Positions 1-64,000 of a DNA stretch of 64,000 nt are shown in pieces (the first letter of the stretch is position 1; every line of letters starts with the position of its first letter). A program made the translations under genes and the position numbers. The stretch is from Aromatoleum aromaticum EbN1. GTDB lineage: Bacteria > Pseudomonadota > Gammaproteobacteria > Burkholderiales > Rhodocyclaceae. The stretch spans positions 3,286,001 to 3,350,000 of the forward strand of contig NC_006513.1 in NCBI RefSeq assembly GCF_000025965.1, read 5' to 3'. Under the pieces are notes generated by a model that worked only from the letters and a program-made list of their open reading frames with translations, was not told the DNA's origin and did no database searches.

Positions 1-210
1 AACGGGCCGATGAAACCGGCCCATTTATTCCACGGTCCCCGTGACCCCGTTCCAGGCGAAAAGCCGGCCCCGCATCGTCCCGCTTTCGCCGGCGTCCGCC
101 GGGTCCGTCCGCCCCTTTCTGAGCCTTCCATAACGCATATTTCGGTCCAATTCGACCCTTGCGCTTATGAGCGTTTTACCCCATCCTCCGCACCGTTCGA
201 AACGCCACTT
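1..210. other. Non-coding left edge with a short inverted repeat
   Basis: No convincing gene is seen here. GGGCCG (5-10) and CGGCCC (17-22) form an inverted repeat with a 6-base loop. It lies downstream of the leftward zinc-finger/HNH genes, so it could be a weak terminator, but it lacks a clear T-run. The rest of the element presumably continues left of the window. Confidence 0.35.
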
Positions 211-348
211 TCAAACCCCTCCAAGTGGCGCCATTACGCCGATCATGCCCGGCGCCTTTATGCCGATCCGTGACAGGTAGTGCACGCTGCAGAGGTCCTT
301 GCAGTACACGGGGCGGTCACAGCCCGGTTCCGAGCAGGTGCGGGTCAT
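211..348 (-). CDS. Small zinc-finger-like protein (45 aa) of the integrated element
   Basis: This short leftward ORF starts with ATG and overlaps the HNH gene stop as ATGA, so the two are probably co-translated. The N-terminal half carries Cys and His residues in a C-x4-C...C-x3-C-x2-H arrangement (CSEPGC, YCKDLCSVHY). Small phage proteins with a PGC...GLC..HY pattern are commonly found beside phage HNH nucleases, and the pattern suggests Zn binding. The remaining residues are hydrophobic and glycine-rich. No function beyond metal binding can be assigned. Confidence rests on the overlap and the Cys/His pattern. Confidence 0.5.
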   Translation of the reverse strand: MTRTCSEPGCDRPVYCKDLCSVHYLSRIGIKAPGMIGVMAPLGGV

Positions 349-671
349 TCGTCCACCTCACGCAGCCAAGGGTGGCGTGGGTCCAGGGGGAAGCCCTCAA
401 GGGAGCTGCCGCGCAGGTGGCCCGACTTCTCGTAGGCTTGTTTACAAGACGAATGGCATGTAGCACAGAGAGACTGCAAGGCTCCCGTCCAGAAGCTGCG
501 AATCGGGTCCTCGGCCTTGCGCCAGGGCTCGACGTGATCGGCGACAGTCGCAGGCTCGATACGTCCGGCAGCGCGGCAAAACGCGCACAGCGGGTGCAGC
601 GCTAGCTGCGCTGCTCGTCGGCGTTGCCAGGCTCTGCTCGCGTAAAAGGCCACGTGGTCTCTCAAATGCAA
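345..671 (-). CDS. HNH endonuclease, phage type
   Basis: A small HNH nuclease of about 100 aa. Residues LCAFC (zinc Cys pair), VADHVEPW (the first H of HNH) and LCATCHSSCK (second Cys pair plus H) make up the beta-beta-alpha-metal fold. Phage HNH proteins of this size typically sit beside the terminase small-subunit gene and nick DNA during packaging, so packaging genes may lie left of the window. The start is uncertain. The longest form starts at TTG (669-671), but an internal GTG seven codons later is preceded by GAGAG and gives the more usual family N terminus. The TTG lies inside a 15-bp palindrome. Confidence 0.8.
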   Translation of the reverse strand: MHLRDHVAFYASRAWQRRRAAQLALHPLCAFCRAAGRIEPATVADHVEPWRKAEDPIRSFWTGALQSLCATCHSSCKQAYEKSGHLRGSSLEGFPLDPRHPWLREVDE

Positions 672-681
672 CTAAGTTGCA
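667..681. promoter_or_regulatory. 15-bp palindrome at the HNH gene start
   Basis: TGCAAC-TAA-GTTGCA is a perfect inverted repeat at the 5' end of the HNH gene. Its position fits an operator, or a translational control hairpin. This is inferred from symmetry only. Confidence 0.35.
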
Positions 682-785
682 CTAAGAATACCTGATATAC
701 GGTAGATGTCAAGCGCAAGGGCTTGAAATTGCTGATTATTTTGCTTGGGGTGGGGTCGAGGTCGAGGTCGAGGGCACACTCCCGC

Positions 786-1151
786 AGCGTTCCCAGCGTT
801 CCCAGCGTTCCCAGCGTTCCCAGCGTTCCCAGCGTTCCCAGCGTTCCCGCAGCGTTCCGGGAACGCTCAAACCCGCGCCAGCAAAGGGATTCAGCCCGAT
901 TTTGCCCAGCGTTCCGGGGGAGACACGTGTACACAAGGAATTGCCCACAAGGGTGCTCTAACAAGGTGTGCTTTTGTTGGGAGGGTGTGTGTGTCTATAT
1001 ATATAGGTAAAAACAGCCTAGAACCCTTGTGGCTACTGGGGTTGAGCGTTCCCGGAACGCTCGGGAACGCTAGAGGGCAAATCGGCCTGAAACCCTTGTG
1101 GTTACTGGGTTTCAGCGTTCCCGTGAATTCCGGGAACGCTCGGAACGCTGG
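786..1151. repeat. Iteron-like array of AGCGTTCC / GGAACGCT repeats
   Basis: Seven head-to-tail copies of the 9-mer AGCGTTCCC occupy 786-848. Further copies of AGCGTTCC and its complement GGAACGCT follow in both orientations at about 851-868, 909-916, 1044-1071 and 1114-1150, several as back-to-back palindromes. Two roughly 33-bp units (1021-1053 and 1090-1122, sharing ACCCTTGTGG and AGCGTTCCC) add a longer direct repeat. An AT-rich TATATATATA tract is at about 997-1006. The array lies between the primase-helicase gene terminator and the HNH gene. Such clustered short repeats next to a replication gene are typical of plasmid or satellite origins, so this is a candidate ori. Low-complexity frames across it (SVPSVPSVP, RWERWERWE) are not genes. 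Confidence 0.75.
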
Positions 1152-1164
1152 ATGCGACCCCTCA

Positions 1165-1190
1165 AAGAAAAAGCGCCCCGAAGGGCGCCT
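1165..1190 (-). terminator. Rho-independent terminator of the primase-helicase gene
   Basis: Read leftward, GCGCCC-TTCG-GGGCGC is followed by TTTTTC. It begins about 20 bases after the stop codon at 1209. Confidence 0.8.
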
Positions 1191-1208
1191 TGTTGGGCTC
1201 GGACTCGA

Positions 1209-3090
1209 TCAGAGCAGGTGTAACAGGCGGATGGACTTGTTCGGACCGGGCACGTCGTCCACCTCGTGGGCCAGCTCATCGAGAGCGACAAGGTGCTCGA
1301 CAGCAGCATCGAACTCGCGTGCGGCCAACTTCGTGCGACGCAGCGCGGCGCTGCGTGTTACGCGGCTGGCAGGCTGGTACTTCGCCTCCTGCTTGCTCAG
1401 CGTGGCGGCGGGGCGCTCCAGCAACTCGGCGAGGGCCCTGCGCACCTTGGCAGCATTGGCCTGAACCTCGCCCTCGTGCATGTGCTCGCTCACGAACGCG
1501 AGCATCGTGCGGTCGGACGCTTCAACGAGCTTGTTTGCCCATAGTACGTGCTCGGCGCGAATTTCGGGCGCTTCAGGGTGATCCCACACTGCCAGGACGC
1601 CCGCCACGCGGAACGTCTTCTCGAAGCTGCGAACGAGCAGCGCCTTGCCGGTCGGGTCCGCTGCATCCGCCTTGTGGGAGCAGGCGATCTGACGCTCCTT
1701 GAGCATCGCCACCGCCTTGTGATGAATCGCGATGCCCATCGGGTTGCGGCCCGCTTCGCTGATGCGCTCGGCTCGGCGCTCCACCTCCCACGGCATGTCG
1801 GGTGCGCTCATTGTCCACTGCGGCACGACGTTGTCCCGGCCTCGGGCCATCAGGAAGCGCCCCAGCAGGCCGTCCGTGATGTTGCCCGCCTTGAGCTTTT
1901 CGCCGAGCGTGTGCGGGGTGCTGAACCCGATGATGTTCATGCACGGGTTCTGCAGGCTTCGCGCCTCGCGCCCCTTCACCCGGGCAAGTGCTCTGGTTGT
2001 GTATTCGCGTGCGGACGCCGAGAAGAGGCGCAGCAGGTTGCCGGCAAGGCTCACGAGGTAGGGCGGGGCTTTGCTGCCATTGACGGCGGCGAGCAGGTGC
2101 GCGACTTCGTCCACGTCGGTCAGCATCGCGCCAACATCGGGCAGCGCGTCTTCCAGTCCCTCGCCCGAGCCCGGCAGGCCGATGCAGGCCGTCCCGGCGT
2201 GGCGGGCAATGGAGCGGGCCACGCCGAGCGGAACATCCTTGCCTGCGCCCGTTTCAGCGATCCCAGCAGCATACAGATTCAAGCGCATGCCGTTGGGTAA
2301 GCTGTACGTTCCCGGAATGCTTGCGGCCATGCCGATGAGTGCGGCCAGCGTCGTTAGCTCGGGCTGGGGCTTGGTCGCCGATCCGAGCGCAGCGTTGACC
2401 GCTTCGGCCATCAGGCCTGGGTAGGGGTGCGGGAAGTCGGGCTCGGTCGTGGGCTCGATCTCGGTCGTGGGCTCTACTTCGGCCAGCGTTGCAATGTCGC
2501 CCTCGTTCTCGTCCTCAGCCGCACCGAAGGCTTGGATGGAGAGCAGGGCTTGTGCGCCGTGCAGGTCGTGGGCGGGGGCGTCCAGCAGGCCAATGATGCC
2601 GGGGATGCTCGGCGCATAGGCGGGGTTGCCGTCCAGGTAGCGGTACTGCACGCGCAGTTCCCGTGCTCGCTTCTCGGCGCTGCCGTAGCGGCTCGAATCA
2701 CCCTTGTGGACGGCGATCAGGCCTGCGGCCTTGTGCAGGGTCTCGGCCTCGCTCCAGCCCCTAGCAAGGGCCAGCAAGGCGATCTGCATGCAGGCTTGGT
2801 TCCACCCTGTGCCATCCTTGAGCGACGCACTCCCGTCCAGCAGCGCGTCGAGGCTGGGGAGCGGGATACCGTCCAGGCGCTTGAAGTGCGATGCGGCCTG
2901 CTTGGTGCGCTTGCGCTTGGCCTGTGCGTCGGCGACCTTGGCCTGTGCCGTGGTGAACAGCACGCCGAATTTCGCCGAGAAGCACGGGCCCATCAGGGCG
3001 GGATGCGGACGCGGTTGGCTGCACAGTTCCGCGTAGCTCTCGGGCGTGAGGTTCAGCGCCTCATCGGGCGTGATCGCGACCTTGTACTGG
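1209..3090 (-). pseudogene. Primase-helicase, 3' part (DUF3987-type ATPase domain), split by IS66
   Basis: This is the C-terminal portion of a satellite/phage replication protein. It starts in frame at KVAITPDEAL, exactly where the IS66 element enters, and runs to a stop just before a terminator. A Walker A-like motif (AETGAGKDVPLG) is followed by a Walker B-like stretch (GAMLTDVDEVAHLL) and an arginine-rich region, as in DUF3987/YfjI-like proteins that combine primase and helicase roles. Joining 6075-5532 to 3082-1209 (one target copy removed) gives 2418 bases, an uninterrupted 805-residue protein. The insertion therefore looks recent: no secondary stops or frameshifts have accumulated. Annotating this fragment from an upstream start would wrongly include transposon sequence. 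Confidence 0.85.
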
Positions 3091-3117
3091 GTAAGCGTCC
3101 GCCGCTTCCACGCCCTC

Positions 3118-4695
3118 TTACGCTTGCGCAGACTCTTTCTTTCTGATCGGCAGCAATTCGTCGATGCGGCTGTTGGGCCAGGCCGGCAGCTTCTCGAGGG
3201 TGTCGGAGAGCCACGCCAGGGGCTCGAAGCCATTGGCGCGTGCGGTGGCGAGCAGCGACTGAATCACCGCGGCCCGCTTGCCGGCGGCTTCGGAACCCGC
3301 AAACATCCAATTTTTCTTGCCCAGAGCGATCGGGCGGATGGCGTTCTCGATTGGATTATTGTCGATCGGCCAGTCGCCACGGCTCGCGTAACGCGCGAGC
3401 GCCGGCCAGCGCTTCAAGCTGTAGTCGATGGCGCGCGCCAGCGCCGCGCCATCGGCCACGGTCTTGCGGGTCTGCACGAGCCACAGGTACATCGCCTCCA
3501 GACGCGGGCGGGCGTACTGCGCGCGCAGTTCGGCGCGCGCCTCGATCGAGACGTCGCGCGCCTGCTCTTCGAGCGCATACAATTCGCCGATGCGCCGCAA
3601 CGCCTCGGCCGCCACCGGGCTCTTGTTGGCCTGATGCAGTTCGAAGTACTTGCGTCTTGCATGGGCCATGCAGGCCAACTCGCCGATGTCGCCCCCCAGC
3701 AGCGCCTTGTACCCCGCGTAGTCATCGACCATGAGCATGCCCTTCCAGCCTTTCAGGAAGGCCTGGGGATATTGCCCGCCGCGCCCGGGCTGGTAATCGA
3801 AGAGGATGATGGGCGGGTCGGCGCCGAGCGTATTGCTGCGGTAGGCCCACAGATACGCCCGCTTCGTCTTGCCGCGCCCCGGATCGAGTTGCTCGACGGG
3901 GGTTTCGTCCGCATGCAGCACCGTACCCGCCAACAGATGCTCGACCAGTCGAGCGTAGAGGGGCGACAGCGCCACCCCGATACGCCCGATCCACTCGGAC
4001 TGTGTCGAGCGCGGTAGCGCCACCTCGCTGCGCCGGGCAATCTGTTCGAGCCGGTACAGCGGCAGATGATCGACGAACTTGCTCACCGTCACCCACGCCA
4101 GCAGCCCCGGCGCGGCCAGGCCGCCGTCGATGACCGCCGCCGGCACGGGGGCGGTCGAGACCGTCTCGCAGTGCCGGCAGGCGTACTGCGGACGGATGTG
4201 GCGATGCACGAAGAACTTGGCCGGGATGATGTCGAGCTGCTCGGAGACGTCCTCGCCGATCTTGACCAGATCCTGCCCGCACGCGGCGCAGCTGCAGGAT
4301 TCGGGCTCGTGGCGGTGTTCGATGCGCTCGAGGTGTGCCGGCAACGGCGGGCGGCCGGCGCGGGGGCGCTCGGGCGGGGCCTTCGGAGACGCTTCGGCTT
4401 CGGATGCCGCGGCGTCGCGCAGCGCCTCGAGCCGGGCTTCGCACGCGGCCAGATCGGCCGCGAGCGTCTCGTCGAACAAGTCCTTCATGCCCGCCGGCAG
4501 CGTCTCGCTGCGCGCGCCAAAGCGCAGGCGCTTGAGGGTGGCGATCTCGTGGACCAGGGCCTCGATCTTGAGCTTGCTCAGCTTGAGCTCGGCTTCCAGG
4601 CGGGCCACGTCGGCCGCCTGCGCGACCCACCGCTGAACCTGCTGCGCGAGCGCGGGCGGCAGGTCGAAAGCGGTCAGTTCGGCGGCGAAATCCAT
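3118..4695 (-). CDS. tnpC: IS66 transposase TnpC (DDE)
   Basis: A 525-residue transposase, the normal length for IS66 TnpC. The N terminus has a coiled-coil/leucine-zipper-like segment (LEAELKLSKLKIEALVHEI). A zinc-finger region (CSCAACGQDL, then YACRHC) follows, and then the DDE catalytic core including HADETPV, VDDYAGYKALL and the C-terminal NNPIENAIRP. I chose the ATG giving MDFAAELTAFDL because this is the usual N terminus; an upstream ATG 15 codons earlier is less likely. The stop lies just inside the left terminal repeat. Confidence 0.95.
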   Translation of the reverse strand: MDFAAELTAFDLPPALAQQVQRWVAQAADVARLEAELKLSKLKIEALVHEIATLKRLRFGARSETLPAGMKDLFDETLAADLAACEARLEALRDAAASEAEASPKAPPERPRAGRPPLPAHLERIEHRHEPESCSCAACGQDLVKIGEDVSEQLDIIPAKFFVHRHIRPQYACRHCETVSTAPVPAAVIDGGLAAPGLLAWVTVSKFVDHLPLYRLEQIARRSEVALPRSTQSEWIGRIGVALSPLYARLVEHLLAGTVLHADETPVEQLDPGRGKTKRAYLWAYRSNTLGADPPIILFDYQPGRGGQYPQAFLKGWKGMLMVDDYAGYKALLGGDIGELACMAHARRKYFELHQANKSPVAAEALRRIGELYALEEQARDVSIEARAELRAQYARPRLEAMYLWLVQTRKTVADGAALARAIDYSLKRWPALARYASRGDWPIDNNPIENAIRPIALGKKNWMFAGSEAAGKRAAVIQSLLATARANGFEPLAWLSDTLEKLPAWPNSRIDELLPIRKKESAQA

Positions 4696-4791
4696 GCCGG
4701 AATTATACCCGATGAAGGCGCTGAATCCCAGCATCCACAAGGGTTTCAGGAATTTTTACGTGGCGGATCGTCGACGCTGCCGGCACACCGG

Positions 4792-5130
4792 TCACACCCG
4801 CCAGTGAGCCGGTGCGGCGGCACTCAGGCGCTGCCACTCGACCCCCGCCACGAGCCACTGCCACTGCTCGGCCGACAGCGCGAACACCGCCGTGTCGGCA
4901 GCGGGCCAGCTGAAGCTGCCCCGATGCAGACGCCGCTGACTCAGCCACACTCCGGTGCCATCCCACCGCAGCACCTTCACGCGCGTGCGGGCCCGGTTGA
5001 TGAAGGCGTACGCACTGCCATCGCACGGCGCGCGGCCCAGGCTGTTCTGCAGCCGTGCCGACAGGCCGTCGATGCCCAGACGCATGTCGATCGGCTCGAC
5101 CGCGAGCCAGATCTGCTCCGGCGCAATCAT
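4792..5130 (-). CDS. tnpB: IS66 accessory protein TnpB (Orf2 family)
   Basis: A 112-aa protein of the IS66 Orf2/TnpB family, with the characteristic IDMRLGIDGLSA, AYAFINRARTRVKVLRWDGTG and WPAADTA segments. It is required with TnpA and TnpC for IS66 transposition; its biochemical role is poorly defined. Its ATG overlaps the tnpA stop (TGATG), indicating translational coupling. About 95 bp separate it from tnpC. Confidence 0.93.
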   Translation of the reverse strand: MIAPEQIWLAVEPIDMRLGIDGLSARLQNSLGRAPCDGSAYAFINRARTRVKVLRWDGTGVWLSQRRLHRGSFSWPAADTAVFALSAEQWQWLVAGVEWQRLSAAAPAHWRV

Positions 5131-5459
5131 CACGTCGCCCCGTGCGCGAGCACCTCGGCGAGCCACGGCGCCGGCGGCAGCGCACCGAACTGCAGGCGCC
5201 AGCCCGACGGGCTGCACAGCGACAGCACATCCCCCGCTTGCCGTGGCGGCGCAACGCCGACAGGACGCGCCGCCACCAGCGTCAGGACCGAATCCGCCTC
5301 GCGCGCTGACTCGTGGCGCGACCGCCGAATCCAGTACCCCAGTGACTTCTTGCTCACGCCATGCGCGGCGCTGTAGGCCGCCTGCGTCTGACCGCTGCGG
5401 CGCCACCGCTCCACGTGCTCGCGCCAGCGCGCAACGCGCTCCGATTGTGTGCTCATCAC
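5130..5459 (-). CDS. tnpA: IS66 accessory protein TnpA (Orf1, helix-turn-helix)
   Basis: A 109-aa first ORF of the IS66 element. The N-terminal half (WRRSGQTQAAYSAAHGVSKKSLGYW) has the helix-turn-helix character seen in IS66 TnpA and presumably binds transposon ends. The start is one of two consecutive ATG codons, just inside the right terminal repeat. The stop overlaps the tnpB start. Confidence 0.9.
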   Translation of the reverse strand: MMSTQSERVARWREHVERWRRSGQTQAAYSAAHGVSKKSLGYWIRRSRHESAREADSVLTLVAARPVGVAPPRQAGDVLSLCSPSGWRLQFGALPPAPWLAEVLAHGAT

Positions 5460-5531
5460 GACCTCCGGGTGAAAATCAGGAGTGTCGGCAAAACCGGGGG
5501 GCTGTTACAGGTGGGAGCGGCGGACGCTTAC

Positions 5532-6075
5532 TGTACTGGTCGTTGCTGCGCTTGACGTTCGGCGTGCGCCACATACGCTTGACGGTGTACACGCGCATGT
5601 CGAGCGTGTCGACGTAGAGGCTCATCGCCATCTCGCGATAGGCGAGGTGCAGATCGACGTAGCCGCTTGTCGAGGGCGTCGGGATGAAGCACTGCATCGG
5701 AACTTCGATGTGCGTGCCACGCCCGCCCGTCAAGTAGATGCGGACCATGTTGAGGTCCACGCCGTGGTCCTCGATCTTGCGCAAGAAGCGTTGGAACGCG
5801 GGGATGACTTCGTCCAGGTCGCCGTCAAAATCGGCGTAGAGATTGCCGTGCAGGCGGGCGGGGGTGCGAACTTCCTTGCCATCCGTGCCGGTCGTGACGG
5901 CCCATTCCGTGACGCCCAGTGCCGTTCGGAAGGCGGGCGGGTCCTCACTTGCGAGCGCGGCGAGAAGTTCCTCGCGCGTGCGGGGAATCCATCGCTCGGT
6001 GCCCCCGTGCTGTTGGCTGAAGTGGTCGCCGTGGGGGATTTCGTGGGTGGGTTGTGCTGCGGTGCTTGCGTTCAT
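5532..6075 (-). pseudogene. Primase-helicase, 5' part (AEP-like primase domain), split by IS66
   Basis: This fragment encodes the first 181 residues of the replication protein interrupted by IS66. It has the acidic DxD motif of archaeo-eukaryotic-type primases (NLYADFDGDLDE) and the downstream histidine motif (TGGRGTHIEVP); both are catalytic signatures of the primase-polymerase fold. The authentic sequence ends at NDQY; residues that follow within the element are transposon-encoded. ATG at 6075 is preceded by GAGG. The protein would have primed replication of the integrated element, probably from the repeat array at 786-1151. With IS66 present neither half should work alone, although the 5' part could still be translated. 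Confidence 0.85.
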
Positions 6076-6386
6076 TTGGTGATACCTCGTGGCGGAGTGA
6101 TGTGTCCGCCGCGAGCCTCGCCAAAGGTCCCGCAGCGGGTAGTACAGGCATCACTATAAACAGAATCTATTAGACCAGCAATCAAAATCATGGTATTATC
6201 GCGCGCGAATGCGGTATCCATGTACTCGAAATACAGTAGAAAAACGGTGATGTATCGATTCTGCCGATATGGCTTGCGTTATCCCGTTCTCGGGGCGATA
6301 ATTCAGTCACCTCGCCAAAGGTCCCGAGCAGCATGTTTCAAAAGCAAACCCGCCGTGAGGCGGGTTTGTTGTTTCTGCTGCTGGCT
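6076..6386. promoter_or_regulatory. AT-richer control region upstream of the primase gene with a 17-bp direct repeat
   Basis: No gene is seen. CCTCGCCAAAGGTCCCG occurs at 6116-6132 and again at 6310-6326, a perfect 17-bp direct repeat bracketing about 180 bp of lower G+C sequence that probably holds the leftward primase promoter. The arrangement suggests a binding site for a replication or regulatory protein. Confidence 0.5.
6346..6375. terminator. Bidirectional-looking terminator hairpin
   Basis: AAACCCGCC-GTGA-GGCGGGTTT is a perfect 9-bp stem with T-rich flanks on either strand (TTTGTTGTTT rightward, TTTGCTTTTG leftward). It closes the leftward alpA unit and separates it from the primase promoter. 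Confidence 0.75.
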
Positions 6387-6458
6387 CTACCCGAAAATCA
6401 TCCCGAGCAGGCCAGCGAGCGCGACGATAGCGCCCAGGACGAACGCGTCGACGTTCAC
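6387..6458 (-). CDS. Putative 23-residue membrane peptide
   Basis: A very short ORF beginning with GTG that overlaps the stop of the preceding ORF (GTGA) and has GGGAGAG five bases upstream. The product, MNVDAFVLGAIVALAGLLGM followed by IFG, is almost entirely a hydrophobic helix with an N-terminal Asp, like single-span regulatory or toxin-like micropeptides. It is the last gene before the terminator. The coupled start, good ribosome site and membrane-like composition support expression; there is no homology evidence. Confidence 0.5.
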   Translation of the reverse strand: MNVDAFVLGAIVALAGLLGMIFG

Positions 6459-6811
6459 AGCGCTCTCCCGAAAACCATGGCGCGCCAGCGCGGCTCACTG
6501 ATGAACCCGCAGTGCTCTCGCTGCTCGTCCTCACGGAACTTGCGGCGCAGCACTTGCAGTTCTCGTGCTCGATCTACGGCGGCGGCTTCGGCGGCGACGA
6601 GCCTTGCGAGCGTGAGCAAGTCCAGGCCGTCGCCCTCGCTGGCCTCGGCGCCAAGCTCGGCCCGGAGCATCAGTGCGGCGAGGAGCGGGTCGAGCGCGGT
6701 GCGGCGCGGCCAGCCAGGGGCGGGGACCAGGACGAGCCCATGCACTTGATCAAGTTCGACCTTGCGGCCGAGCAACAGCAGGTGCAACGCAACCTCACTT
6801 GAAATGATCAT
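6455..6811 (-). CDS. Hypothetical protein of the integrated element (118 aa)
   Basis: A leftward ORF whose ATG is preceded by AAGGAG. It overlaps the upstream small gene by four bases and the 23-codon gene downstream. The central part is Leu/Ala-rich and probably helical (LLAALMLRAELGAEAS, LVAAEAAAVDRARELQVLRRKF). I recognise no family. Its place between alpA and the primase gene suggests an element-specific regulatory or replication accessory role. Confidence 0.6.
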   Translation of the reverse strand: MIISSEVALHLLLLGRKVELDQVHGLVLVPAPGWPRRTALDPLLAALMLRAELGAEASEGDGLDLLTLARLVAAEAAAVDRARELQVLRRKFREDEQREHCGFISEPRWRAMVFGRAL

Positions 6812-7026
6812 TTGGAATTCTCCTTGGAACGGCGCCCGAGCACGAAGCCGAGCACGAAGGCGCCGCGCAGTGCAGCGTCGCCGTGCGTCACTTCGCGGGG
6901 TAGGGGCGGGATCTTCAGCCTCGCGCGACGCTCAGCCTCGGCGATCATCTGCTCCACGTCACAGCCGCGCAGGGATTCGGCGATGGTGGTGTCGCGCAGC
7001 ATGGCGGCGATTTGGGCGGGGCTCAT
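6808..7026 (-). CDS. Hypothetical small protein (72 aa) of the integrated element
   Basis: It starts at the ATG overlapping the alpA-like gene stop (ATGA), so it is very likely translated together with it. The product begins MSPAQIAAMLRDTTIAESLR and ends in a basic tail (RRSKENSK) after a hydrophobic stretch (GAFVLGFVLG). No family is recognised. A longer reading from an earlier start would overlap alpA extensively and is not favoured. Confidence 0.6.
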   Translation of the reverse strand: MSPAQIAAMLRDTTIAESLRGCDVEQMIAEAERRARLKIPPLPREVTHGDAALRGAFVLGFVLGRRSKENSK

Positions 7027-7232
7027 TGCTGCACCTCCACACGTCCGGCGATCCACGCACGAACGGCGTTGAGGTCCCAGCGCGAGCACGCTGAGGAGAG
7101 GCGAATTTGACGAGGAAAGGTGTCGTCCTCGCGCATCCAGCGCCAGACGGTTTTCTCGTGGATGGTGAGGATTGCGGCAACGTCTTTGACGGTACCGAGT
7201 TCAATTGCGTGTGTAGTGGCCGATGAGGACAT
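7023..7232 (-). CDS. AlpA-like helix-turn-helix regulator / excisionase
   Basis: A 69-aa DNA-binding protein of the AlpA/MerR-excisionase type. VKDVAAILTIHEKTVWRWMRE is a winged-helix/HTH recognition segment, followed by FPRQIRLSS and a Trp-containing C terminus (WDLNAVRAWIAGR), the classic AlpA layout. AlpA proteins activate integrase expression or excision and satellite gene expression. The start (ATG 7232) is preceded by GGGAGAA; an in-frame start ten codons earlier is possible. It is divergent in function from, but transcribed in the same direction as, the integrase gene. Confidence 0.85.
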   Translation of the reverse strand: MSSSATTHAIELGTVKDVAAILTIHEKTVWRWMREDDTFPRQIRLSSACSRWDLNAVRAWIAGRVEVQQ

Positions 7233-7482
7233 GGCGACTTCTCCCTTGGAGAGTTCGCGCAAGTCGGGTTTGGCTCGACCCTTGGCAGCTATTTCCTGAA
7301 TCCTCAGCGGGTAGCGCCCCTCTGCTCGGTTCCCTCGGATTTCAGAGGGTCAGCTTTCCGGGCGTGTCGCGAACCTTGCGAAAAATTCGGTCCCCGCCCT
7401 TGTGCTGCCTCAGAGCATTGCGCTCCGATAGCCGAATACTACCGGCTACCGAATGTCATTGCAAGAGACTACCCAAAATAAT
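7233..7482. other. Gap between integrase and alpA with an inverted repeat
   Basis: No gene is seen. TAGCCG (7429-7434) and CGGCTA (7443-7448) form a small hairpin or operator just downstream of the integrase stop. Confidence 0.35.
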
Positions 7483-8691
7483 TTACGCGCTGCGTTGGAA
7501 TGGCAAGACTTTTGCGCCCGTTCGCAACTCGTCCAGCAGGTCGGCCCATTCCTGCAGCATCTTGCGTCGCTCGGGCAGGTACTGCATGTGGTTGTACGAC
7601 GCTCGAACGCGATTTCCTTCGTCGTGCGCGAGCTGTCGCTCGATCCAGTCGGAGTTGTAGCCCCGTCCGTTCAGCATCGTGCTGAACGTTCCGCGTGCTC
7701 CGTGTGGGCTGAACTTGTCGGCGTATCCGAGCTTGACCACGGCGTTCCTAATGGACTGGGTCGGCATCGTCTGCGTCTTCGTACCTTGGCTCGGGAACAG
7801 GAATGCCGTGTCCCCGGTGATCGGTTCGAGTTCCTTCAGGAGGTCGACCGCTTGGTTCGACAGCGGAACGATATGGGGCTTCCGTGTCTTCATGCGTTCT
7901 TTCGGAATCGTCCAGTTCTGCCCGTCGATATCGAACTCGGCCCATCGTGCGCCGCAAACCTCGCCCGGTCGAACGGCCGTGAGCATCAGCAGTTGCAGCG
8001 CAATCCGCGTCGTTGCGTGCCCGGTGTAGTCGGACAGCTTGCGCAGGAAGTCGCCCACATCGCGCTCCTCAAGATGGCGATGGTGCTCAGTGACGCAGCG
8101 GGCGATCTGGCGCTTCAGCGGTTCGGCAGGGTTCGTGTCCGCGCGGTGCGTCAGGATCGCAAGGTTGAACACGGAGCCCATGATCTGGCGCGCGAGGATT
8201 GCACGGGTAGTTGCCCCACGGGCCACAATCTTCTTCATCACATCATGCAGAAGCGGCGATGTGATCGACCGGATCGGCAGCTTTCCGATGCGCGGCAAAA
8301 TGTCTTTGTCGAGGATTGTGCGGACGTGGTGCCTGTGTCCCTTCGACCAGGAATCGACCTTGGACTGATACCATTCGTCAGCGACGGGAGCGAAGGTGTT
8401 CAGGTTCTCGTCGATAACGGCTTGCTTTGCCTGCTGCCGGTAGTGGCTCGGGTTGAACCCCTGCTTGACGAGGTCGCGGGCTTCGTCCCGTGCCTTGCGA
8501 GCATCGGCGAGACTTACCCGCGGGTATGCGCCAATCGCGAACACGTTCTCCTTGCCCGCAAGGCGGAAGCGGTAGCGCCAGAGCTTGCCCCCGGCCGGTG
8601 TGACTTCAAGGTACAATCCGCCCCCGTCCGCCATCTTGACCGGCTTTGCGCCGCCCTTGACGCCACGGATTGCTTTATCAGTTAGTTGCAT
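7483..8691 (-). CDS. int: Tyrosine site-specific integrase, P4/DUF4102 type
   Basis: A 402-aa integrase. The N-terminal DUF4102 arm-binding domain (LTDKAIRGVKGGAKPVKMADGGGLYLEV) is followed by a core-binding region and the catalytic domain. The catalytic residues are visible: Arg in LTAVRPGEV, the H-x-x-R box in SPHGARGTFST, His in RQLAHDEGN, and nucleophile Tyr in RASYNHM. It recombines the element into the chromosome. The gene points away from lepA, with its 5' end about 200 bp from the lepA start, so the attachment site should be at 8.7-8.9 kb. No tRNA gene is present there, unlike most relatives. Confidence 0.95.
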   Translation of the reverse strand: MQLTDKAIRGVKGGAKPVKMADGGGLYLEVTPAGGKLWRYRFRLAGKENVFAIGAYPRVSLADARKARDEARDLVKQGFNPSHYRQQAKQAVIDENLNTFAPVADEWYQSKVDSWSKGHRHHVRTILDKDILPRIGKLPIRSITSPLLHDVMKKIVARGATTRAILARQIMGSVFNLAILTHRADTNPAEPLKRQIARCVTEHHRHLEERDVGDFLRKLSDYTGHATTRIALQLLMLTAVRPGEVCGARWAEFDIDGQNWTIPKERMKTRKPHIVPLSNQAVDLLKELEPITGDTAFLFPSQGTKTQTMPTQSIRNAVVKLGYADKFSPHGARGTFSTMLNGRGYNSDWIERQLAHDEGNRVRASYNHMQYLPERRKMLQEWADLLDELRTGAKVLPFQRSA

Positions 8692-8892
8692 GGCATACCT
8701 CTTTGTCGTTTTTGAGGGTATCGGGTAGCAGCCTCATTGTCTCATACCCGCTTTTCTACCCTCAATATCGTGCGATGCGATGCTACTGAATGCGACTCGC
8801 TGCTACAGGAAATTGAAGGAAATAGAGGTTTTTCAGTGGGTTACGCTACTTTCTGCGACACTGAGAGACTGTTAGCTACTGCGGAAGCCACT
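8692..8892. repeat. Probable attachment-site region with four GCTAC(T/A) repeats
   Basis: The int-lepA gap holds GCTACT at 8782, 8845 and 8875, and GCTACA at 8802. Short direct repeats next to an integrase gene resemble arm-type integrase sites. The crossover site itself cannot be located without the other end of the element or an empty site. Confidence 0.4.
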
Positions 8893-10689
8893 TTGCAACA
8901 TATCCGAAATTTTTCGATTATCGCTCACATCGATCACGGCAAGTCCACGCTGGCGGATCGGCTCATCCATTTCTGCGGGGGCCTGTCCGATCGCGAGATG
9001 GAGGCGCAGGTTCTCGATTCGATGGATCTCGAGCGAGAGCGCGGAATCACGATCAAGGCCCAGACGGCGGCGCTGCATTACAAGGCCAAGGACGGGCAGG
9101 TTTATAACCTCAACCTGATCGATACGCCGGGCCACGTGGACTTCTCGTACGAGGTCAGCCGCTCGCTGTCGGCGTGCGAAGGCGCGCTGCTCGTCGTGGA
9201 TGCCTCGCAAGGCGTCGAGGCGCAGACCGTGGCGAACTGCTATACCGCGATCGAGCAGAACGTCGAAGTGGTTCCGGTCCTGAACAAGATCGATCTGCCG
9301 GCCGCCGATCCCGAGAGCGCGCGCAAGGAGATCGAGGACGTGATCGGCGTCGATGCGTCCGAAGCGGTGCTGTGTTCGGCGAAGACCGGACTCGGCATCG
9401 AGGATGTGCTGGAGACCGTCGTGCGCCGCGTGCCGCCGCCGAAAGGCGATCCGGACGCGCCGCTGAAGGCGCTGATCATCGACTCGTGGTTCGACAATTA
9501 CGTCGGCGTCGTGATGCTCGTGCGCGTCGTCGATGGCGTGCTCAAGCCGAAGGACCGCATCCTGCTGATGGCCAATGGCGCGCAATACCCGTGCGACCAG
9601 GTCGGCGTGTTTACGCCGCGCTCCGTGGCGCGTCCCCAACTGTCGGCCGGCGAGGTCGGATTCATCATCGCCGGGATCAAGGAACTGCAGGCGGCGAAAG
9701 TTGGCGACACGGTGACGCTCGCGATGCGCCCGGCGAGCGAACCACTGCCCGGCTTCAAGGAAATCAAGCCGCAGGTGTTCGCCGGACTTTACCCGGTCGA
9801 ATCGAGCGAATACGACCAGCTGCGCGATTCGCTCGAAAAGCTCCGACTCAACGACGCTTCGCTGCAGTACGAGCCGGAAGTGTCGCAGGCGCTCGGCTTC
9901 GGGTTCCGCTGCGGTTTTCTCGGCCTGCTGCACATGGACATCGTGCAGGAGCGGCTCGAGCGTGAATTCGACATGAACCTCATCACCACCGCGCCCACGG
10001 TGGTGTACGAAGTCGTCATGAACAGCGGCGAGGTGATCCGCGTCGAGAACCCGGCCAAGCTCCCGGATCAGTCGAAGATTGCCGAGATCCGCGAGCCGAT
10101 CATCACCGCGACGATCTTCCTGCCCCAGGACTACGTCGGGCCGGTCATCACGCTGTGCAACCTCAAGCGCGGCGCGCAGGTGGACATGCGCTACCACGGT
10201 CGCCAAGTCCAGCTGATCTACGACCTGCCGATGAACGAAGTCGTGATGGACTTCTTCGACAAGCTGAAGTCTGTTTCACGCGGCTACGCGTCGCTCGACT
10301 ACGAGTTCAAGGAGTACCGCGCAGCCGATCTCGTCAAGCTCGACCTGCTGGTCGGCGGCGAGAAAGTCGACGCGTTATCGGTGATCGTCCATCGCGCCTC
10401 GGCCCAGTACCGTGGGCGTGAAGTCGCGGCGAAACTGCGCGGACTGATCCCGCGCCAGATGTTCGATGTTGCGATCCAGTCGGCGATCGGCTCCCACATC
10501 GTCGCCCGTGAAACGATCAAGGCGCTGCGCAAGAACGTGCTCGCCAAGTGCTATGGCGGGGACATCTCGCGCAAGAAGAAGCTGCTCGAAAAGCAGAAGG
10601 AGGGCAAGAAGCGGATGAAGCAGGTGGGCAACGTGGAGATCCCGCAGGAAGCTTTCCTCGCCGTGCTACGAGTCGATGAAGGCAAATGA
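8893..10689 (+). CDS. lepA: Elongation factor 4 (LepA), ribosome back-translocating GTPase
   Basis: A translational GTPase of 598 aa. G1 is AHIDHGKST, switch I includes [12 protein letters not shown]3 is DTPGHVD, and G4 is NKIDLP. EF-G-like domains and the LepA-specific C-terminal domain follow, ending in [18 protein letters not shown] place the start at TTG 8893, giving [16 protein letters not shown], because all LepA proteins begin within a few residues of HIRNFSII. The frame stays open to 8737, but those 52 codons look like integration-derived sequence. The normal start codon may have been altered by the adjacent element. First gene of the core operon. Confidence 0.97.
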
Positions 10690-10737
10690 TGCGCAGACCG
10701 GCGTGATGGCGCCGGAACGCTTCGATACGGAGTCCGT

Positions 10738-11526
10738 GTGAATTTCGCCCTGGTATTGTTTCTGCTGCTTGTCGCCACCGGAGTGCTGTGGCTGATCGAC
10801 CGCTTTATCGCGCGCAAACGGCGCGCACCCGGCTCCCCTCCGCCTTGGTGGGTCGAGTACGGGGCGAGCTTTTTCCCGGTCATCCTGATCGTGTTCGCGC
10901 TGCGATCCTTTCTCGTCGAGCCGTTCAAGATTCCGTCGGGCTCGATGATTCCGACGCTGCTCGTCGGGGACTTCATCCTCGTCAATAAATGGGTCTATGG
11001 CATTCGCGTGCCGGTGATCAACAAGAAGATCATCGACGTCGAGGAGCCGAAACGCGGCGATGTGATGGTGTTCCGCTATCCGGCCGATCCTTCCCTCGAC
11101 TACATCAAGCGTGTGGTCGGCCTGCCCGGCGACAAGGTCGAATACCTGAACAAGCGACTACGGATCAACGGTCAAGTGGTCGAACTGGTACCCCAGCCCG
11201 ACTACCTCCATCCGGACCGGCTCTACTATTCTCCCCGCTTCGCCGAGAAGCTCGGGGACGCCAATCATTCGGTGCTGATCGAGCGGGACACGCCGGCATT
11301 CGTTCCGCATGTGCTGGACTTCCCCTACCGTGAAAACTGCACCTACACGACGGCCGGTGTAACCTGCACTGTGCCGGAAGGGCATTATTTCGTCATGGGC
11401 GACAACCGCGACGCAAGCAGCGACAGCCGCGTGTGGGGTTTCGTGCCCGACGAGAACATCGTCGGGCGTGCATTTTTCATCTGGTTCAACTTCAGTGACA
11501 TGAAGCGCATCGGTGGTTTCCATTGA
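10738..11526 (+). CDS. lepB: Signal peptidase I
   Basis: A membrane-bound serine peptidase that removes signal peptides from Sec-exported proteins. Two N-terminal membrane segments (residues 2-18 and about 45-60) precede the catalytic serine box PSGSMIPTL. The catalytic Lys is in DYIKRVVGLPGD, and the conserved GDNRDASSDSRVWG box lies near the C terminus. It is 262 aa, normal for the family. It starts with GTG after a purine-rich TACGGAG. The lepA-lepB-rnc-era order is standard in beta- and gammaproteobacteria. Confidence 0.96.
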   Translation: MNFALVLFLLLVATGVLWLIDRFIARKRRAPGSPPPWWVEYGASFFPVILIVFALRSFLVEPFKIPSGSMIPTLLVGDFILVNKWVYGIRVPVINKKIIDVEEPKRGDVMVFRYPADPSLDYIKRVVGLPGDKVEYLNKRLRINGQVVELVPQPDYLHPDRLYYSPRFAEKLGDANHSVLIERDTPAFVPHVLDFPYRENCTYTTAGVTCTVPEGHYFVMGDNRDASSDSRVWGFVPDENIVGRAFFIWFNFSDMKRIGGFH

Positions 11527-11544
11527 TACGGAGAACTTAATCGC

Positions 11545-11904
11545 ATGAGAGGCAGACAACTGGGTCTCAGCCTGATGGGCGTGCTGATCGTCGGGGCGCT
11601 GCTGGGCTCGGCGCTGCTGGTCGCGTTCCGCACCGTGCCGGCGATCAACGAATACCTGGCCATCAAGCGCAACGTGAAGCTGGTTGCGGAAGAAGGCGAC
11701 AACGGCGTGGCGACGCCGGAACTGCGCCGCAGCTTCGACAGGCGCCGCCAGATCGACGACGTCGTCACGGTGAGCGGGGCAGACCTCGATATCTCGAGGC
11801 CGGGCGGGAAGACGGTCGTCGAAGTCGTTTACGAACGCAAGGTGCCGGTGGCGGGGAACGTCAGCCTGCTGTTCGACTTCCAGGCCACGTCGGCCGAGCA
11901 ATAG
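11545..11904 (+). CDS. DUF4845 membrane-anchored protein
   Basis: A 119-aa protein with one N-terminal transmembrane helix ([23 protein letters not shown]) preceded by basic residues, then a periplasmic segment ([17 protein letters not shown]... [18 protein letters not shown]). DUF4845 proteins occupy exactly this place between lepB and rnc in betaproteobacteria; their function is unknown. The stop TAG overlaps the GTG start of rnc. Confidence 0.85.
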
Positions 11905-12581
11905 TGGCAGGCAAGCTCGACCGCCTGCAGCGCAGCCTCGGACACCGGTTCGACAATCCGGCGCTGCTCGAGCAGGCACTCACGCATCGCAGTTTCGGAC
12001 AGCCGAACAACGAGCGCCTGGAGTTCCTCGGCGACAGCATCCTCAACTGCGTCGTCGCGATTGCGCTGTTCGAGCGTTTCGCGAGCCTGCGCGAAGGCGA
12101 GATGTCGCGCCTGCGTGCATCGCTGGTGTGCCAGGATGGCTTGCACCGGGTCGCGCTGGAACTCGATCTCGGCGAATATCTCCGCCTGGGCGAAGGCGAG
12201 ATGAAGAGCGGCGGCTTTCGTCGCCCGTCGATTCTCGCGGATGCGCTCGAGGCGGTGTTCGCGGCGACATTTCTCGATCAGGGCTTCGCCGCCGCGAAAG
12301 CGGTGATCGATCGCCTCTACGACCCGATGATCGCCGCGATCGATCCGGGCGTTGCCGCGAAAGACCCGAAAACGGCGCTGCAGGAACTGCTGCAGGGGCG
12401 CAAGCTGCCGCTGCCGACCTATGTGATGGCCAAGGTCCACGGCGAAGCCCATGCGCAGGAATTCGAGGTGGTGTGCGAGGTCAACGCACTGAACCTTCGC
12501 ACCACCGGCCGCGGCACCAACCGTCGTGCCGCAGAACAGCAAGCAGCGGAACTCGCGCTGGCCCAGTTGAGGAAGCCATGA
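11904..12581 (+). CDS. rnc: Ribonuclease III
   Basis: A double-strand-specific endoribonuclease processing rRNA precursors and structured mRNAs. The catalytic signature [12 protein letters not shown] is near residue 35, and a second acidic site is around [15 protein letters not shown]-terminal dsRNA-binding domain ([13 protein letters not shown] ... [16 protein letters not shown]) completes the usual 225 aa. GTG start overlapping the preceding stop; the stop overlaps era (ATGA), so translation is coupled. Confidence 0.96.
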
Positions 12582-13495
12582 ACCAGGAAGACACGCCGCA
12601 AGCCGATGACAAGGCGCTGTTTCGCACCGGCTTCGTCGCCATCGTCGGGCGTCCCAACGTGGGCAAGTCGACTTTGCTGAACCGGCTGATCGGGCAGAAG
12701 ATCAGCATCGTCTCCCGCAAGGCCCAGACCACGCGGCATCGCGTCACCGGCATTCTGACGAGCGACAACGCGCAGTTCGTGTTCGTCGATACGCCCGGTT
12801 TCCAGACACGCCATCGCAACGCGCTGAATCGCTCGATGAATCGCACCGTGTCGCAGGTGCTCGGCGACGTCGATCTGGTGTTCCTGGTGATCGAGGCCGG
12901 GCGCTTCGGCGACGACGACCGCAAGGTCGTCTCGGTGTTGCCGGGCGACGCGAAAGTGGTGCTGGTCATCAACAAGGTCGACCGGCTGGGCGACAAGAGC
13001 CAGCTCCTGCCGTTCATCGCGAAGATGGCGGAAGTCTATCCCTTCACCGAAATCGTGCCGTTGAGTGCCGAACGCGGCACGAACGTCGAAGCTCTCGTGA
13101 AAACGGCCACGCCGTTGCTGCCAGAAGGCGAGCCGATGTACGGCGCCGACGAGATCACCGATCGCAGCGAACGTTTCCTGGCGGCTGAATTCCTGCGCGA
13201 GAAGCTGTTCCGCCTGCTCGGCGACGAACTGCCCTACGGCGTGGCCGTCGAGATCGAGAAGTTCGAGACGGAAGGCAACCTGCGTCGAATTTATGCAGCT
13301 GTCGTGGTCGACAGGTCCAGCCACAAGGGCATCGTCATCGGCAAGGGGGGCGAGCAACTGAAGCGTATCGCCTCCGAGGCGCGTGTCGAACTCGAGAAGC
13401 TTTTCGACGGCAAGGTGTTCCTCGAAGTGTGGGTCAAGGTGAAGAGCGGCTGGGCCGATGACGAACGGGCGCTCAAGAGTCTCGGCTACGAATAA
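12578..13495 (+). CDS. era: GTPase Era, 30S ribosome assembly factor
   Basis: A 305-aa GTPase that binds 16S rRNA and couples ribosome maturation to growth. G1 is [11 protein letters not shown]2 includes [12 protein letters not shown]3 is DTPGF and G4 is NKVD. The KH RNA-binding domain is at the C terminus ([22 protein letters not shown]). The chosen ATG overlaps the rnc stop; an open frame extends upstream inside rnc but is a shadow. Confidence 0.96.
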
Positions 13496-13516
13496 CCCGA
13501 CCATGCGCGTGGGGCC

Positions 13517-14236
13517 GTGAGCCAGAAGCAGCGCATCGACCAGCAACCTGCGTTCGTCCTGCACACTTATCCGTGGCGCGAAACCAGCTTGGTCGTCGAG
13601 ATTTTCTCGCGCGACCACGGCCGAGTCGCGCTGGTCGCCAAGGGCGCGCGCCGGCCGATGTCAGCGCTGCGCGGCGTGATCATGGCGTTCCAGCCGCTGC
13701 TGATGGACTGGTCCGGCGGGGGCGAGGTCAAGACCCTGGTGCGTGCCGAGTGGCGCGGCGGGCAGCCGCTGCTCACCGGTCGGGCATTGATGTGCGGTTA
13801 CTACCTCAATGAACTGCTGGTGCGGCTCACCGCACGCGAGGATGCGCACCCGGCGCTGTTCGAGGCCTATGCGGACGCGCTTTCGCAACTCGGACGCGGC
13901 GACGTGGCACCGATCCTGCGGCGCTTCGAACTCACGCTGCTGCGCGAACTCGGTTACGGCATCGGCCTGGACCTCGAAGGCGACTCGAACCGGCCCGTTG
14001 ATCCCGTGCAGCAGTACGTCTATATAATCGAGAAAGGTCCGGTACGGCTCGCCGGCGACGACGAAGGCCTGCCGGGCGTGAGCGGCCAGACGCTGCTCGA
14101 CATGGCGCACGGGGATTTTTCCCGCGCCGAAACCCTTTTCCAGAGCAAGGCGCTGCTGCGCCTGCTGATCAACCACTATCTCGGCGGACAGCCGCTGCAG
14201 TCGCGCCGGGTGCTGAAGGAGTTGCAGGAACTGTGA
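13517..14236 (+). CDS. recO: DNA repair protein RecO
   Basis: A recombination mediator that loads RecA on SSB-coated DNA in the RecFOR pathway. The N-terminal OB-fold region is recognisable (AFVLHTYPWRETSLVVEIFSRDHGRVALVAKGARRP), followed by the helical domain ending SRRVLKELQEL. It is 239 aa, typical length. It starts with GTG 21 bases after era, and its stop overlaps the pdxJ GTG start. Confidence 0.93.
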   Translation: MSQKQRIDQQPAFVLHTYPWRETSLVVEIFSRDHGRVALVAKGARRPMSALRGVIMAFQPLLMDWSGGGEVKTLVRAEWRGGQPLLTGRALMCGYYLNELLVRLTAREDAHPALFEAYADALSQLGRGDVAPILRRFELTLLRELGYGIGLDLEGDSNRPVDPVQQYVYIIEKGPVRLAGDDEGLPGVSGQTLLDMAHGDFSRAETLFQSKALLRLLINHYLGGQPLQSRRVLKELQEL

Positions 14237-14988
14237 TCGAACTCGGCGTCAACATCGACCACGTCGCGACGCTGCGTCAGGCGCGCCGCACGTGGGAACC
14301 GGATCCCGCCTGGGCGGCGATGGAAGCTCATCTGGGCGGAGCGGACGGCATCACCGTGCATCTGCGCGAAGACCGCCGCCACATTCAGGACGAGGACGTG
14401 CGCAGGCTGCGCGAACTCACGCAGGTCAAGCTGAACCTCGAGATGGCCGCGACCGACGAGATGGTCGGCATCGCATGCGCGCTCAGGCCCGAGATGGCGA
14501 TGCTGGTGCCCGAAGGGCGCCACGAGGTGACCACCGAGGGCGGACTCGACGTGCTGGCGCAGGAAGGGCGGCTGAAGGACGTCGTCGCACGGCTCGCCGA
14601 TGCCGGAATCGTCACGAGCGTGTTCATCGATGCCGAACTCGGGCAGGTCGAAGCGGCGGCCCGCATCGGCGCCCGGGTCTGCGAAATCCATACCGGCCCC
14701 TACGCCCATGCATTCCACGCCGCCGGCCGCGATCCGCAGAGTGCTGCGGTCGTGGACGAGATCGACAAGGTCCGCCGCGCCGGCGAGGCGATCCGGGCGC
14801 TTGGCATGCGCTTCAATGCCGGCCATGCGCTGAACTACTACAACGTGCAGCCGATCGCGCGTTTGCCGGAGGTGCGCGAACTGCATATCGGCCACGCGAT
14901 CGTCAGCCGTTCGGTGTTCACCGGCCTGCGCGACGCGGTGCGCGAAATGAAGCGGCTGATGCGCGAGGCCGCCGGCGTCGGGCGATGA
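14233..14988 (+). CDS. pdxJ: Pyridoxine 5'-phosphate synthase
   Basis: It condenses 1-deoxyxylulose 5-phosphate with 3-amino-2-oxopropyl phosphate to form vitamin B6. The family N terminus ELGVNIDHVATLRQARRT is present, as are GADGITVHLREDRRHIQDEDV (catalytic Glu/phosphate contacts) and C-terminal GHALNYYNV, followed by ELHIGHAIVSRSV. It is 251 aa. GTG start overlapping recO. It lies in the conserved recO-pdxJ-acpS order. Confidence 0.96.
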   Translation: MIELGVNIDHVATLRQARRTWEPDPAWAAMEAHLGGADGITVHLREDRRHIQDEDVRRLRELTQVKLNLEMAATDEMVGIACALRPEMAMLVPEGRHEVTTEGGLDVLAQEGRLKDVVARLADAGIVTSVFIDAELGQVEAAARIGARVCEIHTGPYAHAFHAAGRDPQSAAVVDEIDKVRRAGEAIRALGMRFNAGHALNYYNVQPIARLPEVRELHIGHAIVSRSVFTGLRDAVREMKRLMREAAGVGR

Positions 14989-14998
14989 GCCGAGGCGC

Positions 14999-15376
14999 AT
15001 GATCCACGGCATCGGCACCGACATCGTGCAAATCGAACGCGTGCAGCGCTCGCTGGATCGTCATGGGGCGCGCTTCGCCGCGCGCATTCTTGCTGCGTCC
15101 GAGCGCGACGGTTTTGCGGCGAGCCGCGACCCCGCGCGCTTCCTCGCCAAGCGCTTCGCCGCCAAGGAAGCGTTCGGCAAGGCGCTCGGAACAGGCGTCG
15201 CGATTCCGGCAACGCTGCACGCGGTGGCGGTTGACCACGACGAGCGCGGCAAGCCGCTGTATTGCTACGGTACGGCACTGGCCGGCTTTCTGGCCGAGCG
15301 CGGCCTCAGTGCACATTTGAGCCTCACCGACGAAGTGGACTACGTCGTCGCCTTCGCCCTGATCGAGAAACGATGA
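14999..15376 (+). CDS. acpS: Holo-[acyl-carrier-protein] synthase
   Basis: It transfers 4'-phosphopantetheine from CoA to acyl carrier protein. MIHGIGTDIVQIERV carries the Mg-binding Asp, and FLAKRFAAKEAFGKALGTG holds the Glu/Lys signature (W/F-x-x-KEA-x-x-K). It is 125 aa. Its stop overlaps nagZ (ATGA). Confidence 0.95.
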   Translation: MIHGIGTDIVQIERVQRSLDRHGARFAARILAASERDGFAASRDPARFLAKRFAAKEAFGKALGTGVAIPATLHAVAVDHDERGKPLYCYGTALAGFLAERGLSAHLSLTDEVDYVVAFALIEKR

Positions 15377-16443
15377 CTTTGCAATCCGATTTGCCCGCCA
15401 CTGTCCGGCCGCTGGGGCCGGTGATGCTCGATGTCGCAGGCTTTGCGCTGACGGAGGAGGAGCGCGAGCGGCTGCTCGACCCGCTGGTCGGCGGCGTGAT
15501 CCTGTTCGCCCGCAACTTCCGCGACTCGGAACAGTTGCAGGCGTTGACCGCCGAGATTCATGCGCTGCGCAGCCCGGCGCTGATCATCGCCGTCGATCAC
15601 GAAGGCGGTCGGGTGCAGCGTTTTCGCACCGACGGCTTCACGCGCATTCCGTCGATGCGCTGCCTGGGACGCCTCTGGGAGCGCGACCATGTCGCTGCGC
15701 TCGAATCCGCCCGCTGTGCGGGCTACGTGCTTGCCGCCGAGCTCCTCGCGCATGGCGTCGATCTGAGCTTCACGCCGGTGCTCGATCTCGACTACGGTTG
15801 CAGCCGCGTCGTCGGCGACCGGGCTTTCCACCGCGACCCGCTCGTCGTCGCGGCGCTGGCGCAGTCGCTGGTGTCCGGCATGGCGGACGCCGGTATGGGG
15901 TGCGTCGGCAAGCATTTTCCGGGTCACGGCTATGCCGAAGCCGATTCTCACGTCGAGATCCCGGTCGATGAACGCGAGTTCGACGCGATCTGGACCGAGG
16001 ACATCGCCCCGTACCGCCATCGGCTCGGGCGCCAGCTCGCCGGGGTGATGCCTGCGCACGTCATCTATCCGCGTGTCGATCCGAATCCGGCCGGTTTCTC
16101 GCGCTTCTGGTTGCAGGACATCCTGCGCGGGCGCGTCGGCTTCGGCGGGGTGATTTTCAGCGACGACCTGACGATGGAAGGCGCGACCGTCGTCGGCGAC
16201 ATCCTGGCACGCGCGCGCGCCGCGTTCGGCGCCGGATGCGACGTGGTGCTGGTATGCAACCGCCCCGACCTCGCAGTCGACCTGCTCGACCGCTGGGCGC
16301 CCGACATCGCCCCGGAGAGCCGGGCGCGCATTGAAGCGTTGCGCTCGCGTCCGCAGGCTGCCGATCCGTTCGCACTGGAACTGCATCCGGTCTATCGGCA
16401 GGCGCGTGACGTCGTCGCGGGCCTCGTCGAGGACACGGCCTAG
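15373..16443 (+). CDS. nagZ: Beta-N-acetylhexosaminidase (peptidoglycan recycling)
   Basis: A family 3 glycoside hydrolase that removes GlcNAc from cytosolic muropeptides. Signatures are GVILFARNFRD, the substrate site VDHEGGRVQRF, the family motif CVGKHFPGHGYAEADSH (catalytic His/Asp loop) and the nucleophile region IFSDDLTMEGA. It is 356 aa. The start at the ATG overlapping acpS matches the family; an upstream open frame belongs to shadow sequence. Confidence 0.95.
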   Translation: MTLQSDLPATVRPLGPVMLDVAGFALTEEERERLLDPLVGGVILFARNFRDSEQLQALTAEIHALRSPALIIAVDHEGGRVQRFRTDGFTRIPSMRCLGRLWERDHVAALESARCAGYVLAAELLAHGVDLSFTPVLDLDYGCSRVVGDRAFHRDPLVVAALAQSLVSGMADAGMGCVGKHFPGHGYAEADSHVEIPVDEREFDAIWTEDIAPYRHRLGRQLAGVMPAHVIYPRVDPNPAGFSRFWLQDILRGRVGFGGVIFSDDLTMEGATVVGDILARARAAFGAGCDVVLVCNRPDLAVDLLDRWAPDIAPESRARIEALRSRPQAADPFALELHPVYRQARDVVAGLVEDTA

Positions 16444-16466
16444 ATCGCGCTCGCGGGGTCCTCACG

Positions 16467-18275
16467 ATGACTGCTCCCGACGCCCCGTTCGACGCGCGGG
16501 CCTTCCTCAGGACAGTGCCCGAGGAGCCTGGTGTCTATCGCATGATCGGCGCCGACGAGCGGGTGCTCTACGTCGGCAAGGCGAAGAATCTCAAGCGCCG
16601 CGTGTCGAGCTATTTCCAGCGTACCCAGCCCAGCCCGCGGATCGCGATGATGGTCGCGCAGATCCTGCGTGTCGACATCACGCCGACGCGCTCCGAAGCC
16701 GAAGCGCTGCTGCTCGAGAACAACCTCATCAAGAGTCTCGCGCCGCGCTACAACATCCTGTTTCGTGACGACAAAACCTATCCGTACATCGAGCTGTCCG
16801 GTGACGAATTCCCGCGCCTGGCCTATCACCGCGGCGCGTTCACCAAAGGCGCCCGCTATTTCGGCCCGTTTCCGAACGTGTGGGCGGTGCGCGAAAGCAT
16901 CCACCTGCTGCAGAAGACGTTCCGTCTGCGCACCTGCGAAAACCCGGTGTTCCAGAATCGCTCGCGTCCCTGCCTGCTGCACCAGATCAAGCGCTGTACC
17001 GCGCCGTGCGTCGGCCTGATCGACAAGGAGGCCTACGCCGCCGATGTCAGGCTCGCGGCGCGTTTCCTCGAGGGTCGGGCCTCGGAAGTCATCGACGACC
17101 TCACGGCCCGCATGCACGCGGCGGCCGAGCGCCTGGCGTTCGAGGAAGCCGCGGCGTGCCGTGACCAGGTGCGCGTGCTGCAGGCGGTGCTCGCGCGCCA
17201 GTTCGTCGACAGCCGCAAGGACGAGGATGTCGATATCATCGCCGCGGTCGAGGAGGGCAGCGTGACCTGCGTGAACATCGCCATGGTGCGCGGCGGCAGG
17301 CATCTCGGCGACCGCCCGCAATTCCCCAGTGCGACGGCCGGCATCGGCATGCTGGACGCTGCGCTCGCGTTCATCGAGCAGCACTACCGCGAACACGAGC
17401 TGCCGGCGAAACTCCTCGTGGATGTGCCGCTCGCCCCGGTAAGGGTGCTGATGGACGAGATCTGCGACAAGCCCTGCACGTTGCTCGTGCCGCGTCTGCA
17501 GGCTGAAAAAGTGTGGATGGGGATGGCGGAGAACAACGCGCGCCTCGCGATCATCGCCCGCGCGCGGGACACCGGCCGCGCCGAAATGCGCCTCGAAGCG
17601 CTGCGCGAGACGCTCGACCTGGCTGAGGCGCCGCGGCGAATCGAGTGCTTCGACATCAGCCACACGATGGGCGAAGCGACCGTCGCATCGTGCGTCGTGA
17701 GCGTCGACGGGGCGATGAAGAACTCCGAATACCGCCGCTACAACATCACCGGAATCACTCCCGGCGATGATTTCGCCGCGATGCGCCAGGTCCTCGAGCG
17801 CCGCTACGGCAAGGTCGCAGCCGGCGAGGGCGTGTGTCCCGACCTGATACTGATCGATGGCGGCAAGGGGCAGGTCAGTTCGGCACGTTCGGTGCTGGCC
17901 GATGTCGGGCTGGAGTCGATTGCGATGGTCGGGGTGGCGAAAGGCGAGGAGCGCAAGCCCGGCCTGGAGACGCTGGTTTTCCCGGATGGCCGCATGCAGA
18001 ACCTCGCGATCGACCATCCGGCACTGCACCTGATCCAGGAAATCCGCGACGAGGCCCACCGCTTCGCAATCACGGGCCACCGTGCCCGGCGGGCGAAAGC
18101 GCGTATCGGTTCACGGCTCGAGGACATTCCCGGCATCGGTCCAATGCGCCGGCGCAACCTGCTCGCGAGCTTCGGCGGACTCGACGGCGTGCGCGCCGCA
18201 ACCGTCGAGGACCTGTGCCGCGTCGGCGGGGTCAGCCGAAAGACTGCGGAAGCGATATACAATGCCCTGCATTGA
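16467..18275 (+). CDS. uvrC: Excinuclease ABC subunit C
   Basis: The nucleotide-excision repair nuclease making both incisions around a lesion. The N-terminal GIY-YIG domain (PEEPGVYRMIGADERVLYVGKAKNLKRRVSSYF) makes the 3' cut. A UVR/UvrB-binding motif (ERLAFEEAAACRDQVRVLQ) and the RNase H-like endonuclease domain (ECFDISHTMGEATVAS, DLILIDGGKGQ) follow, then tandem helix-hairpin-helix motifs (DIPGIGPMRRRNLL, VGGVSRKTAEAIY). It is 602 aa, full length. The complementary strand carries a long but spurious open frame. Confidence 0.97.
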   Translation: MTAPDAPFDARAFLRTVPEEPGVYRMIGADERVLYVGKAKNLKRRVSSYFQRTQPSPRIAMMVAQILRVDITPTRSEAEALLLENNLIKSLAPRYNILFRDDKTYPYIELSGDEFPRLAYHRGAFTKGARYFGPFPNVWAVRESIHLLQKTFRLRTCENPVFQNRSRPCLLHQIKRCTAPCVGLIDKEAYAADVRLAARFLEGRASEVIDDLTARMHAAAERLAFEEAAACRDQVRVLQAVLARQFVDSRKDEDVDIIAAVEEGSVTCVNIAMVRGGRHLGDRPQFPSATAGIGMLDAALAFIEQHYREHELPAKLLVDVPLAPVRVLMDEICDKPCTLLVPRLQAEKVWMGMAENNARLAIIARARDTGRAEMRLEALRETLDLAEAPRRIECFDISHTMGEATVASCVVSVDGAMKNSEYRRYNITGITPGDDFAAMRQVLERRYGKVAAGEGVCPDLILIDGGKGQVSSARSVLADVGLESIAMVGVAKGEERKPGLETLVFPDGRMQNLAIDHPALHLIQEIRDEAHRFAITGHRARRAKARIGSRLEDIPGIGPMRRRNLLASFGGLDGVRAATVEDLCRVGGVSRKTAEAIYNALH

Positions 18276-18307
18276 CGCGCTCGCCTCGGCCCGAAAGGCC
18301 TCATTCA

Positions 18308-18901
18308 ATGTTATTCAACGTTCCAAATTCGCTGACCTGGGCGCGCATTGCGCTGATCCCGCTGTTCGTCGGCGTGTTTTATCTTCCCGACAGCTGGCTC
18401 GACGCCGAAGAGAAAAATTTCGCCGCAACGATCATTTTCATCATCGCAGCCGCCACCGACTGGTTCGACGGTTATCTTGCCCGCGCACTCAACCAGACTT
18501 CGGCTTTCGGCGCGTTTCTCGACCCGGTCGCGGACAAGCTGATGGTTGCAGCAGCGCTGATCCTGCTCGTGCAGCTCGCGCGCGTCGATTCCATCATCGC
18601 TGTCGTCATCATCGGCCGGGAGATCACGATTTCGGCACTCCGCGAATGGATGGCGCGGGTCGGCCAGTCGGCCGGTGTTGCGGTCGCTTTTGTCGGGAAG
18701 TTGAAAACCGCGGCGCAGATGACGGCCATTCCCCTGCTGCTCTATAATGCCCCGCTACTGTCGCTGGACCTGCGCGTGATCGGCAACGTCCTGATTTACA
18801 TCGCCGCAGCCCTGACGTTGTGGTCGATGGGCTATTACCTTCACCGGGCGATGCCACAGCTTGCCCGCTACGACCGGGATATTCGAAACAAAAGCGGTTG
18901 A
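18308..18901 (+). CDS. pgsA: CDP-diacylglycerol-glycerol-3-phosphate phosphatidyltransferase
   Basis: It makes phosphatidylglycerophosphate, the committed step to phosphatidylglycerol. The CDP-alcohol phosphotransferase motif is DWFDGYLARALNQTSAFGAF followed by LDPVADK. The start giving MLFNVPNSLTWARIALIP is the family N terminus. It is 197 aa with about five membrane helices. The TGA stop lies inside the -35 box of the downstream tRNA promoter. The uvrC-pgsA-tRNA-Gly-tRNA-Cys order is as in many proteobacteria. Confidence 0.95.
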   Translation: MLFNVPNSLTWARIALIPLFVGVFYLPDSWLDAEEKNFAATIIFIIAAATDWFDGYLARALNQTSAFGAFLDPVADKLMVAAALILLVQLARVDSIIAVVIIGREITISALREWMARVGQSAGVAVAFVGKLKTAAQMTAIPLLLYNAPLLSLDLRVIGNVLIYIAAALTLWSMGYYLHRAMPQLARYDRDIRNKSG

Positions 18902-18925
18902 CAAGCGAAAATACGAACCTATAAT
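18898..18925 (+). promoter_or_regulatory. Consensus sigma-70 promoter for the tRNA-Gly/tRNA-Cys genes
   Basis: TTGACA (18898-18903), 16 bases, TATAAT (18920-18925), 12 bases before the tRNA. Both boxes match the consensus perfectly; the -35 overlaps the pgsA stop codon. Confidence 0.92.
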
Positions 18926-18937
18926 GGCGGTCTTTCA

Positions 18938-19013
18938 GCGGGAATAGCTCAGTTGGTAGAGCGCAACCTTGCCAAGGTTGAGGTCGCGAGTTCGAGACTC
19001 GTTTCCCGCTCCA
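18938..19013 (+). tRNA. tRNA-Gly (anticodon GCC)
   Basis: A 76-nt cloverleaf with acceptor stem GCGGGAA/TTCCCGC, D-arm AGCTCAGTTGGTAGAGC, anticodon stem-loop CAACCTTGCCAAGGTTG, T-arm GAGTTCGAGACTC, and an encoded TCCA end. Confidence 0.97.
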
Positions 19014-19083
19014 GAATTTCCGGGAAATTCCGTTTGGATTTTCCCCCCGATGAAGGCGCGTCGGGAAGGCAGGCCAGCAAGCT

Positions 19084-19157
19084 GGCGCGATGGCAGAGTG
19101 GTTATGCAGCGGCCTGCAAAGCCGTGTACATCGGTTCGATTCCGGTTCGCGCCTCCA
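19084..19157 (+). tRNA. tRNA-Cys (anticodon GCA)
   Basis: A 74-nt tRNA with acceptor GGCGCGA/TTCGCGCC, anticodon loop CCTGCAAAG, T-arm ATCGGTTCGATTCCGGT, and an encoded TCCA. Its 3' half (19110-19157) is duplicated at 44186-44233, so it is the likely attachment site of the island that follows. In E. coli the equivalent cluster continues with tRNA-Leu; here it does not. Confidence 0.97.
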
Positions 19158-19173
19158 ATAGAATCAATGACTT

Positions 19174-19198
19174 AAGCCCGCTATAGCGGGCTTTTTTT
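19174..19198 (+). terminator. Rho-independent terminator after tRNA-Cys
   Basis: AGCCCGC-TAT-AGCGGGCT is followed by TTTTTTT. A related hairpin (AACCCGC...GCGGGTT plus T-run) follows the partial tRNA-Cys at 44.25 kb. Confidence 0.9.
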
Positions 19199-19209
19199 CG
19201 TCCAAAAAC

Positions 19210-19312
19210 GAGTGGCAGAGTGGTTTTGCCACTCCGGAATAAAGCGGTACGTCAGCGGGCAAGTTGGCCGTGGACGCGAGTTCATCATGCCCAGGCAGCG
19301 ACAGCGTGGCGA
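19210..19312. repeat. Post-tRNA repeat, copy 1 (hairpin plus about 80 bp)
   Basis: It opens with the hairpin GAGTGGCA...TGCCACTC and continues through TTGGCCGTGGACGCGAGTTC. A close copy lies at 44287-44389 in the same order behind a partial tRNA-Cys. Both copies start about 53 bp after the tRNA 3' end. Together with the tRNA they form a direct repeat of about 200 bp. Confidence 0.8.
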
Positions 19313-19798
<486 letters not shown>

Positions 19799-21154
19799 AT
19801 GACCTCGAGATATCTTGAGTTGAGAATTCGAGAGATCCAGCATCCGGCTCGCGTCGTCCCACTGGCATTCCTGATCACCATCCTGATCGGGACTGGGTTG
19901 CTCATGTTGCCGATCTCCCGTCCCGATGCGGTAAGCGCTCCATGGATCGTGGCCCTGTTCACGTCCGTCTCGGCCGTGTGCGTCACAGGTTTGATCACCG
20001 TGGACACCGGCACCTACTGGTCGCCGTTTGGGCAGTGGGTGATCATGGCGCTGTTCCAGGTAGGCGGGTTCGGCATGATGACAGCTGCCACGCTGCTCGG
20101 GCTGATGGTGAACCGCTCCTTCCGGCTGCGTACGCGGCTCACCGCTCAGGCCGAAACGCACACGCTGGGCATCGGGGAGGTCTCCAGCGTGGCCAGGCTG
20201 GTGCTGTTCGTGACACTGATCGTTGAGGGGATCGCAGCGCTGGCGCTGATCGTGCGGCTGCGTACGGGTTATGAACTGCCTTGGGCCGAGGCGGCCTGGA
20301 GCGGTCTCTTTCACGCCGTTTCCGCCTTCAACAACGCTGGTTTCTCCATCCATGCGGACAGCTTGATGCGCTACGCGTCCGATGGCTTCCTGCTGACGCC
20401 AATCATGCTGGCGATTTTGATCGGTGGACTGGGCTTCCCGGTCCTGCATGATTTGCGCAGAAAACTTCGGAGTCCGCACCACTGGTCGGTACACACCAAG
20501 CTGACGCTGGTCGGCACCGGCGTGCTGCTGGCAGGTGGCACGATCATTCTGCTCGCCTTCGAGTGGTCGAACCCGCGCACGCTCGGTCCGATGGCGGTGG
20601 CCGACAAGGTGCTGTCGGCGATCTTCGCGTCCGTGTCTGCACGCACGGCCGGGTTCAATTCAGTCGACATCGGCGCTCTGACGCATGAAAGCCTTGGCCT
20701 GCACTACTTACTGATGTTCATCGGTGGCGGTAGCGCAGGCACGGCGGGTGGCGTCAAGGTGGGAACCGCGATGATTCTGGTGATGCTGGTCATTGCCGAG
20801 ATCAGAGGCCGGATGGATACCGAGGCGTTTGGCCGGCGTATCAGCCATTCGGCCCAGCGCCAGGCCATCACCGTGCTTGTCCTCGGCAGCGCCGTAGTCG
20901 TTCTGGGTACGGTGTTCATCCTGCACACTACTCGAATCGCCACGGATAGAGTCATCTTCGAGGTGGTCTCAGCCTTTGGAACCGTCGGTTTGTCCACTGG
21001 CATCACGGCCGAGCTGCCCGCCTCCGCACAACTCATTCTGGCCCTACTCATGTATATCGGCCGGGTTGGCACCATCACCCTCGCGGCGTCGCTTGCGCTG
21101 GGAGAGCACCGCATGCCGTTCCGCTATCCAGAGGAGCATCCCGTTGTTGGCTAG
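19799..21154 (+). CDS. TrkH/KtrB-family K+ channel subunit
   Basis: A K+-translocating membrane subunit of 451 aa from ATG 19799 (a GTG eight codons earlier is also possible; neither has a clear ribosome site). Four selectivity-filter repeats are visible, each with a central Gly: SAVCVTGLI, SAFNNAGFS, SARTAGFNS and SAFGTVGLS, with M1-P-M2 segments around them. It is closer to the short KtrB form than to the 480-plus residue TrkH. It works with the RCK-domain gating subunit encoded immediately downstream. Confidence 0.92.
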   Translation: MTSRYLELRIREIQHPARVVPLAFLITILIGTGLLMLPISRPDAVSAPWIVALFTSVSAVCVTGLITVDTGTYWSPFGQWVIMALFQVGGFGMMTAATLLGLMVNRSFRLRTRLTAQAETHTLGIGEVSSVARLVLFVTLIVEGIAALALIVRLRTGYELPWAEAAWSGLFHAVSAFNNAGFSIHADSLMRYASDGFLLTPIMLAILIGGLGFPVLHDLRRKLRSPHHWSVHTKLTLVGTGVLLAGGTIILLAFEWSNPRTLGPMAVADKVLSAIFASVSARTAGFNSVDIGALTHESLGLHYLLMFIGGGSAGTAGGVKVGTAMILVMLVIAEIRGRMDTEAFGRRISHSAQRQAITVLVLGSAVVVLGTVFILHTTRIATDRVIFEVVSAFGTVGLSTGITAELPASAQLILALLMYIGRVGTITLAASLALGEHRMPFRYPEEHPVVG

Positions 21155-21842
21155 GCTATTTACAGAGCAGTTCGCCTTTTCGAAGGGCGACAGTGTGGTC
21201 GTGATCGGCCTGGGCCGCTTCGGCGGGGCCGTCGCCAACTCCCTGATGCAACTGGGTCACGACGTGATGGGGATCGACCGCGATGCGGAGCCGGTTCACG
21301 AGTGGGCCGATCTGCTCACCCATGCGGTGCAGGCCGATTCGACCAACGCGATGACTATGCGCCAACTCGGCGTGGCCGATTTCGCGCACGCCATCGTGGG
21401 TATCGGCGGCGACCTCGCAGCCAGTCTGATGACGGTAATGGCGCTGACCGAACTGGAGATTCCCGACATCTGGGTCAAAGCCATGACGCCCCAGCACGGC
21501 AAGATCGCCGAGCGTATCGGCGCGCACCACATCGTCTATCCGGAAGCCGACATGGGCGAGCGCGTCGCCCATCTGATCAGCGGGCGGATGATGGACTATA
21601 TTGAGTTCGAAGATGGCTTCGCAATCGCGAAGATCCACGCGCCCGCCGCCACCCACGACCTCACGCTCGCCGCGTCGGCCGTGCGCGAGAAGTTCGGTGT
21701 CACGGTCGTCGGCATCAAGCGTGCCCATGAAGATTTCCAGCACGGAAAGCCGAACAGTATCGTGCGCCCGGGTGATCTGTTGATCGTTTCCGGCCCCACC
21801 AAGAAGGTCGAGGCTTTTGCGGCCAGCGGCCGCCGCCGTTAG
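21147..21842 (+). CDS. TrkA/KtrA-family K+ uptake regulatory subunit (RCK domain)
   Basis: A cytosolic gating ring subunit of about 231 aa. The N-terminal RCK_N Rossmann fold (VVVIGLGRFGGAVANSLMQLGHDVMGIDRD) binds nucleotide, and an RCK_C domain follows (GVTVVGIKRAHEDFQ ... PGDLLIVSGPTKKVE). It probably starts at one of two TTG codons (21144 or 21147) overlapping the stop of the channel gene; no ATG is available before the conserved fold. It forms a two-gene operon with the channel subunit. Confidence 0.9.
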   Translation: MARLFTEQFAFSKGDSVVVIGLGRFGGAVANSLMQLGHDVMGIDRDAEPVHEWADLLTHAVQADSTNAMTMRQLGVADFAHAIVGIGGDLAASLMTVMALTELEIPDIWVKAMTPQHGKIAERIGAHHIVYPEADMGERVAHLISGRMMDYIEFEDGFAIAKIHAPAATHDLTLAASAVREKFGVTVVGIKRAHEDFQHGKPNSIVRPGDLLIVSGPTKKVEAFAASGRRR

Positions 21843-21926
21843 CCAGCCCGGTAACCTGCGGATGAGAACGGAGCTGTGCTCCGACCGGCGGGTTCCTGCT
21901 TCTACTTCTGAAAGGGCTTTCGGTAC

Positions 21927-22148
21927 ATGCTCAACTGGATCCTGAGTCAATTCAAGCGGCAGCGGACTGAAGATCTCGAGCGGGCGCGAGAAATGGTCAG
22001 GGCTGCCAAAAGTGGCAGGCAACATATCGACCCCGTCAAGGCACGCGAGCTGGCCCGCGCACTCGGGATCGAAGTCGATGCCCATCAGAGCATTGATCAG
22101 GTAATTGACAAAATCCGACGCTATCTCACACGCATTGGCGAGAGGTGA
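21927..22148 (+). CDS. Hypothetical protein (73 aa) downstream of the K+ uptake genes
   Basis: A small, probably helical and charged protein (MLNWILSQFKRQRTEDLERA ... IDKIRRYLTRIGER). ATG is preceded by GAAAGGGC. It may be co-transcribed with the K+ transporter, about 85 bp away. No family is recognised. Confidence 0.55.
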   Translation: MLNWILSQFKRQRTEDLERAREMVRAAKSGRQHIDPVKARELARALGIEVDAHQSIDQVIDKIRRYLTRIGER

Positions 22149-22403
22149 AACTGACCGCCTGGAAGCACTGAACGAGAGTCAGGCAAGGTGAGCGCGGCCT
22201 CTGCTAGTGAGCCCTTTCGAATGACCGTAGTGCCTCGACAACAGGCATCAATCCGAGCGCGAACGAAGGGCAGCAACGGGTCGAGGTTGAAGCGGCGTGT
22301 CGCCGGCCCGACCGGGCGACGCGGGTAGCGCGGTCGCTCGCCATCGCCCCCGAACGTGCGGTACCCGATCCTTTCATCGATGTGCGCGCGCAGATGCGAG
22401 CGA
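22149..22403. other. Gap with no confident gene
   Basis: Several short leftward frames run into the hydrolase gene here, but none has a start signal or a recognisable motif. Confidence 0.4.
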
Positions 22404-23057
22404 TCACGCGCCGCCTCCATCGGTCCAGTGGCGCACCTGCTCGGCGACCCATGCGCCGTCGTCGAGTGGAAGGTCGTGGCCTGCGTAGGGGTGGATCCGC
22501 AGCGAGCAGTTCCACGCCGCGGCGATCGCCTTCGAGCACGCGACGTGCACCAGCCGGTCGTTCCGGCTCGCGAGGACGAGCACCGGCGGGGCAGGGCGGT
22601 CGCGCGGCGGGCGATAGCGCGCCGCGGCGAAAAGCTGGCGCACCGCGTTCGCGAGCGTCACCGGATGACGAACGCGCAGCGTGACCCATTCGTCGACCAG
22701 CCGCTCATCGCGCTGCCCGCTCGTCAGCCGGAGGATCATCGTCTCGCACGCGCGCGCGTCGTCGCGCAGCGCGAGGTACAGCAGCCGCGCATAGCTGCGC
22801 GGGCGAAGGCGGCGGTAGAACGGGCTGTAGGTGCGAAGGCTCGTGTTGATCAGCACGCATTCGGCGATCTCCGCGGGATGCCGGTCGGCCCAAGCGAGCG
22901 CGACCATCGCGCCGAGCGACAGCGCGAGCAGGCGGTACGGCGGGTCGACCCCGAGCCGAAACAGCGTACTCCTGCAGTCTTCGGCAATCCGCGGCACGTC
23001 GCCCGGACTCGTCTCGCGATGCCGCGCGCCGGTTCCCGGCAGGTCGAGCGCGACGAT
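22404..23057 (-). pseudogene. Alpha/beta hydrolase, 3' part, split by an IS21-family element
   Basis: The main body of an alpha/beta-fold hydrolase. LDLPGTGARHRE is the oxyanion-loop region, LLALSLGAMVALAWADRHP is the nucleophile elbow (Ser in LSLGA, a variant of G-x-S-x-G with Ser replacing the first Gly), NDRLVHV has the acid and YAGHDLPLDD the catalytic His. Joined with 25253-25153 and omitting one ACGAT target copy, it restores a 249-aa frame without other lesions, so the insertion is probably recent. Substrate unknown. Confidence 0.85.
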
Positions 23058-23202
23058 TGTCAATGCCGATTTAAAACTGACACGCTTTCCCGGCGGTTGC
23101 CGATTTAAAACTGATACACCTCTATCCCATTGACATGTGCGACGGAGCGCCCCGAAGGGAGGGCCGAAGGCCCGACCGCAGGGGCGCTCCGTCGCGCGGC
23201 CC

Positions 23203-25112
<1,910 letters not shown>

Positions 25113-25152
25113 TCAATCGGCAGCCCGTATCAACTTACATCCGGCAGTGACA

Positions 25153-25253
25153 ACGATGCGCGAATCGGGAACGATGCATGCAAACGTCTCGAGGAAGCCA
25201 CCCCAGTGACCGCTTTCGCGCGTGAGCCCGCGCAGGAAGACCCAGGTCTTCAT
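25153..25253 (-). pseudogene. Alpha/beta hydrolase, 5' fragment (34 codons)
   Basis: It encodes MKTWVFLRGLTRESGHWGGF and continues to DSRIV, where the IS21 element begins; the reading resumes at VALDLPGTG on the far side. The HGxx-type oxyanion segment is RGLTRESGHW. Its ATG lies just after the stop of the M14-type peptidase gene, suggesting the two were co-transcribed. Confidence 0.8.
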
Positions 25254-25257
25254 CCGC

Positions 25258-26274
25258 TCACCGGTACCAGCGGTCGAGCGCGCGCGCCGCATGCACCGCC
25301 CGCGCATTCCCCCGCGGGATCCATGCAGCGAAGCTCGCTGCCGCGCGCGACAGAAAGTCGAGCAGCGACAGGTGCCGGCGCAGCACGCGCTGCTGCCGGT
25401 GTGCGAGCCGCGGATTGAAGATCCCGTGCTTCGAGAACATCTGCCGCGGGTTCTTCTTGACCCACAGCCACGCGCCCATCTCGAGCGTCAGCGGCAGAAA
25501 GATGCGGCCCGGCGCACGGGCCGCGCGCAGATGGAGGTAATCCCACAGATCGCCGTGCGCGAGGTACTGGAGGCTTTGCGGCTCGAAGATGTAGGGGTGG
25601 TGCGGGTGCGTCCGCCGGAATATCTCCTCGAGCGCATGGACCTCGGCGAGGTGGGAGAACGGCTCGCGCGTGTGCGCGTACGGAAACCAGATACGGTCGC
25701 TGAGGCCGAAACCCGAGTGGCAGTCGAGCGCGATGCTGAATTCCCGCGCGAGCAGCTCAGCCGCGACGGTTTTGCACAGCGCCGCGCTCTCGACCTCCAT
25801 CGCGTCGCCGAGATGGCCGCGGAACCACGGCAGGTGTGCGCTGATCCGGTGCCCGCCGATCAGTGGGGGCACGCGCTCGTGCGCCTCGAGCGGCGCGTTG
25901 CGCATCAGGTCGACCCCGTTCGGGTTCGCGCGCGTCGCGCGCCACATGCCGCCGGGATTGACGAGCGGCATGAACAGGAGCCGCACCGATTCGAGCTGGC
26001 GATGAAGGGTCGCGTCCCACCGCAGGCGCATCACGAGGTGCCTCAGGTACGCGACGACGACGTCCGTGCCGATGCGCTCGAGCCCATGCACACCGCCGAC
26101 GAATCCGACCGCGGGCGCGTTGGTGTCGGGGTTGCCGAGCGCGATCGCGTAGATCGGGAATCTCGCTGCCGCACCCGCCTCGACCTCACGGACGACCCGC
26201 ACGTCAAGAACCCCGTGTCCCGCGTCGATGACGCGTTCGAGCTCGACGAGCTCCGGAAGCGCGGCGTCGGGCAT
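25258..26274 (-). CDS. M14-family zinc carboxypeptidase-like / succinylglutamate desuccinylase-type hydrolase
   Basis: 338 aa. Zn ligands H and E are seen in GFVGGVHGLERIG, the N-P-x-G segment in FMPLVNPGGMW and NPNGVDLMRN, and the third ligand in IALDCHSGFGLSDR, with a later Glu in LTLEMGAWLW. These match M14 peptidases and the related deacylases of the AstE/aspartoacylase group. No signal peptide, so it is probably cytosolic. Substrate unknown. The open frame extends far upstream, but that is a shadow of the acyltransferase gene. It precedes the split alpha/beta hydrolase in the same orientation. Confidence 0.8.
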   Translation of the reverse strand: MPDAALPELVELERVIDAGHGVLDVRVVREVEAGAAARFPIYAIALGNPDTNAPAVGFVGGVHGLERIGTDVVVAYLRHLVMRLRWDATLHRQLESVRLLFMPLVNPGGMWRATRANPNGVDLMRNAPLEAHERVPPLIGGHRISAHLPWFRGHLGDAMEVESAALCKTVAAELLAREFSIALDCHSGFGLSDRIWFPYAHTREPFSHLAEVHALEEIFRRTHPHHPYIFEPQSLQYLAHGDLWDYLHLRAARAPGRIFLPLTLEMGAWLWVKKNPRQMFSKHGIFNPRLAHRQQRVLRRHLSLLDFLSRAAASFAAWIPRGNARAVHAARALDRWYR

Positions 26275-26426
26275 CGGGCGGCTCCGCGTCACGTCCGCGC
26301 AGCGGCCCCTCGCGAGCGCGGCAGCGGAAACGGCTGCGCGGGGCGGCGGCGCGGATCGGGTCGTTGAAACGAGAATGCCATGTTGACTTGATAAGGTGCG
26401 GCCAAGCGTTCGAACCGGAAACGAAG

Positions 26427-26585
26427 ATGAACCGGAAATCCTTTCGGCGTATCCGCCTGCTGCCGGCGCTCGCGCTCGGCCGCGCGATCCTTTGCGGAGT
26501 GCTCGAGTTCGTTGCGCTGCAGCGCGCTCGACCGGGTCGAGCCGGCACGCGACGGGCTGCGGGAATCGACAGGGCGCAGTCCTGA
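26427..26585 (+). CDS. Possible small hypothetical protein (52 aa)
   Basis: A short rightward ORF beginning MNRKSFRRIRLLPALALGRA, strongly basic with one hydrophobic segment (LALGRAILCGVLEFVALQ). ATG follows GGAAACGAAG, a plausible ribosome site. It is the only candidate between two leftward genes. There is no family evidence. Confidence 0.3.
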   Translation: MNRKSFRRIRLLPALALGRAILCGVLEFVALQRARPGRAGTRRAAGIDRAQS

Positions 26586-26650
26586 AATCAAAGACGACCG
26601 CACGCGGCTTTGCAACGGCAACGACGGAAGGTCCGGCGGCGAGCGAGATC

Positions 26651-26682
26651 GTGAGCCGGCCCTGCCGGCCCTGCCGGCTCAC
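26651..26682. terminator. Hairpin at the acyltransferase stop codon
   Basis: GTGAGCCGGC and GCCGGCTCAC form a perfect 10-bp stem with a 12-base loop overlapping the stop of the leftward gene. No T-run, so it may be an mRNA-end stabiliser rather than a true terminator. Confidence 0.45.
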
Positions 26683-27458
26683 GCGGCGTGGCGGATCGCA
26701 TCCGCTTCGCCGACGAACAGCGCGTCGGCGATGACCGTGCGCGCACGCCGCGCAACGGCCTTGCGATCCGCTCCCGCGGTCGTGAGCGGCGCCCCGCTGG
26801 CGAGCTTCAGCGTGAGGTCGGATGTACGCACGATCGACTGGAGGCTCTGCCAGAGCGTCGTGTCGCCGGCGTATGCGGCCGCCGCGCTGCGCGACCCTCG
26901 CGCGTCCTCGTAGCGCAGCGCGAGCGGCACGACCGGGCGCCGGGCGGCGACCGCGCCCTGCAGCAGCGCGGCGTGAAAATGCAGAAGTCGCGAGCCGTCG
27001 GTCGTCGTGCCTTCTGGGAATACCGCGACGCACGCGCCGGCGGCGATTGCCGCGGTGATCGCCTGCTCGGTTCGTCGCGCGTCTGCGGCGCTGCCGCGGC
27101 GCAGGAACAGCGTGTCGTGGCGCGCCGCGAGCCAGCCAACCAGCGGCCAGGTGCGCACCTCGGCTTTCGCGACGAAGGCAGCGGGCGCAAGGGCGTTGAT
27201 CGCGAAAACATCGACCCATGACACGTGGTTCGCGACGATCAGGCTGTGTGGCGGTGGCGCCGGGCCGTCGAGCTCGACCCGGATCCCGAGCACGCGCAGC
27301 AGGCGCTGCGACCAGATCTGCCGGACGCGACGCCGTGCGGGTGCGGGGAGCGCCGGGACGACGAGCAGCGTCGCCGCAGCGCCCAGCAGCAGATGGTGCG
27401 CGAGCCGCAACAGCCGCCAACAGCGCCGCGCGGCGGACACCTCGGCTGCGACCGTCAC
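26679..27458 (-). CDS. olsA: 1-acyl-glycerol-3-phosphate / lyso-ornithine lipid O-acyltransferase
   Basis: A PlsC-type acyltransferase of 259 aa. An N-terminal hydrophobic segment precedes the catalytic NHVSWVDVF (H-x4-D) and the acceptor-binding VFPEGTTTDG. It starts with GTG overlapping the stop of the GNAT gene (GTGA), so the pair is translationally coupled. Pairing with an OlsB-like N-acyltransferase indicates OlsA: O-acylation of lyso-ornithine lipid to ornithine lipid, a phosphorus-free membrane lipid. A general phosphatidic-acid role cannot be excluded. Confidence 0.82.
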   Translation of the reverse strand: MTVAAEVSAARRCWRLLRLAHHLLLGAAATLLVVPALPAPARRRVRQIWSQRLLRVLGIRVELDGPAPPPHSLIVANHVSWVDVFAINALAPAAFVAKAEVRTWPLVGWLAARHDTLFLRRGSAADARRTEQAITAAIAAGACVAVFPEGTTTDGSRLLHFHAALLQGAVAARRPVVPLALRYEDARGSRSAAAAYAGDTTLWQSLQSIVRTSDLTLKLASGAPLTTAGADRKAVARRARTVIADALFVGEADAIRHAA

Positions 27459-28219
27459 CTGCCGTCGCCGCCGAAATGCCTGAGGTACTTCTGGTCGAGC
27501 CGGTTCATCGGCAACAGGATCGGCAGATCCGCAGTGTTGAAGTCGGGGTCCCACGCGGGCGCGCCGCAGATCCACGCGCCCGCGCGCAGATAGCCCTTGA
27601 TCAGCGGCGGGGGCTCGGCGGCGACGTCCCCGCGCAGCGCGTCGAGCGGCAGCGCGCAGCGCGGGGTCACGCGGTATTCGGGTGGGCTTTCATGCTTCTC
27701 GCGCAGGCGCGCGTAGAGGCTAGCGGCGGTGTGGCCGCCGTCGGCGATGCTGATCGACGCGCAGCCGAGCAGGTAATCGTGGCCGTTGTCGCGCATGTAG
27801 CGCGCAAGCGCGGACCACAGCAGCGCGATCGCTGCGCCGCTGCGGTAGTCGGGATCCACGCACGAGCGGCCGATCTCGACGATGCGCGGGCGCAGATGCT
27901 GCAGCCGCGTCAGGTCGAATTCGGTCTCGGAATAATAGCTGCCGACGCGCCGCGCGGCGTGCGGCGACAGGATGCGGTACGTGCCGACGATCCGGCCGGC
28001 GACGTCGTCGCGCACGACGAGGTGCTCGCAAAACGGGTCGTAGAGGTCATGATCGACGCCCGGGCTCCGCGTCGGCAGCCGCGCGCCCATTTCTTCGGCG
28101 AACACGCGGTAGCGCAGCTTCTTCGCTTCGTGGATCTCGCTCGGGCAGGTGGCGATGCCGGCGTGCAGCGCGCGGCAGCCGGCGCGCTGCAGCTGTGTGG
28201 TCTGTAGCATGCGGTTCAA
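27455..28219 (-). CDS. olsB: L-ornithine N-alpha-acyltransferase (OlsB family)
   Basis: 254 aa of the OlsB/hemolysin-like acyltransferase group. Conserved parts are EIHEAKKLRYRVFAEEMGA, DPFCEHLVVRD (here DLYDPFCEHL), IVGTYRILSP, EIGRSCVDPDYR and the C-terminal KGYLRAGAWICG. The enzyme transfers a 3-hydroxyacyl group from ACP to ornithine, the first step of ornithine lipid synthesis. It is the first gene of the leftward olsB-olsA unit. A weak PHO-box-like arrangement (GAGTCAT-4-CTGAAAC) can be found upstream, but the match is poor. Confidence 0.85.
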   Translation of the reverse strand: MNRMLQTTQLQRAGCRALHAGIATCPSEIHEAKKLRYRVFAEEMGARLPTRSPGVDHDLYDPFCEHLVVRDDVAGRIVGTYRILSPHAARRVGSYYSETEFDLTRLQHLRPRIVEIGRSCVDPDYRSGAAIALLWSALARYMRDNGHDYLLGCASISIADGGHTAASLYARLREKHESPPEYRVTPRCALPLDALRGDVAAEPPPLIKGYLRAGAWICGAPAWDPDFNTADLPILLPMNRLDQKYLRHFGGDGR

Positions 28220-28576
28220 TCCTCGGGTTGGCTCGAGCCAATCTAAGTGGCGCTTGTTTCAGGTCGATGACTCGGAAATGTCCGCCGTGTTACGCCCGCC
28301 GCCGCTCGCCCGACCGTTTCCGCCGGTCCCGGCGGTGTTATAAATCTGTCCACTCGGATTCATACACTTCGTGATCCGACCGGAGGATTACGATGCCCGT
28401 GAATATTCTGCTCGGTTGAGCAGGCCGCGGTACTGCCGGTGCCGAGCGTTCGGGTCGTAGCCGCGCAAAATGCGCCGCTGGCGCGCGCGGGTCGCGGGCG
28501 GCAGCGCGTCGAGGATTGCGTCGCGCTCGCACAGGATCTGCGCATCCGCTCGTTGACGAACACGAAGCGGAGCGGC
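28220..28576. other. Gap with a decayed leftward gene end and an 8-codon ORF
   Basis: On the minus strand about 50 residues ending ARQRRILRGYDPNARHRQYR and NRAEYSRAS, with stop at 28388-28390, look like a genuine protein C terminus, but no start or N-terminal part exists. On the plus strand ATG at 28393 follows GGAGG and encodes only eight residues. Both are probably remnants. Confidence 0.35.
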
Positions 28577-28616
28577 CCGTCATCGAACTGTCACCGCGGG
28601 GTCACGGAGCTTTCAT
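28577..28616 (+). promoter_or_regulatory. PHO box: four 11-bp-spaced PhoB half-sites upstream of plcP
   Basis: CCGTCAT-cgaa-CTGTCAC-cgcg-GGGTCAC-ggag-CTTTCAT: four consecutive 7-mers resembling the PhoB half-site CTGTCAT/C, separated by 4 bp each, ending 22 bases before the plcP ATG. The 7+4 periodicity is the established PHO-box architecture. This predicts induction by PhoB under phosphate limitation. Confidence 0.8.
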
Positions 28617-28638
28617 CGTCGGTGGGTAACGTGGCTGC

Positions 28639-29433
28639 ATGCCAACGGTCAAATCGGTCTTTCTTTCCGACATCCATCTCGGCACGCCGGCGTGCCAGGC
28701 GGAACGGGTCGTCGAATTCCTCCGCGAGTATCCCGCCGACAACACGTTCCTGATCGGCGACATCGTCGACTTCTGGGCGATGAATCGCAGCATCTGCTGG
28801 CGCCAGTCCCACAACACGGTCGTGCAGAAGCTGTTGCGGCGCGCGCGCCACGGCGGACGCGTCGTGCTGATACCCGGAAACCACGATGAGGCGCTGCGCG
28901 ATTACTGCGGCACCGTGTTCGGGGACATCGAGGTGCTCGAAGAGGTCGTGCATGAAACCGCGGACGGCAAGCGCCACCTGCTGATCCACGGCGACCAATT
29001 TGACCAGGTGACGCGCCACCACCGCTGGGTCGCCGTGCTCGGCGACCGCGCCTATACGGTGCTCGTGCGCCTGAACGTCCTGCTGTCGTGGGTGCGCCGC
29101 AGGTTGAACCTCCCCGGCTACTGGTCGCTAGCCGGCTATGCGAAGCGCAAGGTCAAGAAGGCGCTCGATTTCATTTTCGATTTCGAGGAGTCGGCGATTC
29201 ATCACGTGCGCGAGCGCGGCCTCGACGGCGTGATCTGCGGCCACATCCACTGGGCTGCGATACGCGAGGTCGACGGCCTCAGTTACGTCAATTGCGGCGA
29301 CTGGGTTGATTCGTGCACCGCGATCGTCGAGCATCCCGACGGCCGCCTCGAGTTGATCGCGTGGGGCGCACGCGAAGCCGCGACGAACCGCACGGTGCTT
29401 GAAGCGGCGGAGGCTTCCGAATGCGCGTACTGA
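28639..29433 (+). CDS. plcP: Metallophosphoesterase, PlcP-type phospholipase C (also annotated as UDP-diacylglucosamine diphosphatase-like)
   Basis: A 264-aa calcineurin-like phosphoesterase. Metal ligands are in SDIHLG, GDIVDFW, PGNHDEAL, LIHGDQFD and VICGHIHWA. Segments typical of the PlcP branch are visible: GTPACQAE, RHHRWVAVLGDRAY, YWSLAGYAKRKVKKA and NCGDWVDSCTAIVEH. PlcP, described in Sinorhizobium meliloti and marine bacteria, cleaves phospholipids to diacylglycerol during phosphate starvation, releasing the head group phosphate. The PHO box upstream and the overlapping glycosyltransferase plus diacylglycerol kinase downstream fit that role rather than lipid A synthesis. It overlaps the next gene by 13 bases. 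Confidence 0.85.
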   Translation: MPTVKSVFLSDIHLGTPACQAERVVEFLREYPADNTFLIGDIVDFWAMNRSICWRQSHNTVVQKLLRRARHGGRVVLIPGNHDEALRDYCGTVFGDIEVLEEVVHETADGKRHLLIHGDQFDQVTRHHRWVAVLGDRAYTVLVRLNVLLSWVRRRLNLPGYWSLAGYAKRKVKKALDFIFDFEESAIHHVRERGLDGVICGHIHWAAIREVDGLSYVNCGDWVDSCTAIVEHPDGRLELIAWGAREAATNRTVLEAAEASECAY

Positions 29434-30641
29434 TGGTGTCAGACGTCTATTTTCCGCGCGTGAACGGTGTATCGACGTCGATCGAGACTTTTCGCCGCGC
29501 GCTGTCTCCGCGCGGCGTCGCGACCCGCCTCGTCGTGCCCCGATATGCGGACGAGGCCGAAGAGGAGGGGATCGTTCGCGTGGGGGGCCGCGCAGTCCCG
29601 GGCGACGGCGAAGACCGGCTGCCACGCTGGCGCGCGATGCACGCGGCGGTGCGAGAGGCCGCGCGGGATTGCGACCTGATCCACATCCAGACGCCGTTCG
29701 TCGCGCACTATGCCGGCGTCACCGCCGCACGCAGCCTCGGTCTCCCGGTCCTCGCGACGTATCACACGCTGTTCGAAGAGTATCTGCAGCACTACGTCCC
29801 GCTGCTGCCCGCGCGCTGGCTTCGGCACGGCGCGCGGGCGCTATCGCGCCGGCAGTGCAACGACCTCGACGCGGTGATCGTGCCGTCCACCGCGATGCAG
29901 CAGCGACTGCAGCAGTACGGCGTGACCGCGCCGACGCACACATTGCCGACCGGCGTGCCGTTCGAGCGCCTGGCCGCCGGTGCACCGGGCGAGTTCCGCA
30001 GGCGCTGCGGAATTCCGTCGGATCGGCCCGTCGCGCTCTACGTCGGGCGCGTCGCCCATGAAAAGAACATCGGATTCCTGCTCGATGCGATGCACCATAC
30101 GCTCGCGCGGCGCCCGGACCTGCTGCTCATGATCGCCGGCGAGGGACCGGTCGAGCGCGAGCTCCGGGATCGGGTGAGGCGCGAGGGGCTCGGCGAGTCG
30201 GTGCTGTTCGTCGGTTATCTCGAGCGCGTGAACGCGCTGCCGGCCTGTTACGCAGCGGCCGACGTCTTCGTCTTTGCGTCCCAGACCGAAACGCAGGGAC
30301 TCGTGCTGCTCGAGGCGATGGCGGCCGGCCTGCCGGTCGTTGCGTTGTCGGACATGGGCACGCACGACATCCTCGCGCCGGGGCGCGGTGCGCTTTCGCC
30401 GCCGGACGACCCGCGGCTCTTCGGCGACGCGCTCGTGGACCTCTTCGCGCGTCCGCACGAGCGTCAAAAGCTCGCAGACGACGCGCGGCGGTACGCCGCG
30501 GAGTGGTCCGACGTCGCGATGGCGGGGAGACTCGCGACGCTCTACGGCACGCTGTGCCGGGGGCCGGCGGCCTGCACCGATGTGGCGCGTCGTTCGTCGG
30601 GCATGACCCGTCCGTTCCTGCGCTCGTTCGACGAACGGTGA
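29421..30641 (+). CDS. GT4-family glycosyltransferase, probable diacylglycerol glycosyltransferase
   Basis: 406 aa with the GT-B layout. The N-terminal acceptor domain begins MRVLMVSDVYFPRVNGVSTS, and the C-terminal nucleotide-sugar domain has YVGRVAHEKNIGFLLDA, FVGYLERVNALPACYAAADV and the E-x7-E motif in FASQTETQGLVLLEAMAAGLP. Immediately downstream of plcP with overlap. In plcP-agt operons such enzymes glycosylate diacylglycerol to replacement glycolipids, the most likely role here; acceptor and sugar are not proven by sequence. Confidence 0.82.
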   Translation: MRVLMVSDVYFPRVNGVSTSIETFRRALSPRGVATRLVVPRYADEAEEEGIVRVGGRAVPGDGEDRLPRWRAMHAAVREAARDCDLIHIQTPFVAHYAGVTAARSLGLPVLATYHTLFEEYLQHYVPLLPARWLRHGARALSRRQCNDLDAVIVPSTAMQQRLQQYGVTAPTHTLPTGVPFERLAAGAPGEFRRRCGIPSDRPVALYVGRVAHEKNIGFLLDAMHHTLARRPDLLLMIAGEGPVERELRDRVRREGLGESVLFVGYLERVNALPACYAAADVFVFASQTETQGLVLLEAMAAGLPVVALSDMGTHDILAPGRGALSPPDDPRLFGDALVDLFARPHERQKLADDARRYAAEWSDVAMAGRLATLYGTLCRGPAACTDVARRSSGMTRPFLRSFDER

Positions 30642-31060
30642 CGCACGAGCGCATGCCGCCGCGGCCGGCCGATAGCGCGGTCGAGCGCGAGTCGCCGTTC
30701 AAGGGCAAGACCGGCCTGCGCGGGATCTGGAACGCGCTCCGCTATTCGCTCGCTGGGCTCAAGGCCGCCTATGTCCACGAAGACGCGTTCCGGCAGGAAG
30801 TCCGGCTCGCGGCGCTGCTCGTGCCGATCGCGCTGATCATGCCGGTCGCGGCCGCCGAGCGCGCGCTGATGGTCGCGAGCGTGCTGCTCGTGCTCGTCGT
30901 CGAGCTGCTCAACTCGGCGATCGAAGCGGTCGTCGATCGCGTCGGTCTCGAGAGCCACCGCCTCGCAAAGCGCGCGAAGGACATCGGCAGTGCGGCGGTG
31001 CTGGTTTCGCTGGTCCTGGGCGCGTTCGTCTGGGGCAGCATTTTGCTGGACAGGATATGA
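30638..31060 (+). CDS. dgkA: Diacylglycerol kinase (DgkA family)
   Basis: A small integral membrane kinase of about 140 aa with three helices. Conserved motifs are AYVHEDAFRQEVRLA and the signature VVELLNSAIEAVVDRVG, followed by KRAKDIGSAAV. It phosphorylates diacylglycerol to phosphatidic acid, so it would recycle the product of PlcP. GTG 30638 overlaps the preceding stop; an ATG five codons later is an alternative. The stop overlaps the next glycosyltransferase (ATGA). Confidence 0.9.
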   Translation: MTHERMPPRPADSAVERESPFKGKTGLRGIWNALRYSLAGLKAAYVHEDAFRQEVRLAALLVPIALIMPVAAAERALMVASVLLVLVVELLNSAIEAVVDRVGLESHRLAKRAKDIGSAAVLVSLVLGAFVWGSILLDRI

Positions 31061-32319
31061 GCTGCCTCGATATTGCCGTCGTTACCGAAACCTTTCCGCC
31101 CGAGGTCAACGGCGTCGCGATGACGCTTGGGCGGCTCGTGCACGGCATGCGCGAGCGTGGCCATCGCGTTAGCATAGTGCGGCCCCGCCAACGCCGGGAC
31201 GACCGAGGGAGCGAGTACGACTTGACGATCGCAGGCGTGCCGATGCCCGGCTATGCCGGCCTGCGCTTCGGCCTGCCGTCGGGCGGCGCACTCGCGCGGC
31301 AGTGGCGCAGGCACCGCCCCGATCTCGTCCACGTCGTGACCGAAGGGCCGCTCGGATGGTCCGCCGTGAGCACGGCGCGCCGCCTCGGCATTCCGGTGAC
31401 GTCCGGTTTTCACACGAACTTCGACCATTACAGCGTGCATTACGGCCTCGGCTGGCTGCGCCCGGCGGTGTCGGCCTACTTGCGGGCACTTCACCGCAGG
31501 ACGCGCGCGACACTCGTCCCGACGACGGCGCTCGCAGCCGATCTCGCCGGCGAGGGGGTGCCGGGCGTCCGCGTCGTGGGTCGTGGCGTCGATACCCGTC
31601 TGTTCAACCCGCGTCGCCGCAGCACGGATCTGCGCGCGGAATGGGGCGCCGCGCCCGAGGATTTCGTCTGTCTCTATGTCGGGCGTCTCGCCCCCGAGAA
31701 GAATCTTGTCCTCGCCGAGCGCGCCTTCGCGGCGATTCGCGGGCAACATTCAAACGCGCGGATGATCTGGATCGGCGACGGCCCGTCCGCTTCGCGCCTG
31801 AAACTTGAGCGTCCCGACCACCACTTCGCGGGCGTGCGGCTGCACGAAGCGCTCGCGGAGCACTACGCGAGCGCCGATCTGTTTCTGTTTCCGAGTCTCA
31901 CCGAGACGTACGGCAACGTCGTCGCCGAGGCGATGGCGAGCGGCACGCCGGTCGTCGCGTATCGCAGCGCGGCGGCCGCCGAACTGGTCGAGGACGGCGA
32001 AAACGGCGCGCTGGCGCCGCCAGGGGACGACGCGGGTTTCGTCGCCGCGGCGCTGTCGACGCTCGCCGACCGGACGCGGCTCGGTCGATTGTCACGCGCG
32101 GCCCGTGTGAGCATGTTGCCAGCGCAGCTGGGATGGTGTCGTCCTCGCGTTCGAGCGGGTCGCGCGGGACGTGATTCGAGACGCTTGTCCCTGCTCGGAA
32201 AGACGCCGCGATTGCGAAGATGCACGCTCCTGGGCCGATCCCTGACCGCGCCGGCGTCGAGTCGGGGGTGCGGACGAAGTTCGGCCGCCCCCTTGGACGT
32301 TCTGGCGCTGCCGGCGTGA
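31057..32319 (+). CDS. GT4-family glycosyltransferase, probable lipid glycosyltransferase with a frameshifted C terminus
   Basis: GT-B enzyme beginning MSCLDIAVVTETFPPEVNGV, with FHTNFDHYSVHY, VGRLAPEKNLVLAERA and LFPSLTETYGNVVAEAMASG as nucleotide-sugar motifs. ATG overlaps the dgkA stop. The last 60 or so residues are arginine-rich and unlike the family. In the neighbouring frame, SWDGVVLAFERVARDVIRDA is the expected GT4 C terminus and ends at 32245. A single extra base between about 32110 and 32126 would explain this, so the gene is either mutated at its end or carries a sequencing error. The core catalytic domain is intact. Confidence 0.8.
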   Translation: MSCLDIAVVTETFPPEVNGVAMTLGRLVHGMRERGHRVSIVRPRQRRDDRGSEYDLTIAGVPMPGYAGLRFGLPSGGALARQWRRHRPDLVHVVTEGPLGWSAVSTARRLGIPVTSGFHTNFDHYSVHYGLGWLRPAVSAYLRALHRRTRATLVPTTALAADLAGEGVPGVRVVGRGVDTRLFNPRRRSTDLRAEWGAAPEDFVCLYVGRLAPEKNLVLAERAFAAIRGQHSNARMIWIGDGPSASRLKLERPDHHFAGVRLHEALAEHYASADLFLFPSLTETYGNVVAEAMASGTPVVAYRSAAAAELVEDGENGALAPPGDDAGFVAAALSTLADRTRLGRLSRAARVSMLPAQLGWCRPRVRAGRAGRDSRRLSLLGKTPRLRRCTLLGRSLTAPASSRGCGRSSAAPLDVLALPA

Positions 32320-32332
32320 AAAAATGCACACT

Positions 32333-32376
32333 CGGTGCCAATCGCCGTCTTACACGCCGTGCGTGTAACGGCACCG
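32333..32376. promoter_or_regulatory. Nested inverted repeats upstream of the EAL/GGDEF gene
   Basis: The outer pair is CGGTGCC (32333-32339) with GGCACCG (32370-32376); the inner palindrome TTACACGC-CGT-GCGTGTAA is at 32350-32368. It ends about 57 bases before the start codon, so it may be an operator or a leader-RNA structure. Confidence 0.5.
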
Positions 32377-32433
32377 ACATAACTGCCGAGTAGCCTCCGG
32401 TGTTCCTGCTCACCAAAGGATCGATCGTCCGCC

Positions 32434-34275
32434 ATGAGGCAATCCGAACAGCCCGCCCTCCGCCCGACCCGGAATCCGAACGGTCCTACGAGTCATCTTG
32501 ACGAATTGCACGCGCTAGTCGACGAGCGGGCGCTTGAGTTCGCGTTCCAGCCGATTGCCGACGTCAGCCACGCGTCTGTCTACGGATATGAGGCGTTGAT
32601 GCGGGGCCCAGCAGGTTCTCGACTGCGCAGTCCGGACGAGATCCTGCGCGCAGCGCGCGCCGCGGGGCGGCTCGCCGAACTCGAACGCATCGCGTGCCTC
32701 ACGGCAATCGACGCATTCGCGCGCCAGCGCCTGAAGGGGAAACTTTTTCTGAACCTTTCCGCGCCGCTGATCGAACACTTCGCGCGCGACAATGGCGCGG
32801 AGCTCGTGGGTCGTGCCGAGGCCGCAGGCATCGCGCCCGTTCGGCTCGTACTGGAGCTCACCGAACACGAGCGGGTCGAGGACGTCGACGGGCTGCACGC
32901 GGCAATGACGACGCTCTGCGCGGCGGGGATCACGCTGGCGCTCGACGATTTCGGAGATGGCCGATCGAGTCTGCGTTTGTGGGTGCAACTCAGACCGCAA
33001 ATCGTCAAGCTCGACAAGTTCTTCGTCCAGGGCCTCGATTCGGACATCCGGAAAGTCGAGGTGATTCGAGGCGTGTTGCGTCTGGCCGAGGTGTTGGGTA
33101 CGCCCCTCGTCGCCGAAGGCATCGAAGATCCAGTACAGCTCGCGGTGCTGCGCGACCTCGGGTGTCATTACGCGCAGGGTTACTGTCTCGGGCGGCCGGC
33201 GCAGTTCCCCGAACCCGGTCTGCTTCCGGCCGCGCTGGCAGTGCTGCGTTCGGACAAGGTCTCAGTCCTCCCCGCGTCGTCGCCACAGCCGAGATTCGAC
33301 CACTCGGTCGACAGGCTCCGCGTAGCAGCGCCGAGTGTCGTGCCGCAGACAGCCAGCTCCGAGCTGATGCGCCTCTTCATCGCGAATCCGGACCTGCATG
33401 CGATCGGCGTCGTCGATCGCGACCGGCCGGTGGGGCTCGTGAACCGCCGCGATTTCATCGAGGCGTATGCGCAGCCGTACCACCGCGAGCTCTACGGCAA
33501 GCGTCCGGTAGCGGAGTTCATGAACGCGGACCCGTTGTGCGCGGAGCGCTCGGCGCCGCTCCAGTCGCTGGTCAACGTGCTGGCTGGCGAGGATCAGCGC
33601 TACCTACAGGACGGCTTCATCGTCACTGACGAGGGTCGGTATGCCGGGGTCGCGACAGGCGAGAGTCTCGTACGCGCCGTCACCGAACTGCGAATCGAGG
33701 CCGCCCGCCACGCGAACCCCCTGACGTTGCTGCCCGGCAACATTCCGGTGACCGAGCACATCGGCCGGCTGCTCGACGCGCGCGTGCCGTTTGCGGCCTG
33801 CTATTTCGATCTCAACAACTTCAAGCCGTACAACGACCTCTATGGCTACTGGCGGGGCGACGAGATGATCAAGCTTGCCGCGAAGCTCGTGCTCGCGCAC
33901 AGCGATCGAAAACATGATTTCGTCGGCCACGTCGGCGGGGACGACTTCGTCGTGCTGTTCCAGAGTGAAGACTGGGCGGCGCGCTGCCGAGCGATCGTCC
34001 ACGAGTTCAATCGCGATGCGCACGCGCTGTTCGACACCCGTGAGCTGGAGTCGGGCGGCTTCAACAGCGAGGACCGGCGCGGTTTCGCGGCGTTCTTTCC
34101 GCTGACGACAATTGCCGTCGGCCAGGTCCACGTGGTTTCCGGGCAGTTCCGCGACGCCGAGGACGTCGCGTCCGCCGCTGCTGAGGCGAAGAAGATAGCG
34201 AAGCGCTCACGAACAGGCATCCACCTCGCGCCCACGGCGCAGGTGATACCGAGGCTGCATGTTGTAAGGAGCTGA
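32434..34275 (+). CDS. c-di-GMP signalling protein with EAL, CBS-like and GGDEF domains
   Basis: 613 aa. Residues about 20-265 form an EAL phosphodiesterase domain with YEALMRG, LFLNLSA, LVLELTEHERV, LDDFGDGRSSL, VKLDKFFVQ and VAEGIE all retained, suggesting activity. A CBS-pair region follows (about 295-425; HAIGVVDRDRPVGLVNRRDF). A C-terminal GGDEF domain (about 435-600) has CYFDLNNFKPYND but GGDDF in place of GG(D/E)EF, replacing the catalytic Glu with Asp, so the cyclase may be weak or regulatory. No membrane segment or signal peptide, therefore cytosolic. It stands apart from its neighbours. Confidence 0.9.
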   Translation: MRQSEQPALRPTRNPNGPTSHLDELHALVDERALEFAFQPIADVSHASVYGYEALMRGPAGSRLRSPDEILRAARAAGRLAELERIACLTAIDAFARQRLKGKLFLNLSAPLIEHFARDNGAELVGRAEAAGIAPVRLVLELTEHERVEDVDGLHAAMTTLCAAGITLALDDFGDGRSSLRLWVQLRPQIVKLDKFFVQGLDSDIRKVEVIRGVLRLAEVLGTPLVAEGIEDPVQLAVLRDLGCHYAQGYCLGRPAQFPEPGLLPAALAVLRSDKVSVLPASSPQPRFDHSVDRLRVAAPSVVPQTASSELMRLFIANPDLHAIGVVDRDRPVGLVNRRDFIEAYAQPYHRELYGKRPVAEFMNADPLCAERSAPLQSLVNVLAGEDQRYLQDGFIVTDEGRYAGVATGESLVRAVTELRIEAARHANPLTLLPGNIPVTEHIGRLLDARVPFAACYFDLNNFKPYNDLYGYWRGDEMIKLAAKLVLAHSDRKHDFVGHVGGDDFVVLFQSEDWAARCRAIVHEFNRDAHALFDTRELESGGFNSEDRRGFAAFFPLTTIAVGQVHVVSGQFRDAEDVASAAAEAKKIAKRSRTGIHLAPTAQVIPRLHVVRS

Positions 34276-34391
34276 CGGCCTTGCGCCGAACTTGAACGTC
34301 AGCCACGTTTCGCACAGGCGGCCGAGATCTAACCCGATGTGGTATTCAAGCGAGAGGTTGGCCCCTCGAGTTCGTCGAGAAGGAGCGTGAA

Positions 34392-34886
34392 ATGCGTGAC
34401 ACCCCGTATAACGTGCTGTTCATATCTACCGGAAATGCAGCCCGCAGCATCATCGCTGAGGTAGTCCTTAACCATGTTGGGGACGGTCGCTTCCGGGCCT
34501 TCAGCGCTGGCAGTCGGCCCCTGGGGCACGTGCATCCGCGGACGCTCGAAGTCCTTTCGAGCGAGGGGTACGACGTTGCAGGTGTGCGCAGCAAGAGCTG
34601 GTCGGAGTTCGCTACGGACGAGGCGCCCCAAATGGACTTCATTTTCACGGTTTGCGACAAGGCGGCCGGGGAGGTGTGCCCGGTATGGCCCGGCCAGCCG
34701 ATCACCGCCCATTGGAGCTTTCCAGACCCCGCTGCGGTCGAAGGCGACGGCGACAAGCTGGCCCGCGCGTTCACGAACGCAGTCGCCCAGATCGCCCGCC
34801 GCATCCGCCTTTTCCTGAGCCTTCCGATGGAGACGATCGAGCGCATGTCGCTGCAATCAATGCTTCGCGAGTTTGGCCACGAGTGA
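34392..34886 (+). CDS. ArsC/low-molecular-weight phosphatase-like protein lacking the catalytic Cys
   Basis: 164 aa of the LMW protein tyrosine phosphatase/thioredoxin-type arsenate reductase fold. The P-loop reads LFISTGNAARSIIAE where active family members have Cys at the first P-loop position (C-T-G-N-S-A-R-S); here codon TCT gives Ser. The remaining loop Arg and the C-terminal W-x-F-x-D-P acid (HWSFPDP) are kept. A Ser substitution abolishes the usual phospho-Cys chemistry, so it may be a binding protein or inactive. The start is preceded by AAGGAG. It stands alone between the EAL/GGDEF gene and a pseudogene. Confidence 0.8.
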   Translation: MRDTPYNVLFISTGNAARSIIAEVVLNHVGDGRFRAFSAGSRPLGHVHPRTLEVLSSEGYDVAGVRSKSWSEFATDEAPQMDFIFTVCDKAAGEVCPVWPGQPITAHWSFPDPAAVEGDGDKLARAFTNAVAQIARRIRLFLSLPMETIERMSLQSMLREFGHE

Positions 34887-35000
34887 CGGGAGCGATGGTT
34901 TGTGCGCAGTTGTTCTTCGGGCGATGCGTCGGCGGGACGAGCAAAGGGCCCGCGTCCGTCACGCGCGCCCTTTGGCGTGAAGAGGCTCACTCAACGTGGC
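34887..35000. other. Short gap before a pseudogene
   Basis: No gene or clear hairpin is seen. Confidence 0.3.
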
Positions 35001-35262
35001 GCGCGCGCTTCGCATGCCGCGGTCGTCGCGCGCCAACTTGAGACGGTCTGTCTCGTGGGACGCGAAAACCTCGTCATCGACGAGGACGGTAGCGGGGTAC
35101 AGTTGGGCGGACTGACGCTGAGGCAGGGCGACAGGCTCACACTCGACGGCAACGATGGCGCGGGTTTACGCCGGCGCAATGCGGGTGCAGGAGCACGTGC
35201 CACACGAACTCGTCGAGCGCCTCAACCGGCTGCGCGGGACTTTGCACTTGAAGCAGGCATGA
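35001..35262 (+). pseudogene. Fragment of a PEP-utilising enzyme / pyruvate phosphate dikinase
   Basis: RASHAAVVARQLETVCLVGR (phosphohistidine domain with the catalytic His in SHAAVVAR) runs into GGLTLRQGDRLTLDGNDGA, the standard end of the swivelling domain. One extra base at about 35162 then breaks the frame; the next frame continues VYAGAMRVQEHVPHELVERL and stops at 35262. Neither the ATP-grasp part nor the full PEP-binding barrel is present. A decayed remnant. Confidence 0.7.
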
Positions 35263-35756
35263 ATGTTTCACGGCATGCTCGTGTCCGGAATCGAGGCCTC
35301 TAATGTCAAAAATGGACCGAATCGCCGCTATCCAGACGTGATTCAAAGCAGAAACGGGGCGACACTGCCGGATAATGATGTGATTCCCCAGAGAAATTGA
35401 ACCGGATTCGGCTGAGATCATCGTGTCGAAGCAGGATTCACTGAAAACCGGGGCCATTCGCGCCATCCAAAAGCAATTTTATTCCCATATCAGTCATGTT
35501 GATACAACACAATTTTAGGAAAAAAAGGTTTTGATCGCGTTCCGATGCCCGTCTAAACTTCGCACTGCGCCGATTGTGCAGGGGCACCTGGAGCGATGGG
35601 GCGTGCAGTAATTTAGACGGTTGTCTGCAGGCACCCCCGGCAAACGACTGGAATCGATATCTTTTTCGCACGAAAAATTGTTTCGCGAATAGTTCCTGCG
35701 AAGTGAAGCGCGCTGGCTGTTTCGAATCCGCACGTTAATTTCTGTCAGAGGTCCTC
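35263..35756. other. A+T-richer intergenic stretch
   Basis: Base composition is visibly lower in G+C than its surroundings (for example 35490-35560 and 35650-35740). Short leftward frames here have no start signals or motifs. It probably holds the promoter of the small gene at 35757. Confidence 0.45.
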
Positions 35757-35984
35757 ATGAATCTCGAAAAGCCTGACCAATCGTACCTTGAGGCGGCGAA
35801 AGCGCTGAATGAACACGACATCGAGCAGCTCGATTCAAGACTGAGGCCCTGGCGCCCGTCGGGCAGCAAGTTGTGGCGCTTGCAACATGTCGAACGGGCA
35901 GCGCTTCAGCTTCAGTATGAAGCGGAATCACTCGCACAATGGCGTGCCGCTCTGGCACGACTGCGAGCGAACACATGGCAGTGA
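35757..35984 (+). CDS. Hypothetical protein (75 aa)
   Basis: A small charged, helical protein (YLEAAKALNEHDIEQLDSRL ... YEAESLAQWRAALARLRANT). ATG is preceded by GAGGTCCTC, a fair ribosome site. No family or partner recognised; the coding look (no low complexity, amphipathic helices) supports it. Confidence 0.5.
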   Translation: MNLEKPDQSYLEAAKALNEHDIEQLDSRLRPWRPSGSKLWRLQHVERAALQLQYEAESLAQWRAALARLRANTWQ

Positions 35985-36304
35985 TTCAGGTTTTCCTGCA
36001 GGACTGTCCGAATGAGGTGCAGCACTCATGCCCGAAGGCCGACAAATGTGATCGGAAGACAGGCCCCTGGGATTCATGAGCACCCAGAGCATGCGAGGCG
36101 CCGTTGCTGGCACGTCGCATCTTCGCTGTCGTCGGTGTTCGTGATCGCTCCCGTCGGGATCGCCGGACCCAGCTCGTAGAAATCCCCGACGTTGTAATCC
36201 TTCCCCACCGGAGTTTCTCGGACTTGATCGACATGCCCTCCAAAGAAGTTCCACCTTCAGCCGTTATTCACTGCTCCGGAACGTTTACCAGGCAGAAACT
36301 TGTG
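35985..36304. other. Gap with a possible leftward gene fragment
   Basis: Nothing certain. One minus-strand frame around 36080-36220 reads KDYNVGDFYELGPAIPTGAI with a natural-looking composition, but it has no start codon and stops soon after, so it is at most a remnant. Confidence 0.3.
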
Positions 36305-37534
36305 CTAATCGGAAAGCGAGGCACTCGTCGATGCCGCCGCCGCGGCTGACGACGATGTGCGAAGGAACCGCGGTGGATGGCACGCCGCCTGTGCTTCGTC
36401 CGAATGAATGCGGGTCGCCTCATCAAGAATGTCGTCCAGTATCTCCGGTACTTCGAACAGGGCGCGGTTGTCGATGCTGCGCACGCTGACGCGAAATTTC
36501 TCGAACTGGCTCAACAATTGAGCGACGGCACGGTCGATCGTGCGGAAGCTGCCGTGGACGATGCCGAGGTGGTTATCGCGAACCCATGCGGCGTTATAAC
36601 GCTCCTGCGGCATAGTCCAGGCGTTTTCCACGACGATGACAGGCAGGCCTTGCTGCACGGCTTCGCTGATACTTCCGGGGCCGGGTTTTCCGATGAAAAA
36701 ATCCGCGAGTCGCATGTAGCAGGGGATATCCAGGCTGAATTCGATGACGAGCCTGGGAGCCCGTTGCGGCAATGCACGCAGTTGCCTGGCCAGCGCCTTG
36801 TTGTGGCCACAGAACAGGATCAGCTGGGTCGACTCGGCGAGCTTCTTGGCGATGCCCAGCATCGCTTTCGATCCATGCCCTCCGAAAAGGACGACGCCCG
36901 TTGGCCGCAAAGGATCGAGCCCGTAGCGGTGCCGCTCCCGCGCCCGGTCGAGACGGATCACGTCGTAGAAATCGGGCCGGATGATCATCCCCGATGTCGC
37001 ATGGATGCGCTCTTCGGCATGCCCGAGCGCGCGTGCCTGCTCGACCGCCTTGGGGGTACCGCAGATGAAGTGTTGGTCTTGATCCGGTTCGATCCAGAAA
37101 TTGGGTGGAACGTCGGCGAGATCAGTCAGCATCGTCACGTGGGGCACGCCGGGTAGTGCCGATGCGAGGCTTTCGAACAAAGCGCGGTTGAAGTTGGGTA
37201 CCAGCGAGACGACGAGGTCGGGCTCCGTTTGCGCCCAGTGCTGCTGGAACTGCTTTACGAGCGGGCGGTGCGCAAGGCGAATGACGGTTTGCAGGAGTTT
37301 GAGTTCCGGCGCCATTCCGATCGTCCATCCACGCGCCAGGCGTTTGTTGTACCAGTCTTCAGGCGCGCTTCCGGTGATACTGCGGTACCTGTTCTGCGGA
37401 TCGAGGACTTCGAAGAGATTGACGAGGCGTACCTGCCATTCCGGCTTGCGCTGCCGCAGCACCGCGCCGAGGGCGACGGCCGTAGCCCGATGCCCGCCTC
37501 CGGCGTTGAAATAGATCAGGTCTACGATCTTCAT
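36305..37534 (-). CDS. MGDG-synthase-like glycosyltransferase (GT28 type)
   Basis: 409 aa. The N terminus KIVDLIYFNAGGGHRATAVAL has the glycine-rich GGGH motif of diacylglycerol galactosyl/glucosyltransferases and MurG relatives; VTMLTDLADVPPNFWIEP, VVLFGGHGSKAMLGIAKKL, DFFIGKPGPGSISEAVQQGLP and MPQERYNAAWV follow the family pattern for the UDP-sugar site. It probably glycosylates diacylglycerol. I chose ATG 37534, which overlaps the stop of the upstream HAD gene; the longer open frame is a shadow. C-terminal Ser/Ala-rich tail. Confidence 0.82.
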   Translation of the reverse strand: MKIVDLIYFNAGGGHRATAVALGAVLRQRKPEWQVRLVNLFEVLDPQNRYRSITGSAPEDWYNKRLARGWTIGMAPELKLLQTVIRLAHRPLVKQFQQHWAQTEPDLVVSLVPNFNRALFESLASALPGVPHVTMLTDLADVPPNFWIEPDQDQHFICGTPKAVEQARALGHAEERIHATSGMIIRPDFYDVIRLDRARERHRYGLDPLRPTGVVLFGGHGSKAMLGIAKKLAESTQLILFCGHNKALARQLRALPQRAPRLVIEFSLDIPCYMRLADFFIGKPGPGSISEAVQQGLPVIVVENAWTMPQERYNAAWVRDNHLGIVHGSFRTIDRAVAQLLSQFEKFRVSVRSIDNRALFEVPEILDDILDEATRIHSDEAQAACHPPRFLRTSSSAAAAASTSASLSD

Positions 37535-38244
37535 CCTTTCTCCGGTGTGCCCGGTATCGGGAGGTTCAGGGTATGCAGCAGGCAGCTGCAAAATTCTTCG
37601 GGCGACGACAGGATGCACTCCTCCGGGACGCTGAAGACGTTCGTCAGGCGCTGCCGGTCTTCGGCGCCGTAGGCCACGACGAACGGACGCATGGCGGCTC
37701 CGATCGCCGCGCGGTAGTCGCTGTACTCGTCGCCGCACGCGTACGCCCGGGCCGGGTTGATTGCAAAGTGTTCCCGAATACGCCTGAAGTGCAGCGTCTT
37801 GTCCTCGCGCAAAGGAAGGCAAGTGAAAAAATCAAATTCGCGTGAGTCGATCCCGTGCCGGCGGAACAGGCAGGTCAGCGTTTCCTGCGGCTCGAAGGTG
37901 ACGTTACGGGTCACCACGCCGACGCGGACGTTCGGGGTTGCCAGAAGCGTGCGCAGCAACGAGTCGATTCCGGGATACAGGCACGCCTCGTGGCGATAGA
38001 ACTCGGTCAGCGTCGATAGCAGGCGCGTGCGGTTCTGTTTGCCGAACTGGCGCCGCAGGTTGTTCGGAAATTCGCGCAGGCCGCCCAGGTACTTGAATAG
38101 CTTGCGGCGCTTCTGGAAGCGCTCGAGGTGACCGAGAGCCATGCCGTGGCGCTGGAAACTTCGTTCGACCGCATGAAAGGCGTCGATGGTCGTGCCATCG
38201 GCATCGAAGATCACCAAACGATCGTCATTGGGATAAATCCTCAC
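37531..38244 (-). CDS. HAD-superfamily phosphatase
   Basis: 237 aa. Motif I VIFDADGTTID with nucleophile Asp (its fourth residue) and second Asp, motif II VVTRN, and motif III/IV region ACGDEYSDYRAA. It resembles phosphoglycolate phosphatase-type enzymes. GTG start; stop overlapped by the glycosyltransferase ATG, so the two form one unit. Upstream, GTGACAG (reverse CTGTCAC, 38267-38273) is a single perfect PhoB half-site without a good partner. Confidence 0.82.
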   Translation of the reverse strand: MRIYPNDDRLVIFDADGTTIDAFHAVERSFQRHGMALGHLERFQKRRKLFKYLGGLREFPNNLRRQFGKQNRTRLLSTLTEFYRHEACLYPGIDSLLRTLLATPNVRVGVVTRNVTFEPQETLTCLFRRHGIDSREFDFFTCLPLREDKTLHFRRIREHFAINPARAYACGDEYSDYRAAIGAAMRPFVVAYGAEDRQRLTNVFSVPEECILSSPEEFCSCLLHTLNLPIPGTPEKG

Positions 38245-38429
38245 ACGCTCACGCTAACCAACCTGTGTGACAGCAGGATGTCGCAGCAGCCGTTCCGCGA
38301 AGTGGGGCGGCTCGCGCCTGCAAGCGCCTGTGGTTTCCGGCGCATGAAGCTGGCGCCGTGTCTTGTGACGTCGGGTAACTCCACATAAACTGTTTATACG
38401 GTGTGAATGGTTTCTCCGCGAGGTGTTTC

Positions 38430-38876
38430 ATGAAGACTTCCAGCAAGGCACGGGTCCGTGGCCCTGCCAACTCGTCCGCGCCCCCCAGAATGCTCGCAAG
38501 CCGCGATCTGGCGGCGGGGGAGACGACGGCGGAAGGTGCTTCGCCGGGACGGACTTTCGAAGGGCTCGTGTCACCCCCCGAGGTGCAAAGGGAGGCGGTG
38601 GCGGCTGGCGCGAGCGGAGCCTCTGCAAAAGATGCGAAAGGCAAAAGGAATGGTGTCAGGAAACCGAAGCTGGTGCGCGACAGCTTCACTTTCCCGGAGC
38701 GGGATCACGCCCGACTCGGCGAACTCAAGCAGCGCGCCTTGAAAGGCGGACGGGAAATCAAGAAGAGTGAACTGCTGCGAGCGGGGCTGGCTGCCTTGGC
38801 GGCGATGCCCGATGCGGCTTTTCATGCGGCGGTCGACGGCGTCGAGCGAATCAAGACGGGGCGTCCGGCCAAATAG
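38430..38876 (+). CDS. Hypothetical DNA-binding-like protein (148 aa)
   Basis: A basic protein with a long, low-complexity N-terminal half and a C-terminal section (LVRDSFTFPERDHARLGELK, EIKKSELLRAGLAALAAM) that has the ribbon-helix-helix look of small regulators. The end GRPAK resembles an AT-hook. ATG preceded by GAGGTG. The promoter region carries AAACTGTTTATAC (38387-38399), which recurs as AAACAGTTTATAC at 39330-39342. Confidence 0.6.
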   Translation: MKTSSKARVRGPANSSAPPRMLASRDLAAGETTAEGASPGRTFEGLVSPPEVQREAVAAGASGASAKDAKGKRNGVRKPKLVRDSFTFPERDHARLGELKQRALKGGREIKKSELLRAGLAALAAMPDAAFHAAVDGVERIKTGRPAK

Positions 38877-38916
38877 CGCGAGCGATGCCGGCAGTCCCCG
38901 GCCAGCGCCCGGCGCG

Positions 38917-39144
38917 CTACAGGGCGAGGACTCTTACAAGGACGTCTTCCCCGAAGCCGTTGCGGAACATCCTCTCGGTGACGAAGGCTCGTTCGATCGG
39001 AGTGAGTGCCTTCGCAAGGGATTGCCCCACGCTGAAGTGTCCTGCGAGAACATGATGTTCGATGCGGTGAGCCGTTTCGAGGATCTTCTTGTGCCGGTTG
39101 ACAGGCCGCGCGCCGACTCCGTTGCCTTCGATTACAGTGAGCAT
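38917..39144 (-). CDS. Possible small protein (75 aa)
   Basis: A leftward ORF, MLTVIEGNGVGARPVNRHKK then ILETAHRIEHHVLAGHFSVG, ending VRVLAL. The composition looks protein-like but there is no clear ribosome-binding site and no family is recognised. Confidence 0.35.
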   Translation of the reverse strand: MLTVIEGNGVGARPVNRHKKILETAHRIEHHVLAGHFSVGQSLAKALTPIERAFVTERMFRNGFGEDVLVRVLAL

Positions 39145-39422
39145 GATGTGCGTGTGAAACCGCGGTCGGTCGACCGGGGAGGTGGGGCCACAACGAGAAG
39201 CCGTCGAAGCCTTCGCAGACACCTCTTCACATCCTCCTTTTCTGTCTGCGTCTGGTTGCAGTCATCCGATCTGATTGGCGCCCCGATTGGTTTCCGACAG
39301 CAAGGCGCGCTCAACATCAGTTTATCGTTAAAACAGTTTATACGATTTTTGGACCAGATCAAGGATGACTGTGGCGGACTTGCGGCGTCCGCTATCAAGC
39401 ACCAGAACCAGGGAGAGAAAGT
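39145..39422. other. Gap without a confident gene
   Basis: It contains AACAGTTTATACGATTTTT (39331-39349), similar to the sequence before the gene at 38430, suggesting a shared regulatory element. Otherwise nothing is seen. Confidence 0.35.
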
Positions 39423-39461
39423 AAAAAAATCCCTGTGCAACGTGATTCGTTGCGCAGGGAT
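39423..39461 (-). terminator. Rho-independent terminator of the phasin gene
   Basis: Leftward: ATCCCTGCGCAAC, a 7-base loop, GTTGCACAGGGAT, then TTTTTTAC. A 13-bp stem with one mismatch, about 90 bases after the phasin stop. Confidence 0.88.
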
Positions 39462-39548
39462 CGGGGCGCGACAGGGGAAGGTCAGACGCTGGCTGGTCGG
39501 CTCCGGATGGCTCCCGCCACAGTGGCTGAGGTTAGGCCAAACCTTGTG

Positions 39549-40061
39549 TCAGGCAGATTTCCTTGCCGGACGGGAAGTTTCTTCCTGCGATTCCGTCGAG
39601 CCTCCCTTGGCGGATTCGCCGCTCCCTGTAGCACGCTTGGCCACCTGGAGCGCGGATATCACTGCGGCGAAGGCGAGCTCCGATCCCGCCGGCACAGACT
39701 TGGCAGCCGTGTCGAGGTTTCTCGTGATCTCCCGATTGAACTCTGCGATCTGCGGCTCGACGAGTTGCAGAATCGCCTGGTGCCCTTCGGCGACGATCTC
39801 GTTCGCGCTACGGATGTACGCGAGTACAGTGTCGATGACGGACTGGCTCAGCGATGTTTCGGGCGTGAGGATCTCCCCGGTGTTCGTGGCGTCCGGCATC
39901 GCACTGGCACGGCTGACCCCGTCGTGCAACATGGACCGCGACGTACTAAAGTTCAGCGCCGTCAGACGCGCGGCACTGTCGAAGGCTACCTCGAGTACGG
40001 CCGTCATCGTGTCGAGGCTGGCGATGCTGGTTTCGGCGAATTTTTCAGCTGCGGCGATCAT
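39549..40061 (-). CDS. Phasin family protein (polyhydroxyalkanoate granule-associated)
   Basis: 170 aa. The N terminus MIAAAEKFAETSIASLDTMT and the helical body (AAVISALQVAKRATGSGESA at the end) are typical of phasin-2-type proteins that coat PHA granules. The start is chosen at 40061 because TGGAG lies six bases upstream; that TGGAG overlaps an earlier in-frame ATG. Monocistronic with its own terminator. Phasin-like proteins are common in PHA-storing betaproteobacteria. Confidence 0.8.
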   Translation of the reverse strand: MIAAAEKFAETSIASLDTMTAVLEVAFDSAARLTALNFSTSRSMLHDGVSRASAMPDATNTGEILTPETSLSQSVIDTVLAYIRSANEIVAEGHQAILQLVEPQIAEFNREITRNLDTAAKSVPAGSELAFAAVISALQVAKRATGSGESAKGGSTESQEETSRPARKSA

Positions 40062-40280
40062 CGAAAACTCCATTGGCAAGTGGTTGCAATCAGTGGGCGA
40101 CCCCGGCGCGATCCTGCGTGGCAGGAGCACGTCGCTATTCGTAGCAGATTGATGTTATGGAATTGTTGTCGTCGGCCGGGCGCAGGGCGGAGTTCGTGGT
40201 CGACCACGACAGGGTATTCGTTGCCTTCGGCTGATTGCGCGAAGATCAGCCCAGTGTCGATTCACCCGTCACTTGGGGCT

Positions 40281-40538
40281 TCAGGGCAATAATCGCCTTT
40301 CCTCGAGGGTCAGAAATAGCCGTTTCGCTCTCAGGCGCGAAAGATCACGATTGATTTCGGTTTGCTGCCTGCCGAACGCGTCACGTTCGGCGATGCTGCC
40401 CTGCGCGGCCTCGATCGAGCGCCGGCAGCGCCACCGATAACCGTGCCGGGTGAGATAGCGGCTCATCTCGTCGCGTGAGTGATGAATGCGGCAGCAGTGG
40501 CAAAACAGCATCTCCGACATCGAATTCAGGCTTTTCAT
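40281..40538 (-). CDS. Hypothetical zinc-ribbon-like protein (85 aa)
   Basis: It has one Cys pair and neighbouring His residues (FCHCCRIHHSRDEM) and a further Cys (YRWRCRRSI), suggesting metal binding, then a charged helical C terminus (LSRLRAKRLFLTLEERRLL). ATG chosen at 40538; no strong ribosome site. Confidence 0.5.
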   Translation of the reverse strand: MKSLNSMSEMLFCHCCRIHHSRDEMSRYLTRHGYRWRCRRSIEAAQGSIAERDAFGRQQTEINRDLSRLRAKRLFLTLEERRLLP

Positions 40539-40929
40539 GCGTTCGAATGGGTATCCGCAATAATTGGGTTCAATGTTCGCCGTATGGTGACGATTCGCCT
40601 TTGTTCCGGGGAGGACCGCGTGGAGCGCGGTCGTTCCGTCCAATTGGGGAGCGACTACCTCGACTCGCCTGGCGTGCGCGCTGCAATGCGAGGAGTAGCA
40701 ACGCACCCCACCCGAGCCGGCTGCCAAGAGAGGGCCAAAACACGCGCACGCTCTGGCGTATCAGGCCACTCCTTGCGCGGTCGCGATACGGGCGGCATCC
40801 GGCTGCCCCGGATAAATCCAGCCATCGACGAACACCTCATCGATGGTTCGTTGCAGACCGAAGAATCTCCACCTCATTGGCGCTCCCGGCTGTCTGCAAT
40901 GACTGACTTTGCCCACCCTATCAGCAGAA
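40539..40929. other. Region without a confident gene
   Basis: Rightward frames exist but show no motifs or starts. It probably belongs to decayed mobile DNA with the following transposase remnant. Confidence 0.35.
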
Positions 40930-41260
40930 CATGGCAATCTCGTTTCAGTAGTTGGTCATCGGGCGGGCCCGTCCCCGACGCATGAAGCGGGCAACGGGCC
41001 TGGTCGGCGGTGGGGTGCAGTTGTACGATGCGTCGGGGCGTCGTGGACAAGGTCGGCTTTTCCTTGGTGCAGTGAGCCCGTTCAGCGGATTGGGCGGGAC
41101 CACCGGCACGAAGCCCTGTTGCTGCGCCAGCTCTCGCGTGGCGTTGTCCACGTAGGCATTGTCCATCAGCAGCGCCACTTCGCCGGCCTCTTGCTGCCCC
41201 ATCGCCTGGATCAACTGCCGACCTTCAGGAGCGTCGCCCGCCTGCCCCGGGCGTGAGCCC
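40930..41260 (-). pseudogene. IS5-like transposase remnant
   Basis: A leftward fragment contains AGEVALLMDNAYVDNATREL and QQQGFVPVVPPN, the second-Asp region of IS4/IS5 DDE transposases (D-x-A-Y...). The reading breaks down within 40 residues, and upstream pieces are in other frames. Ends cannot be defined. Confidence 0.55.
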
Positions 41261-41679
41261 CTTCACGCCCGACATGAACGGCGGCCACATCCCGAGGCCC
41301 GACACGCGAACTTGAAATGCAGCTGCCCGATCGGTGGATCGCGTGACCAGCGAGGAGGCGCCCCAAATCGACACTGCAGATCGAGGGTCTGCTGGCGATG
41401 GCATACAGCCATCGGGACGAACTGGGCGCCTCCGGTGAGCCAAGCCCCGGCCAGAGGGGTGCGATCGCTCCTCGGCTTCCCGCGTCAGCCCAATCACGAC
41501 GTGGCGCAGCAGCGCAGGCGCCCGATCTATCCGTGGGATGACCTTAGGGCGCGGCCCAAGGCGAGACTGCTCTTTGGGTGCGCTGCCTCACACCTTCCCC
41601 TCCATCTGGCGTTCATGTTCGTGAAACCTGATTTGCTCAGAATGCGCTCGCCTACAAAAAACCCAACGGAGAGCAACAC
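41261..41679. other. Gap before phoX
   Basis: It probably contains more decayed transposon DNA and the phoX promoter. A poor PHO-box-like row (CCTCCAT-4-CGTTCAT-4-GTGAAAC, 41599-41627) has the correct spacing but weak matches. Confidence 0.35.
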
Positions 41680-43698
41680 GTGGACCAAGACCGTCATGAC
41701 GACCTGCCGGACAACCTGTCCGACAACCAGCACTTCCAGGATGTGGTCGAGCGCGTGGTGTCGCGCCGCGGCTTCTTGAAAAACGGCATCGGCCTGGGCG
41801 CCGCCGCTTTTCCCGCCGGGCCTCTCAGCGCCTTCGCCAAACCCGCTGGTACCCCTGCCCTCCACCAGAAGACCCCGACGATCGGCTTCACCCCGATGGC
41901 TGTGTCCTCCGGAGACGCAGTCGTCGTCCCGTCGGGCTACCGCGCGCAGGTTCTCGCACGCTGGGGCGAAGCGCTCTTCGCCGACTCGCCGGAATGGCTG
42001 CCCGACGGGTCCAATACCGGCGAGGATCAGGCCCGCCAGATCGGCGACAACCATGATGGCATGCATTTCTTCCCCCTCAACGGTCAGTCGAGCAAGGAAG
42101 GCCTGCTTGTCGTGAACCACGAGTACACCAACTACGAGTACCTGTTCGCGCCTGAACCCGGCCAGCCTTATCTCGAGCCCTGGACGCTGGACAAGGTGCG
42201 TAAGGCGCAGCACGCGCACGGCGTGTCGGTGCTACACATCGACCAAAAGAGCGGCAAATGGGAAATCGTCAGGGACTCGAAGTACAACCGGCGCATCACG
42301 GGCAACACGCCGATGGCGATTTCCGGGCCCGCGTCCGGCCACCCGCTGATGCGCACGAGCGCCGATCCGGAGGGCGTGGAGGTATTGGGCACACTGAACA
42401 ACTGTGCCAACGGGTTCACGCCCTGGGGCACCTATCTGGCCTGTGAGGAGAACTTCCAGGGATACTTCGGCACGACGTCGGGCATCGACGCCCGCGACGA
42501 CGTGATGAGGCGCTATGGGGTCTCGCCGCTCGGTTCAGGCTACCGCTGGGAAGAACACGACGACCGCTTCGACTACGTGAAGGAGCCCAACGAGAGCAAT
42601 TGCTTCGGATGGATCGTGGAAATCGACCCGTTCGATCCCGACTCCGTGCCGGTCAAGCACACCGCGCTCGGCCGCATCAAGCACGAGAACGCCGCACTGA
42701 CCGTGGCCGGCACTGGCCGCGTGGTGGTGTATATGGGTGACGACCAGACCAATGACTATATCTACAAGTACGTTTCGGATGATCGCTTCATCCCCGGCAG
42801 GAAGACCGCCAACAGCGAGTTGCTCGACCACGGCAGGCTGTACGTGGCGAAATTCTCCGACGGTGCTGTCTCGGGCGACTTCATCGGCACGGGGGAGTGG
42901 ATACTGCTCGACAAGCACGCGAACCCGATTCTCGCCGCCGACCCGCGCTTCGTCGACCAGGGCGAGCTGCTGATCAAGACCCGTCTGGCCGCGGACGCGG
43001 TAGGTGCCACCAAGATGGATCGCCCCGAGTGGATCACCGTTCATCCCGGCAGTGGCGAGGTTTATTGCACGCTCACCAACAACAGCGGACGTGCAGCCGC
43101 CAACATCGACGACGCCAATCCCCGTGCGGCCAATTCCTGGGGACAGATCGTGCGCTGGCGCGAAGACGGTGACGCGGCGGAGGCCACTACTTTCGAATGG
43201 GATCTATTCGTCGTCGCGGGAAACCCGATCGCCTTCCCCGAGCGCGCCGACCTGCGCTCCGGTTCGGAGCAGATCACCGCCGACAACACTTTCAACAGTC
43301 CGGACGGACTCGGCTTCGACAGCGAGGGTCGCCTGTGGATCCAGACCGACGGGAACTTCAGCAACACGGGCAACTATCTCGGCCAGGGTAACAACCAGAT
43401 GCTGTGCGCCGATCCTCAGAGCGGCGAAATCAGACGGTTTCTCGTGGGCCCGTCCGGCTGCGAAATCACCGGTATCGCCTGGACTCCGGACCTCAAGACG
43501 ATGTTCGTCAACGTCCAGCATCCTGGTGAAGTGGGCAACCATCCGAATCGTCCGGTCCTCCCGACCGGCGTGTCCATGGATGAATACATGGCCGCCAATC
43601 CGCTGGCGTTCAGCCAGTGGCCTGAAGCTGCCGGCGGTCGCCCGCGTTCCGCGACCGTTGTGATCACCAAGGAAGACGGCGGGGTGATCGGTACCTGA
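41680..43698 (+). CDS. phoX: PhoX-family alkaline phosphatase / DUF839 protein, Tat-exported
   Basis: 672 aa. The N-terminal twin-arginine signal SRRGFLKNGIGLGAAAFP predicts folded export to the periplasm. Conserved PhoX pieces include GDNHDGMHFFPL, VVNHEYTN, CANGFTPWGTYLACEENFQG, GWIVEIDPFDP, KHENAALTV and DGLGFDSEGRLWIQTDG. PhoX enzymes are Ca/Fe-dependent phosphatases induced by phosphate starvation. GTG start preceded by ACGGAGAG. It stands alone, but it fits the phosphate-stress theme of the island. Confidence 0.9.
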   Translation: MDQDRHDDLPDNLSDNQHFQDVVERVVSRRGFLKNGIGLGAAAFPAGPLSAFAKPAGTPALHQKTPTIGFTPMAVSSGDAVVVPSGYRAQVLARWGEALFADSPEWLPDGSNTGEDQARQIGDNHDGMHFFPLNGQSSKEGLLVVNHEYTNYEYLFAPEPGQPYLEPWTLDKVRKAQHAHGVSVLHIDQKSGKWEIVRDSKYNRRITGNTPMAISGPASGHPLMRTSADPEGVEVLGTLNNCANGFTPWGTYLACEENFQGYFGTTSGIDARDDVMRRYGVSPLGSGYRWEEHDDRFDYVKEPNESNCFGWIVEIDPFDPDSVPVKHTALGRIKHENAALTVAGTGRVVVYMGDDQTNDYIYKYVSDDRFIPGRKTANSELLDHGRLYVAKFSDGAVSGDFIGTGEWILLDKHANPILAADPRFVDQGELLIKTRLAADAVGATKMDRPEWITVHPGSGEVYCTLTNNSGRAAANIDDANPRAANSWGQIVRWREDGDAAEATTFEWDLFVVAGNPIAFPERADLRSGSEQITADNTFNSPDGLGFDSEGRLWIQTDGNFSNTGNYLGQGNNQMLCADPQSGEIRRFLVGPSGCEITGIAWTPDLKTMFVNVQHPGEVGNHPNRPVLPTGVSMDEYMAANPLAFSQWPEAAGGRPRSATVVITKEDGGVIGT

Positions 43699-44185
43699 TA
43701 CGACGTCGTCCCGGTCATCGCGCTCGTCGAGGCGGTTCGGGCACGAAATCGGCCGGCGCATTGCGCATTGATTCGAATGATGCGCCGGCCATTCCTCCGG
43801 GGGTCCTGTCGCCGCCCGCTCCACGTTCGTCACCTTCTCGCGCGCTCGCCATTACTCGATCAGGTCGAGTTGACCGTTGTGGGGTTGCGTACGGAAGCGC
43901 GCTGAGCAAAATGTCGTTAGGACATTTCGCGGTCCGCCGTTTCAATTCGCCGTGTTGTTCGAGCCCGAAAGAGTAGGCTAGAGTGGCCGAGCAAGACGCA
44001 GCGGCCGGTGAAATCGTTCTCGTGTCCGCTTGCACGCTAGCCGCCGAAGTAGGAGAGCGCGTAGCGATGGCCCAGGCTCGACACAACACCTGCACAAAGC
44101 GGAGATACGCGGCATCAAGAGGCGCCGAAAAGTGGCAGCCCGAGTGGCAACGGCCCTGAAACCCGCGCCAATACTGGCAATCCCA
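43699..44185. other. Gap with a long hairpin
   Basis: GGCCGGCGCAT (43751-43761) pairs with ATGCGCCGGCC (43780-43790); it may end the phoX transcript although no T-run follows. No gene is seen up to the partial tRNA. Confidence 0.5.
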
Positions 44186-44233
44186 CGGCCTGCAAAGCCG
44201 TGTACATCGGTTCGATTACGGTTCGCGCCTCCA
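44186..44233 (+). repeat. Partial tRNA-Cys copy (3' half), island end
   Basis: 48 bp from the anticodon arm through the encoded TCCA, identical to 19110-19157 except for one base in the T-arm region. It lacks the acceptor 5' strand and D-arm, so it is not a functional tRNA. A duplicated tRNA 3' end is the standard scar of a tRNA-integrating island. Confidence 0.9.
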
Positions 44234-44244
44234 AAAGAATCAAA

Positions 44245-44275
44245 GACTTAAACCCGCTGCGGCGGGTTTTTTTAT
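44245..44275 (+). terminator. Terminator-like hairpin after the partial tRNA-Cys
   Basis: AAACCCGC-TGC-GGCGGGTTT followed by TTTTA; counterpart of the tRNA-Cys terminator at 19174. Confidence 0.7.
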
Positions 44276-44286
44276 TACTTCGGCAT

Positions 44287-44389
44287 GAGTGGCAAAGCGG
44301 TTTTGCCACTCCGGAGTAAAGCGGAATAAAGCGGTATGTCAGCGGCCAAGTTGGCCGTGGACGCGAGTTCATCATGCCCACGCAGCGAC
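44287..44389. repeat. Post-tRNA repeat, copy 2
   Basis: Hairpin GAGTGGCAAA-GCGGT-TTTGCCACTC followed by GGAGTAAAGCGG and GGCCAAGTTGGCCGTGGACG. It matches 19210-19312 in order and spacing, with an 11-base insertion that duplicates GGAATAAAGCG. Confidence 0.82.
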
Positions 44390-45094
44390 CGCGTTGTGAG
44401 GCTCAGAAGTTCGTCGCTCGGCGCAAGGGCACGCTGTCGCCGACGCGCGACGTTGATGTCTGTACATTTCCTTGGTCGGCGCGTCGACCTGGGGTTGGTG
44501 GTGACGCTGGATTCTGCTCGGCATGTCGATGCGGGGGGGCGACGCCTGGGGGCATTCGGCTGCGCATGCTTCGAGCCGCCGCTGGCGACCGAGCGGATCT
44601 CCGCCAGCCTGCTCGAACCCTTTTTCGGCGATCCCGAAGCCGTGATGATGTGCCTTCTGGTGTTCCTGAGCCTGCTCACGGTGGGGGCAAGCGCGTTGCG
44701 TAAGGGGCGTCGATCTCAAGCCGAAGATGCGCATAGCCGACTCGTCCGAGGGTTCGCAGTCTTCACTCCCCGTCGCGGTGCCGGCGACGCTGCCCGTCCG
44801 GGATATCTTTTTGAGCGCTCATGTCGATTCGCCCCAGGGTGGTCACTGGGCGCGCTTGGGCTTCTCGATCATCGGCCTCTTGCAGGGGGCGCTGACCGGG
44901 GCGAAATCGTATGGGCGCCCCGTCGATGACCTGCTCTATGGCGTGCTTGCGATACGGTGGTGGGCGCGCCTCCCTTCCGCCGACGGGCAAACTCCTTAAA
45001 CTGGCCGCCCGTATCGACCCCAGCATGTGTGATGATTCCGAAATGTCCCGTGCCGAGTTGCTCGGAGCGGCCGGTTGCAGAGGCGATCGCCTGC
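44390..45094. other. Unassigned region right of the island boundary
   Basis: Rightward open frames (for example around 44450-44760 and 44727-44999) give mixed hydrophobic segments without recognisable domains or ribosome sites. They may be fragments of an interrupted gene or transposon. I do not call a gene here. Confidence 0.35.
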
Positions 45095-46063
45095 TCAGGG
45101 CCGGCTGGCGGCTTCGCTGACGATACGCCGGGCATTGGGCCAGGAGCCGTTGTCGAGCAGCAGTTCCAGCTCCTGCTTGACGATTTCGTTGACTCGATCG
45201 ATAGCCGCTGCCCCGCTGTTCTTGCGCGCCCGCACCAAATACATCTTCCAATTGACCAGCGGCGACGCGAACGGAATCGCGACGACGTGCTCCGATTCGA
45301 CCGCTTCGCTCCAGGTCGTGCTCCGGCTGAAAACCGTCACCCCCATGCCGCGCTTGAGCAGGCCGTAGATCACGTTGATGCCGTCGGTCTCGTAGATGAT
45401 GTTCGGCCGCAGGCCCTGACCCGCCGCGAGGCGGTCGATCAGCACGCGTACGACGTCGGGCTTGCGCGGCAGGATCAGCGGCAGCGTCGCCAGGTCGGCC
45501 AGCGCGCAGCACTCGGGCACCGGGCGCCCGAACTGCGCTTCCACGACATCGGCCGAGGCGAACAGGTACAGCGGTTCGACCAGAAACGGCTCGACCGAAA
45601 ACCCCGCTCCGAGATCGGCGTTGTAGGTCATCGCCAGGTCCGCCTCGCCGCGCATCAGCCAGCCATGCACATTGGCGTTGGTGCCTTCGAGCACCTGCAC
45701 GTCGACCAGCGGCAGCTCCCTGCGGCAACGTTCGATGACCGGTGGCGCGAGCAGACCGCAGGTGCGCTGCGGCAGTGCGACGCACACCTTGCCGGTCGGC
45801 AGCTGCACGAAGGACGACAGGTTGCGCTCGAGGTCGAGCAGCTCATCGACGAGCCGCTGGGCGCGCACGAGGAAGGCCTGGCCGACCGCGGTCAGCACCA
45901 CGCCGCGTGCGCGTCGTTCCAGCAGCGCCGTGCCGAGCCGCGTCTCCAGCCGGCGCACACGCTTGCTCAGCGCCGACTGGGCGACGCACAGGTCCGCTGC
46001 CGCCCGCGCGAAGCTGCCATTTCGGGCAACGGCGACGAATGTCTTCAAATCCTCGAAAACCAA
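45095..46063 (-). CDS. LysR-family transcriptional regulator
   Basis: 322 aa. The N-terminal winged helix-turn-helix (FEDLKTFVAVARNGSFARAA ... CVAQSALSKRVRRLETRLGT) and the periplasmic-binding-like effector domain (LLAPPVIERCRRELPLVDVQ, GEADLAMTYN) are complete. It is placed at the downstream end of the gentisate/acyl-CoA synthetase operon with a 180-bp gap, so it has its own promoter. It is the only regulator in the visible catabolic cluster and a candidate activator of the gentisate operon. Confidence 0.92.
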   Translation of the reverse strand: MVFEDLKTFVAVARNGSFARAAADLCVAQSALSKRVRRLETRLGTALLERRARGVVLTAVGQAFLVRAQRLVDELLDLERNLSSFVQLPTGKVCVALPQRTCGLLAPPVIERCRRELPLVDVQVLEGTNANVHGWLMRGEADLAMTYNADLGAGFSVEPFLVEPLYLFASADVVEAQFGRPVPECCALADLATLPLILPRKPDVVRVLIDRLAAGQGLRPNIIYETDGINVIYGLLKRGMGVTVFSRSTTWSEAVESEHVVAIPFASPLVNWKMYLVRARKNSGAAAIDRVNEIVKQELELLLDNGSWPNARRIVSEAASRP

Positions 46064-46242
46064 GATGATCCCCTTCCGGTGAGCTTCCGCTTCCGCCCGA
46101 TATCGGGCAGTGGCGGGGCCGCCACGGCCCGCGCGGGCCAGGAGGCTTGCGGGCAGTGCGGGAACGGGGAAATCATCGCATCAAAACAAGATAATCCCCA
46201 CATCCCGACGGAAGGCTTCGTCCTCGCCACGGCACGGTGGTC

Positions 46243-48381
46243 TTACCGCCTGTCGTCCTTCGACTCGCAGACGATCAGCGCGTCGAGTGCGAGCACGCTC
46301 CCCGGGTAGGCCACCAGCGGGTTGATGTCGATCTCGCGGATCTCGGGCATCGTGCGCATCAGCGCGCCGACCGTCGCGACCGCACGGGCGAGCGCGCGCT
46401 TATCGACCGGCGGCTGGCCGCGCAAACCGTCGAGCATCGCGGCGGCCTTCAGTTTGCCCAGTTCACGCACGATGTGGGCCTCGTCGGCGTCGGCCGGCAG
46501 CAGGCGCACGTCCTTCAGCACCTCGATCCAGATGCCGCCGAGGCCGACCAGCACGATCGGGCCCCACTGCGGGTCGCGCCGCGCACCGACCACGAGTTCG
46601 AGGCCACGGGCGCCCATCTTCTCGACCAGGATGCCGTCGAGCACGAGATCGGGCCGCGCGCGTGCGACATCGTCCTGCATGCGTGTCCACGCCGCGCGCA
46701 GGCCCGCTTCATCGCCGATGTTGACGATCACTCCGCCGACATCGCTCTTGTGCGGCAACGCGCTGGCCTGCGCCTTCAGCACCACTGGCCAGCCCAGCCC
46801 GGTGGCGATGCGCACCGCTTCGTCGACGTCGCGCGCGAGCGCGCCCGGCGGCGTGGGCAGTCCGGCCTGCGCGAGCCATGCCTTGCCGCGGTATTCGGCG
46901 ATCACGCCGCCTTCGGGGAAAGCGCTCGGGGGATGAGACAGTGCCGGCAGCACTGCCGGTGCCGCGGCCTCGCGGCGCTGCTCGAGCGCCAAGCCATAGC
47001 GGTTGACGAGTGCCATCGCGCGCATCGCGCGATCCGGCGAGCGGAAGAACGGCACGCCGCTCGTCCGTACGGCGTCGGCGAGCACCGGGTGCAGCGGGCC
47101 GTCGTCGCCCATGATCACCAGCGCCGCGGGTTTGTCCGCCCGCGCCACCGCCGGCACCATGTGCTCGGCCTTGTCGCGCTGGCCGAGCGCGGAGCCCGCC
47201 ATCTGGGCGACGATGACGCCGCCGCAGTTCGGGTCCGCGACGACGACGTCGATCACCGTGCCCATCAGCGCCGGGTCGCGCATCGACACCGTCGTGTAAT
47301 CGAGCGGGTTCTCGCTGACTGCGTAGCCGGGCAGGATCGTCTGCAGTTTCTCCACCGTGCCGTGGGTGAACGCGGGGAATTCGAGGCCGAGGTCCTGGCC
47401 GAGGTCGAGCGCAACGTTCTTCATTGCCCCCGAGCCGGTGACGAAGGCAAGCCCCGCAGCCGACGGTTGCGGGTGGCGCAGCAGCAGCGGGATGACGTCG
47501 AACAGTTCGTCGAGCGTCGTCGCGACGATCACCGCCTCGGCGCCGAGCAGGGCGCTGGCGGTCGCGTAGTCGCCGGTGAGCGCGCCGGTGTGCGACTGCG
47601 CCGCTTCGCGCGCCCGTTCGCTGCGGCCGATCATCGTCAGCACGATCGGTTTGCCGGCGGCCCGCGCGCGGCCCGCCAGCTCGAGGAAGCGCAGCGGCTG
47701 GCGCACCTGTTCGGCATAGACGGCGATGACGCATGTATTGACGTCGGCGATGAAGTACTCGACGTAGTCTTCGAGGCTCAGCACCGCCTCGTTGCCGGTC
47801 GACACCGAATGGGTGATCGGCAGGCCGCGGCCGATCATCGCCTCGCGGATGTTGTTGGCCATCGCGCCGCTCTGCGCGACGATCGACACGCCGGGCACGT
47901 CCGACGACGGATATGGCTCGATCGATTCGAAGGTCAGCGGGATGCCGGCGCGAAAATTGGTCAACCCCATGCAGTTGGGGCCGGCTAGTGCGATGCCGGC
48001 GGCCCGTGCCGCCGCTGCGAGCGCCTCCTGCCGGGCCTCGCCTTCCGGCCCCGCTTCGGCGTAGCCGGACGCGAACACGACCACGGCGCCGACCCCGCGC
48101 GCACCGCAAGCCTGCACTGTGCCGAGCACGGCGGCCTCGGGCACCGTCAGCACCGCGACATCGATGCCGTGCGGCAGCTGGTCGACAGTTTGCACGCACG
48201 CGCGGCCGTTCACTTCGGGGCTGTTACGGCTGACGAGGTGGATGTCGCCGCGGTAGCCGAAGCGTTCGAGATTGCCGAGCACGACACCGCCGAGCGAACG
48301 CGCGTCCGCCGACACGCCGATAATGGCGATCGAAGCGGGCTGGAGCAGACGCGCGACGAGAGCAGGGCTGGGATGGTTCAC
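46243..48381 (-). CDS. ADP-forming acyl-CoA synthetase (NDP-forming, single chain)
   Basis: 712 aa combining the alpha and beta halves of the acetyl-CoA synthetase (ADP-forming) superfamily. CoA-binding domain (ASIAIIGVSADARSLGGVVL), succinyl-CoA-synthetase-like domains with VAQSGAMANNI and the phospho-His region SHTGALTGDYA, then a C-terminal ATP-grasp domain (VVLKAQASALPHKSDVGGVI, LVGLGGIWIEVLKD, REIDINPL). It makes or uses acyl-CoA with ADP + Pi. It lies 48 bp after the flavoprotein hydroxylase in the same operon. The acid substrate is not known; an aromatic or dicarboxylic acid is possible. Confidence 0.9.
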   Translation of the reverse strand: MNHPSPALVARLLQPASIAIIGVSADARSLGGVVLGNLERFGYRGDIHLVSRNSPEVNGRACVQTVDQLPHGIDVAVLTVPEAAVLGTVQACGARGVGAVVVFASGYAEAGPEGEARQEALAAAARAAGIALAGPNCMGLTNFRAGIPLTFESIEPYPSSDVPGVSIVAQSGAMANNIREAMIGRGLPITHSVSTGNEAVLSLEDYVEYFIADVNTCVIAVYAEQVRQPLRFLELAGRARAAGKPIVLTMIGRSERAREAAQSHTGALTGDYATASALLGAEAVIVATTLDELFDVIPLLLRHPQPSAAGLAFVTGSGAMKNVALDLGQDLGLEFPAFTHGTVEKLQTILPGYAVSENPLDYTTVSMRDPALMGTVIDVVVADPNCGGVIVAQMAGSALGQRDKAEHMVPAVARADKPAALVIMGDDGPLHPVLADAVRTSGVPFFRSPDRAMRAMALVNRYGLALEQRREAAAPAVLPALSHPPSAFPEGGVIAEYRGKAWLAQAGLPTPPGALARDVDEAVRIATGLGWPVVLKAQASALPHKSDVGGVIVNIGDEAGLRAAWTRMQDDVARARPDLVLDGILVEKMGARGLELVVGARRDPQWGPIVLVGLGGIWIEVLKDVRLLPADADEAHIVRELGKLKAAAMLDGLRGQPPVDKRALARAVATVGALMRTMPEIREIDINPLVAYPGSVLALDALIVCESKDDRR

Positions 48382-48429
48382 TGAGACACCTCTGGCAGGA
48401 AGGAGGGACGTGTTTCCATGAAGCGTATG

Positions 48430-49623
48430 TCAGATCTCGACGCCAGCGGCGTCGTAGGTGAACAGCCAGTCGTAGCGGTCGCTGATCGCCTGCGACTGCC
48501 ATTCGCGCGACACGAAGACCTCGGCGCCTTGCGGCGTTGCGAGCTCCGGATTGTGGAAGCGCGAAGTGTTCTCCGCTGCGCCGCGCACCATGCGGTGGGC
48601 GCGCGGCCGGCGCACCTCGTCGTAGCGGCGCAGCGCGTCCGGCACGTCGGCGTATTTCTCGAGGCAGCGGGCGAGCACCACCGCGTCCTCGATCGCATGG
48701 ACCGCCCCCTGGGCGAGGAACGGCAGCGTCGGGTGGCACGCGTCGCCGAGCAGCGTCGCGCGCCCCCGCGTCCACGTGTCGAGGAAGCGGCGTCCGCACA
48801 GCGCCCACTTCGTTACCGAAGGCGCCTGGCGCAGCATCGTGTGGATGTCGTCATGCCAGCCGGCGAAGGCGGCGGCGCATTCCTCGCGCGAGGCCGGCGC
48901 GCTCCACGGCGGCGCAGCCCACGTGTTGCCTTCCGTCGTGCCGACGAAGTTCATGATCCTCCCGCCCTGCACCGGGTAATGCACGAGGTGCCCGCCGGGC
49001 CCGACCCAGTTGACGGCGACGCTGCGGCTGAAGTGTTCCGGCAGCGCCTCCATCGGGATCAGCGCCCGCCACGCGACCATGCCGGAGAACAGCGTCTCGT
49101 CGGCGCCGAACAGCGCGGGCCGGATCCGCGTGTGCACGCCGTCGGCACCGATCATCACATCGCCGCGGATCTTGCGGCCGTCGGCCAGCTCCAGCACCAC
49201 GCCGTCGGCGGTCTCGCCCACGCCGATGCTGCGCGCGCCGAGGTGGAGCGCATCGGGTTTCAGGCGCCGCACTTCGTCGCCGAGTACGCGCAACAGGTCG
49301 GGGCGGAATACCGTCATGTACGGGAAGCCGTACTTGCGCACCGCCTCGTCCCCGAGATCGAACAGCTTCCAGGTCTTGCCGGTGTTCCACAGGCGGATCT
49401 CCTTGCCGTCGGCACCGCACGACAGCGCCTGCAGCGCTTCGAACACGCCGAGCGCGTCCAGCGCGCGGTTGCCGTTCGGGCTGATCTGGATGCCCGCGCC
49501 GATCTCGCGCAGTTCGCCCGCCTGTTCGTAGATCTCGACGTCGAAGCCGCGCTGGAGCAGCGCGATGGCCGCCGCCAGTCCGCCGATGCCGCCACCGGCG
49601 ATCAATACCTTGGATTTGCTCAT
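48430..49623 (-). CDS. FAD-dependent monooxygenase, probable 3-hydroxybenzoate 6-hydroxylase
   Basis: 397 aa, class A flavoprotein hydroxylase. FAD dinucleotide motif VLIAGGGIGGLAAAIAL, then EIGAGIQISPNG, the DG motif MIGADGVHTRIR, and the GD motif ATLLGDACHPTLPFLAQGA. Single-component 3-hydroxybenzoate 6-hydroxylases have this length and make gentisate; adjacent gentisate dioxygenase (ATGA overlap) and fumarylpyruvate hydrolase support this assignment over salicylate 1-hydroxylase. Starts at ATG 49623; a longer frame upstream is a shadow of the dioxygenase gene. Confidence 0.85.
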   Translation of the reverse strand: MSKSKVLIAGGGIGGLAAAIALLQRGFDVEIYEQAGELREIGAGIQISPNGNRALDALGVFEALQALSCGADGKEIRLWNTGKTWKLFDLGDEAVRKYGFPYMTVFRPDLLRVLGDEVRRLKPDALHLGARSIGVGETADGVVLELADGRKIRGDVMIGADGVHTRIRPALFGADETLFSGMVAWRALIPMEALPEHFSRSVAVNWVGPGGHLVHYPVQGGRIMNFVGTTEGNTWAAPPWSAPASREECAAAFAGWHDDIHTMLRQAPSVTKWALCGRRFLDTWTRGRATLLGDACHPTLPFLAQGAVHAIEDAVVLARCLEKYADVPDALRRYDEVRRPRAHRMVRGAAENTSRFHNPELATPQGAEVFVSREWQSQAISDRYDWLFTYDAAGVEI

Positions 49624-50630
49624 GACTCGAATGCCTCGTCCGATGGATGGGAATGTTCCGGGGCTTCCGGCCGTGCTCCTTCCCGGTAGAAACCGAGCTT
49701 GCGCAGCACCGGCTCGTCGCAGACTTCGAGCAACACCGCGTCCTCGTGTGCGCGGATCTCGTAAGGGCTCCAGCTCGGCACCGCGATCACGTCGCCGCGC
49801 GCCCATTGCGCAGTCAGTTCGCCGATGCGCGCCGTGCCTCGCCCGGCGACGACGGCGAAGACGCGGCTCGCGGTGTTGCGCCCGAAATCGCGGCCGGTGC
49901 CTGCGGCGAACTTCAACAGGCTGATGTCGACGGTCGGAATGTGCTGCGCGGTCTCCAGCGTCAGCCGCTGCACGCCATCGTCGCCCGGCGCTGCCGCGAG
50001 CGCCGGCAGCGTGCGCTGCGGCGGGAAGTAGAACGGATGCCCGGCGGGTTCGGCGACGACTTTCTGGCTGCGGTCGGGATGATCTTCGAAGAACATCGGT
50101 TCGAGCAGGTGTACCAGCGGCACATCGAGCACGTCGATCCAGTACGCGCTCGCTTCGCCCTCGTTGTAATGGCTGTGCCAGCAGCCGCCGGGAGTCAGCA
50201 GGAAGTCGCCGGTGCGCATCGGCAGCTTGATGCCGTCGACGACCGTGTAGCAACCCGGCCCGGCGTCGAGGATCAGGCGCATCGCGTTCGGCGTGTGGCG
50301 GTGGGCGCGGGCATATTCGCCCGGCTTGATCATCTGGAAGGCCACCACGAGCGTGCGCACCGTGTCGTAGTCGTTGTCGCCGACCGGGTTGAACAGCAGG
50401 TAGTTGCGCCGCTCGGCCAGATCGGTGCCGATCCAGCGCCCGGCCTGATCGAGCGCGGCACGGCCGACGTCGTAGCGCCAGTGCAGCGGGCGGAATTCCG
50501 TGCGCGGCTCCTTCCACAGCGAGGGCCGCTTCTTGTGCCAGCCCGGCGTCATGCGCAATGACGCGACAACCGGATAGAGCTCGTCGAGGCCGGTGGTCGC
50601 CAGCAGCTGTTCAATGACAGGTTCGCTCAT
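49620..50630 (-). CDS. Gentisate 1,2-dioxygenase
   Basis: 336 aa bicupin Fe(II) enzyme cleaving gentisate to maleylpyruvate. The N-terminal cupin has HRHTPNAMRLILD with the iron His ligands (ARAHRHTPNA) and GGCWHSHYNEG; a second cupin follows (FAVVAGRGTARIGELTAQWA). ATG chosen at 50630 with GGAGGA upstream. The stop overlaps the hydroxylase start. Second gene of the operon. Confidence 0.93.
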   Translation of the reverse strand: MSEPVIEQLLATTGLDELYPVVASLRMTPGWHKKRPSLWKEPRTEFRPLHWRYDVGRAALDQAGRWIGTDLAERRNYLLFNPVGDNDYDTVRTLVVAFQMIKPGEYARAHRHTPNAMRLILDAGPGCYTVVDGIKLPMRTGDFLLTPGGCWHSHYNEGEASAYWIDVLDVPLVHLLEPMFFEDHPDRSQKVVAEPAGHPFYFPPQRTLPALAAAPGDDGVQRLTLETAQHIPTVDISLLKFAAGTGRDFGRNTASRVFAVVAGRGTARIGELTAQWARGDVIAVPSWSPYEIRAHEDAVLLEVCDEPVLRKLGFYREGARPEAPEHSHPSDEAFES

Positions 50631-50647
50631 CGTCTCCTCCTTGTCCG

Positions 50648-51532
50648 TCATTGTGCGCGAACGAATTCGTAAGGCTGCGCGAACACGACATTGGCCCCGC
50701 GCGTGCCTTGTACGACCGGGATCGACATGCGCCCGACGCGGGCGACCTCGATCGTCACCACGTCGCCGGCGACCACGCGCCCGACCCCGGCGGGAGTGCC
50801 GGTGGCGATCAGGTCCCCGGGGTACAGCGTCGAGGCCGACGAGGCGATCGACACCATCTGCGGGATGTCGACGATCAGGTCGCGCGTATTTGCCTGCTGG
50901 CGCAATTCGTCATTGACCCACAGCTTCATGTCGATGTCGGCGGGGTCGGGTACCTCGTCGGCGGTGACGATCCAGGGCCCCACCGGCGTGAAGGTGTCAT
51001 AGGACTTGCGGAACACGCGTTCTTCCTTGCCGCGCACCGTCATGTCGAGCAGGCAGGCGTAGCCGAGCACGTGCTCCAGCGCGCGCTCAGGCGGGATCTG
51101 GCGTCCCTCCTTGCCGATCACCAGCGCGATCTCGCATTCGTGGTGGATCTCCCGGCCGGGCAGTGCGGGCAGTTCGATGACGTCGGCGGCGCCGACGAGC
51201 GAGGAATTGGATTTGAGGAAATAGCCCTGGATGCTGGCGAGCCCGCGCGAGGCCATTTCCTTCGCATGGTCGTGATAATTCACCGGATAGGCCATCAGCT
51301 TGTTCGGCCACGGCACGGGGGTTTCGAGCCGCACCGTCTCGATCGGCTCGCCCGGTTCGGTATCGAGCAGCGCCTGCAGACGCGGCCTGAGTGCCTCGAA
51401 ATCGCGGATCAGGCGGTTGATGCCGACCGGCGGCCAATCGGCCGGCGAGGAGGTGCACAGATCGCTGACGTCGACGACCTTGCGCCCGTCGCTGATCCCG
51501 ACATGACCGCCATTGAATCGAAGGATCTTCAT
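50648..51532 (-). CDS. Fumarylpyruvate hydrolase (FAH family)
   Basis: 294 aa. The fumarylacetoacetase-type fold is shown by KLMAYPVNYHDHAKEM, the metal-site EIHHECEIALVIGKEGR, RKSYDTFTPVGPWIVTADE and ATGTPAGVG. It hydrolyses fumarylpyruvate to fumarate and pyruvate, the last step of the gentisate route; some gentisate pathways use an isomerase first, and no maleylpyruvate isomerase is visible here, so direct maleylpyruvate hydrolysis is also possible. First gene of the leftward operon. Confidence 0.9.
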   Translation of the reverse strand: MKILRFNGGHVGISDGRKVVDVSDLCTSSPADWPPVGINRLIRDFEALRPRLQALLDTEPGEPIETVRLETPVPWPNKLMAYPVNYHDHAKEMASRGLASIQGYFLKSNSSLVGAADVIELPALPGREIHHECEIALVIGKEGRQIPPERALEHVLGYACLLDMTVRGKEERVFRKSYDTFTPVGPWIVTADEVPDPADIDMKLWVNDELRQQANTRDLIVDIPQMVSIASSASTLYPGDLIATGTPAGVGRVVAGDVVTIEVARVGRMSIPVVQGTRGANVVFAQPYEFVRAQ

Positions 51533-51911
51533 AGCTCTCCTTGTTTGCGCTGGGTGGTGGAAGCGGCAAGCCGTCGTGGGGCACGCCGTCATTGTTTGTA
51601 GCCGTAGTTAAACATCTGGCGCGGCGCCCGGAAATGCGCATCCGGAGATCCGAGCCATCTCGAAAAGTGAACGCACTTGGCGACCTTCGCCCGGAACAAT
51701 CCGAGGTGAGGCATGCCGGGCCTGTGGAAACCGAAACCAGCGTTCTCAATGCGAGATCGGAGCAGTCTCGACATGCCTCTATGTGCAACGGTCGCCGGAG
51801 TGATGTGATGAAACAGGCGAACTGCGGTGACGGCAATGCGGGCAATGCGTCCGTGCCCGCCTCGGATCACCCGGCACCGAAATGGATGTCACTTACGGAG
51901 AGGCCCCATTC
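51533..51911. promoter_or_regulatory. Divergent promoter region between the gentisate operon and the crotonase operon
   Basis: No gene. AAGTG-AACG-CACTT (51665-51678) is a 14-bp palindrome near the centre of the gap. It is the likely site of shared or separate regulation, perhaps by the LysR protein, but no typical T-N11-A box was confirmed. Confidence 0.5.
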
Positions 51912-52712
51912 ATGACTGAAGATTACGTCACCTACCGGCTCGAAGGCGCGATTGCGCTGGTCGGGTTGAACCGTCCGGAAAAGCGCAATGCGATCAACGA
52001 AACGGTGATTTCCCAACTGCGTGACGCCGTGCTGCGCGCGCACGAGGAGGCCGATGTCGGCGTGCTCCACGCACACGGTCCGAATTTCTCCGCCGGCCTC
52101 GATCTCGCGGAGGCGCTCGCGCGTGCGACCGGACAACCGCCGCGCAAGCGCCGGCGGCATTCGTGGCATGAGGTCTTCGACCTCGTCGCACGCGGCCCGA
52201 TTCCGTGGGTGGCGGCGCTGCAGGGGGCGGTCGTCGGCGGCGGGCTGGAGCTCGCGACCGCGGCCCACGTGCGCGTGTGTGACGAGTCCGCGTTCTTCGG
52301 CCTGCCCGAGGGTCAGCGCGGCATCTTCGTCGGCGGCGGCGGCACCGTGCGCATCCAGCGTGTCGTCGGCTACAGCGCGATGACCGACATGATGCTGACC
52401 GGCCGCCTGCTCGATGCGGCCGAGGCCGAGCGGGCGAATCTCGTGCGCTACGTCGTGCCCGCCGGCCAGGCGCTGGACAAGGCGATGGAACTCGCGGCGA
52501 AGGTCGCGTCGAACACGCCCGACACCAACTGGAAGATCGTCAACGTGCTGCCACGCGTCAATGATCTGTCGCACGACGACGGCCTGTTCATGGAGTACCT
52601 GACCTTGAGCATGCCCCGTCCGCCCGAAGCGGCCCAGCGCCTGCGCGACTTTCTCGAGGCCCGCGCGACGCCGCTCGTTCCGTCGTCGCATCAATCCGGA
52701 GAGGCCTCATGA
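51912..52712 (+). CDS. Enoyl-CoA hydratase/isomerase (crotonase) family protein
   Basis: 266 aa. Both crotonase acid positions are present, GAVVGGGLELATAAHV and FFGLPEGQRGIFVGGGG; the oxyanion segment HAHGPNFSAGLDL precedes them. Hydrates or isomerises an enoyl-CoA. Starts at ATG 51912 with GGAGAGG upstream; overlaps the dehydrogenase gene (ATGA). Confidence 0.9.
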   Translation: MTEDYVTYRLEGAIALVGLNRPEKRNAINETVISQLRDAVLRAHEEADVGVLHAHGPNFSAGLDLAEALARATGQPPRKRRRHSWHEVFDLVARGPIPWVAALQGAVVGGGLELATAAHVRVCDESAFFGLPEGQRGIFVGGGGTVRIQRVVGYSAMTDMMLTGRLLDAAEAERANLVRYVVPAGQALDKAMELAAKVASNTPDTNWKIVNVLPRVNDLSHDDGLFMEYLTLSMPRPPEAAQRLRDFLEARATPLVPSSHQSGEAS

Positions 52713-54040
52713 CGACGATTGCTTCCGTCAGCGACGCCGCGCGTGAGCAGGCTCTGGCCTACGTCGACGGCGCGCGGCGCGACGCGGCGCGGATCCCCGA
52801 CATTCCGGCCGACACGCCGCTGCGTCCAATCCGCCGCGTCGGCGTGATCGGCGCCGGCACGATGGGCGGCGGCATCGCGATGTCGTTCGCCAATGTCGGC
52901 ATTCCGGTTACCGTGTGCGACACCGACGGCGCCGCGCTGGAGCGCGGCCTCGAGCGGGTGCGCAGGAATTACGAGTTCAGCGTCGCGCGCGGACGCCTCG
53001 ATGCCGCGACGATGGCGGCGCGGCTCGCGCTGATCCGCGCTGCCGTCGACCTGCAGGATCTGAAGGACGCCGACCTGGTGATCGAGGCGGTGTTCGAGGA
53101 CATGGCGCTGAAACAGGACATTTTTCGCAAGCTCGATGCCATCGTTCACCCCGACGCGATCCTCGCGACGAACACTTCGGGGCTGGACATCGACGAGATC
53201 GCCGTCGTCACGCGGCGGCCGCAGGACGTGGTCGGCGCGCACTTCTTCAGCCCCGCGCACGTGCAGAAGTTGCTCGAGGTGGTGCGCGGCGCGCGCACTG
53301 CGCCGGAAGTCATCGCCACGCTGATGAGCCTGGGCCGGCGCATGGGCAAGGTGTCGGTGCTGTCGCGCATTTATCCCGGCTTCATCGGCAACGCGCTGTT
53401 CCGCCAGTACGTCCGCGAGGCACACTTCCTGGTCGAGGAAGGCGCGCTGCCGCACGAGGTCGACAGCGCGCTGGGACGCTTCGGCTACGCGATGGGCGTG
53501 TTCGCGGTGCACGACATGGCCGGCAATGATGTCGGCTGGCAGATGCGTAAGGCGCAGATGGCCACCCGCCCGAGGGACCGGCGCTGGAACGACCTGATCC
53601 TGGAACTGTGCGACATGGGCCGCCTGGGACAGAAGTCCGGCAAGGGCTGGTATCGCTACGAGAACGGCGACCGTACGCCGCGGCGCGACCCGGAGATCGA
53701 GCGCTACATCGTCGAACGCTCGGCGCACCTCGGCATCGAGCGCCGGCCGATCGGCGAAGACGAAATCATCAAGCGCTGCCTCTACGGCATGATCAACGAA
53801 GGCGCGAAGCTGCTCGAACAGGGTATCGCGCTGCGCGCGAGCGACATCGACATCGTTTTCGTCACCGGTTACGGTTTTCCGGCCGAGCGCGGCGGACCGA
53901 TGTACTACGCCGATCAGGTTGGACTTGCCGGAATCTTCGCTGACGTGAAGCAATTTCATACTCGCCACGGAGCTTGGTGGACGCCTTCCCCCTTGCTCGA
54001 ACGCTTGGCCGCGAGCGGAAAGAAGTTCGCGGAGCTGTAA
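52709..54040 (+). CDS. 3-hydroxyacyl-CoA dehydrogenase
   Basis: 443 aa, the size of a free FadB C-terminal half. NAD-binding GVIGAGTMGGGIAMSFANVG near residue 45, the catalytic His/Glu region GAHFFSPAHVQKLLEVV, and two HAD C-domains (PGFIGNALFRQY and VTGYGFPAERGGPMYY). Together with the preceding crotonase it forms a split version of the beta-oxidation multienzyme. About 40 residues precede the Rossmann fold. Confidence 0.92.
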   Translation: MTTIASVSDAAREQALAYVDGARRDAARIPDIPADTPLRPIRRVGVIGAGTMGGGIAMSFANVGIPVTVCDTDGAALERGLERVRRNYEFSVARGRLDAATMAARLALIRAAVDLQDLKDADLVIEAVFEDMALKQDIFRKLDAIVHPDAILATNTSGLDIDEIAVVTRRPQDVVGAHFFSPAHVQKLLEVVRGARTAPEVIATLMSLGRRMGKVSVLSRIYPGFIGNALFRQYVREAHFLVEEGALPHEVDSALGRFGYAMGVFAVHDMAGNDVGWQMRKAQMATRPRDRRWNDLILELCDMGRLGQKSGKGWYRYENGDRTPRRDPEIERYIVERSAHLGIERRPIGEDEIIKRCLYGMINEGAKLLEQGIALRASDIDIVFVTGYGFPAERGGPMYYADQVGLAGIFADVKQFHTRHGAWWTPSPLLERLAASGKKFAEL

Positions 54041-54063
54041 CCCAGTCCTGGAAGGCAGCTGCC

Positions 54064-54114
54064 TTGACAGTCCGTGGAGGTGGGTGTAATTTAAATCATC
54101 ATACGTCTGATGAT
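54064..54114 (+). promoter_or_regulatory. Sigma-70 promoter overlapped by a 20-bp palindromic operator
   Basis: TTGACA (54064-54069), 17 bases, TAATTT (54087-54092). Right after the -10 lies ATCATCATACGTCTGATGAT (54095-54114), a near-perfect palindrome typical of repressor operators (for example the GntR/FadR type). It controls the MoaD-like gene and presumably the Mo-enzyme genes. Confidence 0.78.
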
Positions 54115-54128
54115 ATGGACAAAAACCG

Positions 54129-54527
54129 ATGAATATCCGTTGGGATGCAGTGGTCGATTGCCAGTCCCGGACCGCAGAAGTACCGGGCCGTGCGGTTTCT
54201 GGCGCGGTCGTTGGAGCCGTCAGGCACGCCGCGGTCGCGACGGTCAATGTGTGGTTGTACGGGACGTTGGCGGGCAGTGCGACAGAACGCCCGCTCCGGT
54301 TGCAGATTGCGGACCGGCTGTCGACCAATGCAGTGATCCGCGAACTCGGACAGCGCTTGGGTGAGGAGTTTCTGGGGCACGTGGTCGATGCCAAGGGCCG
54401 CAAGTTCGACCACTGCCGGATTTTTGTTGACGGTTCCGAGGTGGACAACCCCGAGCTTCCGGTGCATCAGGGGCCCGGGCCGGCAACAGTGGAAATGATT
54501 CTGCTCACCGCGATCGAGGGAGGTTAA
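54129..54527 (+). CDS. MoaD/ThiS-like sulfur-carrier domain protein ending in Gly-Gly
   Basis: 132 aa. After about 38 N-terminal residues the chain follows a beta-grasp pattern (VNVWLYGTLAGSATERPLRL ... GRKFDHCRIFVDGSEVDNPE) and ends VEMILLTAIEGG. A C-terminal Gly-Gly is the reactive terminus of MoaD/ThiS proteins. It lies four bases before the molybdopterin oxidoreductase gene, so a role in molybdenum cofactor sulfuration dedicated to that enzyme is suggested. The start is uncertain: the family usually begins near VNVWLYG, but ATG 54129 is the first codon after the promoter. Confidence 0.72.
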   Translation: MNIRWDAVVDCQSRTAEVPGRAVSGAVVGAVRHAAVATVNVWLYGTLAGSATERPLRLQIADRLSTNAVIRELGQRLGEEFLGHVVDAKGRKFDHCRIFVDGSEVDNPELPVHQGPGPATVEMILLTAIEGG

Positions 54528-54531
54528 GGCG

Positions 54532-57138
54532 ATGAATGACATGAGCGATATCGGCGGGAAAGCGTCACACAATGACAAATGGGTTCCGACATCCTGTGCG
54601 CTCTGTTACGGTTCCTGTTCGATCCTTGCCCACCGCGTCGATGGGGTGGTCGTCAAGATCGAGGGCAATCCGGAGAGTTCCGTCGGTAAGGGCCGACTGT
54701 GCGGCAAGGGCGTCAGCGGGATCATGACGCACTACGATCCGAATCGGCTCACCGTGCCGTTGCGGCGCACAAATCCGAAGAAGGGCCTCGACGAGGACCC
54801 GGGCTGGAAGGAAATCACCTGGGACGAGGCGCTTGACGAGATCACTGCCCAACTGCGCCGCGTGCGCGAGGACGACCCGCGCAAGCTCGTCGTGCAACGC
54901 ACGACGACGGTGTCTGCGAGCCGCATTCCATTCGTGACCTTCATCGCCGCGTTTGGCACGCCGAACATGTCGATGGCCGGTGGCGGGCTGCACTGCGGCA
55001 ATGCCGCGCACCTGCTGTCGGGGGTGATGCACGCCTCGTGGTCGATCGTGCCCGATTTCGAATATTGCAACTACGCGATCTATTTCGGCGCATCGAAAGG
55101 GCACGGCGCAGGCCATGCGTCCGGGTCGAACATGAAGCTCGCGGCCGATGCGCGCGCACGCGGCATGAAGATGGTGGTGGTTGACCCGATGTGCAACTTC
55201 GCCGCCGCGAAGGCGACCGAATGGGTGCCGCTGCGCGTCGGCACCGACGCCGCGCTGGCGCTCGCGATGGCCCACGTGATGGTCCACGAGCTCGGCATGT
55301 ACGACGCGCCATACCTGCAGGCGAAGACCAACGCACCGTACCTGATCGGCCCCGACAAGCGCTACGTGCGCGACCCGGCGACCGGCAAGCCGACGGTGTG
55401 GGACCTGAAGGCCGGCGCGGCGCGGCCGTTCGGCGAGGTCGAGGCTGCCGACATGGCGCTCGACGGTGAATACGACGTCGACGGCGTGCGCGTGACGCCC
55501 GCGTTCGCGCTGCTACGGGAGCATCTGCGCAAGCACACGCCCGAGTGGGGCGAGAAGATCTCGACCGTGCCCGCGGCGAACATCCGGCGGCTCGCACGCG
55601 AGTTCGCGCAGGAAGCGCGCATCGGCAGCACGATCGTCGTCGATGGTGTGACCCTGCCGTATCGGCCGGTCGCGGCGATCGCCTTCCGCGGCTCGCAGGG
55701 GCATATGAATTCGCTCTACAACTTCTTCGCGATCGACCTGCTGAACCATCTCGTCGGCGCGGCCGACGTCGTCGGCTCGTGCCTCGGCTTCAACCCCGCG
55801 AGCAACGGCTTCCCCGAGAACGACCGTCTTGCGTACATGCCGTATCCGGACGATGATGGGTTGATGATCCCGGGCACTTGGATGGGCTACCACATGCCGT
55901 ATCCGGTCGCCGAGCCTCGCCTGCCGCAGAAGGCTGGCCTGCAGGACTTCTTCGTCATGAGTCTGAACACCCCGTATCTGGACTCGGATGACCGCGAGGA
56001 ACTGTGGGACAAGTTCGAGCTGCCGTACCGGCCCGAGGTGATGCTCAATTTCGGCGCGAATTCGCTGATGAGCGTCGGCAACCGCGATGCGGTCGCCAAG
56101 GCGCTCGCCGACTACAAGTTCATGGTGTCGATCGATCTCTTCGAGACCGAGACGACGCGCTTTGCCGACATCGTGTTGCCCGACTGCGGCCACCTGCAGA
56201 CGCTCGACTCGCGCTCGAACTACCCGTTCATCTTCAGCCTGCCGGCCGGCATGGGCAGCGAATGGTGCTGGCCGATCCGCCAGCCAGTGCTGCCGCCGGT
56301 GGGCGAGCAGCGCCGCTTCCAGGACGTGATGCTCGAGCTCGGCGACCGGCTAGGGATTCGTGCCGACATGAACGCGGCCTACAACGCGGCGATGAACCTC
56401 GAGGGGGCGTACCGCCTGCAGGGCGATCGCAAGTACAGCTTCGAGGAAATCTGCGACGCGGACCTGAAAAACAATTTTGGCCCCGAACGTGGCCTCGAGT
56501 GGTTCAAGGAGCACGGCGTCATCAAGTGGCCGAAAAAACCCGAGGAGGTGTACTGGCGGCCGTTCGCCGATGTGCGCGTGCCGGTCTACTGGGAATTCCT
56601 TGTGCCGGTGTTCGAGAAGATGGACGCGATTGCCGCACCGCGTGGCATCAAGATCCCGCCCGAGTATTACGAACCGCTGCCGGACTTCCTGCCCTGCCTG
56701 TCGCACTGCTGCCAGAAGCCGGGCTTCGACCTCTACGCCTTCTACTACCGCGACGTCCTGCACACCAACAGCTTCACGATGGAAAACCCGTGGCTCGATG
56801 AAGCCGCGCAGCTCGATCCCTTCTCCTACACCATCGCGATCAATGCCGAGACCGGTCGCAAGAAGGGGCTCAAGGACGGCGCGCGGATCTGGGTCGAGAA
56901 CGAAAAAGGTCGCAAGGTCGCCGGCCGGGTCCATCTGACCGAGGCGATTCATCCCGAAGGGCTCGGGGTGGCCGCGTGTGCGGGCCACTGGGGCGACGGC
57001 ATGCCGATCGCGAAAGGCAAGGGCGTGTTCTTCAATGATTTGCTCGAACTCGACTGGGAGCATTCGAGCCCGATCAACCTCAGTCTCGACCTGTGCGCCC
57101 GGGTCAAGGTGACGCTGGCGGAGGAGAACGCGAAATGA
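54532..57138 (+). CDS. Molybdopterin oxidoreductase, catalytic subunit (DMSO reductase family)
   Basis: 868 aa. [4Fe-4S] ligands are C22, C25, C29 (SCALCYGSC) and C57 (GRLCGKG). A probable Mo ligand is Cys155 in GGGLHCGNAAH. Bis-MGD-binding segments continue to the C-terminal dinucleotide-binding domain (HTNSFTMENPWL, RKKGLKDGARIWVENEKG). There is no Tat signal, so the enzyme should face the cytoplasm, like the Athl/resorcinol hydroxylase branch and unlike ethylbenzene dehydrogenase. The stop overlaps the FeS subunit gene. The substrate is not evident. Confidence 0.9.
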   Translation: MNDMSDIGGKASHNDKWVPTSCALCYGSCSILAHRVDGVVVKIEGNPESSVGKGRLCGKGVSGIMTHYDPNRLTVPLRRTNPKKGLDEDPGWKEITWDEALDEITAQLRRVREDDPRKLVVQRTTTVSASRIPFVTFIAAFGTPNMSMAGGGLHCGNAAHLLSGVMHASWSIVPDFEYCNYAIYFGASKGHGAGHASGSNMKLAADARARGMKMVVVDPMCNFAAAKATEWVPLRVGTDAALALAMAHVMVHELGMYDAPYLQAKTNAPYLIGPDKRYVRDPATGKPTVWDLKAGAARPFGEVEAADMALDGEYDVDGVRVTPAFALLREHLRKHTPEWGEKISTVPAANIRRLAREFAQEARIGSTIVVDGVTLPYRPVAAIAFRGSQGHMNSLYNFFAIDLLNHLVGAADVVGSCLGFNPASNGFPENDRLAYMPYPDDDGLMIPGTWMGYHMPYPVAEPRLPQKAGLQDFFVMSLNTPYLDSDDREELWDKFELPYRPEVMLNFGANSLMSVGNRDAVAKALADYKFMVSIDLFETETTRFADIVLPDCGHLQTLDSRSNYPFIFSLPAGMGSEWCWPIRQPVLPPVGEQRRFQDVMLELGDRLGIRADMNAAYNAAMNLEGAYRLQGDRKYSFEEICDADLKNNFGPERGLEWFKEHGVIKWPKKPEEVYWRPFADVRVPVYWEFLVPVFEKMDAIAAPRGIKIPPEYYEPLPDFLPCLSHCCQKPGFDLYAFYYRDVLHTNSFTMENPWLDEAAQLDPFSYTIAINAETGRKKGLKDGARIWVENEKGRKVAGRVHLTEAIHPEGLGVAACAGHWGDGMPIAKGKGVFFNDLLELDWEHSSPINLSLDLCARVKVTLAEENAK

Positions 57139-57737
57139 GATGGGGAATGGTGATCGACCTCAAGCGCTGCATCGCCTGTTACGGCTGCCAGCTCGCGTGC
57201 AAGGCGGAGAACGGCACGCCACCCGGGGTGTTCTTCGCCCGGCTGCTCAAGCATGAAGAGGGGCAGTTCCCGACGGTGCGACAACTGTTCCTGCCGGTGC
57301 TGTGCAACCACTGCGAGGACCCGCCGTGCGTGGAAGTGTGCCCGACCGGCGCAAGCTTCAAGTGCGACGACGGCATCGTCGATATTGATCCCGACAAGTG
57401 CGTCGGCTGTCGCACCTGCATGATGGCCTGCCCGTACGGCAATCGCTACTTCAACGACAAGCCGCAGCACTACTTCCCGCAAGGCTCGACACCGTTCGAG
57501 GAGAAGCGCACCGCGCGCCACCAGACCGACGTGGTGATGAAGTGCAACTTCTGCCGCGACCGCGTCAAGGCCGGCAAGCAGCCGGCCTGCGTCGCGAACT
57601 GCCCGACCGTGGCGCGCTACTTCGGCGACCTCGACGACCCGAACAGCGAAGTCTCGCGCCTCATCAAGGACCGCGGCGGTTTTCCGCTGCACCCGGAGTT
57701 GGGCACCGGACCTTCCGTTTATTACCTGCCGGCCTGA
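57135..57737 (+). CDS. Ferredoxin-type electron-transfer subunit with four [4Fe-4S] clusters
   Basis: 200 aa of the DmsB/PhsB/NrfC type. Four Cys groups: CIACYGCQLAC, CNHCEDPPCVEVCP, CVGCRTCMMACP and CNFCRDRVKAGKQPACVANC. It passes electrons between the Mo subunit and the membrane subunit. ATG overlaps the previous stop (ATGA). No signal peptide, consistent with a cytoplasmic-side complex. Confidence 0.93.
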   Translation: MRWGMVIDLKRCIACYGCQLACKAENGTPPGVFFARLLKHEEGQFPTVRQLFLPVLCNHCEDPPCVEVCPTGASFKCDDGIVDIDPDKCVGCRTCMMACPYGNRYFNDKPQHYFPQGSTPFEEKRTARHQTDVVMKCNFCRDRVKAGKQPACVANCPTVARYFGDLDDPNSEVSRLIKDRGGFPLHPELGTGPSVYYLPA

Positions 57738-57751
57738 TCGGGAGAAGATCG

Positions 57752-58678
57752 ATGAACACGCATGCGAAGTACGAACAGCTGATCCAGGATTTGCGGATGG
57801 ACCTGCGGCCGCAGCGCGAGTGGGGCGAGGGGCGCGGCATCTTTCTCGTCATCGGCCACTTCGTCGTCGGTATCGCGGCCGGGGCGTGGCTGTTCTCGCT
57901 GTTCTTCGAGCAGGCGGCGGGCCTTGTCGTGGCGTTTGTGCTCGCCGCTCTGGGAGGGATCGCGCACCTCGGGTTTCTCGGCCGGCCCGACCGCTTCTGG
58001 CGCATGGCCACCCGCGTACGCACGTCGTGGATCTCCCGCGGGTTCATCGGCTTGAGCCTGTTCCTCTCCGGCGCCGCGCTGTACCTGTTGCCGCTCCATT
58101 GGCCGGGCGCATGGTGGCAACAGGGCTCGCTGCCGGCGAGCGCGGGCTATGTGATGGCACTGCTCGGGACGCTGATCATGATGGGCTATATGGGTTTCGT
58201 GTATACGTCGGCGAAGGCGATACCGTTCTGGAACTCGCCGTTGCACCCGGCGCTGTACATTGCCTATGCGCTGCGCGGCGGCGTCGCGGCCCTTTTCGTC
58301 ACGGCGTGGCTGATGGATTCGGGTCAGGCGTTGCCGGCGGGGCTGCTGCCGATCTGGGGCGGGATCACGATCATCGTGAGCCTGTTCTTCGCGCTGGAGC
58401 TTCACGGCGCGGCGACCAGCGGCAATGCGGCGGCACGGCGTTCCGTGCATGAGCTCCTGGCCGGACGGATGTCCGGCTATTTTTACGGTGGCATGCTAGC
58501 GCTCGGTGTGCTCGTGCCCGCCTGGCTGATGTTCTCGAGCCTGTCCGGGCCACTGTCCACGGGCCTGATGGCCGTGCTTGGCATCACGTCGGCGATCGGG
58601 GATTTCTTCATGAAATACGCGACGATCCGCGCCGGCGTTCGCCTGCCGGTGTGGATGCACCTCACCCCGCAGCGGTAA
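57752..58678 (+). CDS. DmsC/NrfD-like membrane anchor, quinone-reactive subunit
   Basis: 308 aa with about eight hydrophobic segments (for example FLVIGHFVVGIAAGAWLFSL, YVMALLGTLIMMGYMGFVY, LSTGLMAVLGITSAIGDFFM). The DmsC-like features are a helix-loop GRPDRFWRMATR and SWISRGF. It should exchange electrons with quinones. ATG at 57752 is preceded by GGAGAAG. Confidence 0.88.
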   Translation: MNTHAKYEQLIQDLRMDLRPQREWGEGRGIFLVIGHFVVGIAAGAWLFSLFFEQAAGLVVAFVLAALGGIAHLGFLGRPDRFWRMATRVRTSWISRGFIGLSLFLSGAALYLLPLHWPGAWWQQGSLPASAGYVMALLGTLIMMGYMGFVYTSAKAIPFWNSPLHPALYIAYALRGGVAALFVTAWLMDSGQALPAGLLPIWGGITIIVSLFFALELHGAATSGNAAARRSVHELLAGRMSGYFYGGMLALGVLVPAWLMFSSLSGPLSTGLMAVLGITSAIGDFFMKYATIRAGVRLPVWMHLTPQR

Positions 58679-59093
58679 GGAAACACCTCCGCTCCTGCGC
58701 CGGCGCTTGAAGATCGACCTCGGCCGCCGCGAGGTCGAGCGTGTCGAACTGCATGGCGAGCAGGCCCTGCAGGCGGGGCGCTACGTGATCGCGAAGATGT
58801 TCTCGGGGCAACATCTTCGAGGCCGCCCGCCGCTTGCGTCATTCCGCTCCAGGCGGCTCGATCCGGGCGGGATATTACCGGGGCGGAGCGGGTGCTCGTC
58901 CTCCCTTGGCATCCGCATACGCCTCCGGCCTGTGCGCCTCCGCTCTCCCTTCGAGGCCGCGTGAAGCGGTCTGTGCTGCACGACAAAAAGAGCCTCGACG
59001 TCATCCCTTGGCATGGGTGACGTCGCATAAGCGCATGTTTTCATACGGGAAAGCCGGTTAGAAGAATAGAAATTCAAATGTTTAAAACTCATG
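58679..59093. other. Gap with no confident gene
   Basis: A rightward frame just after the anchor gene reads LKIDLGRREVERVELHGEQA before decaying, possibly a remnant. The last 60 bases become A+T-rich ahead of the promoter at 59094. Confidence 0.4.
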
Positions 59094-59153
59094 TTGACGG
59101 TTTTGGTATTCACAGATACGATTGATGTATACCAAGACGCCAGTTGAATACCA
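59094..59153 (+). promoter_or_regulatory. Promoter with TTGGTAT/ATACCAA operator upstream of the enolase-superfamily gene
   Basis: TTGACG (59094-59099), 17 bases, TACGAT (59117-59122). TTGGTAT (59103-59109) and ATACCAA (59129-59135) form an inverted repeat straddling the -10, and ATACCA occurs once more at 59148-59153. TTGGTATACCAA-type half-sites are known for GntR-family regulators. Confidence 0.78.
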
Positions 59154-59165
59154 CGTGAGGTCATT

Positions 59166-60329
59166 ATGAAGATAACGAAAGTGGAAGTGATTCCGATCTC
59201 GACGCCGATGAAGCGTGCGCAGCTGATGCGGGGGGCGACGCTGGCGCGCATCGACGGGGTGCTGCTGAAGCTCCACAGCGACGAAGGGCTGGTGGGGATT
59301 GCCGATGCGGGCGACACCTCGTCGTGGTATCGCGGCGAGACGCAGGATTCGATCACGTCGATGATCTGCGACTTTTTCGCGCCCAAAGTGCTGCTCGGCG
59401 AGGACCCGACGAAGATCGAGAAGATCGTCGGGCGGATGGACATCCTGACGCGCGACAACAACCAGGCGAAGGCGACGGTGGACTTTGCGCTGCACGACCT
59501 GGTGGGCAAGCGCTTCGGGGTGCCGGTGTACCAGCTGCTCGGGGGCAAGACGATCGAGCGCATTCCGCTGGGGCTGGTGCTCGGGGCGGGCGAGCCCGAA
59601 GCGGTGGCCGAAGAGGCGCTGGCGGTGCTGCGGGAAGGCTTTCACTTCGTCAAGCTCAAGGCGGGCGGGCCGCTGAAGGCCGACATCGCGATGGTGGCCG
59701 AAGTGCGTCGCGCGGTCGGCGACGACGTGGATCTGTTTATCGACATCAATGGCGCGTGGACCTACGACCAGGCGCTCACGACGATCCGCGCGCTGGAGAA
59801 GTACAACCTGTCGAAGATCGAGCAGCCGCTGCCGGCGTGGGACCTGGACGGGATGGCGCGGCTGCGCGGCAAGGTCGCCACGCCGATCTACGCCGACGAG
59901 TCGGCGCAGGAGCTGCACGACCTGTTGGCGATCATCAACAAGGGCGCGGCCGACGGGCTGATGATCAAGACGCAGAAGGCGGGCGGGCTCTTGAAGGCGC
60001 AGCGCTGGCTGACGCTGGCGCGGCTGGCGAACCTGCCGGTGATCTGCGGCTGCATGGTGGGCTCGGGGCTCGAGGCGAGCCCGGCGGCGCACCTGCTGGC
60101 GGCCAACGACTGGATTGCGCAGTTCCCGCAGGAGAACGCCGGTCCGCTGCACATCCACGACTGCCTCAACAGCCGCGACATCGACAACGACATCGCGCTC
60201 AACGTGCCGCGCTTCGAAGGCGGCTACCTGTACCCGAACGACGGCCCGGGGCTGGGCATCGAGCTCAACGAGGACCTCGTCCGGCGCCTGGTCACCCCCG
60301 GCAAGGCGGCCCGCGTCGTCACCGCCTGA
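59166..60329 (+). CDS. Enolase-superfamily enzyme (mandelate racemase / muconate lactonizing group)
   Basis: 387 aa. The N-terminal capping domain is followed by a beta-barrel with catalytic or metal residues in FVKLKAGGP (Lys-x-Lys), DLFIDINGAW (first metal Asp), IEQPLPAWD (Glu), TPIYADESAQ (acid) and MIKTQKAGGL (second catalytic Lys). This fits the MLE-like subgroup, enabling proton abstraction alpha to a carboxylate; the reaction may be a racemisation, cycloisomerisation or dehydration. GAGG precedes the ATG. Confidence 0.88.
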   Translation: MKITKVEVIPISTPMKRAQLMRGATLARIDGVLLKLHSDEGLVGIADAGDTSSWYRGETQDSITSMICDFFAPKVLLGEDPTKIEKIVGRMDILTRDNNQAKATVDFALHDLVGKRFGVPVYQLLGGKTIERIPLGLVLGAGEPEAVAEEALAVLREGFHFVKLKAGGPLKADIAMVAEVRRAVGDDVDLFIDINGAWTYDQALTTIRALEKYNLSKIEQPLPAWDLDGMARLRGKVATPIYADESAQELHDLLAIINKGAADGLMIKTQKAGGLLKAQRWLTLARLANLPVICGCMVGSGLEASPAAHLLAANDWIAQFPQENAGPLHIHDCLNSRDIDNDIALNVPRFEGGYLYPNDGPGLGIELNEDLVRRLVTPGKAARVVTA

Positions 60330-60401
60330 TCTGGCTGCGCTTCAGGGAAGCACGGCCGCGTCGAGAGTGATTGAAGCAGAACACATACAGATGGGGTGTC
60401 C

Positions 60402-61628
60402 ATGACCAAATTTTCCACGACTGGCGGGCTGAAGGGCTTGCGGGTTCTCGACCTGGGGCACGCGCTGGCCGCGCCGTTCTGCACGCAGATGCTCGCCGAC
60501 CACGGCGCGGACGTGATCAAGATCGAGCCGCCCGGAGGGGACGTGTCGCGCCGCATCGGCCCGTTCACCGAGGACGACACGACGCGCGAATACGGCGGGC
60601 TGTACCAGTGCTGCAATCGCAACAAGCGCGGCATGGTGCTGGACCTGAAAAGCACGGAAGGACGCGAGGCGTTCCTCAAGATGGTCGAGCAGGCCGACTG
60701 CGTGGTCGAGAACTTCCGCGCCGGTGTCATGGACCGGCTCGGTCTGAGCTACGAGACCCTGGCCGATCACAACCCGCGCATCGTCTATACGTCGATCCGC
60801 GGTTTCGGCGATCCGCGCGGTGGCAAGACTGCCTATACCGATTGGCCGGCGGTGGACATCATCGCCCAGGCGATGGGGGGCCTGATGAGCATTACCGGCC
60901 CCGATGCGGATTGCCCGACCAAGGTGGGTGGCGGCCCTGGCGACACAATACCGGGGCTGTTCGGCGCGTTCTCCACCATGGTCGCGCTGTGGGAGGCGCG
61001 CGCCTCGGGCAAGGGACAGTACGTCGATGTGTCGATGGTCGACAGCCTGATCGCGCTCAACGAGACGGTCACCGTCACCTATACGTATACGGGTGAGGTG
61101 CCGCGCCCCACGGGCAGCCGCCTGCCGCAGATCGCCCCCTTCGGCCGCATCTCGACCAAGGACGGCTGGGCCGTGATTGCCGTGCCGCCGGGTCGCAACT
61201 GGCCGGTGTTCTGCGAGGTGATCGGACGTCCCGAACTGATCGACGATCCGCATTTCTGCAACGAACAGGCGCGGCTCGCCAACTTCGATGCGGTCTATGA
61301 GGTCGTCGAGTCCTTCACCCGCGAACACACCCGCGCCGAACTGCTGCAGATCTTCGGTGGCAAAGTGCCGTTTGCCCCCGTCTATGACTCGGCGGACATT
61401 TTCCAGGATCCGTACTTCCAGATCCGCGAGATGCTGCCGCAGGTCGAGCAGCCGGGCTCCAAACACAAGGTGACCGTACCCGGCGTGCCGGCGAAGCTCA
61501 CGCGCACGCCGGGCGGCGTGTTCCAGCGCGCACCGCTCCTCGGCGAACACACCGACGACATCCTTGACGGTTTCGGCTTCAGCGCGGAAGCGATTGCCAC
61601 GCTGCGCAAATCAGGCGCGGTTGCCTGA
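60402..61628 (+). CDS. Class III (CaiB/BaiF) CoA-transferase
   Basis: 408 aa. LRVLDLGHALAAPFCTQMLA and GADVIKIEPPGGDVSR form the family N terminus, the catalytic Asp is in WPAVDIIAQAMGG, and YVDVSMVDSLIAL follows. It activates an acid by CoA exchange with another thioester. ATG 60402 is chosen because GGGG lies upstream; GTG two codons earlier is possible. About 70 bp after the enolase-superfamily gene. Confidence 0.92.
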   Translation: MTKFSTTGGLKGLRVLDLGHALAAPFCTQMLADHGADVIKIEPPGGDVSRRIGPFTEDDTTREYGGLYQCCNRNKRGMVLDLKSTEGREAFLKMVEQADCVVENFRAGVMDRLGLSYETLADHNPRIVYTSIRGFGDPRGGKTAYTDWPAVDIIAQAMGGLMSITGPDADCPTKVGGGPGDTIPGLFGAFSTMVALWEARASGKGQYVDVSMVDSLIALNETVTVTYTYTGEVPRPTGSRLPQIAPFGRISTKDGWAVIAVPPGRNWPVFCEVIGRPELIDDPHFCNEQARLANFDAVYEVVESFTREHTRAELLQIFGGKVPFAPVYDSADIFQDPYFQIREMLPQVEQPGSKHKVTVPGVPAKLTRTPGGVFQRAPLLGEHTDDILDGFGFSAEAIATLRKSGAVA

Positions 61629-61669
61629 GCCGGACTGCCTGACAAACAAGACACACGAGGAACCTGCGA

Positions 61670-62818
<1,149 letters not shown>

Positions 62819-62898
62819 CGACAGTCGAATCGATGGGTCCGTGCGGATCCGTGCACGGCAGTCTGGAGCGCAGACGCCGAATTCACGAGGAACCCGAA

Positions 62899-64000
62899 AT
62901 GGGAGATGAGGCGATGGAAGAGAGATTCGTCAACCGGATGTCGATGGGCAAAGGCTGGATTGGCGGATGGACGGATCTGGACGGGGGCGTTCTGGCGGTG
63001 ACGGAGCCGGCTACGGGAGAGCGCCTGGCCGAGGTCGGCCTCGCCAGCGCCGGGGACGTGCGGCGTGCGGCACAACTCGCCGCTGAAGCACAGCCCGCGT
63101 GGGCCGCGATGCCGTTCCTCAAGCGGGCGGCGATCTTTCGCCGCGCGGCGGTCATTCTCGAGCGCGAACAGCAGGCAGTGGCTGACTGGATCGTGCGTGA
63201 GACCGGCGGAATCCGGCCGAAGGCCGAGGGCGAAGTTGCGGCAGTGATCAATCACCTGCACGAGGCCGCGGCGATGTTGACGCAGCCGCGAGGCCTGATA
63301 TTGCCGAGCGACGAGGGCACGCTCAGTTATGCGCGTCGCGTCCCCCACGGTGTGGTCGGCGTCATCTCTCCATTCAACTTTCCGTTCCTGCTTTCGAGTC
63401 GCTCGCTGACGCCGGCGCTGGGCGCCGGCAACGCCGTGGTGCTCAAGCCCGATCCGCGCACGCCCGTCAGCGGCGGCCTGCTGCTCGCACTGCTGTTCGA
63501 GGCTGCAGGCTTGCCGCCCAACCTCCTTCAGGTTTTACCCGGCGAGGCGGAAGCCGGTGAAGCCGTCGTGACCGATCCCGACATCACGATGATCTCGTTC
63601 ACCGGCTCCACCGCCGTAGGCCGTCGTGTCGGAGAACTTGCGGGACGTCATTTGAAGAAAGTCGCGCTCGAACTCGGTGGCAAGAACTCGCTGATCGTCC
63701 TCGATGATGCCGATGTCGATCTTGCAGTGTCCAACGGCGCTTTCGCGTCGTGGATGCATCAAGGCCAGATCTGCATGAGCGCCGGACGCCATCTGGTCCA
63801 TGAGAAGGTCGCCGATGCGTATGTCGAACGAATGGCAAGAAAGGCGAAAAGTCTCCCGGTTGGCGATCCGTATCGGGAAGCCGTGGCACTGGGCCCCCTG
63901 ATCACCGCCAAGCAACTCGACCGCGTCGAGCGCATCGTCAGCGAGTCGGTACGCGCCGGCGCGCGCCTGAAGGCCGGTGGAACCGCGCGCGGCCAGTGTT
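62899..64000 (+). CDS. Aldehyde dehydrogenase, benzaldehyde/vanillin type, cut by the window end
   Basis: A partial gene: 367 codons are visible, with no stop before 64000. Rossmann/NAD motifs ISPFNFPFLLSS and GSTAVGRR, catalytic Glu in ALELGGKNSL and catalytic Cys in QGQICMSAGRH. The QGQICMSAGR form is usual for aromatic aldehyde dehydrogenases. ATG 62899 is preceded by GAGGAACC. It is in line with the acyl-CoA dehydrogenase, so an aldehyde is probably part of the same pathway. Confidence 0.88.
   Translation, partial: MGDEAMEERFVNRMSMGKGWIGGWTDLDGGVLAVTEPATGERLAEVGLASAGDVRRAAQLAAEAQPAWAAMPFLKRAAIFRRAAVILEREQQAVADWIVRETGGIRPKAEGEVAAVINHLHEAAAMLTQPRGLILPSDEGTLSYARRVPHGVVGVISPFNFPFLLSSRSLTPALGAGNAVVLKPDPRTPVSGGLLLALLFEAAGLPPNLLQVLPGEAEAGEAVVTDPDITMISFTGSTAVGRRVGELAGRHLKKVALELGGKNSLIVLDDADVDLAVSNGAFASWMHQGQICMSAGRHLVHEKVADAYVERMARKAKSLPVGDPYREAVALGPLITAKQLDRVERIVSESVRAGARLKAGGTARGQC

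Follow-up and report, generated by a model that had tools for sequence, protein, structure and literature searches.

In the window, that is, the whole 64,000-nt stretch of Aromatoleum aromaticum EbN1 DNA analyzed here, an operon with the order plcP-GT4-dgkA-GT4 is preceded by two PHO boxes that probably serve as a PhoB operator in place of a -35 element, with a predicted leaderless start at plcP and a second, divergent array in front of olsBA. We hold this reading as a whole with good confidence, and within it the control of plcP by PhoB through the double PHO box is very likely on the strength of sequence comparison. The array, the geometry of the -10 element, their conservation, the divergent array, the gene order and the presence of PhoB and PhoR were all read directly from the DNA. 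The features concerned are as follows.

26679..27575, minus strand: olsA-like O-acyltransferase (NF052553, 132.4 bits, cut-off 300); the start of the ORF overlaps olsB and is tentative
27455..28210, minus strand: olsB-like ornithine N-acyltransferase (NF052555, 166.4 bits, cut-off 320)
28240..28245, minus strand: -10 element of olsB, TAGATT, 10 nt past the olsB array
28256..28295, minus strand: putative second PHO operator (olsBA), GCGTAAC acgg CGGACAT ttcc GAGTCAT cgac CTGAAAC, from scores and conservation
28577..28616, plus strand: plcP PHO operator, four half-sites in 11-bp register, equal to two PHO boxes, from direct reading and matrix scores
28627..28632, plus strand: -10 element of plcP, TAACGT, 10 nt past the last half-site and 6 nt before the ATG
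28638..28640, plus strand: predicted transcription start of plcP, the A of the ATG at 28639 +/-1 nt, from the -10 geometry
28639..29433, plus strand: plcP-like metallophosphoesterase (Metallophos), a divergent LpxH-like paralogue
29421..30641, plus strand: GT4 glycosyltransferase; best NCBIfam matches GlcN_PG_synth and MGlcDAG synthase, below cut-offs
30653..31060, plus strand: dgkA-like diacylglycerol kinase (PF01219); start at GTG 30638 or ATG 30653
31057..32319, plus strand: second GT4 glycosyltransferase, its ATG overlapping the dgkA stop

The half-sites upstream of plcP are CCGTCAT (28577-28583), CTGTCAC (28588-28594), GGGTCAC (28599-28605) and CTTTCAT (28610-28616), separated by the 4-nt spacers CGAA, CGCG and GGAG, and the array is followed by a gap of 22 nt (28617-28638) to the plcP ATG. 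The description in the earlier note, four 7-mers with 4-bp spacers in perfect 11-bp register ending 22 bases before plcP, was exact on re-reading; the divergent olsBA array and the leaderless layout had been overlooked. These are CTGTCAT-like 7-nt direct repeats with an 11-bp period, two or more of which define a PHO box operator (PMC4415409). Unit 3 differs from CTGTCAC in its first two bases and unit 4 from CTGTCAT in its third. Using assumed, E. coli-like half-site weights, the array scored 32.3 as compared with a maximum of 22.8 across 100 Mb of simulated sequence, and the local dinucleotide-shuffle p was 1/301. When the -10 element was included and the matrix was built from 52 relatives, window excluded, the score was 49.6 bits versus a maximum of 18.6 in 100 Mb of simulated sequence; the runner-up in the 64 kb with this matrix was the olsB array at 11.7. 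Under all four matrices (the E. coli-like one and three learned from relatives), the plcP score was unreached in 100 Mb of random positions; the comparison with random high-GC sequence, which the earlier note had named as a possible refutation, therefore did not refute its proposal. A lone pair carries no such weight: CTGTCAYN4CTGTCAY with at most two mismatches was matched 32 times in the genome versus 30 times for the backwards control. Lone PHO box pairs are thus no marker of PHO sites in this genome, and the case is carried by the four-unit register and its conservation.

To examine conservation, plcP loci were taken from the 80 of 118 family genomes with a match (the 118 include the organism's own genome) and from the 80 best among 425 named loci; some species are represented in both sets, and the named set is largely Azonexus, Dechloromonas, Zoogloea and kin (GTDB). 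With the window, this gave 161 loci, of which nine were dropped (no ATG within 12 nt, or less than 150 nt upstream); removal of nine duplicates from the 152 usable loci left 143 distinct upstream regions, window included. An array at p<=0.05 was observed in 120 of the 143, where p comes from whichever of two array lengths gave the better value, the half-site weights are the assumed E. coli-like ones and the relatives are not independent. The distance from the best four-unit array to the ATG was 22 nt in 70 upstreams, 23 in 20 and 24 in 6, altogether 96 of the 143 (window included). The half-site consensus of the relatives is C/G-C/T-G-T-C/A-A-C/T, and TAAC forms are thus common. No array was present in the remaining 23 upstreams. 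Eighteen of these have an ORF of 150 codons or more, running in the same direction, whose end is no more than 16 nt from the plcP start, the nearest matched upstream gene being the second GT4; plcP is hence not the first gene of the operon there, and these array-less exceptions fit. The other five loci include four in which, by eye, a two-unit version is kept.

The genome contains the regulatory pair, with PhoB and PhoR scoring 360 and 400 bits, both above the family cut-offs, and the DNA-reading helix of PhoB is conserved, as VEDRTVDVHVRRLR is identical to the recognition helix of E. coli PhoB (1gxp) except for one I to V exchange. The organism's own promoters of the regulon, inspected by eye, have the same design: phoB has TTGTCAC aaaa AATTCAA, 10 nt and TACACT, and pstS has CTGTCAA attt CTGACAC, 10 nt and GATGAT, with CTGTAAC actc CTGAAAT, 10 nt and TACACT further upstream. 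A matrix search for a four-unit array at pstS and phoB found none, only pairs or weak arrays, the best pair near pstS scoring 15.3 and the best triple near phoB 10.8 versus 34.0 for the four units of plcP. Taken with the matrix score, the 120 of 143 arrayed upstreams and the 10-nt spacing to the -10 element, the presence of PhoB and PhoR bears out the earlier proposal of a PHO operator before plcP-GT4-dgkA-GT4.

Since the -10 element lies 10 nt past the array and 6 nt before the ATG, transcription is expected to start on the A of the ATG, and the mRNA would be leaderless. Among 53 non-redundant promoters, picked on array and distance alone (window included), A(-11) and T(-7) were invariant in 53/53, position -1 was C or T in every case, and the consensus at -12 to -7 was TATCGT, from which TAACGT of the window deviates. 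A NANNNT lay 9-11 nt past the array in 103 of the 120 arrays at p<=0.05, placing the array at the -35 position with the spacing to the -10 that is typical of PHO promoters. The leaderless geometry was found in 93 of the 143 upstreams, with 6 nt (70), 7 nt (18) or 8 nt (5) between the -10 and the ATG and a 10-nt spacer in all (the background rate of NANNNT being 4.1%); the remainder comprised 10 with a longer leader, 17 with an array and no NANNNT at the expected place, and the 23 without an array. The olsB promoters provided a yardstick, in that nucleotide 7 after the -10 is a purine in 33 of 42 (A in 25, G in 8); in plcP promoters the corresponding nucleotide is the A of the ATG in 70 cases out of 93, which points to it as the start. 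A search by anti-SD energy for Shine-Dalgarno (SD) enrichment upstream of plcP across the 93 loci found none, the mean being -3.83 versus -4.23 for shuffled sequence and -6.43 for olsB (last 22 of at most 44 nt retained past the -10). In the window itself GGTGGG pairs with the anti-SD at -6.1 kcal/mol, similar to its own olsB (-5.9), which makes the SD status of plcP ambiguous here; the motif sits 12 nt from the ATG, upstream of the predicted transcription start. Leaderless genes of bacteria have been recognized in the literature by a TANNNT some 12 nt ahead of the start codon (PMC3160421), and plcP has this signal together with the lack of SD enrichment, subject to the ambiguous energy in the window.

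The layout was also followed in other families, for which 40 of the 57 matched genomes were used and p was the best of three array lengths, uncorrected. An array (p<=0.05) was present in 30 of these 40 plcP promoters and absent from 10. The 30 consisted of 20 with a -10 and a longer leader (more than 9 nt between the -10 and the start codon), three with leaderless geometry, one of them with an uncertain start, and seven without NANNNT. As the arrays of other families are mostly leadered, the PHO operator appears to predate the leaderless arrangement.

That TCA words fell into this row by accident in GC-rich DNA and serve no function is an idea to which we give practically no credence. Box pairs do occur at chance frequency in this genome, and TCAY repeated four times at 11-bp spacing, which has a single match in the 4,727,255 bases (3 contigs), namely the plcP array, likewise has one match in its backwards control. 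Nevertheless, no position in 100 Mb of simulated sequence reached the score of the array, on which ground a chance origin was rejected, and position and register are kept in the 96 upstreams counted above. Binding by a different regulator of the OmpR/PhoB type could be argued from the 57 matches to TIGR02154 in the genome, 56 of them below the cut-off. It is very improbable, given that only one PhoB passes this family cut-off, the half-sites match the PHO consensus, similar pairs with equal spacing occur by eye at phoB and pstS, and the gene content is consistent with phosphate saving.

The rival explanation with most claim to attention retains PHO control and supposes a leadered mRNA, with the main start further upstream (from another promoter or by read-through) and ribosomes binding weakly at GGTGGG (28621-28626). 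The anti-SD energy of the window, comparable to that of its own olsB, speaks for it, as do the leaders that are frequent in distant plcP promoters (20 of 40 with array and -10). Against it, a start directed by the conserved -10 would fall at the ATG or within about 1-2 nt of it, and the 93 loci are without SD enrichment. Furthermore, an in-frame stop in the window ends 9 nt before the plcP ATG, so that no plcP start codon is possible further upstream, and the conserved NANNNT-N6-ATG has no other apparent reason. We therefore regard a leadered mRNA as rather unlikely and prefer the leaderless start.

The second operator, on the minus strand, scored 23.4 with the pooled plcP-relative matrix, second to plcP in the 64 kb and unreached in 100 Mb. 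The E. coli-like weights did not make it stand out (14.7, as against 15.4 at another place in the window, and reached at 121 positions per 100 Mb); the case for it hence rests on its place, its -10 element and its conservation. An array at p<=0.05 was found in 45 of 47 distinct olsB upstreams (29 olsB loci and those within the plcP loci, window included), with NANNNT exactly 10 nt on in 42 of those 45. The predicted olsB start is near 28233, about 23 nt ahead of the ATG at 28210 (minus strand), and the leader so defined contains GAGGA (28224-28220); leaders with SD-like motifs are the rule in olsB promoters. Only 9 of 160 relatives' loci, the flanks of which are short, have olsB upstream of plcP on the opposite strand, and the twin layout is thus not general. 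In six frames nothing else was recognized in 28380-28600.

The four genes of the operon run in the same direction and overlap or nearly so. The true LpxH is encoded at another place in the genome and scored 270.8 bits with TIGR01854 (cut-off 190.35); the plcP product, at 40.3 bits, is a calcineurin-like phosphoesterase distinct from LpxH. The name PlcP is given by homology and context, and its activity is predicted. Adjoining it are two GT4 genes, candidate lipid glycosyltransferases below the equivalog cut-offs. The exact plcP-GT4a-dgkA-GT4b order occurs in 46 of 160 relatives' loci, the rest having partial or other orders in flanks that are often short. The olsB and olsA products fall below the equivalog cut-offs of the families that match them best, and they were accordingly named OlsB-like and OlsA-like by homology and pairing. 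An EAL-CBS-GGDEF protein (32434-34275, plus strand) is encoded directly after the plcP operon, and some relatives also have EAL matches in the vicinity of plcP. Near the lipid genes there is a transposase-like ORF (23979-25109, minus strand) with an rve integrase core, IS21-like by eye only.

A quick tree joined the plcP of the window to that of Zoogloea ramigera (SH-aLRT 92), surrounded by sequences from Azonexus/Dechloromonas and others, its highest identity within the tree set being 79%. A constraint grouping it with its three genus-mates was rejected (p-AU 0.00014); in those three, plcP directly follows a GT4 gene and has no array. The genome holds a broken second olsB at C1:1970670-1971026 (L304, G000:C1:1964000-1978000, about 6671-7027); the stretch around it is 93.5-99.9% identical to a genus-mate in which the copy is intact, and the break is inside olsB. 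Positions 25165-28190 of the window (an M14-peptidase gene and olsA-olsB) match the second olsB locus of a genus-mate (L307) at 76-77% DNA identity, and the only plcP match of that genus-mate is elsewhere in its genome. These comparisons suggest that a foreign plcP operon arrived with its own promoter beside olsBA, the order of events being tentative. Searching the 419-bp intergenic region against the collected loci (blastn, E<=0.01) returned only the window's own overlapping copies. A stretch of 52 nt at 28362-28412 (plus strand) is 75% identical to the organism's own phoB -10 and first codons (E=0.002; blastn against one 19-kb phoB locus, other matches being short or weaker) and is possibly a phoB remnant between olsB and plcP. 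Several Azonexus/Dechloromonas loci (e.g. L152, L159, L189 and L202) have phoB about 1.4-5.2 kb upstream of plcP.

From these data we infer PhoB binding, a response to phosphate, the leaderless start and the functions of the enzymes, and the following course of events is proposed. At low phosphate PhoR would phosphorylate PhoB, dimers of which would occupy the four half-sites head-to-tail; four units may point to cooperative binding and strong control, as the earlier note had also suggested. Bound PhoB would bring sigma-70 polymerase to the TAACGT that lies exactly 10 nt past the array, and transcription of plcP would begin on or beside the A of the ATG, so that the mRNA would lack a leader and be translated without a Shine-Dalgarno step. 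PlcP would then remove phospholipid head groups to give diacylglycerol, which the GT4 enzymes would convert to glycolipid, and DgkA may send surplus diacylglycerol back to phospholipid. The oppositely directed second array would drive olsBA, the 419-bp region thereby switching on two kinds of phosphorus-free lipid. As a speculation to which we attach little weight, the plcP start codon of this betaproteobacterial group may have moved onto the transcription start while the PHO array stayed fixed, and translation of the operon, bypassing SD initiation, may proceed preferentially on intact 70S ribosomes once starvation for phosphate limits the number of ribosomes.

PHO control is already familiar for both plcP and olsB; what is new is the predicted leaderless layout. 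In the Escherichia coli pstS promoter four half-sites, forming two PHO boxes, take the place of the -35, and the gene has an ordinary leader with an SD. It shares with plcP the four half-sites in place of a -35 and differs in that plcP is predicted to be leaderless. Lipid-remodeling operons of the plcP-agt type with Pho boxes have been described in marine bacteria (PMC4796936), and Pseudomonas aeruginosa PA3219-PA3218 is of this type with a Pho box, an organism that also makes ornithine lipid at low phosphate (PMC8528852). As far as the accessible portions of these papers go, plcP adjoining a glycosyltransferase and a Pho box in the promoter are shared features; here there are four half-sites, two GT4 genes flanking dgkA, an olsBA pair that diverges from plcP under an array of its own, and a -10 so placed that transcription should begin on the ATG. 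For Burkholderia sensu lato, Pho boxes have been predicted ahead of olsB (PMC7814305). The predicted PHO operator before olsB in Betaproteobacteria is held in common, and the divergence of olsBA from plcP, the four half-sites and the fixed 10-nt spacing to the -10 set the present locus apart. The TANNNT leaderless signal, detected in 9 of 71 beta-proteobacterial genomes (PMC3160421), is shared in its position about 12 nt before the start codon; that study is a genome-wide count, whereas here one orthologous gene joins the signal with the operator of an activator. Among the papers listed, judged by title and abstract, we found no report of a divergent plcP/olsBA PHO region, which is not proof of absence, none among papers on leaderless genes and Pho boxes of such a layout, and none on plcP control in the literature of the genus on phosphate limitation or PhoB.

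At this locus a single divergent PHO control region would link two ways of making membranes without phosphorus. If confirmed, the leaderless geometry would mean that Proteobacteria have a conserved leaderless gene that depends on an activator, and the leadered plcP of distant relatives and the leaderless form found here would make a before-and-after pair for asking why a starvation gene drops its leader.
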